Source: Gemmataceae bacterium | GTDB lineage: Bacteria; Planctomycetota; Planctomycetia; Gemmatales; Gemmataceae | Reading direction: 5' to 3' | Length of the DNA stretch: 33,955 bases | Assembly (NCBI GenBank): GCA_026419115.1 | Contig: JAOAAA010000030.1 | Location: forward strand, 1 to 33,955 | Shown: positions 1 to 33,955 of the stretch, one piece after another | Position numbering within the stretch: position 1 is the first letter of the stretch | Layout of the letters: every line of letters begins with the position of its first letter | Made by a program: the position numbers and the translations under genes | The notes under the pieces: generated by a model | Databases searched by the model: none | Seen by the model: only the letters and a program-made list of their open reading frames with translations | What the model was told of the DNA's origin: nothing

Positions 1-16
1 TGTGTATAAGAGACAG
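1..16. other. Nextera transposon-end adapter remnant (technical)
   Basis: These 16 bases match the last 16 of the 19-base Tn5/Nextera mosaic end used in library preparation. The complementary full end is at 33937-33955. This is sequencing adapter, not genome, so the gene that runs into it is cut by the assembly and not by biology. Confidence 0.95.
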
Positions 17-572
17 AAACAATGGTGCGGCCTTCCGAGGCCAATTGTTCGATATTGTCCAACAGATAGGCCCGCGATTGCGGATCGACTCCGGCAGTCG
101 GTTCATCGAGGAAAATTATCATAGGGTCATGAATCAGAGCGCAAGCGAGGTTCAGCCGTTGTTTCATCCCGCCGGAGTAAGTGCCGAGTCGATCCTGTTT
201 GCGTTCCTCTAACCCGACGAATGAAAGAACTTTGGCCACACGCTCTTTTAAGATAGAACGGGATAAGCCATAAAGTCGCCCAAACAAACGAAGGTTTTCT
301 TCACCCGTCAGTTCATCATAAAGGGAATCGGATTGTGGGGCGATGCCGACTTTTTTTCGGGTCTGCGGACGAGTCGGGTCAGCCAAGCCATCGAGCGTGA
401 CGGTTCCCGAATCGGGTTTTAATGCTCCGGTGAGTAAATGAATCGTAGTGGATTTGCCGGCTCCGTTCGGCCCCAATAAGCCAAAGGTCTCCCCTTGTGG
501 AATCGTCAACGAAATTTCGTTGACGGCCACGAGTGAGCCAAAGGTTTTGCGGAGTTTCACAGCTTCAATCAT
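17..572 (-). CDS. ABC transporter ATP-binding protein, CcmA/ABC-2 type (3' truncated)
   Basis: Nucleotide-binding subunit of an ABC exporter, which would hydrolyse ATP in the cytoplasm to drive a separate membrane permease (ABC-2 style). The translation from ATG at 572 begins MIEAVKLRKTFGSLVAVNEI. It shows Walker A GPNGAGKST (residues 34-42), a Q-loop around APQSD (78-82), the signature YSGGMKQR (132-139) and Walker B IIFLDEP with catalytic Glu157. About 185 codons are present; the H-loop and C-terminal part (usually another 50-120 residues) are lost at the adapter junction. The permease is expected downstream, outside the window. An ATG a few bases upstream is out of frame and stops at once, so 572 is the only reasonable start. 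The substrate cannot be told from the sequence. Confidence 0.93.
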
Positions 573-894
573 AAGACCATTTTCTCAACAGAGTCTGGGG
601 TTATATTTAGCATTTTGTCACACAGGACGAATAGAAAAGTCCCAAGTACCAAAAAGATTTTTTGGCAGCGGGCGGCCCGATGCTTTGCTTAGAACTTTCA
701 CTACGCTCACGTTAGGCTAATTCAAAGGACGATCAGAGCGAAGCATTAGAACCGATCTGGCGTAGAGCCTTTGTTGTTTCGAGGAAGGAAATGGGTTATC
801 TGTGGGTTATTTGTTTCACAATTGTCGAAAGAGGATGTTCTGCTAAGTTAGAATCAGTCAGATTGTTCGATGATCGATTCCTATAAGATGTTCG
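573..894. other. Intergenic region between divergent ABC gene and trpD
   Basis: No credible gene. Open frames here are short and on the wrong side of real genes. A perfect 7-bp stem with a 3-nt loop (CCAAAAA / TTTTTGG, 649-665) is A/T-rich and weak. The stretch must hold the promoters of both divergent genes, but I could not pick out a convincing -35/-10 pair. Confidence 0.5.
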
Positions 895-1968
895 ATGTTC
901 GTTTCTATGAGTCCAGTCACGCTTCCTGTCAGTCGATCCCCTTGGTTTGCCGAATGTATTTCTCGTTTGTGCGAGAATCAGCACCTGAATGAACAACAAA
1001 TCACAGCCGCGTTTGATGCTTTGACGCAGGGGAATTTTCATCCGGTAGAGGCAGGGGCCTTTCTCGTGGCCTTACGGCAAAAAGGTGAAACGGGTGAGGA
1101 ATTAGCGGCCGCAGTTCGTTTGTTGCGAACCAAAGCCCTGACTCTTTCTACGGAGCGTTCCCCGATTCTCGATACTTGCGGAACCGGAGGCGACCATTCG
1201 GGAACGTTCAACATCAGTACGGCGGTGGCATTTGTCTTAGCGGGTTGTGGTGTTTGTCTTGTGAAGCACGGCAACCGAGCCGTTTCGAGTTTATCGGGTT
1301 CTTCAGACGTTTTGCAGGTTTTGGGAGTGCCCATCGAAGCGGGTGTGGCTTGGGCGCAGCAATGCCTTAACGAACAGGGGCTGGCCTTTTGCTATGCGCC
1401 GCATTTTCATCCTGCCTTGGCTCACATTGGGCCAATCCGCCGACAGTTAGGCATTCGTACTACCTTCAATTTGTTGGGGCCATTGTTGAACCCTGCAGGG
1501 GCTAAGTATCAGTTGATTGGAGTGGGGCCTAAAATTCCCTTACCTGAATTGGCCAAGGCCGCTCAGTTACTCGGCACGACACGAACCGCTCTTGTTCGTG
1601 GGCACGATGGCTTGGACGAAATTACCCTCGAAGGACCGACCGACGTTTTGTGGGTCACGGCCGAGACAATCGAAGCTCGCATTTTGAAGCCCGAGGATTT
1701 TGGGCTTCCGATCACTCCGAAAAATCAGATTCTCGCGGGCAATGCTCACGAAAGTGCCCAAATCATTCTTGATGTGTTTGCGGGCAAGGATCACCCTGCA
1801 TTACATTACGTTTTGGCGAATGCTGCGTTTGCCTTGCACCTAATCAATCCGAAGCTAAGCCTTCCAGAAGCGGTTTCGCGTTGTCGAGAGGCGATTCAGT
1901 CTCAGGCGGTTTGGCGAATGTATCGAAAATTAACCGAGATACGCCCTGAGCTTACCCCCCCCTCTTAA
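895..1968 (+). CDS. trpD: Anthranilate phosphoribosyltransferase
   Basis: Transfers the phosphoribosyl group of PRPP to anthranilate, the second step of tryptophan synthesis after chorismate; cytoplasmic. All family hallmarks are present: the PRPP-binding loop DTCGTGGD (93-100), KHGNRAVSSLSGSSDVL (124-140), the anthranilate-site segment around FCYAPHFHPA (165-174), GIRTTFNLLGPLLNP (186-200) and VRGHDGLDE (234-242). The length of 357 residues is normal. A second ATG at 907 would remove four residues and is equally possible; neither has a clear Shine-Dalgarno sequence. No other trp gene is next to it, so the tryptophan pathway is scattered here, as is common in planctomycetes. Two lipoprotein genes follow on the same strand and may share the transcript. 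Confidence 0.96.
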   Translation: MFVSMSPVTLPVSRSPWFAECISRLCENQHLNEQQITAAFDALTQGNFHPVEAGAFLVALRQKGETGEELAAAVRLLRTKALTLSTERSPILDTCGTGGDHSGTFNISTAVAFVLAGCGVCLVKHGNRAVSSLSGSSDVLQVLGVPIEAGVAWAQQCLNEQGLAFCYAPHFHPALAHIGPIRRQLGIRTTFNLLGPLLNPAGAKYQLIGVGPKIPLPELAKAAQLLGTTRTALVRGHDGLDEITLEGPTDVLWVTAETIEARILKPEDFGLPITPKNQILAGNAHESAQIILDVFAGKDHPALHYVLANAAFALHLINPKLSLPEAVSRCREAIQSQAVWRMYRKLTEIRPELTPPS

Positions 1969-2021
1969 AGCGAAGGGGATTTTGCTTGCAGGCAGCGATC
2001 CGTTTTGTTATGCGGGGTTCT

Positions 2022-2324
2022 ATGAGAAGATTACAAACATTGTTGCTGCTGTGGGGAATCGGTGTGCTGACCGGTTGCTCGAACGCTCCGTTAGCGAATC
2101 TCATGGATGGGATTTCACCAAGTCGAGTCCGTCCGGAACCGAATCTGCGACAGGAACGAGGACCTACGCCGCCGAGTATCCCGCCGGTCGATACCGAAGT
2201 TCCGGTGCCTCCGCGTCCTCGGGTGCGTTTGGATAACGAGCCAGTTTCTCCCGTTCCCCCAAAGGGCCGCAGCGATGATACCAGTTTACCTCCTTTACCA
2301 CCTCCCCCTTCGGATCGGGAGTAG
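2022..2324 (+). CDS. Small proline-rich lipoprotein, unknown function
   Basis: About 100 residues. From the ATG at 2022 the protein starts MRRLQTLLLLWGIGVLTGCS, a classic lipoprotein signal with lipobox LTGC, so it should be lipidated on Cys19 and anchored in a membrane facing the periplasm. The rest is rich in proline (runs such as PPSIPPVDTEVPVPPRPR and LPPLPPPPSD), low in complexity and probably extended, perhaps a wall-spanning tether. In-frame alternative starts are TTG 1986 (preceded by GAAGGGG) and ATG 2010. I prefer 2022 because GCGGGG lies just upstream and the signal length is typical. It lies 53 bp after trpD and 78 bp before a second lipoprotein gene. No named family recognised. 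Confidence 0.7.
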   Translation: MRRLQTLLLLWGIGVLTGCSNAPLANLMDGISPSRVRPEPNLRQERGPTPPSIPPVDTEVPVPPRPRVRLDNEPVSPVPPKGRSDDTSLPPLPPPPSDRE

Positions 2325-2402
2325 TTTCTTCTCTTGACCGAGTGGAGCCGACCCGTTATGAGACCAGAAGCGGGGAAATTTTGAAGGAATGATTCGCCAA
2401 GG

Positions 2403-3293
2403 ATGGCGGGGGATGCCGTGCCAAAATGTTCGTCACGATGCCATAAGTTTTTCGGGATGCTGCTCGTTGGTTCCTTACTTCCCGGCTGTGCAGGGACGTG
2501 GGATTTTCTGACCAGCGAACGATTCAAATCGCGTCCGGTGGGAAGCCTGTTCGATTCCAATGGGGATCCCCTCACGATATTGGAAACCTCGAATGATGGT
2601 CATCAGCGCGCGTTGGCCTTGCGAGATTTGCGTGAGCCGAAACGCAAAGGGAAACCCGAAGCGGAACAAGAAAAAGCGCTGGCTTACTTGCGCACCTCGG
2701 CCGTGAATGATTCGCGGGCCATGTGCCGACTTGAAGCCATCGAAGCGTTGGGACGTTTTGAAGACCCCCGAGCGGTCCCCATCCTCATCGATGCTTACAA
2801 AAATGCCGGCTATGAAGGAAGTTCGGACCCCAATGTGAAACCTGCAGGGGGAGTTTTGGCTCCGAATGCCGCTTCGACTTTCACACCCGATACCGTGACC
2901 GATATTCAAGTGCGAGCGATTCGGGCCTTGGGGAAACATCGCAAACCAGAAGCCTTACCGTTCCTTTGTGAGATTGCCTCGATGCGGATCGAATCGTTAC
3001 CTGGAGAAAAATCCCTCATTAATCAAACCGATTATCGATTGGAATTAACCCCCAGCGAAGGGGATCGGCATCGTCTCAAAGCCGAGGCCATCCGGGCCTT
3101 AGCAGGATACGAAAAGAATCGACAAGCGATTCAAACTCTGATCGATGCTCTCGCGAATGATCGGGATGTGGCGATCCGTGGGCTTGCCCATACCACCTTG
3201 CTCAAAATCACGGATCAAGATTTTCCACCGGAAGCCAAACCTTGGCAAGAATGGTTTGCAAAAATGCCTGTTGCACCCGAAAAGAAAAAGTGA
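2403..3293 (+). CDS. HEAT-repeat lipoprotein
   Basis: 296 residues. The N-terminus has a hydrophobic segment (FFGMLLVGSLLPGC) ending in a lipobox-like site with Cys29; Pro at -2 is atypical but acceptable, so membrane anchoring is likely. The mature part contains HEAT/PBS-lyase-like helical repeats: RLEAIEALGRFEDPRAVPIL at about 101-120, then IQVRAIRALGKHRKPEALPF and IRALAGYEKNRQAIQTLIDA, ending in DVAIRGLAHTTLLKIT. Such repeats form scaffolds for protein contacts; no enzyme motif is visible. It follows the small lipoprotein on the same strand and faces the DUF1552 gene tail-to-tail. HEAT-repeat lipoproteins of this kind are frequent in planctomycetes. The partner and exact role are unknown. 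Confidence 0.85.
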   Translation: MAGDAVPKCSSRCHKFFGMLLVGSLLPGCAGTWDFLTSERFKSRPVGSLFDSNGDPLTILETSNDGHQRALALRDLREPKRKGKPEAEQEKALAYLRTSAVNDSRAMCRLEAIEALGRFEDPRAVPILIDAYKNAGYEGSSDPNVKPAGGVLAPNAASTFTPDTVTDIQVRAIRALGKHRKPEALPFLCEIASMRIESLPGEKSLINQTDYRLELTPSEGDRHRLKAEAIRALAGYEKNRQAIQTLIDALANDRDVAIRGLAHTTLLKITDQDFPPEAKPWQEWFAKMPVAPEKKK

Positions 3294-3350
3294 TAGGGTA
3301 CTAAGGCAGAGGCGGTTTAAAGACGATCCTCAGCGAAACGCAAAGGTTTT

Positions 3351-4700
3351 TTAGCTCAGCCCCGTTAAGGCTCCTGTGCTATCCCCAAGGCGGCTCATTT
3401 TCACATCCATACGATCGAGCATCGACAACCACAGGTTGTTCAATGGGGTCTCTTTGGGGAATTTAATGTGCCGCCCCGATTTCAGGGTGCCACATCCGCC
3501 GCCGGCCAAGAGAATTGGAAGCTCATCATGATTGTGTCGATCACCATCGGAGTTACCACTGCCGTAAACAATCATGGAATGATCCAGAAGGTTCCCTTCA
3601 CCTTCAGGGATCGACTTCAGGCGTTCCAAAAGATAAGCGAACTGCTTGGCGTGGAAGCTATTAATATCGCGGATTTTGGCCAATTTCTTGGGGTCTCGCC
3701 CGTGGTGAGATAGGTCGTGATGCCCTTCGGGAACGCCAATGAATGGATAGGGTTTGTTGCTCCCTTCGTTGGCAATCACAAAGGTGCAAACCCGAGTAAT
3801 ATCGGCTTGGAAGGCCAGAACCATCAGATCGGCCATGAGACGAAGATGTTCTTCGTATTTTGCGGGGATGCCATCGGGTTTCTTGGTATCGGGGGTTTTC
3901 ACGGGAGGCAGCTTATCGGCTTTTTCAATCCGAAGTTCAATATCGCGAATGGAGGAGAAGTATTCGTCCACCTTGCGTTTGTCGGTCGATCCGAGTTTAT
4001 TGAGAAGGTCGCTCGAATCTTCGCGAACAAAGTCCAGAATGCTCTTGCGACGGGCATCGCGTTTGGCACGTTCGGCATCGTTGCCCGAACCAAAGAGTCG
4101 TTCAAAAACGAGTTTTGGATTTACTTCTTTCGGCAGAGGTTGGGTCGCACTCTTCCAAGACATGGTTGAGGAGTAGACACAAGAATAGCCGGAATCGCAA
4201 TTGCCTGCCATGGCGCCGGCTTCCCCCCCAATTTCAAGAGAGGGTAATCGGGTTTTATCGCCGATCCGTGCGGCAGCCACTTGATCGACCGAAATGCCCG
4301 CACGAATGTCGGCCCCGTCGGTTTTGCGGGGTTGGCAGCCGGTCAAAAATGCGGACAAGGCTCGGGCGTGGTCGCCTCCACCATCCCCGTTGGGGCGAGC
4401 TTTATCGGCTGTGAGATTGCTCAACACCAGCAAGCGATCTTTGAAAGGTTTGAGCGGGTTGAGGATCGCGGGGAGATCATCACCTAAAGCCCCTTCCGTT
4501 TTGGGGGTCCAATCGGCCATGTTCACGCCGTTGGGAACATAGATAAAGGCCATTCGATTGGGAACCGTTTTCCCTTGCGATTGTGCAGTGGACGAGGCCC
4601 AAGAAACAATCGGTCCCATAGATTCTAACCAAGGCAGGGCAATCGCAGTGCCGAGACCTTTTAGCATCGTTCGACGTGAGATGATTTTATTCATGTTCAT
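3351..4700 (-). CDS. DUF1552 domain protein, exported
   Basis: 449 residues. The N-terminus ISRRTMLKGLGTAIALPWLE looks like a twin-arginine signal (RR at 9-10), so the protein is probably exported folded. The remainder reads as DUF1552, a planctomycete-expanded family: FIYVPNGVNMADWTPK near the start, then GGGDHARALSAFLTGCQPRK and, near the end, SMIVYGSGNSDGDRHNHDEL. The layout of conserved His and Asp residues recalls DUF1501 and other alkaline-phosphatase-like folds, but the activity is not known. It lies 126 bp downstream of the DUF1592-type cytochrome gene on the same strand. These two families occur together in many planctomycete genomes, so they likely form one envelope unit. The ATG at 4700 (then a second at 4694) has no obvious ribosome-binding site. 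Confidence 0.92.
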   Translation of the reverse strand: MNMNKIISRRTMLKGLGTAIALPWLESMGPIVSWASSTAQSQGKTVPNRMAFIYVPNGVNMADWTPKTEGALGDDLPAILNPLKPFKDRLLVLSNLTADKARPNGDGGGDHARALSAFLTGCQPRKTDGADIRAGISVDQVAAARIGDKTRLPSLEIGGEAGAMAGNCDSGYSCVYSSTMSWKSATQPLPKEVNPKLVFERLFGSGNDAERAKRDARRKSILDFVREDSSDLLNKLGSTDKRKVDEYFSSIRDIELRIEKADKLPPVKTPDTKKPDGIPAKYEEHLRLMADLMVLAFQADITRVCTFVIANEGSNKPYPFIGVPEGHHDLSHHGRDPKKLAKIRDINSFHAKQFAYLLERLKSIPEGEGNLLDHSMIVYGSGNSDGDRHNHDELPILLAGGGCGTLKSGRHIKFPKETPLNNLWLSMLDRMDVKMSRLGDSTGALTGLS

Positions 4701-4717
4701 TAGGTGGGTTAGGTGGG
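4700..4717. repeat. Two tandem copies of TTAGGTGGG upstream of the DUF1552 gene
   Basis: Two perfect 9-bp units followed by a partial third (TTAGTGG). They sit immediately upstream of, and touch, the start codon of the minus-strand DUF1552 gene, where the mRNA would read CCCACCTAA repeatedly. This may be chance or a small slippage product. Confidence 0.5.
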
Positions 4718-4826
4718 TTAGTGGTATTATTTTATCGAATCTATCGGTTGTTGTTCGGCTAATCGCTCGGTTTTTTCTTACGCAATTCTTGGTTGTCTCC
4801 CGCTCGGGTATTGGTTACGCTTCGGA

Positions 4827-7124
4827 TTAATCGGGTGTGCCTCGCCGTTTTCGGAATGGATCACTTTGCACAATCGCTAATACCAGCGACGAAAATTTAT
4901 ACTCTCCTTTGGCGGTTTGACTTACAATCGTATCGAGGGGGCGTTTATCGTAGTATTCCAATCCCCGCCCGAGAGCATAGATCAAAAGTTTTTCGGCCAT
5001 TCCGCGAGTCACTTGTTCTTGCTGTTGTTTGAGAATCTTTTTGAGTTCTGCAGCTCCTTTGAACTTCACACCGTTAGGCAGTTCTCCAGAAGCATCGATC
5101 TCATCATCGCCATCTTTCCAACGATAGGCCCCTACGGCATCATAATTCTCGAAGGCAAAGCCGAGGGGGTCCATTTTGGCATGGCAATTGGCACAGGCCA
5201 CATTCTCGCGGTGGACCTCCATTTGCTTTCTTAAAGTTAGAGGTTTCATGCCCGCTTTGGTTTCCAATTCAGGAACATCCGGTGGGGGGGGCGGAGGCGG
5301 GGTTCCCAAAATTTGCTCAAGGACCCACTTGCCTCTTTTCACGGGGCTAGTCCGTGTTGGGTTGCTGGTCACGGTGAGGATGCTTCCTTGAGTTAAAATT
5401 CCGGCCCGAGGGCTATTTTCTGGTAATTCAACCCGAACGAATCGATCCCAAGGGATTTTCTGTCCCCCAGCGATTTTCTCCTTGGGGTTGGTACTCCAGA
5501 GATTACCTTTGGTATCCGCAATGCCATAATGCGCCGCGAGACGACTATTCAAGTAGGTATATTTCCCATCGATAATATCGAGGATGCTGCGGTCTTCCCG
5601 AATCAACTCCGTGAAGAAAAGCTCCGTTTCGGTGAGCATATCCTGTTTCAATCGCTCATCGAATTTGGGGAAAAGTTTCGCATCGGGCGTGAAGCTGGAA
5701 AGGCGTTTAAGCTGTAGCCATTGCATCACGAAGTTATCCACCAAAGCCTTGGCCTTCGGGTCTTTGAGCATGCGCTTGACTTGGGCCTCCAGATTCTGTG
5801 ACAGTTTCCCTTGTGCAGCGAGTTGGAAAAGTTCGTCATCGGGCATCGATGACCAAATGAAGTAAGAGAGTCGCGAAGCCAGTTGATATTCATCGAGCGG
5901 TTTGGGGTCGGAGCCTGCCGGACGATTATCTAATTCCACACGGAAGAGGAACTTGGGGGAAATCAGTGTGGATTGGATCGCCAGTTGCAGCGCGGTTTCG
6001 TAGCTGTCCCCCTTGGCTTGAGCGTTCTCGACCAGTTTGAGCAAGCGATTCACTTCCTCTGGGGTCGCCGGTCGCCGGAAGGCTCGGTTTAAGAAACGGG
6101 TGAGAATTTCCCGAGTTTGTTCGCTTTTGGGTTTGCTCGTATCACATTGGGTGAAATCGCGGTGGGTTTGCGGACGGGTATCACTGGGGCCATGAAGTAA
6201 AAACCACTCCACATGCAAGGTCCGTTCGGTGTTGTCTTCTTTCTTTCCAGCGTTAAGTACCGAAACCCAAATCCGGCGATCTCCTTTCTCCAGTTTCAGT
6301 TTGAATTCGTAGACCTTGGCCGATTTCTCATCGCTCACTTTGATTTCTTCTTGGGCCACTTCTTTATCATCGACTTTGATGCTCACCTTCAAAGGTTCAT
6401 TGCCCTGATATTTGGCAAAGGCTTTAAATTTGAACACATAATCCCCAGAAAGACCGAGTCGATAGGGGGTATTCAAAAAGCCCTTTTCTGCGAGGCGAAA
6501 TTTGGTCTCGGGCCAATTGCCTCCCGGTTCGAGGTAACGTCCCCCCATCCAACGGTCCGAAGGTTTTGGAAGAGGCGAGGCAATCACCCGTTGCGAGATG
6601 GCCTCGGCGGCGTTGAGATAGCGTTCCATCAGCACCGGAGAGATGCTCAAAACATCGCCGATGTTATCGAAACCGTAGCCAATATCGTCTGAAGGAAAAT
6701 CTTCGGTAGGATTAAAATCGACCCCCAAAAGGTCCCGCACGGTGTTGGCATACTCCACTTTGTTCAAGCGACGAATCGTGACCCGACCGGGATCGGGCTT
6801 GGCTGTGGCATCGTGTTTGTCGTAGATATTTTTGACTAAGCTCAGGAAGGCTTCGCTCTCTTGCACCGTGGGTCGAGGCTTATCTTTCGGGGGCATTTCT
6901 CCCGAAGCGACCACCCGCAAAACGGTGTCGAAAAGTTTTCTTTCTTTGATGAGGCTAACATCATCTTTTATCATGTGAAAAGCAATTTCGCCTCTCTTTT
7001 TTTCGGCCCCATGACAGGAGTAGCAATGCTTCGCGAGGAAGGCGACACCTTCTTTGGAAAAGTCAGCAGCTTGAGCGGGGACAGCAAGCGAGAGCAAAAG
7101 CAAACTCAGTCGAGTTCGAGACAT
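4827..7124 (-). CDS. DUF1592/DUF1588/DUF1587/DUF1595/DUF1585 protein with N-terminal cytochrome-c-like domain
   Basis: About 765 residues. Starting at ATG 7124 gives a clean Sec signal (MSRTRLSLLLLSLAVPAQA) and a GGAG site at 7133-7136; the in-frame upstream start at 7154 lacks this. Order of parts: planctomycete cytochrome c motif CYSCH (34-38) with distal MPPK; DUF1587 from VTIRRLNKVEYANTVRDLLG; a middle region probably adopting a carbohydrate-binding-like fold (about 185-315); DUF1595 (LNRAFRRPATPEEV); DUF1592 (YQLASRLSYFIWSSMPDDEL); DUF1588 with RAGILTQGSILTVTSNPTRT and a second CxxCH, CANCH near 644-648; and DUF1585 at the C-terminus. Seven consecutive prolines precede DVPELE. The protein is periplasmic and probably binds two haems. 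It is first in a likely two-gene unit with the DUF1552 gene. The substrate is unknown; roles in extracellular polymer degradation or electron transfer have been suggested for the family. Confidence 0.94.
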   Translation of the reverse strand: MSRTRLSLLLLSLAVPAQAADFSKEGVAFLAKHCYSCHGAEKKRGEIAFHMIKDDVSLIKERKLFDTVLRVVASGEMPPKDKPRPTVQESEAFLSLVKNIYDKHDATAKPDPGRVTIRRLNKVEYANTVRDLLGVDFNPTEDFPSDDIGYGFDNIGDVLSISPVLMERYLNAAEAISQRVIASPLPKPSDRWMGGRYLEPGGNWPETKFRLAEKGFLNTPYRLGLSGDYVFKFKAFAKYQGNEPLKVSIKVDDKEVAQEEIKVSDEKSAKVYEFKLKLEKGDRRIWVSVLNAGKKEDNTERTLHVEWFLLHGPSDTRPQTHRDFTQCDTSKPKSEQTREILTRFLNRAFRRPATPEEVNRLLKLVENAQAKGDSYETALQLAIQSTLISPKFLFRVELDNRPAGSDPKPLDEYQLASRLSYFIWSSMPDDELFQLAAQGKLSQNLEAQVKRMLKDPKAKALVDNFVMQWLQLKRLSSFTPDAKLFPKFDERLKQDMLTETELFFTELIREDRSILDIIDGKYTYLNSRLAAHYGIADTKGNLWSTNPKEKIAGGQKIPWDRFVRVELPENSPRAGILTQGSILTVTSNPTRTSPVKRGKWVLEQILGTPPPPPPPDVPELETKAGMKPLTLRKQMEVHRENVACANCHAKMDPLGFAFENYDAVGAYRWKDGDDEIDASGELPNGVKFKGAAELKKILKQQQEQVTRGMAEKLLIYALGRGLEYYDKRPLDTIVSQTAKGEYKFSSLVLAIVQSDPFRKRRGTPD

Positions 7125-7284
7125 TCGATCCACTCCAGAAACGAGATTGGGCAAGAGAATGGGCCACTCTCAAGGTAGGAGAGTTATTATGAATATTTTA
7201 GCCCATGAAAGAAGGCCAAGGCGAGCAAGGTCCCGAGATTTCTGGTCATACGGTTGAGCAGGGTCTGGCAAATTTTTCAGGCAG

Positions 7285-7305
7285 ACCTAAGAGTCTGTTG
7301 GTAAA
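7285..7305 (+). repeat. Left terminal inverted repeat of the IS5-like remnant
   Basis: 21 bases with core CTAAGAGTCTGTTGG. They match the inverted copy at 7874-7894 with three mismatches. Confidence 0.75.
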
Positions 7306-7454
7306 TATAGGGGTGAAGCAGTCGAATTATCCACAAGTTTGGGGAGAGTGGGTAATTCTTTAGATTTTGATATTCTTTTTGTCATAAGATCAATTCCGCC
7401 AAGGTAGATTAGACCCTCACTGCTTTTGACGCTCCGTTCCTAGTCTTTTGCCAG

Positions 7455-7781
7455 TCAGCGAGCAGCTCGGCGCCATGAATTTGTTCTCTCGACAATCCCC
7501 CTTTGTGCCAAAACTTGGAACCCTTTTTGACCTTCTTTTTTCTGAACGATTTCCAAACGGTACGGAGCTTCTGTTTGTTTGAGGTAATCAGCCAACTCGT
7601 CGCGGCGATAACCTTGATCAGCGAACATTAGTTCCAAGACGTAGAAAATGGCATTAAGAATTTCTCGCTTGTTGGTTTTGGGAGGACGTCCACAGCGGTC
7701 AGATGGCAACAAAGGTTGTATCCGCCTCTATTGTTCGTCGGTGAGATCAGAGAGATAAGTAAGTCGGGTCTAGAGAGTCAT
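7455..7781 (-). pseudogene. IS5-family transposase remnant
   Basis: Read on the minus strand from ATG 7781, the frame gives a typical IS5-family N-terminus, YLSDLTDEQ then a TAG where this family has Trp (7728-7730), then RRIQPLLPSDRCGRPPK and KREILNAIFYVL. An earlier in-frame TAG lies at 7770-7772. Right after FYVL the protein jumps to FADQGYRR, which belongs to the C-terminal DDE region, and ends with KGFQVLAQRGIVERTNSW. The middle of the enzyme, including the first catalytic Asp, is missing, with the junction near 7630-7640. Intact members are roughly 250-280 residues, so more than half is deleted. This is a dead gene. The 85-codon stretch from 7712 is open only by chance after the stop. 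Confidence 0.85.
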
Positions 7782-7873
7782 TTCTAGATTCTGGGATGGT
7801 CAGGGTTTGTTTGATAAAATTGGGCTTTGTCAAGACCAACCAATACCAACTCACCTCGAAAAATCTACCCATC

Positions 7874-7894
7874 TTTTCCAACAGGCTCTTAGAT
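7874..7894 (-). repeat. Right terminal inverted repeat of the IS5-like remnant
   Basis: The reverse complement reads ATCTAAGAGCCTGTTGGAAAA, pairing with 7285-7305 at 18 of 21 positions. Beyond it, 7895-8126 holds no gene I can support. Confidence 0.75.
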
Positions 7895-8126
7895 CAGGAG
7901 ATATGACACGAAAATTATAAGAGAGATAGAATTTAGCCTATCGTGCTTGAATCGCTTCGACTAGATAATCAACCGCTCTAAATGAGCGATCAATAATCGC
8001 AATAGAAAATGACTCAATCGTTTGCTGGGAAGAGTGCCCGATTGCGTGACTATGTGAGCAGTGAAGAAGTGATACAAAAGGAATCTTTTCAAAATCACCT
8101 ATCTTGAATAGAATATCTTCCAAGGC

Positions 8127-8133
8127 AAGGAGG
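8127..8133 (+). promoter_or_regulatory. Strong Shine-Dalgarno site for the CapK-like gene
   Basis: AAGGAGG, eight bases before the ATG at 8142, is a near-perfect match to the 16S anti-SD. It fixes the start and suggests efficient translation, in contrast to the weak sites of most genes nearby. Confidence 0.85.
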
Positions 8134-8141
8134 CCGACATC

Positions 8142-9509
8142 ATGATCACACAACTCAACCGAAATTTTATTCTTCCATTAATGACTTGGCGGAGTGGGAA
8201 TCCTCTATTCTCTCATCTCAAACAATTACAGAAAAACCAATGGGACCCACTGGAAACCATCCGCGCTAGGCAACTGCTTCAGCTCAGACGCATCCTACGC
8301 CATGCTTATGAAACCGTTCCCTTTTATCGAAAAAAATGGACCGAATTGGGGATAACTCCCGACGCGATTCAATCGTTTGATGACCTCAAGAAAATGCCCA
8401 TCCTCACGAAACAAATTGTGCGTGAGAATCTGACAGAGCTAAGGTCTCAACACTACACCGATAACGAAGTTTATTGGAAATCGACTTCGGGTTCGACCGG
8501 CGTTCCTCTTAAGGTGGCGGTCGATTGGCCAGCGGTTCGATGGAAGCAGGCTTGCACTCTCTTGGCCGATCTCAACAGCGGGTACCAACTCGGGGGCCGC
8601 GTGGCCAAAGTGTGGGGAAATCCGGAATATCGTCACTTTGGCTGGAAAGGGAAATTACGAAACTATTTCGTCGATCGGGCCATGTACTTGGACACCATCA
8701 AACTCGATGAAAATCGTCTCAAAGAGTTTACCAAACTCCTGAAACGGAAACGACCAAGCCTACTGTTTGGACATGCCCATTCCCTTTATTTATTCGCGTG
8801 TTATGTGCAGAAACACGCACCGAATTCGATTCAGCCCGATGGGATAATTTCAACCGCGATGGTGCTGCACGATTGGCAACGAAAAGTCATCGAACAGGCT
8901 TTTCAAACCCCCGTTTGTGATCGCTACGGTTGCGAAGAAACTTCAATTATTGCTTGTGAAAAGCCGAATCAATCGGGGCTATTTCTTGCTACGGAGAATG
9001 TCTATTGTGAAATCAGTCCCGATTCATCGTTATCGTTGGAAGACAATCAGGGGCGATTGCTCATTACAGACCTGACGAATAAAGCCATGCCCTTAATTCG
9101 TTATCAGGTAGGGGATGTTGTGGAAACAACCGATGAACCCAGCCGATGTGGAAGTCAGGTCCCGCGATTTGCCAAAGTGTTAGGACGCGAAGCAGACTAT
9201 GTTCTCACACCAGAAGGGAAATTAATTTCCGGTATTTCACTGACAGAAAACTTTGCCATGCACATTTCCGGTACAGCACAATTACAAATTATTCAAGATA
9301 AACTAAATCTTTTGAGATTAAGGCTTGTCCGCAGTGATGAATTTAGTCCGAAATCATATGAACAAATCAATCAATTAGTTCAAGAATTATTTGGCCCAGA
9401 GATGAAATACGAAATCGAATTCATTGAAACCATTCCCCAAGAAACAAATGGTAAGTATCGATTTTGTATCTCACCCGTTGCAGTAGAGTATTTACGGAAC
9501 TTGGCCTGA
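8142..9509 (+). CDS. CapK/PaaK-like adenylate-forming enzyme (phenylacetate-CoA ligase family)
   Basis: 455 residues of the ANL superfamily branch related to phenylacetate-CoA ligase and CapK-type capsule proteins. The ATP-binding P-loop is STSGSTGVPLK (114-124). The adenine-site motif is DRYGCEET (260-267). DLTNKAMPLIRYQVGD (310-325) carries the ribose-binding Asp/Arg region, and LGREADYV (347-354) is the hinge. The C-terminal NGKYR supplies a possible catalytic Lys. The reaction would be acyl-AMP formation with transfer to CoA or another acceptor. Next to a glycosyltransferase, a role in modifying a surface polysaccharide is more likely than aromatic catabolism, since no paa genes are present. 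The stop codon overlaps the next start by one base (TGATG), so the two genes are translationally coupled. The substrate is inferred only from context. Confidence 0.9.
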   Translation: MITQLNRNFILPLMTWRSGNPLFSHLKQLQKNQWDPLETIRARQLLQLRRILRHAYETVPFYRKKWTELGITPDAIQSFDDLKKMPILTKQIVRENLTELRSQHYTDNEVYWKSTSGSTGVPLKVAVDWPAVRWKQACTLLADLNSGYQLGGRVAKVWGNPEYRHFGWKGKLRNYFVDRAMYLDTIKLDENRLKEFTKLLKRKRPSLLFGHAHSLYLFACYVQKHAPNSIQPDGIISTAMVLHDWQRKVIEQAFQTPVCDRYGCEETSIIACEKPNQSGLFLATENVYCEISPDSSLSLEDNQGRLLITDLTNKAMPLIRYQVGDVVETTDEPSRCGSQVPRFAKVLGREADYVLTPEGKLISGISLTENFAMHISGTAQLQIIQDKLNLLRLRLVRSDEFSPKSYEQINQLVQELFGPEMKYEIEFIETIPQETNGKYRFCISPVAVEYLRNLA

Positions 9510-10429
9510 TGTCCCCTCCCTTGATTAGCATCGTGCTGGCGACCCGTGATTACGGACGTTTCCTCGGTCAGGCTATTGATTCCGTTCGGGGTCAAACTTG
9601 GACCAACTGGGAATTGATTATTATTGATGATGGTTCACAAGATCACACACCAAGCCTTGTTCAAGATTATCTGAGAATTGATGATAGAATTCGTTATTTT
9701 CGCACAGAAGGGCTTGGGCAACCCCGCGCAAAAAATCTTGGCATCGGATACTGCACCGGAAAATATATTGCATTTATTGACGGCGATGATTGTTGGAAAC
9801 CTACGAAACTAGAGAAACAAATTTCATTATTTCGTTCTGATTCTATAGGTGTGGTTTACTGTCAACGAGAACTCATCAACGAAGATGGTTCCCCTCGAAT
9901 CACACCTGAATATTCCTGCTATCGGGGTCGCGTTTTAGAACAAATGGTGATTCAGAATTTTGTCCCATTCTCTTCGGCAGTAGTTCGTAAAGATATATTT
10001 GACCATATTGGGAAATTCGATGAATCGATTGGTGTGGCGATCGACTACGATTTGTGGTTACGGGTGGCAGCCCACTATCAGTTCGATTATGTTCCGGAAC
10101 CTTTGATACTCTATCGAACAGGTCATACGAATCTATCCAGTAAAGTGAGAGATCGTATTTTAGTTGCCTTGTCGATATTAAAGCGGGCCATTCGTCGTAA
10201 TCCCCGTCTCCCCTCAGTGAGAGAATCGACCGCATCCACATATCGCACCATGGCCTACATCACACGAAAGGCAGGGGAACCGATCCATGCAATCCGCTGG
10301 ATTGTTTGGGCAGCCCTGCTCGATCGAAAATGGGTTCAATCGACCCGTACCCTCCTCAGGTTGTTATGGGAGTTTTGTTGGTTCTCAAAAGCGAATCCAA
10401 AAGATATTAATTCATCGATAAATCGATAA
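9509..10429 (+). CDS. Family 2 glycosyltransferase
   Basis: 306 residues from the ATG at 9509, which overlaps the stop of the preceding gene; the longer in-frame version from 9464 is unlikely because it would overlap by 46 bases. GT-A fold: ISIVLATRDYGRFLGQAIDS at the N-terminus, the nucleotide-binding DDG (40-42), the metal-binding DGDD (91-94) as a DXD variant, and a DYDLWLR motif (179-185) typical of GT2 enzymes with an acceptor-site acid. The C-terminal 100 residues are basic with several Arg and a Trp-rich stretch, possibly for membrane association. It would transfer a sugar from a nucleotide-sugar donor to a glycan or lipid-linked acceptor at the cytoplasmic membrane. It forms a two-gene unit with the CapK-like enzyme. 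Donor and acceptor are unknown. Confidence 0.93.
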   Translation: MSPPLISIVLATRDYGRFLGQAIDSVRGQTWTNWELIIIDDGSQDHTPSLVQDYLRIDDRIRYFRTEGLGQPRAKNLGIGYCTGKYIAFIDGDDCWKPTKLEKQISLFRSDSIGVVYCQRELINEDGSPRITPEYSCYRGRVLEQMVIQNFVPFSSAVVRKDIFDHIGKFDESIGVAIDYDLWLRVAAHYQFDYVPEPLILYRTGHTNLSSKVRDRILVALSILKRAIRRNPRLPSVRESTASTYRTMAYITRKAGEPIHAIRWIVWAALLDRKWVQSTRTLLRLLWEFCWFSKANPKDINSSINR

Positions 10430-10454
10430 TTCAATCGGCTTTGGAAATTTTTGT

Positions 10455-10475
10455 GATTGAATCAATGATTCAATC
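10455..10475. terminator. 21-nt palindrome between convergent genes, possible two-way terminator
   Basis: GATTGAATCA, one base, then TGATTCAATC: a perfect 10-bp inverted repeat. It covers the stop codon of the minus-strand aminotransferase and lies just after the glycosyltransferase on the plus strand. It has no proper T-run on either strand and little G+C, so it would be a poor rho-independent terminator. A protein-binding site is the alternative. Confidence 0.4.
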
Positions 10476-11636
10476 GGGTTTGAGTGATTTTAAATGTGCA
10501 AGACGTTCTCCAGCTGCATGTAGGGTTTCATCTCGTTTCGCAAACATAAATCGAACCATCGTTTTACCGATTTCCTTGGGTGCATAAAAACTGCTTCCGG
10601 GTACCGCAGAGACTCCAATCGTCTCAATCATTTTCTTGACGAAAGCAGTATCATCATTCCAACCCAATGGAGAAATATCGGTCATCACATAATAAGCACC
10701 CTCAGGTTCATAAACTGTTAATCCCGAGTTTTTCAAATACGGAAGGAATATATTCTTCCGGTGAAGGTAATCCCTTTGAAGTTGCTGATAATAGCTTTCG
10801 GGTAAAGAAAGAGCTGCCGCGGCGGCCATCTGTAACGGGTGCGGCGCGCCTACAGTTAAAAAATCATGTGTTTTACGGATGGCATTGGTAATCTCGGCTG
10901 TGGCAACGCAATATCCTAAACGCCATCCTGTGACAGAAAACGTTTTAGATAATCCCGAGATAGTAACCGTTCGTTCTGACATATTCGGTAGGCTGGCTAT
11001 GCTAATATGTGGGGTATTGGTATAGATAATATGTTCATAAATCTCATCAGAAAAAACATAAACATCATGTTCAATACATAATCGAGCAATCAAAGATAAT
11101 TCATCATAAGTGAATACTTTCCCTGTGGGATTATTGGGAGTATTCAGGATGAGCGCTTTAGTATTATGATTAAAGGCCGCTTTTAATTGATCCGGATCAA
11201 AATTCCAATGAGGAGGTTGAAGGGGAATAAATACCGGTTTGGCCCCAGAAATAATTGCATCGGGACCATAATTTTCATAAAAGGGTTGAAAAATAATCAC
11301 CTCATCGCCGGGGTTAACAAGTGCTAACATTGTGGAAATCATACACTCGGTAGCACCGCAACAAACCGTGATATTTTTTTCTGGATCGCATGGAATACGA
11401 TTGAATGATTCCACTTTTTTGGCAATTGCTTGACGTAATGCAGGTGCCCCCCAAGTGATAGCATATTGATTATAACCATCACGGATGGCCTGACAGGCCG
11501 CCTCTTGGATGATTTCTGGGGCAGGAAAGTCGGGCATTCCTTGACCTAGATTAATCGCGCCATGTCGGGCTGCCAATCGAGTCATTTCTCGAATGACCGA
11601 CTCGGTAAAGTGATGAACTCGGTTTGCTACTTTCAT
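10470..11636 (-). CDS. PLP-dependent class I/II aminotransferase (aspartate/methionine/kynurenine type)
   Basis: 388 residues, fold type I. The protein has INLGQGMPDFPAPEIIQEAA near the N-terminus, the NTPNNPTGK loop (165-173), SDEIY (196-200) and the PLP lysine in SGLSKTFSVTGWRLGY (Lys231), plus a C-terminal MVRFMFA with the carboxylate-binding Arg. The opening resembles the YbdL/kynurenine aminotransferase group, which act on methionine, aromatic amino acids and kynurenine; a simple aspartate enzyme cannot be excluded. It starts 42 bp after the AsmA-like gene on the same strand and probably shares its transcript, though a functional link is not evident. No ribosome-binding site is apparent before the ATG. 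Base composition is clearly A/T-rich. Confidence 0.92.
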   Translation of the reverse strand: MKVANRVHHFTESVIREMTRLAARHGAINLGQGMPDFPAPEIIQEAACQAIRDGYNQYAITWGAPALRQAIAKKVESFNRIPCDPEKNITVCCGATECMISTMLALVNPGDEVIIFQPFYENYGPDAIISGAKPVFIPLQPPHWNFDPDQLKAAFNHNTKALILNTPNNPTGKVFTYDELSLIARLCIEHDVYVFSDEIYEHIIYTNTPHISIASLPNMSERTVTISGLSKTFSVTGWRLGYCVATAEITNAIRKTHDFLTVGAPHPLQMAAAAALSLPESYYQQLQRDYLHRKNIFLPYLKNSGLTVYEPEGAYYVMTDISPLGWNDDTAFVKKMIETIGVSAVPGSSFYAPKEIGKTMVRFMFAKRDETLHAAGERLAHLKSLKPD

Positions 11637-11678
11637 AATGTGATTTTATTTGCTCGTCCCAAAAAACCAATATCGATG

Positions 11679-14600
11679 TTATTTCGGAGTCCGACGCTGG
11701 ACTAATCGCTTGATGGGTTCTGTAATGATGGGTAAGGGTTCAGTAACAGGTTTGGGAACGTCACCACCGCCGAGATCACCTTGAACTTTTATCTTGAAAA
11801 GGCTCCCGCTCAACCGAGCTGGTAATTCCCCAGAAATCCCCATGATATTTCGGATATTGGTCCAGACCGTGTAAAATTCAAACTTAGCATCGGAACCATC
11901 CAAACGCATTTCCCCCTCGCCCCCAAGACTCACCGCATTACCGAGTAAATCTAATTGACCGAATCGGATGCGATCGCCACGAATCGCAAACACCGCATGA
12001 GCTTCTTCAAAGCCGGTTTGATCCATCGGTCTCAATCTCGCCAATTTCAGCACATCTAAGATAATTGGCAAATCTAACAATTTCCCATTCGGAATATCAA
12101 TACTTCCCGAACCAGAAAGTAAAGGAACCTTCGTGATGGGATCAATCGGGTTTCCGAGTACAATTTTGGCTGTGGCTAACCCTTCAAGTTGAGCTTTACC
12201 CAGTTTGTTGATTTTGGCAAATTCTTCTAATCGTAATCGTGTTCCGGTTAGGACTAAATCGAATCGTACCGGAGAAGCAATTTGAATTCGTGATTCTCCA
12301 GTGACCCGTCCCCCATAAAGGCGACCTGTGATATTTTCAATCATGATAATATCAGGACGATTGGGATCGACACCAAATTCGGCGGATACCATTTCAAATG
12401 GTTGTTTTAGGATCAACGCACGATCAATGCCAATCGTCCCTTTGACGACGCCCAATTTATCACGTTCATAAATCCCTTCAGAACTAATTTGCCCCGTCAC
12501 ATTAGTCCAAGGGATTCCTGTATTCAGACTGTTATTAAATAGATTCACCGTAGTCTTCCAATAAATGATAGGAAGCCGATCCGAGGATTCTTGAATTGAT
12601 TTTGTGTTAGAACTGGGTCTCGATGCGGGAATTGGTGTGGCAGGTCTCACATCATCTTTCTCATGGTTCGATACAATCAATTGAGAAAATTTAACTGTGA
12701 TTGGTCCATTAATATCCAAAGAAGATAATGCATCTTGAAGTTTTTTGGGCAAGGCTGCTAATAAATCATGATCAGTGAATAAAGATTCAACATATAAATT
12801 ATTCAGGCTAGCGTAATATCCCCCATTCTGAGGCAAACGAATTTCTGCACGGGGTATTTCTAGTTTTGTTTGGTTATGCCTTGCGGTAAAATCCACCAGA
12901 TCGACCTTACCCCCTCGAAAGGCAATTTTTCCTGCCACATCATTCAATCGATAGGGGAAGAAGGTGGGTTTTACCGTCAACCCCGAAAGGGCCATGGCCA
13001 GTTCAATATCTTTTGCAGGATTAATCGGTACCGAAGGTTCCCCCGGAATTTGTCGATCATGAATACGAACATCGATGGTAGCATTCATTCGTCCTGTTGG
13101 CTCGATCATATTCCAAGAATTGGTCATGTTGATCGCGCTGAGGGCCTTATAAAGATTTCGATCTAAATTTAACCCTTCTGCATCAATCCGCATCGCTAAA
13201 ATCATTCCACCCGTTGCTGGTTTTTTGGAACCATTAATTTTGAGTCTTGTCCCGTTTGGTCCCCGTGCGGTGAAATTTTTGAATTCCAGAGAACCAACTT
13301 CACCAATTGCTGCTTGTGGTGGTTGTCCTGGTAATCCCGGCGTTGATGTCGGATACGGTGGCACTGTCCGGATATAAATTTCACCCCGAAGGTCAGCAAG
13401 CGGGTAAGGAAATTCATCATAATTGATTTTTCCTTCCACCACGCGAATATCAAATTCGTTATCGAATACAGTGGGACCATGATCTTTCCGAATTGTCTCG
13501 TTATGTCGGATGCGAGCAATCACATCTCCCGTTGCACTGGCATTCAGAGATTGAATAAATTTGGGATAGGGGGGTTCTAACGCCTGCAAAAGTGTTTCAT
13601 CTAACACAATTTGTTGACCCGTGAGAACTAAATCAATATCGTTTTCTCGTGGTTTTCCAATGATGCGTCCTTTCAGTGTGACGGGTTTCCCCTTGGCGGT
13701 GCCGGATAAATCGACATTGAATCTTTGGGGTTTCCCATCATCCAGAATATATTCCACTGTACCGACCACATCCTCAACGGGATACTTAAAATCTTCGCAA
13801 AGACCTTTCAATCCTTTGGGTTTGACAATTACTTTACGGGAAACCCCTAAGGAGGTTCTCTCTAAATCAAATCGAATATCTGCCAATCCATTGGGTTGAA
13901 ATTGACGATAAATATCGGCACCATCACGGCCAAATTTCGTTAATAATTCCTCACTGAATGCAATTCCTTCAACTTGTGTGGAAACTCTCTTGAGCCGATG
14001 TTCAAAATCACGAAGGAATTCACCATGAATTGGAGGATCAATATCAAGGCTTGCAGAAAATTTGGCTCCACAAACATTACCCTTTAGGGTATTCACTTTG
14101 ATTTCACCGTCTTTCAGAGAAATCACCCCTGCAAGATTATCGAAAGTTTCTGGCAAATCGGGATGTGAAATTCGGCCATGGGTTAAGGTTACGGTGGTTT
14201 CATAACCAATTTCTGGCTTTCGATTGGGTCGCCAAGTTCCTTGACCTTTGATCCCTATTTTCCCTGAAATAGAATTGAGAAATTCACTCGCTTCTTCCGA
14301 GAATTCGCTCACAATACAGGACCACTTCGGTCCTAGGGTAATTCCTTGAATATCAGCGGCAAAGGATGCCCCCACCCCTTTTTCGATTTTGGCCTTGATT
14401 TGAAAAAATCCATTATCAATGAGGCTACCATTCACATCCATATCCATCACTGTGGAGGGATTATTTAATATATTTCCTTCGATATTGAATGCCTCAAAAA
14501 CGGGTGTGCTTCCCATAGCCCGATCGATGATCTCGAATTTAGTATTTCTGAGAAGTATCGCAGGGCTTGCTTCGTGATCTGAAGTTGAAACGGGTTTTAT

Positions 14601-14990
14601 TCCTTCCCAATTCCATTTTTTTTGGGAATCACGTTCGAGACGAATGTGAGCATTGTTGAGTTCCACTTTCCGAATTGCGACACGGCCGTTGGCGAGTTCC
14701 GCTTTATCGGGTCGGACAATGGCTTCCGCCACATAGAGAATCGGAGTACGATTGGGATCGCCGCGACGAATAATTCGTAAATCGCTAACAACAATATCAC
14801 CGACCAAACGGAGTCGAGCTGCGCCGACTTCGATTTCTGCACCTTGGAATTTTTCTTGCAGTCGGGCTAAGACCTGTGCCCGAACCTCTTCCGGTTTCAT
14901 TCGCCCGTATAACCAAATGCCTGCCAGCCCAATCACAGCTAGCAAGACCGCACCGATGGTACGAATCAGCCATTTGGTCTGGAATTTCAT
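11679..14990 (-). CDS. AsmA-like / TamB-related envelope protein
   Basis: 1103 residues. One N-terminal membrane helix (about residues 7-29, IRTIGAVLLAVIGLAGIWLY) anchors a very long periplasmic part made of repeated beta-rich segments such as IVVSDLRIIRRGDPNRTPIL, typical of AsmA-family bridge proteins. The C-terminal region matches the AsmA-like C-terminal domain: GSGSIDIPNGKLLDLPIIL, then a run ending in GGEGEMRLDGSDAKFEF. Proteins of this fold form hydrophobic grooves and are thought to carry phospholipids between inner and outer membranes. A proline/serine linker near residue 790-800 separates two halves. GAGGG ahead of the ATG (about 15000) may be the ribosome-binding site. The function is inferred from fold alone; planctomycetes have an outer membrane, so the role fits. 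Confidence 0.85.
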   Translation of the reverse strand: MKFQTKWLIRTIGAVLLAVIGLAGIWLYGRMKPEEVRAQVLARLQEKFQGAEIEVGAARLRLVGDIVVSDLRIIRRGDPNRTPILYVAEAIVRPDKAELANGRVAIRKVELNNAHIRLERDSQKKWNWEGIKPVSTSDHEASPAILLRNTKFEIIDRAMGSTPVFEAFNIEGNILNNPSTVMDMDVNGSLIDNGFFQIKAKIEKGVGASFAADIQGITLGPKWSCIVSEFSEEASEFLNSISGKIGIKGQGTWRPNRKPEIGYETTVTLTHGRISHPDLPETFDNLAGVISLKDGEIKVNTLKGNVCGAKFSASLDIDPPIHGEFLRDFEHRLKRVSTQVEGIAFSEELLTKFGRDGADIYRQFQPNGLADIRFDLERTSLGVSRKVIVKPKGLKGLCEDFKYPVEDVVGTVEYILDDGKPQRFNVDLSGTAKGKPVTLKGRIIGKPRENDIDLVLTGQQIVLDETLLQALEPPYPKFIQSLNASATGDVIARIRHNETIRKDHGPTVFDNEFDIRVVEGKINYDEFPYPLADLRGEIYIRTVPPYPTSTPGLPGQPPQAAIGEVGSLEFKNFTARGPNGTRLKINGSKKPATGGMILAMRIDAEGLNLDRNLYKALSAINMTNSWNMIEPTGRMNATIDVRIHDRQIPGEPSVPINPAKDIELAMALSGLTVKPTFFPYRLNDVAGKIAFRGGKVDLVDFTARHNQTKLEIPRAEIRLPQNGGYYASLNNLYVESLFTDHDLLAALPKKLQDALSSLDINGPITVKFSQLIVSNHEKDDVRPATPIPASRPSSNTKSIQESSDRLPIIYWKTTVNLFNNSLNTGIPWTNVTGQISSEGIYERDKLGVVKGTIGIDRALILKQPFEMVSAEFGVDPNRPDIIMIENITGRLYGGRVTGESRIQIASPVRFDLVLTGTRLRLEEFAKINKLGKAQLEGLATAKIVLGNPIDPITKVPLLSGSGSIDIPNGKLLDLPIILDVLKLARLRPMDQTGFEEAHAVFAIRGDRIRFGQLDLLGNAVSLGGEGEMRLDGSDAKFEFYTVWTNIRNIMGISGELPARLSGSLFKIKVQGDLGGGDVPKPVTEPLPIITEPIKRLVQRRTPK

Positions 14991-15316
14991 CCGAGAATAT
15001 CCCTCAAAGGCCTACCCTTGTCGGCAATCTGCACGCCGAACTTGAGAACAATATCGAGATTTTCTCGACCGATCAAGTCCGGAATTTCTGCCCATTTTAT
15101 TTCAGCAAGCCCGTTTCCTTTTTTATGTTTCAGGTATATCGATTCCCTAGAACGGAGGAGTATTCAAACCGTCGTCGGGAATGACAATGAATGCAGGAGG
15201 GGCATATTGACAAAGTGTTATCGAACGATATTGGTTGCATTGCAAGCCTTGATTCGAGAGGGAAACACCGTTGGGATCGCTATAGCGCTTTGTGTGAGAC
15301 TCGCTATTGCGGATCG
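14991..15316. other. Intergenic region upstream of the AsmA-like gene
   Basis: No gene supported. Short plus-strand frames extend into the Nudix-like gene in antisense and lack family signatures. A GGAGGAG at about 15154 has no start codon at a usable distance. The small palindrome GCTATAGC near 15279 is too short to interpret. The region presumably holds the promoter for the AsmA-like gene and the end of the Nudix-like transcript. Confidence 0.5.
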
Positions 15317-15922
15317 TTAGATTCGGTATCGTTTGGCGATTTCATCCAAGGCGAACTGGGACCACGTTTCAAATTGATCGCGATATTTCAATAATTCCTG
15401 CAAAGGTGCAAAACCCGATTCGGTAATCCCCTCTTCTTTCGCGAAAGCCAGACGTTCCTGCAGTTCCAATAAATGGACCACCCCGATATGAACCTGTCCC
15501 ACTTCGGTTCGTCCATCATAAATGAACCCCAAAAATTCCTCTTGGTACGGGGTCAAAATTTCAACCTCTTCGTTCAATTCTCGAAGCATCCCCATTCGGT
15601 ATAAATCACCCGTTTCATTCTGATCTTGTTTGGTGATGTGGCCGCCGATGCCGATACTCCGTAACGATTGCAACCGAGTTTCTGTGCCTTGAATTCCACG
15701 GTTGTAATGAAAAATTTCTTCCTGTGATGCCAGCACTATATACGGAATCAGCTGTTTATACTCGGGGTTCGTTTCTGCCTGTTGACGTGGCAGAAATGTC
15801 ATCACCTGTGGGTTCATTAACCGACGGATCGAGTCGGCATCGGCCGGACGAAAGCCATGAAATTCACCGACACTCCGAAAGTGAGCGGCAGGGATAACCA
15901 GAACCTCTTCATCTAGGGACAT
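15317..15922 (-). CDS. Nudix-like hydrolase (COG4112-type phosphoesterase)
   Basis: 201 residues. A Nudix-type box starts at GIGGHI (91-96) and ends in RELNEEVEI (114-122), matching the RExxEE core with metal-binding Glu115, Glu118 and Glu119; the Gly that normally follows EE is replaced (EEVE), and the spacing before the box is long. The N-terminus VLVIPAAHFRSVGEFHGF and the FLPRQQAETNPEYKQLIPY segment resemble the COG4112 group of predicted phosphoesterases. A cytoplasmic enzyme that cleaves a nucleoside-diphosphate-linked compound is expected, but the substrate is unknown. It precedes the AsmA-like gene by 326 bp on the same strand and follows the YdcZ-like gene; it is probably a separate unit. 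Confidence 0.82.
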   Translation of the reverse strand: MSLDEEVLVIPAAHFRSVGEFHGFRPADADSIRRLMNPQVMTFLPRQQAETNPEYKQLIPYIVLASQEEIFHYNRGIQGTETRLQSLRSIGIGGHITKQDQNETGDLYRMGMLRELNEEVEILTPYQEEFLGFIYDGRTEVGQVHIGVVHLLELQERLAFAKEEGITESGFAPLQELLKYRDQFETWSQFALDEIAKRYRI

Positions 15923-16023
15923 AAATCAAATTATGGAAGGAGTTGGAATAGGTTGGTGCGAATGGTAGGTTATTATCTTAAATTGGAACGGGAAGTCAAA
16001 AGGCACCGACCGGTGATGGTTCA

Positions 16024-16057
16024 TCGGCACTTAGTCGGTATCTCGGCACTTAGTCGG
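16024..16057. repeat. Two 15-bp direct repeats at the end of the YdcZ-like gene
   Basis: TCGGCACTTAGTCGG occurs at 16024-16038 and 16043-16057, a period of 19. The second copy includes the stop codon and last codons of the membrane protein gene; the first lies just beyond it. This looks like a local duplication of a gene 3' end. Confidence 0.7.
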
Positions 16058-16502
16058 CTTGCCAAGCGACTAAAGCGGCGCCGGCCATGGCAAGCAGGCA
16101 ACCCAAGACTCTTTGCCAAGAGATTTCCTTAGGTATAGTCCCTAAGAGTCCAAAATGATCAATGATTAAAGCGCCAATCAGTTGCCCTGCAATGATGAGA
16201 ACCAAGGTGATCGTGACCTGTAAGCGGGCCGCCGCGATAATGGATGTACCAACATAAATGACACCCAGCATTCCCCCTAACCACATCCACCAAGGGCCTT
16301 CCAACAAGCGTGATTTTTCGGGGAGTTCTTCTTGCCGAAATAGGCAAATCAGAATCGTGCTCAAAGTTCCCACCGTGAAAGAAATCAACACCGCATAGAA
16401 GGGCTTCCCGATCTGCATGCCTAATTTCCGATTGACTGCGGTTTGGGCCGAGACCACTATCCCAGAAATTAACACGATCAAACACAAGGTCACCACATTC
16501 AT
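16050..16502 (-). CDS. DMT-superfamily membrane protein, YdcZ/DUF606 family
   Basis: 150 residues, almost entirely hydrophobic with four to five membrane segments: an N-terminal LCLIVLISGIVVSAQTAVNR, then FYAVLISFTVGTLSTILICL, WWMWLGGMLGVIYVGTSII, ITLVLIIAGQLIGALII and VLGCLLAMAGAALVAWQAD. The arrangement NRKLGMQIGKPFYAVLISFT and the GxxGxxYVG motif match the DUF606 (YdcZ) half-size drug/metabolite transporters, whose members often act as pairs. The substrate is unknown. A lone copy is present here, so it may be a homodimer or have a partner elsewhere. It is divergent from the Hsp70-like gene with 175 bp between. Confidence 0.9.
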   Translation of the reverse strand: MNVVTLCLIVLISGIVVSAQTAVNRKLGMQIGKPFYAVLISFTVGTLSTILICLFRQEELPEKSRLLEGPWWMWLGGMLGVIYVGTSIIAAARLQVTITLVLIIAGQLIGALIIDHFGLLGTIPKEISWQRVLGCLLAMAGAALVAWQAD

Positions 16503-16677
16503 GGAATGTTCCTAATAGGGAGAAGATCATTATTGTATAACAGTTGGTTTTCCACTAACATAAAAGTATTGTGACCTATTGAGGAGTTACAGCAAGGAGG
16601 GAATTCTCGCGGCTGGGCACATATCTTGAACAAACCACTGGAGTGATCCAGCATTATCATTTGAAGTCGAGACAACC

Positions 16678-18474
16678 ATGACAGCGCCGCGTTTCGTGAT
16701 CGGGATTGACTTGGGGACAACCAACTGCGCGTTGGCCTATGTCGATACGGGTAAAGATACCCCAACTTGCCAGAGCGTTGTCATTCCGCAAGTGGTCAAA
16801 CCAGGGTTGGTAGACGAAAGGCCGTTGTTGCCTTCGTTTTTGTATTTACCGAATCCCAATGAACAACCTGCGGGGGCCATGAATCTCCCTTGGAGCGAAG
16901 GGCGAGATTATGCCGTCGGGGAGTTTGCACGCGATTTTGGTTCCCAAGTTCCCACGCGGTTAGTGGCTAGTGCGAAATCTTGGTTGTGTCATCCGGGGGT
17001 CGATCGGCGAGCGGCCATCCTCCCGTTCCGAGCCGATGAGCATGGTCGAAAAATCTCTCCGCTGGAAGCCAGTACCTGTTACCTCAAACACTTGGCCGAG
17101 GCTTGGAATTTTGCGATGGCGAAGGATGTGCCGGCCCATCGTTTGGAACTACAAGATATTATTCTGACCGTGCCGGCCTCTTTCGATGCCGTGGCGAGAG
17201 AGTTAACCGTCGAAGCCGCACGGGCCGCGGGCTTCGAGAATCTGACCCTATTGGAAGAACCGCAGGCCGCCTTTTATGCGTGGTTGAACAGCCAAGGGGA
17301 TCATTGGCGAAACGAAGTTCGTGTGGGCGATTTGTTTTTGGTTGCGGATGTGGGGGGGGGGACCACCGACTTTACCCTCATCGAAGTCTCTTCCGATGCG
17401 GGGAATTTGAACCTCACCCGAATTGCTGTCGGCGATCACTTATTGCTCGGTGGCGACAATATGGACTTGGCCTTGGCCCATGTAGCCGCCCAATCGTTTG
17501 CCGCCAAAGGGATCAAACTCGATACCATTCAATTACAGCAATTGGCTCATAGTACCCGTCAAGCCAAAGAGATTTTGTTGGCCGATCCCACAAAAAGCAG
17601 TGCGCCCATTACCGTTCTGGGTCGTGGCAGTCGGGTTATTGGTGGGACTCTCAAAGGGGAATTAACCCGTGCGGAGGTCGATAGCGCTTTAATCGATGGT
17701 TTCTTCCCAATGGTTCCGCGTGATTCTCAACCTGCAAGGGGTCGTCCTACCGGTTTGCAAGAATTGGGTCTTCCCTATGTGGCTGACCCCGCGATCACCA
17801 AACACTTGGCCCACTTTTTAATCCGTCAGACCGATGCCCTACGAGAAAGGGGGGGGCGTGACCTTCCCTCGGCAGTGCTGTTTAATGGGGGCGTTTTCAA
17901 ATCCCCGTCGTTACGACAACGATTGCTGGAAGTTCTGAATAGTTGGGGGGGGGGCGATGTTCGGGCCTTACAAGGTACCGATCTCGATCAATCGGTAGCT
18001 CGGGGCGCTGCCTATTACGGAGTGGTGCGACGAGGCAAAGGAATCCGGATTCGCGGCGGGACCGCTCGCGCTTATTACATCGGTGTGGAAACCGCCATGC
18101 CTGCGGTCCCTGGAATTCCCACCCCCATCAAAGCATTGTGTGTGGCCCCGTTTGGAATGGAAGAGGGGACCGAAACCGACATCCCCGCCCAAGAATTTGG
18201 TCTGGTTGTAGGCGAACCGGCTGAATTCCGCTTTTTGGGGTCCACCACGCGCCGACACGATACCCCCGGCGCCACTATTGAGGATTGGCAAGACGAAATT
18301 GAAGAACTGGGCGTAGTCAGTACCACCATGATCGGCGAGAACCGTCGCGTGGTCCCTGTTCATCTTCATACCAAGGTCACCGAAGTCGGACAATTGGAAC
18401 TGTGGTGTTACTCACGCGATAGCCAAGAACGCTGGAAACTCGAGTACAATACTCGGGATACCAAACCAACCTAA
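16678..18474 (+). CDS. Hsp70-family (DnaK-like) chaperone ATPase
   Basis: 598 residues. The actin-like ATPase domain is complete: phosphate-1 loop GIDLGTTN (9-16), connect-1 region [14 protein letters not shown] (162-175), [10 protein letters not shown] (193-202), phosphate-2 DVGGGTTDF (224-232) and the adenosine motif [12 protein letters not shown] (399-410). After about residue 440 the sequence does not show an ordinary DnaK substrate domain or lid; instead there is a shorter beta-rich part ending in [20 protein letters not shown]. It is therefore a divergent Hsp70 and not the housekeeping DnaK; no DnaJ or GrpE is nearby. Several Gly codons are GGG, creating runs of up to ten G inside the gene. 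It is followed by a stem-loop and parA on the same strand. Confidence 0.92.
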
Positions 18475-18500
18475 TCACCACCGACCCAATTCTATTTTTA

Positions 18501-18536
18501 TTGAAGAGCCGCTTCCTAGCGGTCGCGGCTCTTCAA
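18501..18536 (+). terminator. Stable stem-loop after the Hsp70 gene
   Basis: A perfect 12-bp stem (TTGAAGAGCCGC at 18501-18512 with GCGGCTCTTCAA at 18525-18536) encloses a 12-nt loop. It sits 27 bp past the Hsp70 stop and before the parA promoter. No T-run follows on the plus strand, so it may work as a pause or RNA 3'-end stabiliser and not as a classical terminator. Confidence 0.6.
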
Positions 18537-18585
18537 ATCATAATCACCACTGGCCGAATTCCATTTCGCTGGATAACAATTGGGC

Positions 18586-18613
18586 TTGGAAATCTTTCCT
18601 CTTACGGTATAGT
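18586..18613 (+). promoter_or_regulatory. Predicted sigma-70-type promoter of parA
   Basis: TTGGAA (18586-18591) and TATAGT (18608-18613) with a 16-bp spacer. The ATG of parA is 31 bp after the -10 box. A very similar pair, TTGGAG/TATAGT, precedes the DUF1501 gene, and both continue as TATAGTCC. Confidence 0.6.
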
Positions 18614-18644
18614 CCTCCCAATTAGCAAGGAAGCAGGTGGAACT

Positions 18645-19532
18645 ATGCGTAAAATAGCGATATTGAACCAAAAAGGGGGAGTCGGTAAAACCACGACCGC
18701 AGTGAACCTCTCGGCCGGATTGGCTCGACAAGGCGCCCGCGTCTGTCTGATCGATCTCGATCCGCAAGCGCATGCGACCACGCATCTGGGAGTCGAACCC
18801 CAAAAGGGTGCAGCCTCGATCTACGATGTTTTGGTTCGAGATTGCCCCATCGAAACCGTCAAACGTTCCCTGCAACCGAATTTGACCTTGGTTCCCTCCC
18901 ATATTGACTTGGCAGCCGCCGAGGTCGAACTGACCGGCGTGGTCGGTCGAGAAGTCATTTTGCGTGAAGCACTGGCCCAAGATACTCAAGAATACGATTA
19001 TCTCATCATGGATTGTGCCCCCTCTCTAGGGGTGCTCACGGTAAATGCTCTGGTGGCCGCCCACGAGGTGTTCATTCCCTTGCAGCCCCATTTTTTTGCT
19101 TTGCATGGTCTGAGCAAACTTTTGGAAACGACCTCTTTAGTCGCTCGGCGGATGAACCCTTCGCTTCAAGTCAGCGGGGTCGTGATCTGCCTGTACGATA
19201 GCGCCACCAAATTGGCCCAAGAAGTGGTGAACGATCTGGCAGAATTCTTGAATCAATCGCGTGGGCAAAACGTCCCTTGGAAAGAGGCACGCATTTTTGA
19301 AACGCGAATCCGACGAAATGTCAAATTGGCCGAATGTCCAAGTTTTGGGCAATCGATTTTTGAATATGCCCCTTCCTCAAATGGGGCCTTAGATTATTTC
19401 GCATTAGCCCAAGAGATTCATTGTCAAGCAAACGTCATTGAGATTGGAGGCGAGCCAGAAAAAGAGAACCTTCCCGAACCTGAACTTACGAATACCGACC
19501 TTCCCGAACCTGAACTCACCAAGGTAGCATAA
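18645..19532 (+). CDS. parA: ParA/Soj-family ATPase (orphan)
   Basis: 295 residues from ATG 18645, chosen because AGGTGG (18635-18640) and a promoter lie directly upstream; the longer frame from TTG 18501 would translate through the stem-loop. The deviant Walker [10 protein letters not shown] (10-18) has the signature Lys10 as well as Lys15. [11 protein letters not shown] is Walker A' and [18 protein letters not shown] contains Walker B. ParA dimers bind DNA non-specifically when ATP-bound and position chromosomes, plasmids or other cargo. There is no ParB or parS-like cluster nearby, so this copy may move another cargo or act with a distant ParB. The C-terminal tail is acidic and proline-containing, with a duplicated LPEPELT, absent from typical Soj proteins. 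Confidence 0.92.
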
Positions 19533-19835
19533 GAGGCTTCTGACGGGATGATGGGCGCGGAATGGTCTGTTGAGCGAAAGTCTCATTAATCTTACCACCA
19601 AAAGACCATCAGAGATACACAAGCTAAACGAGAAGCAAATGAAAAGGAAACGTTACGCAGGTCATCCCAGTTCTTGAGCCATCACTCGAGTCGAATTCGA
19701 ATTTTTGGCGTGCGTGACGAATCGCGTTGCTTGGATTTATCATTCTCATTCCGACATGCACCATATTGTCCAACTTTTCCTTAGACAATCTTGACTCTTA
19801 CCCCGCGAAAATTGTGGATGGCACGACCAATGAAA
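19533..19835. other. Intergenic region after parA
   Basis: No gene supported. An open frame on the plus strand from 19727 runs antisense through the DUF1559 gene and is a shadow. ATGGTCT/AGACCAT arms (19562-19568 and 19603-19609) are widely spaced and may be chance. The palindrome TCGAATTCGA is near 19691. Confidence 0.5.
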
Positions 19836-19864
19836 AGAGGGAATCTCTTTCGAGATTCCCCTCT
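19836..19864 (-). terminator. Rho-independent terminator of the DUF1559 gene
   Basis: Read on the minus strand, the arms AGAGGGGAATCTC and GAGATTCCCTCT pair over 12 bp with one bulged G around a GAAA loop, then TTTTC follows. It lies 43 bp after the DUF1559 stop at 19907. Two short ACAGGTT copies (19865-19878) lie between. Confidence 0.75.
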
Positions 19865-19906
19865 ACAGGTTACAGGTTACTTTTTAAAGTCTCAAAGCAA
19901 GATCGA

Positions 19907-20941
19907 TTAGTTTGGAACAAGCCCGTCGTTGGCGGCTTGCAGGATCGTCCAGTTGCGGCGGCTGATCGAATCGCGGATGAATTGAACCGAAGCATCCCCC
20001 ATGCAGGCTTGAACCCCACTGGTGTGACGGCTACGGGATTGAGCTTGCCAGTTGGCACAGCTGAACCAAGCACCCATTCCCATATTGGGATTGTCAGCGG
20101 GCATGAAGATGTCATCGCAATAACGGAATTTGGCGTTCGTACCATCGTTGGGGCCGGAGCAATCGCCCACCGCGTTTCCACCGGACACGCTCGCGCCGGG
20201 TTGACCCAAGGCCCAAGACCCTCGGCGGTCGTTGGCATCGAAACCCACGCGGATTTCGGTGATCATGATAGTGTTGGAAGAACCATCGGGGATGTTGGCA
20301 ATGGTCATCCCACCGCCTCCCACTTCACTCGAGGGCCAGCTGACGCCCGTAACAGCTCGACCAATGTCATCGGCCCAAGAACCTTGACCATTGAAGACTT
20401 GGTTCCAGAATCCGCCAGGCCCTGCGTTGATGGCGTAGTTTCCGCGAGCCCAGTTACCCGCGAATGTGTTCCAACCGTTGAAGGGGACCGCATGACCGGT
20501 GTCAGCGGGGCACTCGAAGGTTTTGATTCGGGTCGCTCGGACGTTCAGCCACGAGGTGTTACCGGTGGTTCGCCATAAGTTCGCTTGACTTAAGTTGGCC
20601 AGAGCTTCTTGTTCGATGAACGGCAGAATCAACACGGCCCAGTTCGGCCCCATGGCGACCGAGTTCCAAGCAGGGATACCCAAACGGGAGTAGTCCGTAA
20701 CAGCCATGGCTTGCACGGCAGGGGGAAGTCGGCCATCACCACTATCGGCGTAGTTGTGCATGGCCAATCCCAGTTGTTTGAGGTTGTTCGCACAGGTTGT
20801 TTTGTTTGCAGCAGCACGGACCTTTTGCACTGCGGGTAACAACAACCCGATCAGGATAGCGATAATCGCTATGACGACTAACAGTTCAATCAGGGTGAAT
20901 CCACGTCGATTCCCCTTGCGATGGGAGAGATAAGACAACAT
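19907..20941 (-). CDS. DUF1559 protein with prepilin-type N-terminus
   Basis: 344 residues from ATG 20941; GGAG sits correctly before it, while the TTG four codons upstream would lie inside this site. The leader [14 protein letters not shown] is followed by [20 protein letters not shown], a class III prepilin signal with cleavage after Gly14 and Glu at mature position 5. The DUF1559 body follows: [20 protein letters not shown], then [20 protein letters not shown] and the late [14 protein letters not shown]. The C-terminus has [13 protein letters not shown], a variant of the H-X9-DG signature (Asp-Ala here). These proteins are hugely expanded in planctomycetes, are exported as type II/IV pseudopilins and may be surface or matrix fibres. 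Long A/T-rich leader DNA upstream suggests regulated expression. Confidence 0.95.
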
Positions 20942-21566
20942 ATGTTTCTCCAATAGAAATGAAGGAGATTTAATGAATAATTACTCTTTTAACCAATTCA
21001 TCGCATCTTGTCCAGACTAATCTTGAGAATTTTTTCATTTTTTTAATATTTCTTAACTCAGTTACTCTTGGATCGAACGCAAAAATGGCCCAAATATCGT
21101 ACTCTTTTCGAGACTTTCTCGAATTTTAAGAACTCAATTCAAAAGAATCTCATTTATGAAAATTTTCAGAATTTGGAGATGGGATTGCTGCCCAAAATTC
21201 ATGAACTGGAAATAAAATCTCCATAATTCTGACCTAACATCCTTTCTCATTGAAAGTTATGAGCTGGAGTAATGTGCAGTTCTTGCTGATTTTACTTACT
21301 AACACCGGCTCAATCGTTGCTCTGGCACCTGCACTACTGGTAGAATGTATGTGTTTGTGGCAATAATTGACTTGTTTACTTGGCTCGCTGAAATAACCAA
21401 ACCCAAAATTGAAAAGCGAATCCTTTTTCATTACGTATCCGTTTCTAATCTTTTGTTATGGTGAGAATCGGTTTTTAAATTAATTCTCATTAAAATATCT
21501 TAAAATGTCATCAATCGGGTAATTCGGCGAAAGTGTTAGGATGATCGATTTCTGAAGCAATTCTCA
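20942..21566. other. A/T-rich leader region upstream of the DUF1559 gene
   Basis: About 625 bp without a supported gene and clearly richer in A+T than its surroundings. It contains the inverted repeat TTCGAGA-CTT-TCTCGAA (21107-21123), followed by TTTTAAG, which may be an operator or a weak terminator. AATTCTCATTAAA occurs twice (21482-21494 and 21559-21571, the second touching the stop of the E1 beta gene). A 65-codon minus-strand frame at 21234-21431 has no ribosome-binding site or recognisable motif. Confidence 0.55.
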
Positions 21567-22625
21567 TTAAACCGGTTCGGTTGCCACCTCGAAGATGGCC
21601 TCTCGGATGTGTTCGGCTTGTGGGACGGTGTTGTACTCGTAGACCTGATTCAGACCGATTCCTGGAACGTGTTTTCCAGAAATCACTTTCGGCTTCGCGA
21701 CCAGATCATAAAAGTGTTCCTCGATGATTCGTCGCAAAAGATGTTCCGCAAAATTCGTCACCTCGGTATCTTCATTGACAAGGACCACGCGACCGGTCTT
21801 TTGCACACTTTGGGAAATGGCTTTCCAATCGTAGGGGAAAATACTTCGTAAATCCAGCACATCGAAACTCAGGCCATGATTCTTTTGCAGGTCATCACAA
21901 ACCTGCACGCACAAAGGAAGGGTGCGCCCGTAACTGATGACGGTAGCAGTTTCTCCTTCACGAACCAAGCGAGCCGAGCCAATCGGCACAAAGTATTCCT
22001 GCACCGGTGGCCAATCGGGGGTCCAGTTTTTCCGATCCCCCACGGGCGCATCGATCCTTCGGGAAAGTTCTTGTGGGTCTTCCGGTTCGCCGGGGATCAG
22101 TCGATCACTGCGAACTCGCAACAGGGCTTTCGGCAAAAGAACCATCACGGGGTTGGGATCGACAATCGCCGAGAGCATCAGCCCGTAGGCATCTAGAGCA
22201 TCGGAGGGCATGACAATTTTCCAGCCGGGCAATCGCGAGGCCCACGATTCATAGGAATGGGAATGATACATGCTCCCGCGAATGCCCGCACCGGTCGGGG
22301 TCATCATCACCACCGGCATATCAAATCCGCCGGCCGAGGCCCAACGCTGATTCCCCACCACCTTGAGCAAATCGATCACATTAAAGGCATAATCGCAAAA
22401 CTGAATCTCGAAGACGGGTCGCCCCCCCCCATAGGCGATTCCCATCGCTGTTCCGACAATCCCCCGTTCATCCAAGGGACTATTCCACGCTGTTTTCAGT
22501 CCTTGTGTTGCCGTGAAAACCCCACCCAAAGGCGGGCCGACATCTTCCCCGAAAATATCGGTCACCCCTAAATGAGTTTCGCCATAATGCAAGGCTAATC
22601 GAACCGCTTGTACCAAGGTCGCCAT
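21567..22625 (-). CDS. 2-oxoacid dehydrogenase E1 component, beta subunit
   Basis: 352 residues from ATG 22625; the frame extends to a TTG at 22643 but the ATG is the more natural start. It is the beta half of a ThDP-dependent E1 (pyruvate or branched-chain type), which with the alpha half decarboxylates a 2-oxo acid and passes the acyl group to E2 lipoyl domains. Visible features: GVTDIFGEDVGPPLGGVF, ERGIVGTAMGIAYGGGRPVF with the conserved Glu near the ThDP site, QFCDYAFNVIDLLKVVGNQR, GAGIRGSMYHSHSYESW and a C-terminal VVLVNEDTEVTNFAEHLLRR. It begins 44 bp after the alpha gene, clearly one transcript. Substrate preference cannot be assigned: the pair lacks adjacent E2 and E3 genes. Confidence 0.92.
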   Translation of the reverse strand: MATLVQAVRLALHYGETHLGVTDIFGEDVGPPLGGVFTATQGLKTAWNSPLDERGIVGTAMGIAYGGGRPVFEIQFCDYAFNVIDLLKVVGNQRWASAGGFDMPVVMMTPTGAGIRGSMYHSHSYESWASRLPGWKIVMPSDALDAYGLMLSAIVDPNPVMVLLPKALLRVRSDRLIPGEPEDPQELSRRIDAPVGDRKNWTPDWPPVQEYFVPIGSARLVREGETATVISYGRTLPLCVQVCDDLQKNHGLSFDVLDLRSIFPYDWKAISQSVQKTGRVVLVNEDTEVTNFAEHLLRRIIEEHFYDLVAKPKVISGKHVPGIGLNQVYEYNTVPQAEHIREAIFEVATEPV

Positions 22626-22669
22626 GATGGTTTCTAGATTCAAAGAGAGAGGATCGAAACTTTAGAACT

Positions 22670-23779
22670 TTATCGAGGCAAACCGGTGTAGTCCTCGGGA
22701 TAGACCACATCAACCGGACTGGGGGCATAAGTGAATTTCTCGACATCTTCCGGTAGGGGGCGTGGCTCTTCCATGGCTTGCACGACCGCCGCATCGGCTT
22801 CTTCATGGGCGTTTTGGTAAATGTGTTCCACCAATTCTTGGTGTAACAAGCCGGCGTTGATCAGTTTGGTCTCGAACAGTTTCAGGCAATCCGGCTCATC
22901 CGAGACCCGAGCTGCTCCGCTCGAAGAACTGTGGCCATGCAAGCGAGAGACAAACACTTCGAGCAGATAAGGCTTGCGGGTTTGTCGGCAGTACTCCAGC
23001 CCCCGTCGAATCGCGTGCCATGTGGTAATCGGATCGTTCCCATCCACTGTTTCCCCCGGAATGCCAAAGGGTTCTCCCCGATCGCAAATCCGGCGTTCTC
23101 CATGTTGCGTGTGGGCAGGAGTCGAGATACCGTAACCGTTATTGGTCACAATCATAAGAACCGGAAGTTCGTTCTTCGGTCGTGTGGACCAGATCATACA
23201 GGAGGTAAAATCACCTTCAGCAGTTCCTGCATCCCCCCCCACGACAATCGACACACCCGTTCCATTCGGCACTCGCTTTTGCATGATGGCCGTGCCCGGT
23301 GCCATGACATATTGAATCTCAATCACGCTGGTCACGGGGACAACATTCCACTCTTTGACGGCATAATGCCCAACGAAGTTGCGTCCCCGCGAGTGCGGGT
23401 CAGTCGCGGTCATGGCCATTTGCCGGACATGGTCAAGCATTGGCATTCCAAGAGCCAACAGCACGCCGGCGTTCCGATAGTGCAGGTGGAGATAATCGTA
23501 AGCAGGGCCGAAGCCTTTGTTGACCTGCAGCCCCAAGCACACGTTGAAGGCCTCTTCTCCAGGGCCACCGACCCAGAAATACCCTTCTCCCGATTTGGAC
23601 ATTTTGATCGTCCGCTCTTCTAAGGCACGAGTGCGGACCATCAACCGGAAAATTTCAAGACAGCGTTCCGCCGGCAACGATTCAACGCCGCTGAAAATTT
23701 CACGCCCCATTCGGGTTGCGCTCGGGTTGTTTGCGAGGGAATCCTCGGAATCGTCCAAAGGAAATAGAGGGGACGTCAT
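22670..23779 (-). CDS. 2-oxoacid dehydrogenase E1 component, alpha subunit
   Basis: 369 residues. The start at ATG 23779 is fixed by AAGGAGG (23787-23793) seven bases upstream. The ThDP/Mg motif GGDAGTAEGDF (181-191) ends with NN at 214-215, as expected for the GDG-X(n)-NN pattern with Ala for the second position (GDA). It also has LEERTIKMSKSGEGYFWVGG, a substrate-channel His in HLHYRN (about 99-104) and the flexible loop LHGHSSSSGAARVSDEPDC holding the phosphorylation-loop serines of BCKDH/PDH. Forms an alpha2-beta2 tetramer with the beta subunit encoded directly downstream. A promoter candidate lies about 165 bp upstream (23944-23973). Assigning it as pyruvate or branched-chain specific needs phylogeny. 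Confidence 0.93.
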   Translation of the reverse strand: MTSPLFPLDDSEDSLANNPSATRMGREIFSGVESLPAERCLEIFRLMVRTRALEERTIKMSKSGEGYFWVGGPGEEAFNVCLGLQVNKGFGPAYDYLHLHYRNAGVLLALGMPMLDHVRQMAMTATDPHSRGRNFVGHYAVKEWNVVPVTSVIEIQYVMAPGTAIMQKRVPNGTGVSIVVGGDAGTAEGDFTSCMIWSTRPKNELPVLMIVTNNGYGISTPAHTQHGERRICDRGEPFGIPGETVDGNDPITTWHAIRRGLEYCRQTRKPYLLEVFVSRLHGHSSSSGAARVSDEPDCLKLFETKLINAGLLHQELVEHIYQNAHEEADAAVVQAMEEPRPLPEDVEKFTYAPSPVDVVYPEDYTGLPR

Positions 23780-23793
23780 CACCAACCCTCCTT

Positions 23794-24137
23794 TTTAGGG
23801 GTCATAATCCCACCCGTTTTAGGAACCCAAACGAGTCGGAACAAAACGGAGGCAACCACTAATATAGGAAGAAGAGGGGGGATAGGGAATTAGTGTGTTG
23901 TCGTTCTCCGTTTCTTTTTTGGTTGAGAAAACTCTTTATTCTCATTATACTCGACCATTTGGAGAAATAACAACTCCTTTGTTGCCATAAAAAACGGAAA
24001 CTTCTGGATGAGAGGATCGAATTTTTGGATTGGTCCAAGGGGGAGTGAGCTAAAAGTATAGATTCATGAAAACCACACTAGATAATTTTTTCACTTCGGC
24101 TGCGGGACCACTCGCTCGCACTATCTCGTAAACCATT
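23794..24137. other. Leader region of the E1 operon
   Basis: No gene supported. It contains the promoter candidate at 23944-23973. A 32-codon minus-strand frame (23890-23988), ending in PKKKRRTTTH, overlaps this promoter and has no ribosome-binding site, so I do not call it. The rest, up to the broken zinc-ribbon gene, has no clear structure. Confidence 0.5.
23944..23973 (-). promoter_or_regulatory. Predicted promoter for the E1 alpha/beta operon
   Basis: On the minus strand TTGTTA (23968-23973), an 18-bp spacer and a perfect TATAAT (23944-23949). Transcription would start near 23937 and leave an untranslated leader of about 158 nt before the E1 alpha ATG. Such a long leader could hold control elements, but none is evident. 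Confidence 0.55.
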
Positions 24138-24316
24138 TAGCGTTTCTGTTCCATATGCCCAAAGGCACACTGACTACATTTGAAGCCACCGTTGCTGTAA
24201 GGACCTTTATGACTACTTAAGCACTGGGGACAGACTCGAAAACCACACTTATTGCAAACAAACCAGTTCTAGTTGATAGGAAGTGGATTGCGACAGGATT
24301 GACAAGGAATATTCAT
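24138..24316 (-). pseudogene. Small zinc-ribbon protein gene, broken by a stop and a frameshift
   Basis: Read from ATG 24316, the frame gives MNIPCQSCRNPLPIN, then an in-frame TAG (24269-24271), then NWFVCNKCGFRVCPQCLSSH and KGPYSNGG. Around 24179-24183 one base is missing; restoring it gives FKCSQCAFGHMEQKR and a TAA at 24138-24140. The repaired protein would have 59 residues with four CxxC pairs (positions 5/8, 21/24, 29/32, 47/50), that is two zinc ribbons. The strict spacing of four CxxC motifs cannot easily arise by chance, so this is a real but decayed gene, invisible to ordinary ORF calling. The TAG probably replaced a Tyr codon. The function is unknown; nucleic-acid or protein binding is usual for such ribbons. 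Confidence 0.8.
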
Positions 24317-24604
24317 GTGAGAACCCCAAATGCGACTCGATTGCGAGAGCAAGTACGAGACGAATTTTTTCAGATTAACCCAAACAGCAGAACAACACAA
24401 CGAAAAAACAACGCTTCATCTTTCATGTTTGGCTTTAGGTTCATGCGGTGCGGTCGATTTGCTTGTCAAAGTGATTGGAGCACGATAGGCTAAATTTATC
24501 TCTTTCATAATTTTTGCCTAATGTCTCCCAATCTCACTCAGGGGGATATGGCAAATTCAAACGCACGCTCACAGAAAGCGTGTTTATTTCCCAAGGTGAT
24601 GTTT

Positions 24605-26209
24605 ATGTTCGCTCGACATTTCCAAGTTCACTCATCGGCGTGGTTGGTGTTGCTGATTGTAACGCTGTCCACTCAAGCTCAAACCCCCAAAGATTCTCCT
24701 ATCCCCGAGAAGGTGCTTAGTGCTTGGAAAGGTGCGGGAGCTACCTTCGGCTGGCAAGGATGGGATCAGTTCGGCACACTGAAATTTCAGGAATCAAAGG
24801 AAGGGCTGCGGGATGCGTTGCCAGCATTTCGGTTTCGCGAGTGGAATGCGGCTAATACGTCGAAGGTCAGGGAGTTGCCCGATGTGGGGGTCCCCTTTGG
24901 ATTGAACGTGAGCTACACCCGAATAACGGATGCAGGATTGAAGGAATTAGCTGGACTAAAAAATCTCACTTCGCTTTCTCTCGGCGGCCCCCAAGTGACG
25001 GATGCGGTAGTAAAGGAACTGGCCGGTTTGAAAAGCCTCACTTCGCTCGACTTGTGGAACACTCAAGTGACCGATGAGGGACTGAAGGAATTGGCCGGTT
25101 TGAAAAGCCTCACTTCGCTCGACTTGTGGAACACTCAAGTGACCGATGAGGGACTGAAGGAACTGGCTAGTCTGAAAAACCTCACTTCGCTCTACCTCGG
25201 CAAGACCCAAGTAACGGATGCAGGACTGAAGGAACTGGTCAGGTTGAAAAACCTCACTTCGCTCTACCTCGGCAAGACCCAAGTGACGGATACGGGATTG
25301 AAGGAACTGGCCGAGCTAAAAAAACTCACCTCACTCTACTTGAACGAGACCAAAGTGACCGGTGTCGGATTGAAGGAATTAGCTGGACTAAAAAATCTCA
25401 CTTCGCTCAACTTGAGCTATACCCTCATGACGGATGCGGGATTGAAGGAACTAGCTAGTCTGAAAAACCTCACCAAACTCTCCTTGAACGAGACCGAAGT
25501 GACCGGTGTGGGACTGAAGGAACTGGCTGGGCTGAAAAACCTCACAACGCTCGACCTAACCAAGACTCAAGTGACGGATGAGGGACTGAAGGAGCTAGCC
25601 GAGCTGAAAAACCTTACCAAACTCACTCTGTATGGCACTCGAATCACGGATGCAGGCTTGAAGGAATTGGCGGGATTGAAAAAACTCACTTCGCTCAACT
25701 TGTGGAACACCGAAGTCACCGATGAGGGATTGAAGGAATTGGCTGGGCTGAAAAACCTTACCAAACTCACTCTGTATGGCACTCGAATCACGGATGCAGG
25801 ATTGAAGGAACTGGCTGGATTGAAAAAACTGACCTTGATCGACCTGTCTGACCGCCAAATCACGGATCGTGCTTTAGCGATGTTGCGGGAAGTTGATTTG
25901 CTGCATGCTTTGGACCGGACCACGGGAATTGGCAATCAACGGCCTATGAAAGCCGAGGATGTTATCTCGCTCGATCTAAGGAGCACTGAGGTATCGGACT
26001 CGGGATTGAAGGAATTAGCTGGACTAAAAAATCTCACGTCGCTCAACTTGAGCTATACCCTCGTGACGGATGCAGGCTTGAAGGAACTGGCTGGATTGAA
26101 AAACCTCACGACGCTCGATCTGAGCGACACCCAAGTAACAGACGAAGGACTGAAGGAACTGCAAAAGGCGTTGCCCAAATGTCGAATTATTCGAGAATTC
26201 CGCCGTTGA
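24605..26209 (+). CDS. Exported leucine-rich-repeat protein
   Basis: About 534 residues. ATG 24605 is preferred: AAGGTG lies six bases upstream and the result is a normal Sec signal (FARHFQVHSSAWLVLLIVTL then STQAQ). In-frame ATGs at 24599 and 24548 and the frame start at 24521 give an overlong N-terminus. After a roughly 106-residue lead-in the protein is an array of 24-residue LRRs with consensus VTDAGLKELAGLKNLTSLDL plus four residues: 13 in a row, one irregular 44-residue segment, then three more, the last degenerate as a C-terminal cap. Thr/Asp caps and LKxL spacing fit the bacterial ITDAGL-type LRR common in planctomycetes. It should form a curved solenoid outside the cytoplasm for protein or glycan binding. 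No enzymatic domain is present. Confidence 0.92.
   Translation: MFARHFQVHSSAWLVLLIVTLSTQAQTPKDSPIPEKVLSAWKGAGATFGWQGWDQFGTLKFQESKEGLRDALPAFRFREWNAANTSKVRELPDVGVPFGLNVSYTRITDAGLKELAGLKNLTSLSLGGPQVTDAVVKELAGLKSLTSLDLWNTQVTDEGLKELAGLKSLTSLDLWNTQVTDEGLKELASLKNLTSLYLGKTQVTDAGLKELVRLKNLTSLYLGKTQVTDTGLKELAELKKLTSLYLNETKVTGVGLKELAGLKNLTSLNLSYTLMTDAGLKELASLKNLTKLSLNETEVTGVGLKELAGLKNLTTLDLTKTQVTDEGLKELAELKNLTKLTLYGTRITDAGLKELAGLKKLTSLNLWNTEVTDEGLKELAGLKNLTKLTLYGTRITDAGLKELAGLKKLTLIDLSDRQITDRALAMLREVDLLHALDRTTGIGNQRPMKAEDVISLDLRSTEVSDSGLKELAGLKNLTSLNLSYTLVTDAGLKELAGLKNLTTLDLSDTQVTDEGLKELQKALPKCRIIREFRR
24923..26206 (+). repeat. Tandem 72-bp repeats encoding the LRR array
   Basis: Thirteen uninterrupted 72-bp units (24923-25858), a 132-bp irregular unit (25859-25990) and three more units. 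Units 2 and 3 are almost identical at the DNA level, and a block covering units 10-11 is repeated by units 12-13 with few changes. This pattern points to recent duplication within the gene. Confidence 0.9.
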
Positions 26210-26318
26210 TTCGGCAACTTTTAAGGGAAGACTTGCTGATTCTTGAATGGGCAAGGACAGCGTGGCTCAGCTTACTCGAAGTCTCTCGTCGCGGATGAGG
26301 TCGCCGCCGCGGTTGCGA

Positions 26319-27569
26319 TCAATGATAGCCCCGCAGCACGGTGGCATCGGCGACCCGTTTCACTGCCAAGAGATAGGCGGCCTTTCGCAAGGTGGTATGG
26401 TACTTTTGGGCCATTTTCCATGTGGCTTCAAAGGCCGACGTCATCTTGATCTGTAAACGATGTCGCACCTCATCCAACGGCCAAGAAAGTTGTTGCAAAT
26501 TCTGGACCCACTCGAAGTAACTGGCCGTCACCCCACCGGCATTCGCGAGAATATCCGGTACGACGAGAATCCCTCGTTGCTCGAAAATTTGGTCGGCATC
26601 GTCTGTGGTGGGGGCATTGGCTCCTTCGATAATCATCTTGGCTTGAATGCGAGGGGCATTCTCGCCGGTGAGAACCCCATCTAAAGCAGCAGGGACTAGA
26701 ATATCGCAGGGCTTTTCGAGAAGTTGCTCGTTGGTGAGTGACTCCGCAGAATCGAGTTTTTGCAGGCTGCCATCTTCTTTTTGCACTTGCAGCGCCTTTT
26801 CCAGATCGATCCCTTTGGGAGAATACTTGCCACCACCAACATCGCTGATTCCAACGATGATCGCCCCTCGTTCCGCTAAACATCGGGCTGCATTCGAGCC
26901 GACGTTACCATAACCTTGGATAATGACCGTTTTGCCTTTGAGGTCTTGTTTGAGCGTTTTACAGAGTTGTTCGGTGACAATCGCGACCCCTAATCCGGTG
27001 GCTTCGTTTCGCCCTTGCGAGCCTCCCACCTCGATGGGTTTTCCGGTCACAATCGCAGGCGAGTAACCATGTTTCCGGCTGTACTCATCCATGAACCACG
27101 CCATGATCTGCGGATTGGTATTCACATCGGGTGCAGGGATATCTTCGTAAATGCCAATGACCGGCATGATCCCGTTTGTGAATCGTCGGGTGATTTGTTC
27201 GAGTTCCCGCTGAGAGAATTTCTTCGGATCGATGGCAATACCCCCTTTGGCTCCTCCAAAAGGAACATCGACCAGTGCCGTTTTCAACGTCATCAGAACA
27301 GCCAAGGCCGTGACCTCAGCGGCATCGACCGTGGGATGGTAGCGAAATCCCCCTTTGTAGGGCCCGCGAGCATTGTTGTGTTGGACCCGATAACCCTTGT
27401 AAACTTCCAACACCCCGTTATCGCGAACGATAGGTATTTGTACCCGAATTTCCCGATCGGTACTCCAGATCAGGGAGGCAACTCCCTCGTTCACTTGAAG
27501 AACCTTAACGGCCTCTTCGTAGTAACTGCGGACAACATCTAAGCTCTTATGTGTGGCAGACATAACCAT
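26319..27569 (-). CDS. Glutamate dehydrogenase (Glu/Leu/Phe/Val dehydrogenase family)
   Basis: 416 residues, the usual length of the small hexameric class. It interconverts glutamate with 2-oxoglutarate and ammonia using NAD(P). The substrate-binding Lys72 lies in GPYKGGFRYHP, the catalytic Lys108 in VPFGGAKGGIAIDP and the catalytic Asp148 in IPAPDVNT. The Rossmann motif is GYGNVG (219-224), followed by the acidic/Gly region GISDVGGGKYSP. The C-terminal VVPDILANAGGVTASYFEWV is typical. Specificity for glutamate is likely from PYKGGFR and the Lys/Ser pattern but not proven. The gene stands alone, facing the LRR gene tail-to-tail. No Shine-Dalgarno is evident upstream of the paired ATG codons (27569 and 27563). 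Confidence 0.94.
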   Translation of the reverse strand: MVMSATHKSLDVVRSYYEEAVKVLQVNEGVASLIWSTDREIRVQIPIVRDNGVLEVYKGYRVQHNNARGPYKGGFRYHPTVDAAEVTALAVLMTLKTALVDVPFGGAKGGIAIDPKKFSQRELEQITRRFTNGIMPVIGIYEDIPAPDVNTNPQIMAWFMDEYSRKHGYSPAIVTGKPIEVGGSQGRNEATGLGVAIVTEQLCKTLKQDLKGKTVIIQGYGNVGSNAARCLAERGAIIVGISDVGGGKYSPKGIDLEKALQVQKEDGSLQKLDSAESLTNEQLLEKPCDILVPAALDGVLTGENAPRIQAKMIIEGANAPTTDDADQIFEQRGILVVPDILANAGGVTASYFEWVQNLQQLSWPLDEVRHRLQIKMTSAFEATWKMAQKYHTTLRKAAYLLAVKRVADATVLRGYH

Positions 27570-27677
27570 TCTCGGAGGAGGAGAGGAATACTTCGAGTTA
27601 AGGATAGGAACAGAACCATAAGAACAAAGTACCCCTATCAGAAAAGCGATCCAACTTGGGAAAATTGCGATCGGGGC

Positions 27678-27687
27678 GGGGGGGGGG
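27678..27687. repeat. Run of ten G in the intergenic region
   Basis: A G10 homopolymer followed by A and six T, between the glutamate dehydrogenase start and the anti-sigma gene end. Its length is prone to slippage and to sequencing error. Confidence 0.8.
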
Positions 27688-27785
27688 ATTTTTTACCCCG
27701 AACATGTGGGAAAGTTGGGAATGCTGATGGGGAAAAATCGCTTATCCCGAAAAGGAAGGTTGACCCGATGGGTCGGAGTGAGGGG

Positions 27786-27864
27786 ATTTCGTAACAGGGA
27801 TGGGGTTAGGGCATTTCGTAGATGAGTAGATTTCGTAACAGGGATGGGGTTAGGGCATTTCGTA
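27786..27864. repeat. Perfect 35-bp direct repeat spanning the 3' end of the anti-sigma gene
   Basis: Copies at 27786-27820 and 27830-27864, period 44, begin ATTTCGTAACAGGGATGGGG and end GGTTAGGGCATTTCGTA. The right copy contains the stop codon and final codons (coding ...YEMP) of the minus-strand gene; the left copy repeats them beyond the stop. Confidence 0.9.
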
Positions 27865-28809
27865 ACCGCGACCCAAAACGGAATCTTCTCGTCGTAGCCC
27901 CGCACCCACTTTGCCACGTTCATTCCGAAAGATATGATCGTTCTCGATGCCCACATTGGCATGAGTGCAGAAGCGAACTTGTCCATTCGCAAAGAGAACA
28001 TTTTGCCCCCCGCGATGATTGATCGGTTTGGTTTCTTCCCCTTTTCTTCGTGGGGCATCGGCCAAGAGGGGGATATAATCTTGGTCGGGATCGAGATAGC
28101 TAAAGCCACACAAAGTGCCGAGTTCATCACGGTAGCCTAGGGTGTAACTGTAGTTGCCCAAAGAAAGGCCATGAGCCTGATCGTTACAGCTTAACCGAGT
28201 ATGTGTCAAATAGCCCTGATCGCGAAGGGTTTGAATGGCAGATTCTGCGGTTTGAAGTTCCGCGACTTTGGGGAAATTACCCTCATTATCATCGGCATAT
28301 TGTACCAAGGCCGAGTAAACTTGACGAAGACTATCGGCACAGGCAGTTTGCCGAGCATGCGAACGAAGGGTCGCCAAAAACGGGAGACCGATTCCCAAGA
28401 CCAGAACCAAAGAGACGGCAATGGCAAACACATTTCTTCGGGAGTTGCTGCTGGAATCGACAGCGAGTTCGCGAGCCATCACCGGATAGACAGGTGGTTC
28501 ATTCGACGTAGCTACCGCAGCCGGTTGGGACTCGCTTGGTGCGTGACATTCAATCGGAGGGACTAACCGTTCTGCCTGAACAATCCATTCTGCGACTCGT
28601 CCAATGGTATTGGCAACCAGTTGAGGTGGAAGCGGTTCGTTGGGGTCATCTTGATCGCTAGCCAGCGGTGCCAAGGCCGAGCGGATCAGGTCCAAGGTTC
28701 GTTGCGCTTGCGGGGATTCGGCCAATAAAATTTCGGTCGTTTGAGTATCTTGAGTCGGCAAGGCCTTGAGAGCGTAACCGAGTAACTTTTCTTCTTGTAA
28801 GTAATCCAT
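27850..28809 (-). CDS. Membrane anti-sigma factor candidate with pilin-like outer domain
   Basis: 319 residues. The first 55 (LLGYALKALPTQDTQTTEIL, LAESPQAQRTLDLIRSALAP) read like a zinc-less RskA-type anti-sigma N-terminus. A linker rich in Pro and Glu leads to one membrane helix, VFAIAVSLVLVLGIGLPFLA (127-146). The outer part resembles a DUF1559/type II pseudopilin: RSHARQTACADSLRQVYSAL continues into VQYADDNEGNFP, and the C-terminus has H265-X9-N275-G276, a variant of H-X9-DG. The gene begins 52 bp after the ECF sigma gene on the same strand, the usual sigma/anti-sigma order. It is thus probably a membrane sensor that holds the sigma factor. The pilin resemblance is clear by eye; the anti-sigma role is inferred from position and N-terminus. 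Confidence 0.75.
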   Translation of the reverse strand: MDYLQEEKLLGYALKALPTQDTQTTEILLAESPQAQRTLDLIRSALAPLASDQDDPNEPLPPQLVANTIGRVAEWIVQAERLVPPIECHAPSESQPAAVATSNEPPVYPVMARELAVDSSSNSRRNVFAIAVSLVLVLGIGLPFLATLRSHARQTACADSLRQVYSALVQYADDNEGNFPKVAELQTAESAIQTLRDQGYLTHTRLSCNDQAHGLSLGNYSYTLGYRDELGTLCGFSYLDPDQDYIPLLADAPRRKGEETKPINHRGGQNVLFANGQVRFCTHANVGIENDHIFRNERGKVGAGLRREDSVLGRGYEMP

Positions 28810-28861
28810 GATGAAACCCCTATCTCAAGGGTCCACGAATCGGGGGGCGAAAAATCGGAGA

Positions 28862-29476
28862 TTATAACTCTGGAACAGAACCAACTAGGGACCAACTTTC
28901 GTGTAATTTTGCAAGGGCCGTATGTAATCGCGATTTTACCGTTCCAAGGGGGATATCCAGAATATCGGCAATATCCTGATATTTCAAGCCCTGATAGTAG
29001 GCCAAAATCACCACCACCCTTAAAAACTCGGGGAGGCGGTCTACTGTAGCTCGGACCAAGGTTCGCAACTCGCTGAGGTCCGCGTGTTCGAGAGGATTGG
29101 TCTCTTTCGATTCGAGTAACTCACCCAAGCCACGACGTTCCCCCTCTTGATTTTCGACCTCTGCCGATTCGATACTCACCGTCGCGCGTCGGCCGACCCG
29201 TCGCATGGCATCGATCGCTTGGTTGGTCGCGATGGCATAAATCCAAGGGCGTGCTGGTCTCCCTTTTTCGTATTGGTTAATTTTGGCGTATAAGGCAACA
29301 AAGGTCAGTTGGAAAATGTCCTCTGCCAAATGCTCATCGTTGACGTAACGCCGAAGATAACCGAATAACTCCCGCTGGTATCGACGAACGAGCGTACCCA
29401 TTGCTTCTTTGTACCCTTCTCGGAGTAGCAGCAAGAGTTCTTCGTCGGTTCGTCTCGCTAAAGGATCGTTAGACAC
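28862..29476 (-). CDS. ECF (sigma-70 group 4) RNA polymerase sigma factor
   Basis: 204 residues. Region 2 (about 24-95) holds AMGTLVRRYQRELFGYLRRY, DEHLAEDIFQLTFVALYAKI and the -10-recognition helix RPWIYAIATNQAIDAMRR. Region 4 (about 143-192) has LPEFLRVVVILAYYQGLKYQ, DIADILDIPLGTVKSRLH, a helix-turn-helix for -35 contact. A 45-residue acidic linker separates them. It directs RNA polymerase to its own regulon and is probably held inactive by the membrane protein encoded just downstream. It is divergent from the DUF1501 gene with 235 bp between, so that gene pair is a candidate target. The exact ECF group needs a profile search. Confidence 0.94.
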   Translation of the reverse strand: MSNDPLARRTDEELLLLLREGYKEAMGTLVRRYQRELFGYLRRYVNDEHLAEDIFQLTFVALYAKINQYEKGRPARPWIYAIATNQAIDAMRRVGRRATVSIESAEVENQEGERRGLGELLESKETNPLEHADLSELRTLVRATVDRLPEFLRVVVILAYYQGLKYQDIADILDIPLGTVKSRLHTALAKLHESWSLVGSVPEL

Positions 29477-29659
29477 TGTTCACACTTGAATTACGTTACG
29501 GGTCACGAGAAGGTTCATGGCCTCATCATAGGAGCCTATCACAAAAGATAGATACCACGGCTTTCTTTGACGATGCTTTTTTACGAAATCCACGACCAAC
29601 AAAGGGTTGGAGGTTGCTATCCTCTCATGTTTTGTTAGCAAATGCTCGCTCATTTTTTG

Positions 29660-29689
29660 TTGGAGAACCCCTCGAGATTTTGATATAGT
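29660..29689 (+). promoter_or_regulatory. Predicted promoter of the DUF1501/cytochrome-WD40 unit
   Basis: TTGGAG (29660-29665), 18-bp spacer, TATAGT (29684-29689) preceded by TGA as a possible extended -10. The Shine-Dalgarno GGAGG (29700-29704) lies seven bases before ATG 29712. Confidence 0.6.
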
Positions 29690-29711
29690 CCATTCTATCG
29701 GAGGTTCGAGA

Positions 29712-31124
29712 ATGAATCCACTGGAAGCCACACGACGCCACTTCTTTCAAAACTGCAGCATCGGTCTAGGCGCAACCGCCCTGAGTACGTTGCTTCATCG
29801 AGACACGCACGCGGGTGACACGAAAACCCCCTTGGCTTCCCGAAGGGGGCACTTCGCGGGGAAAGCCAAGGCGGTTATTTTTTTGTTCATGGCGGGGGGG
29901 CCAAGCCAACTGGAACTTTTCTCCGATAAGCCTGAACTCAACAAACTTCACGGCCAAAAAGTTCCTGAAGTATTTACCAAGGGAAAACGATTTGCTTTCA
30001 TTAAAAATGATGCCCAAATTCTTGGTTGCTCTCGCAAATACAAAAAGTATGGCGAGTGCGGCATGGAAATTAGTGAGTTGCTCCCCCATCATGCCGAGAT
30101 TGTTGATGAAGTGTGTTGGCTGCGTGGGATGAAGACCGACGTTTTTAATCACGGACCCGCCAAGGTTTTCGTCAACACGGGATCCCCTCAATTTGGCCGC
30201 CCCTCGATGGGGGCTTGGATTACCTACGGGATAGGTTCCGAGACCGATAGTCTACCGGGGTTTGTGGTCTTGCAATCCGGACCACGCGGACCACGCGGAG
30301 GGGCTGCCCTGTACTCCAGTGGCTTTCTCCCGACGACTTTTCAGGGGGTTCCTTTCCTTCGTGGCGAAAACCCGATCCTCGATTTGAAACCTCCCAAAGG
30401 TTTCGAGGAAACCAATCCCCGTGAGTTTGTCGATACCATTCGCGATCTCAATCAAATGCGCTTCGATCGTGTGGGTGATCCTGAAATTCAAACGCGCATT
30501 GCTTCCTACGAGATGGCCTATCGCATGCAAAGTGCTGCCCCCGCTTTGATGGATATTTCCAAAGAGGACAAAAAGACCCTTGAGCTTTACGGGGTCGAAC
30601 TAGGGAAACCTTCGTTTGCTGCCAACTGTTTATTGGCTCGCAGATTGGTCGAACGGGGCGTGCGATTCGTTCAGCTGTATCACACCGATTGGGATCATCA
30701 CGGGGGCAATCTCGATTTAGGAAAATCCCTAGAAAACATCACTAAGGAAGTGGATCGCCCCTCGGCCGCTCTCATTAAGGACCTGAAACGGTTAGGTATG
30801 CTCGATTCCACTTTGGTTATTTGGGGAGGAGAATTCGGCCGAACCCCGATGGGCGAAGCCCGCGAAACGACGGGTCGAGATCATCATATCGATGCCTACA
30901 CCATGTGGCTCGCGGGGGGGGGGATCAAAAAAGGAATCATCTACGGTGCCACCGACGAAATTGGTTACAACGTTACCGAAAAACCGGTTCATGTTCATGA
31001 TCTCCAAGCCACCATCCTTCATTGCCTTGGGCTGGATCATGAGAAATTGACCTTTAAGTTCCAAGGGCGTCAATATCGCTTAACCGATGTTCATGGGACT
31101 GTCGTTAAGGAGATATTGGCCTAA
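29712..31124 (+). CDS. DUF1501 protein, exported
   Basis: 470 residues from ATG 29712, set by GGAGG; the frame runs back to 29607 but would overlap the promoter. The N-terminus ATRRHFFQNCSIGLGATALS resembles a Tat signal (RR at 8-9), so export in folded form is likely. DUF1501 marks: VIFLFMAGGPSQLELFSDKP early, HGPAKVFVNTGSPQFGRPSM in the middle, YHTDWDHHGG and finally WGGEFGRTPMGEARETTGRD followed by HH. This is an alkaline-phosphatase/sulfatase-like fold with His and Asp clusters able to bind metals; the substrate is unknown. In planctomycetes these genes are usually paired with a cytochrome-c-domain partner, and here a cytochrome/WD40 gene follows after 103 bp on the same strand. Confidence 0.94.
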   Translation: MNPLEATRRHFFQNCSIGLGATALSTLLHRDTHAGDTKTPLASRRGHFAGKAKAVIFLFMAGGPSQLELFSDKPELNKLHGQKVPEVFTKGKRFAFIKNDAQILGCSRKYKKYGECGMEISELLPHHAEIVDEVCWLRGMKTDVFNHGPAKVFVNTGSPQFGRPSMGAWITYGIGSETDSLPGFVVLQSGPRGPRGGAALYSSGFLPTTFQGVPFLRGENPILDLKPPKGFEETNPREFVDTIRDLNQMRFDRVGDPEIQTRIASYEMAYRMQSAAPALMDISKEDKKTLELYGVELGKPSFAANCLLARRLVERGVRFVQLYHTDWDHHGGNLDLGKSLENITKEVDRPSAALIKDLKRLGMLDSTLVIWGGEFGRTPMGEARETTGRDHHIDAYTMWLAGGGIKKGIIYGATDEIGYNVTEKPVHVHDLQATILHCLGLDHEKLTFKFQGRQYRLTDVHGTVVKEILA

Positions 31125-31227
31125 GATAAAATTGACGAATAAAAAATACGAATAATAAATTCGGATAAACAAAACGGATTAAAAATTCTCCCACCCCACG
31201 CCCGTAATCTTTCTATTGAGGTTCCCT

Positions 31228-32766
31228 GTGAAGCACATTCCTCTCATACTTTCTTTGTGCGTTGCGACTCCCCTACTTGGGGCCGATGTCCCCGCTGGGA
31301 AAGTGAGCTATTACAAAGACATTCTGCCTATTTTCCGCCAACACTGTCAAGGGTGTCATCAACCAGCCAAACCGCTCGGCGGGTATGTTATGACCTCTTA
31401 CGCGGACCTTCTGAAAAAGGGGGATTCGGAAAAATTTGGGATTGTCCCCAATAAACCTCAAGAATCTTTCTTGGTCCAATTACTTGGCGAAGTCAAGGGA
31501 CGCGCCCGCATGCCGAAGAATCAACCCCCGCTGCCCGATGCCCAGATTAAATTGATCGAAAAATGGGTTGCCGAAGGGGCCGTAGACGATACCCCCGCTT
31601 CGGCCAAGGCGCCTCCCGTCGATCCCGATAATCCCCCCATCTACAAATCGTTACCGGTGGTGAATGCCGTCGCGTATTCCCCCAATGGAGAGTATTTGGC
31701 AATCTCGGGGTATCACGAAATTCTTCTGTGGGCGGGTGATGGTTCCAAGCGGATCGCTCGACTGGTGGGGTTATCCGAACGCATTCAATCTTTGGCATTT
31801 TCTCCCGATGGTACTTTGCTAGCGGCCTCGGGGGGGGACCCCGGACGATCGGGCGAAATTCAAATTTGGGATGTCGAAAAACGGAGCCTAAAAACTTCCA
31901 TTCCTGTTTCGTTTGATGTGGTGGCAGGGATTTCTTGGTCGCCCGATGGAAGTTTGGTTGCCTGTGGTTGTGCCGATAATACCGTGCGGGCTTTTGAAGT
32001 GAAAACGGGGAAACAAGTTCTGTTTCAAGGTGCCCATTCCGATTGGGTGACCGACACGGTTTTCTCGCAAGATGGAAAACATTTGGTCTCGGTCAGTCGG
32101 GATCGTTCTGTGAAATTGACCGAAGTGGCTACGAATCGTTTTATCGACAACGTAACCTCCATCACGCCCGGCGCCTTGAAGGGAGGCCTCAATACAGTGA
32201 CGCTTCGCCCCCCCCCCAAATTGCTCACGCAGAACGAAAAATATGCCCTCCTCGCCGCAACGGTTCTCGCTCCCCGTGTGAACCTGTTGACCGTTTGGGA
32301 AAATAGTCGGCCCCCCGCTCCTCGCATGGCCAAGGTTCCTCGCGATACCCCCGGTGTGGCCCCGAATGTGTACGATGAAATTCTGGCCGCAGGGGCGGAC
32401 GGAACCCCTCGTTTATACAAGATGCACCGAGAGGAAAAACGAGTCATCGGCGATGATTCCAATCGCATTCGGGAATACGAAAAAATGAAAGGACGCATTT
32501 ACTCGCTGGCGTTTAGTCCCAAAGGGGACCTTTTTGCCGCAGGAAGTAGTCTTGATGGTAAAGGCGAAGTTTGCATTTACGAGACCGATAAATCTCCTAA
32601 GAAAGTGACCCTAAAAGACCTGACGACTCCAATCTACGATGTGGCCTTTCACCCGCGTGGCAATAGGGTCGCCTCGGGAGGTTTCGACGGCGTGATTCGT
32701 ATTCACGATGCCTTCTCCGGTGAGTTGATCAAAGAATTTATTCCGGTCCCCTTACAAGGTAAATAA
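31228..32766 (+). CDS. Exported protein with planctomycete cytochrome c domain and WD40 repeats
   Basis: About 512 residues. The start at GTG 31228 has GAGG about six bases upstream; TTG 31216 is the in-frame alternative. The signal peptide KHIPLILSLCVATPLLGA precedes a PSCyt1-type cytochrome with CQGCH (40-44) and distal MPKNQPPL. From about residue 145 there are WD40 repeats: VNAVAYSPNGEYLAISGYHE, IQSLAFSPDGTLLAASGGDP, ISWSPDGSLVACGCADNTVR, VFSQDGKHLVSVSRDRSVKL and two at the end, IYSLAFSPKGDLFAAGSS and VAFHPRGNRVASGGFDGVIR. A six- or seven-bladed propeller with a c-type haem outside the cytoplasm is likely. It is in one unit with DUF1501. Function unknown; electron transfer or binding of a surface partner is suggested by the parts. 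Confidence 0.93.
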   Translation: MKHIPLILSLCVATPLLGADVPAGKVSYYKDILPIFRQHCQGCHQPAKPLGGYVMTSYADLLKKGDSEKFGIVPNKPQESFLVQLLGEVKGRARMPKNQPPLPDAQIKLIEKWVAEGAVDDTPASAKAPPVDPDNPPIYKSLPVVNAVAYSPNGEYLAISGYHEILLWAGDGSKRIARLVGLSERIQSLAFSPDGTLLAASGGDPGRSGEIQIWDVEKRSLKTSIPVSFDVVAGISWSPDGSLVACGCADNTVRAFEVKTGKQVLFQGAHSDWVTDTVFSQDGKHLVSVSRDRSVKLTEVATNRFIDNVTSITPGALKGGLNTVTLRPPPKLLTQNEKYALLAATVLAPRVNLLTVWENSRPPAPRMAKVPRDTPGVAPNVYDEILAAGADGTPRLYKMHREEKRVIGDDSNRIREYEKMKGRIYSLAFSPKGDLFAAGSSLDGKGEVCIYETDKSPKKVTLKDLTTPIYDVAFHPRGNRVASGGFDGVIRIHDAFSGELIKEFIPVPLQGK

Positions 32767-32869
32767 TCCAAGGGGGGGAGCGATTCCATCCGTTCTGATG
32801 AAAAAATTCCCGCAGCCGTTGTGGGGCATCCACGCTGGCCCCGAGTAGGGAATAGTACCATTCCCAAAC

Positions 32870-33817
32870 CTACGCGTAACAAGTCCATTCGTTCAATCGC
32901 TCCATAATGTCACGTAAGACTTCCCGATCGCTTTCGGGTCGTGGTGGACTTTGTGGATGAGTAAGCGAGGACTGAATCCAACCCCGCAGATGAAGGAACA
33001 TCGCGGCCGAGTGTTTATAGGCCGGCACAGGGGGCCGAAATGCAAAGAAGCCCAGATATTGAATGAGATCGTTCAGTTCGTAAAAATCAGGGTGATTGTT
33101 TGCCCAAAGGCGGTCTCGTTTGGCAAAATGTTCTGGGCAAAAGGTACTTAATCCTAATAAATAATCGCTGCCATACATCACCATATCGATCGCCAGATCG
33201 TTCCCTGTTAGGACCAAAAACTCGGGCCGAACGCGATCCCGTAAATTCAACCTTTGCCATTCTAACCTTCGCTTTAAGGAAGAATGTTTCGCCCCATAAC
33301 AGGCAGGGATTTTCAAAAGCTGTTCGTAAAGGTCTAGCTCGTAAATTTTGCCAAAAGGCGCAAACGCCTGCCCCAGTTCAAAGGCCAAAAACCGATCACA
33401 CTCGCGGGCGATTTGCTCGTAGCTGTGGTAAATCCCTTGAGAATCTTGTTGAGTTAAGCCATACGATTGAAAAATAATGGGTGTTCCGCCATGAGTCTGT
33501 ATCGGGTCGATCGCACGTTGATAGGCGGAAAGCGAAAAAGGCTCGTGGGGCGCATCCTTTACAAAAGCCCCTGCGATATAGGGTTGCCCCTTCAGAAGAG
33601 ACGCGGTTCGCTTCAACACGGTTAAACGTGTGGATTCATCGATTAGATTTGCGTATCCCGTATCCATGTTGACCGCAGGGATCAATCCTGCAGAAACGGT
33701 CCGTATCAGGTGTTGCTCAAAACCGATCCAATCGACGTCCCCATTCTCTTGGAAAGGGAGCAAGATCGCACTCATTCCCGTAATCTTTCGACCTGTCTTG
33801 ACACTCGGAATCTGCAT
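32870..33817 (-). CDS. Dihydrodipicolinate synthase (DapA) family lyase/aldolase, divergent
   Basis: 315 residues from ATG 33817; a GTG at 33847 is in frame but that extension is encoded by 19-bp repeats and looks non-native. It is a TIM barrel of the DapA/N-acetylneuraminate lyase superfamily: [20 protein letters not shown], a substrate-binding region near [20 protein letters not shown] and the Schiff-base Lys177 in [15 protein letters not shown]. The usual GIKDSSG-type motif is altered to GAKHSS, and the motif after the lysine is unusually basic. The family usually makes or breaks a C-C bond next to a 2-oxo acid, but true DapA function is not assured. No lysine-pathway neighbours are present. 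It stands alone and faces the WD40 gene tail-to-tail. Confidence 0.85.
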
Positions 33818-33823
33818 AATGTC

Positions 33824-33899
33824 ACCACGAATGCTTGCTTTTACCACAAACGCTTGCTTTCACAACAAATGCTCACACTCACCACGAATGCTTGACGAA
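33824..33899. repeat. Four imperfect 19-bp tandem repeats upstream of the DapA-like gene
   Basis: Units at 33824-33842, 33843-33861, 33862-33880 and 33881-33899 with consensus ACCACRAAYGCTTGCTTTY; units 1 and 2 are closest, unit 3 most degraded. They begin seven bases upstream of the preferred ATG, in the promoter or leader position. Beyond them only 37 genomic bases remain before the adapter. Confidence 0.85.
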
Positions 33900-33936
33900 A
33901 TTTCGGAAATTATCTCTCAAGAGCAAGCGGACATCG

Positions 33937-33955
33937 CTGTCTCTTATACACATCT
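33937..33955. other. Complete 19-bp Nextera transposon-end adapter (technical)
   Basis: CTGTCTCTTATACACATCT is the full Tn5 mosaic-end complement used in Nextera libraries. Together with 1-16 it shows the contig was not adapter-trimmed and ends artificially. Confidence 0.97.

Follow-up and report, generated by a model that had tools for sequence, protein, structure and literature searches.

The B-box, ZZ and RING domains have been grouped as binuclear treble clefs of the RING-like kind (Kaur and Subramanian, 2015; PMC4506424), and in-frame stop codons in bacterial genes are described as mostly short-lived, on a polymorphism timescale, in genes that keep dN/dS below 1 (Belinky et al., 2021; PMC7918605). 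By the pattern outlined in the latter paper, a short-lived or tolerated stop is therefore a known kind of event. The gene described here touches on both subjects. It belongs to a family that has in common with the binuclear RING-like fingers (RING, ZZ, FYVE, C1 and PHD) an eight-ligand CX2C/CX2C/CX2C/CX2C layout, but differs from them in that its members are stand-alone bacterial proteins of 57 residues whose profile and fold matches are weak. With the cases of Belinky et al. (2021) it shares one TAG within a frame that is otherwise under constraint, whereas the large-scale set of that study, as outlined there, consists of stops common to at least two species and the TAG here occurs in one genome. 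We consider it likely that this stretch, which lies in 33,955 nucleotides of DNA from a Gemmataceae bacterium (the window, meaning the whole stretch that was analysed), represents a rare and unnamed bacterial finger family, and that this copy was probably received horizontally, underwent a single recent nonsense change and is most likely inactive. The gene and its surroundings comprise the following features:

24137..24316, minus strand: zinc-finger reading frame, 59 codons plus the terminal TAA (from translation and homologues)
24269..24271, minus strand: in-frame TAG, codon 16 (from translation and alignment)
24293..24304, minus strand: first CxxC pair, residues 5 and 8, preceding the TAG (invariant in 23 rows)
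24245..24256, minus strand: second CxxC pair, residues 21 and 24 (from translation and alignment)
24221..24232, minus strand: third CxxC pair, residues 29 and 32 (from translation and alignment)
24167..24178, minus strand: fourth CxxC pair, residues 47 and 50, sharing the frame of the other three (from translation and alignment)
22670..23785, minus strand: dehydrogenase E1 alpha-type subunit (E1_dh), the downstream neighbour (Pfam PF00676)
24521..26209, plus strand: leucine-rich-repeat (LRR) protein, the divergent upstream neighbour (Pfam LRR_4, LRR_6 and LRR_8)

Translation of the minus strand from the ATG at 24316-24314 to the TAA at 24139-24137 yields one continuous frame of 60 codons, or 180 bases, and the gene thus carries one lesion and not two. 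The preliminary description had placed a one-base deletion near 24180, in addition to the stop. That deletion is absent, since all eight cysteines lie in a single frame; the span given at the time, 24138-24316, is 179 bases, one too few for whole codons, and the idea may have come from this. The central observation of a hidden, stop-bearing zinc-finger gene is borne out by the four CxxC pairs, the TAG and the homologues. As an observation it is partly confirmed: a real gene, with one stop and no deletion. In the draft assembly the TAG is the single internal stop of the 59-codon frame. The cysteines of the window copy are spaced CX2C-12-CX2C-4-CX2C-14-CX2C, and a loose form of the four-CxxC layout was matched at one place in the real window, against no match in 300 windows simulated with a Markov-1 model. 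A promoter and terminator scan of 23780-24620 gave values close to those of shuffled sequences, with nothing that would indicate the finger gene, and a permissive Rfam search of the gene yielded matches that all fell far short of the gathering scores. An RNA element was ruled out as the identity of the stretch, with no Rfam family above its gathering score.

The preliminary description had regarded the gene as doubtful should homologues be lacking, and this doubt is answered by relatives encoded at 26 loci in genome contigs (near full length at 25), which were found by tblastn with the window protein carrying an X at the stop. The candidates have E values from 4e-24 to 4e-4, and the relatives are 53-78% identical to the window protein. 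Their hosts are Bacteroidales and other Bacteroidota, members of the Myxococcota/“delta” group, the beta-proteobacteria Limnohabitans and Methylobacillus, one member of the Ignavibacteria and one of the Planctomycetaceae (locus L018). We aligned the window copy with 22 of the 26 loci, leaving out the near-duplicates L032 and L037, the stop-bearing L041 and the partial L042. Nineteen columns are invariant in the 23 rows, among them the cysteines at positions 5, 8, 21, 24, 29, 32, 47 and 50 and a histidine, and the window copy, itself one of the rows, keeps all 19. It likewise has every family feature in the residues themselves (the eight cysteines, R27, H36 and the C-terminal KCSQCAFG), within the general motif IPCQxC ... 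CDKCGYRVCPxC ... KCSQCAFG of a stand-alone protein of about 57 residues, and the family profile recovers it at E 8.6e-32, the window copy being one of the 23 rows from which the profile was built. The one family feature that it lacks is an uninterrupted reading frame; because of the TAG at codon 16 we classify it as a stop-bearing copy and not as an intact member.

In the 22 other aligned members the column of the TAG holds W (11), F (4), S (3), N (2), T (1) and L (1), and it is therefore not a metal ligand; judged by the alignment, codon 16 is a tolerant, mostly aromatic position. An internal stop is absent from 24 of the 25 near-full-length homologous loci. The exception is the Ignavibacteria locus L041 (positions 25-216), in which an in-frame TAG follows directly after the first cysteine codon, at a different codon from that in the window. 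This match comes within about 25 bases of one end of its contig (4,926 bases), and the TAG of L041 could therefore also be an error. Compared over 51 codons with the planctomycete relative L018, the window copy has 19 identical, 19 synonymous and 13 non-synonymous codons (the TAG among the 13), and third positions hold 28 of the 44 base differences. This excess at third positions indicates that the lineage has long been under selection at the protein level. A short, stop-bearing frame can thus still be a recognizable gene, and this one leads to a small, conserved family of fingers with no match above a cut-off in scans of Pfam, NCBIfam, PHROGs and PADLOC; in NCBIfam and PHROGs no match came close to a cut-off or had an E value below 0.02, and PADLOC gave nothing for the L018 copy. 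In keyword searches of the literature, which included the combination of ZZ domain and radical SAM, no paper was recognized as naming the family.

Which kind of finger the family represents was approached through profiles and a predicted fold. The ligand spacings of FYVE and RING domains serve as the standard of comparison. Eight ligands in four pairs, with a spacing compatible with the cross-brace of a binuclear RING-like treble clef, are present in all 23 rows. With the window protein as query, no Pfam profile scored above its cut-off, C1_2 coming to 21.5 bits against a cut-off of 26; among the 23 members, matches at E 0.01 or better were to C1_2 in 18 (best 3.6e-5), FYVE in three and zf-C3HC4 in two. 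The profile matches are weak and for the most part to fingers of the binuclear treble-clef type. CxxC pairs are common to this family and the zinc-ribbon proteins, but the zinc-ribbon profiles Zn_Ribbon_TF (14.3 bits) and Zn_ribbon_IS1595 (13.2 bits) remained far under their cut-offs and scored lower than C1_2 against the window query. The family profile matched 17 PDB sequences at E values from 0.0026 to 1, including FYVE, RING and PHD-type domains and also classical zinc-finger chains and unrelated ones. An AlphaFold2 model built from the alignment, with the TAG of the window row read as W, reached a pLDDT of 84. The top Foldseek rows for this model were ZZ, PHD and RING domains at a weak E of 0.25 or worse, the best VIA-align match was the Slx1 RING (Z 5.4, rmsd 2.4 over 55 aligned residues), and the fold searches leave RING-, ZZ- and PHD-like folds undistinguished. 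Because of the ligand spacing, the weak C1, FYVE and RING profile matches and the predicted fold, we favor a RING-like two-zinc treble clef over the double zinc ribbon, the matches being too weak for a firm assignment. The zinc finger of the preliminary description thus stands and the double ribbon is the less favored form, spacing and modeled fold pointing, short of proof, to a binuclear treble clef of the RING/ZZ/FYVE type. The family as a whole probably adopts this predicted fold and would bind two zinc ions.

The distribution of the family is patchy. The own genome holds one copy, the other three matches being at chance level, and a second intact copy, which the preliminary description had proposed to look for in the same genome, was not found, these matches having E values of only 0.2-1. 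A search of 58 further genomes belonging to its family, order and class did not recover the gene. A survey of 392 planctomycete genomes gave matches at E 0.01 or better in 13, the own genome included, and besides the own copy only those in G095 and G196 are convincing (about 7e-14); with the family profile, five of the 392 were recovered at 1e-3, two of them weakly. One of 345 Bacteroidota genomes carried the gene, namely the center genome of that survey, which had been picked because it carries it. Seven genomes of homologous loci that were checked have one copy each. From the patchy distribution we infer horizontal spread. In a tree of 24 short rows (57-60 residues) the window copy groups weakly with Limnohabitans and Methylobacillus (87/82, under the starred level). 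Patchiness and this poorly supported tree suggest that the window gene is probably a horizontally acquired orphan.

According to the reading that we prefer, this planctomycete would have received the finger gene horizontally, without the radical-SAM and SelO-like partners that are often found beside the Bacteroidales relatives, and the gene would have come to lie between the dehydrogenase E1 gene and the LRR gene. A single nonsense change would then have created the TAG at codon 16, such that translation would end after 15 residues and keep only the first CxxC pair. Loss of function is most likely on the evidence of the sequence, because translation would stop this early and no in-frame ATG, GTG or TTG follows until codon 55. 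The disabling TAG and the intact homologues elsewhere (24 of the 25 near-full-length loci) are what is expected of a pseudogene. The inactivation appears recent because every other conserved residue is kept, and the very recent inactivation suggested in the preliminary description remains the most likely reading; its interpretation overall is partly supported. The 19 unchanged invariant residues amount to 46.7 non-synonymous site equivalents, which limits neutral change since inactivation to at most about 0.064 per site (95%, simple Poisson). Counting against a recent loss, the conservation of all other invariant residues would also fit a working gene that has a sequencing error or is read through, and a further member with a TAG, L041, would be somewhat unexpected were stops rare. 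One such alternative is that the TAG arose as an error of base calling or assembly, or else is a minority variant that entered the consensus, and that the gene is intact in the organism. A single codon is the sole lesion, the assembly is a draft in 323 contigs and the stop in L041 sits close to a contig end, all of which would fit; but there is no positive sign of error, the neighboring genes in the window being long, intact frames with family matches, and we consider this explanation unlikely.

Very unlikely, in our judgment, is that the TAG is read through by a near-cognate or suppressor tRNA, so that little full-length finger is made and the stop tunes expression. All conserved residues downstream of the TAG are kept, and the column is no ligand and tolerates six different residues, such that many inserted residues would serve. 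TAG is also the rarest terminal stop among the 17 main ORFs of the window (895-33847; TAA 11, TGA 5, TAG 1), two family members bear an in-frame TAG, and stop-bearing genes under constraint have a precedent (Belinky et al., 2021). However, the two TAGs are at different codons and each occurs in one sequence only, no known RNA family was found at the site above its Rfam gathering score, and the release factor RF1 (prfA) is present above the cut-off in the own genome; the genomes that carry L017, L018 and L041 have RF1 as well. Furthermore, no tRNA with a CTA anticodon is included in the ARAGORN list from the fetched stretches of the own genome, a list that is incomplete, with several expected tRNAs missing, because the draft is 92% complete and in 323 contigs. 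The same genome has at C310 (L089:2016-3192) a tight array of nine tRNA genes, including the only tRNA-Trp that was seen (84 bases); it lies beside long, chromosomal-looking ORFs, and its phage matches are only single and tRNA-sized. The patchy distribution would also suit a finger copy that is the decayed cargo of an insertion or a phage and not a chromosomal gene. We regard this as extremely unlikely, as the plasmid and phage collections gave no finger match and the viral contigs gave one weak, partial match with the single-protein query and none with the profile.

In the window, the finger gene lies alone between the E1-alpha gene and the divergent LRR gene, without partners of the Bacteroidales type. 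Among 22 E1-alpha loci of relatives, neither the finger gene nor the LRR gene was found in the flanks at E 0.01, some of these flanks being short, and a search of the own genome for a SelO-like homolog, made without a positive control, gave none at E 0.1. Within the LRR gene, nearly identical tandem DNA units are visible by eye at 24956-25200, which suggests a recent expansion of repeats.

The stop-bearing window copy is by itself ordinary, and the wider interest lies in the Bacteroidales neighborhood of the intact family, with genes for a radical-SAM/SPASM enzyme, a SelO-like kinase, Sel1-repeat proteins and a Ser/Thr kinase. A radical-SAM/SPASM protein of one sequence cluster is encoded in the fetched flanks of 10 of the 26 loci, all in Bacteroidota and within about 4 kb (L019, L021, L022, L025, L028, L032, L033, L037, L038 and L040). 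Most members of this subfamily have an N-terminal motif around RPEWTCGRY. The protein of L019, the sole one compared with Pfam, matched Radical_SAM (E 1.7e-14) and SPASM (E 1.6e-7); no NCBIfam cut-off was reached among the matches listed, and a query with the N-terminal part found nothing in 395 genomes in a search without a positive control, an outcome that carries no weight. Near the finger in six of the 26 loci (L025, L028, L032, L037, L038 and L040) is a protein of about 282 residues with the motif LHNAIHxQNYTWALELLDFEL. The L032 copy has no Pfam or NCBIfam match, and the best nine matches of a low-confidence model (pLDDT 55) were eight SelO/YdiU proteins and one uncharacterized protein, at E 7.7e-4 to 8.6e-3. 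The neighbor counts are descriptive, because the Bacteroidales loci are related to one another and contig ends truncate several of the flanks.

These neighborhoods suggest that the members of the finger family probably serve as adaptors that bind proteins, perhaps within a pathway of modification. Alternatively, the finger may itself be the substrate of the neighboring radical-SAM enzyme; the radical-SAM protein of one conflict system has been proposed, as presented by Kaur et al. (2020; PMC7159879), to modify a small stand-alone peptide. A bolder proposal, which we judge highly unlikely as a whole, would have read-through of the TAG act as a valve for low-level expression, in the window copy and in the distant L041, whose frames are otherwise well conserved and have one TAG each, at columns that are not ligands; separately, the intact family would perhaps be an adaptor in an undescribed Bacteroidales system with the radical-SAM/SPASM enzyme and a SelO-like, AMP-transferring pseudokinase. 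Further neighbors are Sel1-repeat proteins (L021 and L030), a Ser/Thr kinase (L025) and an AAA ATPase (L026), and at the Planctomycetaceae locus L018 a radical-SAM gene is located about 2.5 kb downstream of the finger gene.

Follow-up and report, generated by a model that had tools for sequence, protein, structure and literature searches.

An ECF sigma factor paired with a predicted membrane anti-sigma factor bearing a pilin-type outer domain in Planctomycetota

Introduction

The closest described counterparts of the locus reported here are the RskA/SigK and RslA/SigL pairs of Mycobacterium tuberculosis, in which an ECF sigma gene adjoins the gene of a single-pass anti-sigma factor. The class I anti-sigma layout comprises a three-helix bundle and a separate fourth helix, and RskA requires no zinc (PMC7406223). 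RpoE/RseA of Escherichia coli is also a membrane class I anti-sigma system, and htrA/degP is the classic RpoE target (PMC8103513). Related to the present locus in another way are the DUF1559 proteins, which form a large family in planctomycetes and whose function is unknown (PMC10632474, PMC8567305, PMC2754498). In the Tuwongella proteome, 25 of 91 DUF1559/SBP_bac_10 prepilin-like proteins have been detected (PMC8567305).

Here we describe a locus from a Gemmataceae bacterium (assembly GCA_026419115.1, contig JAOAAA010000030.1), analysed within a stretch of 33,955 nucleotides referred to as the window. Like the mycobacterial pairs, it has an ECF sigma gene beside the gene of a single-pass protein whose inner part is modelled as a three-helix bundle plus helix 4. 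Unlike RskA and RslA, to which its sequence similarity is marginal, this partner protein has a pilin/DUF1559-type outer domain. With RpoE/RseA it would share a membrane class I anti-sigma factor and an HtrA/DegP-type protease among the predicted targets, although the sensor domain is different and the targets here are predicted from promoter motifs. The partner resembles planctomycete DUF1559/SBP_bac_10 prepilin-like proteins in its TM helix, an alpha-1 helix with C-x-NNL, a second cysteine and a similar C-terminal motif (H-X9-DG in those proteins, H-X9-NG in the window partner), but it has lost their cleavage site, carries a cytoplasmic anti-sigma domain in place of the short leader, and is encoded beside a sigma gene. 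No description of this anti-sigma/pilin architecture was found in the literature searched, which extended to neither the main ECF classification (Casas-Pastor 2021) nor Jogler 2012. We consider it probable that the ECF sigma factor encoded here drives its own expression and is kept in check by a class I anti-sigma factor anchored in the membrane, whose sensor is a decayed DUF1559/type II pseudopilin domain, and that the two form an RpoE/RseA-like envelope-stress circuit of Planctomycetota.

The sigma gene and its partner

The pair consists of two genes:

28862..29476, minus strand: ECF sigma factor, 204 aa (Pfam Sigma70_r2, 8.3e-18, and Sigma70_r4_2, 1.2e-14; NCBIfam TIGR02937, 1.9e-29)
27850..28809, minus strand: predicted membrane anti-sigma factor with a pilin-type outer domain, 319 aa, single-pass (from profiles, AlphaFold (AF2) and its position beside the sigma gene, in the same direction, at loci from across the phylum)

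The sigma gene is followed, after a gap of 52 bp, by the partner gene, and both open reading frames and the gap lie exactly where an earlier sequence-only reading of this DNA had placed them. The same reading had called the first product an ECF sigma factor, and the Pfam matches agree: the protein has regions 2 and 4 only (Sigma70_r2 at residues 29-96, Sigma70_r4_2 at residues 140-191), which is the region content of an ECF factor. Two 42-nt direct repeats, 95% identical and 44 nt apart (27779-27864), extend over the 3' end of the partner gene and the sequence just downstream.

Conservation of the pair across Planctomycetota

The best sigma matches in 59 genomes, drawn from the same family, order and class, were compared with matches to the partner. 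In 48 of the 49 relatives whose loci were fetched, the partner adjoins the sigma gene on the same strand, which is far beyond chance and constitutes the co-encoding with an ECF sigma gene that marks class I anti-sigma factors (ASDI). The sequence-only reading had depended on homologous membrane proteins lying beside sigma genes in relatives, and so they do. A search with an alignment of the sigma proteins gave 80 named planctomycete records with the best sigma matches. In about 74 of these, among them Singulisphaera acidiphila and many Phycisphaerae, the partner gene adjoins the sigma gene; the count takes in L195 and L246, two loci at which a long ORF with a misplaced start had hidden the partner.

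At strict thresholds, the partner was found in 108 and the sigma factor in 112 of 149 genomes of the class. The partner profile had no match in any sampled genome of one family of the class (f4), and in the genomes listed for that family the sigma factor is missing too in all but one (G257). Inspection by eye showed both genes present but apart in two genomes, on separate contigs (G176) or about 5 kb from each other (G279). Outside the class, a profile search of the whole phylum returned mostly pilin-only proteins. Sigma relatives in Adhaeretor mobilis (L214), in Aporhodopirellula aestuarii (L239) and at a further locus (L122) have no recognisable adjacent partner.

The inner anti-sigma-like domain

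The partner protein is divided as follows:

28567..28809, minus strand: putative class I anti-sigma domain, residues 1-81, a three-helix bundle and helix 4 (64-81), no zinc motif (AF2; profile A4)
28456..28566, minus strand: disordered linker, residues 82-118 (pLDDT low, 49-61, over most of the linker)
28288..28455, minus strand: TM segment running into a pilin alpha-1 helix, residues 119-174 (hhalign, PDB profile matches, AF2)
27853..28287, minus strand: outer globular domain, residues 175-319, with C208 and H265-X9-N275G276 (AF2 and alignment)

The AlphaFold model of the partner (mean pLDDT 86.5) has helices at residues 3-13, 19-31 and 33-50 and a fourth at 64-81, then the linker and a 56-residue helix. 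Profiles of the inner and outer parts were built from 40-43 relatives. When the N-terminal profile (A4) was compared with 177,635 PDB sequences, the top two matches were RskA (4nqw, E 0.0025) and RslA (3hug, E 0.0031); these E-values are modest, but no other PDB sequence came near. An NCBIfam anti-sigma model matches 42 of 43 relatives, with no listed member above a Pfam or NCBIfam cut-off for the anti-sigma domain. The window partner by itself matches the anti-sigma family NF052375 (4.9e-6) and DUF1559 (0.0015), both weakly and under the curated cut-offs; the case for both homologies comes from alignments of relatives. A phmmer search of the single N-terminus against the PDB gave chance matches only, and the anti-sigma profile went undetected in many Phycisphaerae partners.

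The ZAS zinc motif H-x3-C-x2-C occurs in none of the 43 partners, which places them outside the zinc-binding anti-sigma factors. The inner part is, by profile and model, of class I anti-sigma layout without the zinc motif, and it is predicted to bind and inhibit the sigma factor. The sequence-only reading had staked itself on an anti-sigma-like N-terminus of 60 residues. The resemblance holds (42/43 relatives, the AF2 helices, RskA and RslA), whereas the domain is larger than proposed and takes in residues 1-81. Partners at four loci (L208, L218, L220 and L245) have a clear anti-sigma profile but match the pilins only weakly, which suggests that their outer domain has diverged or been exchanged.

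The outer pilin-type domain

When the exported part was modelled alone, AF2 gave a pLDDT of 92.8 and a pTM of 0.86. All six PDB matches of the outer-part profile are type IV pilins or GspG, and hhalign against 18 DUF1559 prepilins encoded in this genome gave a probability of 98.6% (E 6e-16) over the TM and alpha-1 region. Foldseek searches of the PDB, with either the complete model or the outer domain as query, found nothing significant, and the outer fold therefore rests on the sequence profiles and AF2. Pfam DUF1559 matches 24/43 relatives. C157 is present in all 43 and C208 in 42, and these two correspond to the two conserved cysteines of the genome's own DUF1559 pilins. The C-terminal motif, H-X9-NG in the window protein, takes the form H-X9-[DNG][GL] in 16 and H-X10-[DNG][GL] in 30 of the 43 relatives, two counts that may overlap; an H-X9-DG model matches 10/43. 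The sequence-only reading had correctly described the helix ARQTACADSLRQVYSAL, the cysteines and H265-X9-N275G276. C234 is not conserved. The fusion of an anti-sigma part to a pilin-like part that it proposed is likewise borne out, the inner profile leading to RskA and RslA and the outer one to type IV pilins or GspG only.

Pilin position 5 is N126 in the window protein, and across the 43 relatives it is D in 32, N in 6 and E in 2. At the prepilin peptidase site, Gly is found at -1 in 4/43, Ala in 2/43 and Glu 5 in 2/43, so that the site is absent as a rule, while the DUF1559 pilins of the same genome retain G/A-FTLIE. With the site lost, the inner and outer halves should stay joined, and the outer part looks like a pilin no longer cleavable from the inner domain. 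A canonical DUF1559 prepilin (N_methyl and SBP_bac_10) is encoded at 19907-20953 (minus strand) on the same contig, 7 kb from the pair.

The predicted promoter and candidate targets

Upstream of the sigma gene lies a further feature:

29492-29516, minus strand: predicted autoregulatory ECF promoter, GAACC-N16-CGTA (-35 at 29512-29516, -10 at 29492-29495)

Among 50 sigma genes, 34 have GAACC-N16-CGTA in the preceding 280 bp; in three shuffles of these regions, no pattern of this kind occurred more than 4 times. The site is close to the sigma start codon, and the bases between GAACC and CGTA are not conserved; the motif is mostly absent in Phycisphaerae. In the window, the site is the single match in 34 kb and is directed at the sigma gene.

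Strict motif sites collected in this genome and ten relatives numbered 125. Of these, 30 lay between genes and ahead of an ORF, and several gene families turned up repeatedly. Candidate targets were tested for GAAC[CTA]-N16-CGTA within 320 bp upstream, using orthologues from 45 relatives, with 2/277 background genes having a site. An ABC-2 permease (ABC2_membrane) has the site in 11/18 genomes (p 8e-14), and in 6/10 of those outside the discovery set (p 8e-9). For an HtrA/DegP-like protease (Trypsin_2 and PDZ), the numbers are 7/29 (p 1e-6) and 4/21 (p 2.5e-4), respectively. DUF58 genes, with a site in 3 discovery genomes but 0/12 others, were dropped. Genome-wide counts of the strict motif showed no excess over a reversed-pattern control, and the motif may also serve other ECF factors of these genomes. 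The recurrence of sites at the sigma factor's own operon, the ABC-2 permease and the HtrA-type protease favours an envelope-stress role, and is compatible with sensing of pilin or secretion traffic; the sequence-only reading had suggested a surface or secretion-state sensor.

In the own genome, strict sites also lie just upstream of genes for a ZnuA-type lipoprotein, an ArsP_1 permease and a small lipoprotein, and of a DUF58 gene (L278-L281). The HtrA-like match in genome G000 (G000:C300:12566-13420, L432) has an in-frame internal TGA and a promoter-like site upstream, and may represent a frameshift or assembly error.

A probable envelope-stress circuit

Sequence comparison shows a conserved pairing, two homologies, a lost prepilin cleavage site, a conserved promoter and recurrent target sites. 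At rest, inner helices 1-4 would sequester the sigma factor. The pilin-type domain would perceive disturbance of the envelope, the likeliest cue being pilin-like or secreted proteins that have misfolded or been mislocalised, and the sigma factor would then be released, probably by regulated proteolysis or else by a conformational change. Once freed, it would transcribe its own operon, the ABC-2-type transporter permease gene and the HtrA/DegP-like protease gene, in a positive loop. If this is correct, an envelope-stress circuit with a sensor made from a pilin is common to most Planctomycetota, and the very large DUF1559 pilin-like family may have a regulatory link. The named promoter and candidate targets make the circuit testable in cultured strains.

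More tentatively, the pilin-derived sensor could dock onto the type II secretion or type IV pilus machinery, or onto its pilins, and read pilin traffic; we regard this as possible and somewhat doubtful. Were it true, planctomycetes would monitor the DUF1559 family through an unprocessable, pilin-shaped anti-sigma factor, and their response would consist of an HtrA-type protease together with an ABC transporter.

Alternative explanations

Other explanations of the partner concern one or other of its halves. It might not inhibit the sigma factor at all and be simply a co-transcribed envelope protein, with the sigma factor regulated otherwise. The divergence of the anti-sigma domain, in which no listed member passes a Pfam or NCBIfam cut-off, and its escape from the profile in many Phycisphaerae speak for such an explanation, but the top profile matches to RskA and RslA, the 3+1 helix model and the anti-sigma model matches in 42/43 relatives make it unlikely. 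Conversely, the partner might be an ordinary anti-sigma factor whose likeness to pilins is due only to a TM segment running into an amphipathic helix, as the lack of a significant pilin structure in Foldseek and the restriction of the hhalign match to the first 64 columns would allow. Against this, the position-5 acid, helix cysteine, C-x-NNL, second cysteine and C-terminal H-X9/10-[DG]G follow one another as they do in DUF1559, and 10/43 relatives match the H-X9-DG model; we judge this explanation very unlikely.

The partner could also act as a prepilin-peptidase switch, with PilD/GspO cleaving it before the TM helix and thereby freeing the anti-sigma part or activating the sigma factor. The TM helix is of pilin type, Asp or Glu stands at position 5 in 34/43 relatives and T2SS/T4P-type ATPases are present in the genome; yet Gly at -1 in 4/43 only and arginines at positions 2-3 in most relatives, in which the genome's own pilins differ, leave such a switch quite unlikely. 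As for what the pair controls, the sequence-only reading had offered the DUF1501/cytochrome-WD40 operon as a candidate target. This operon is the divergent neighbour of the pair in this one genome, but in relatives its genes do not accompany the pair, apart from isolated weak matches, and no motif in the window points at it, the sole ECF-type site facing the sigma gene. The proposal is not upheld and we consider it extremely improbable. The glutamate dehydrogenase neighbour is likewise not conserved at the loci of relatives.

Elsewhere in the window, a 562-aa leucine-rich-repeat protein is encoded at 24521-26209 (plus strand), upstream of the glutamate dehydrogenase gene, and at 3351-7154 (minus strand) a DUF1552 gene adjoins a planctomycete cytochrome-type gene with DUF1592/1588/1587/1585/1595.
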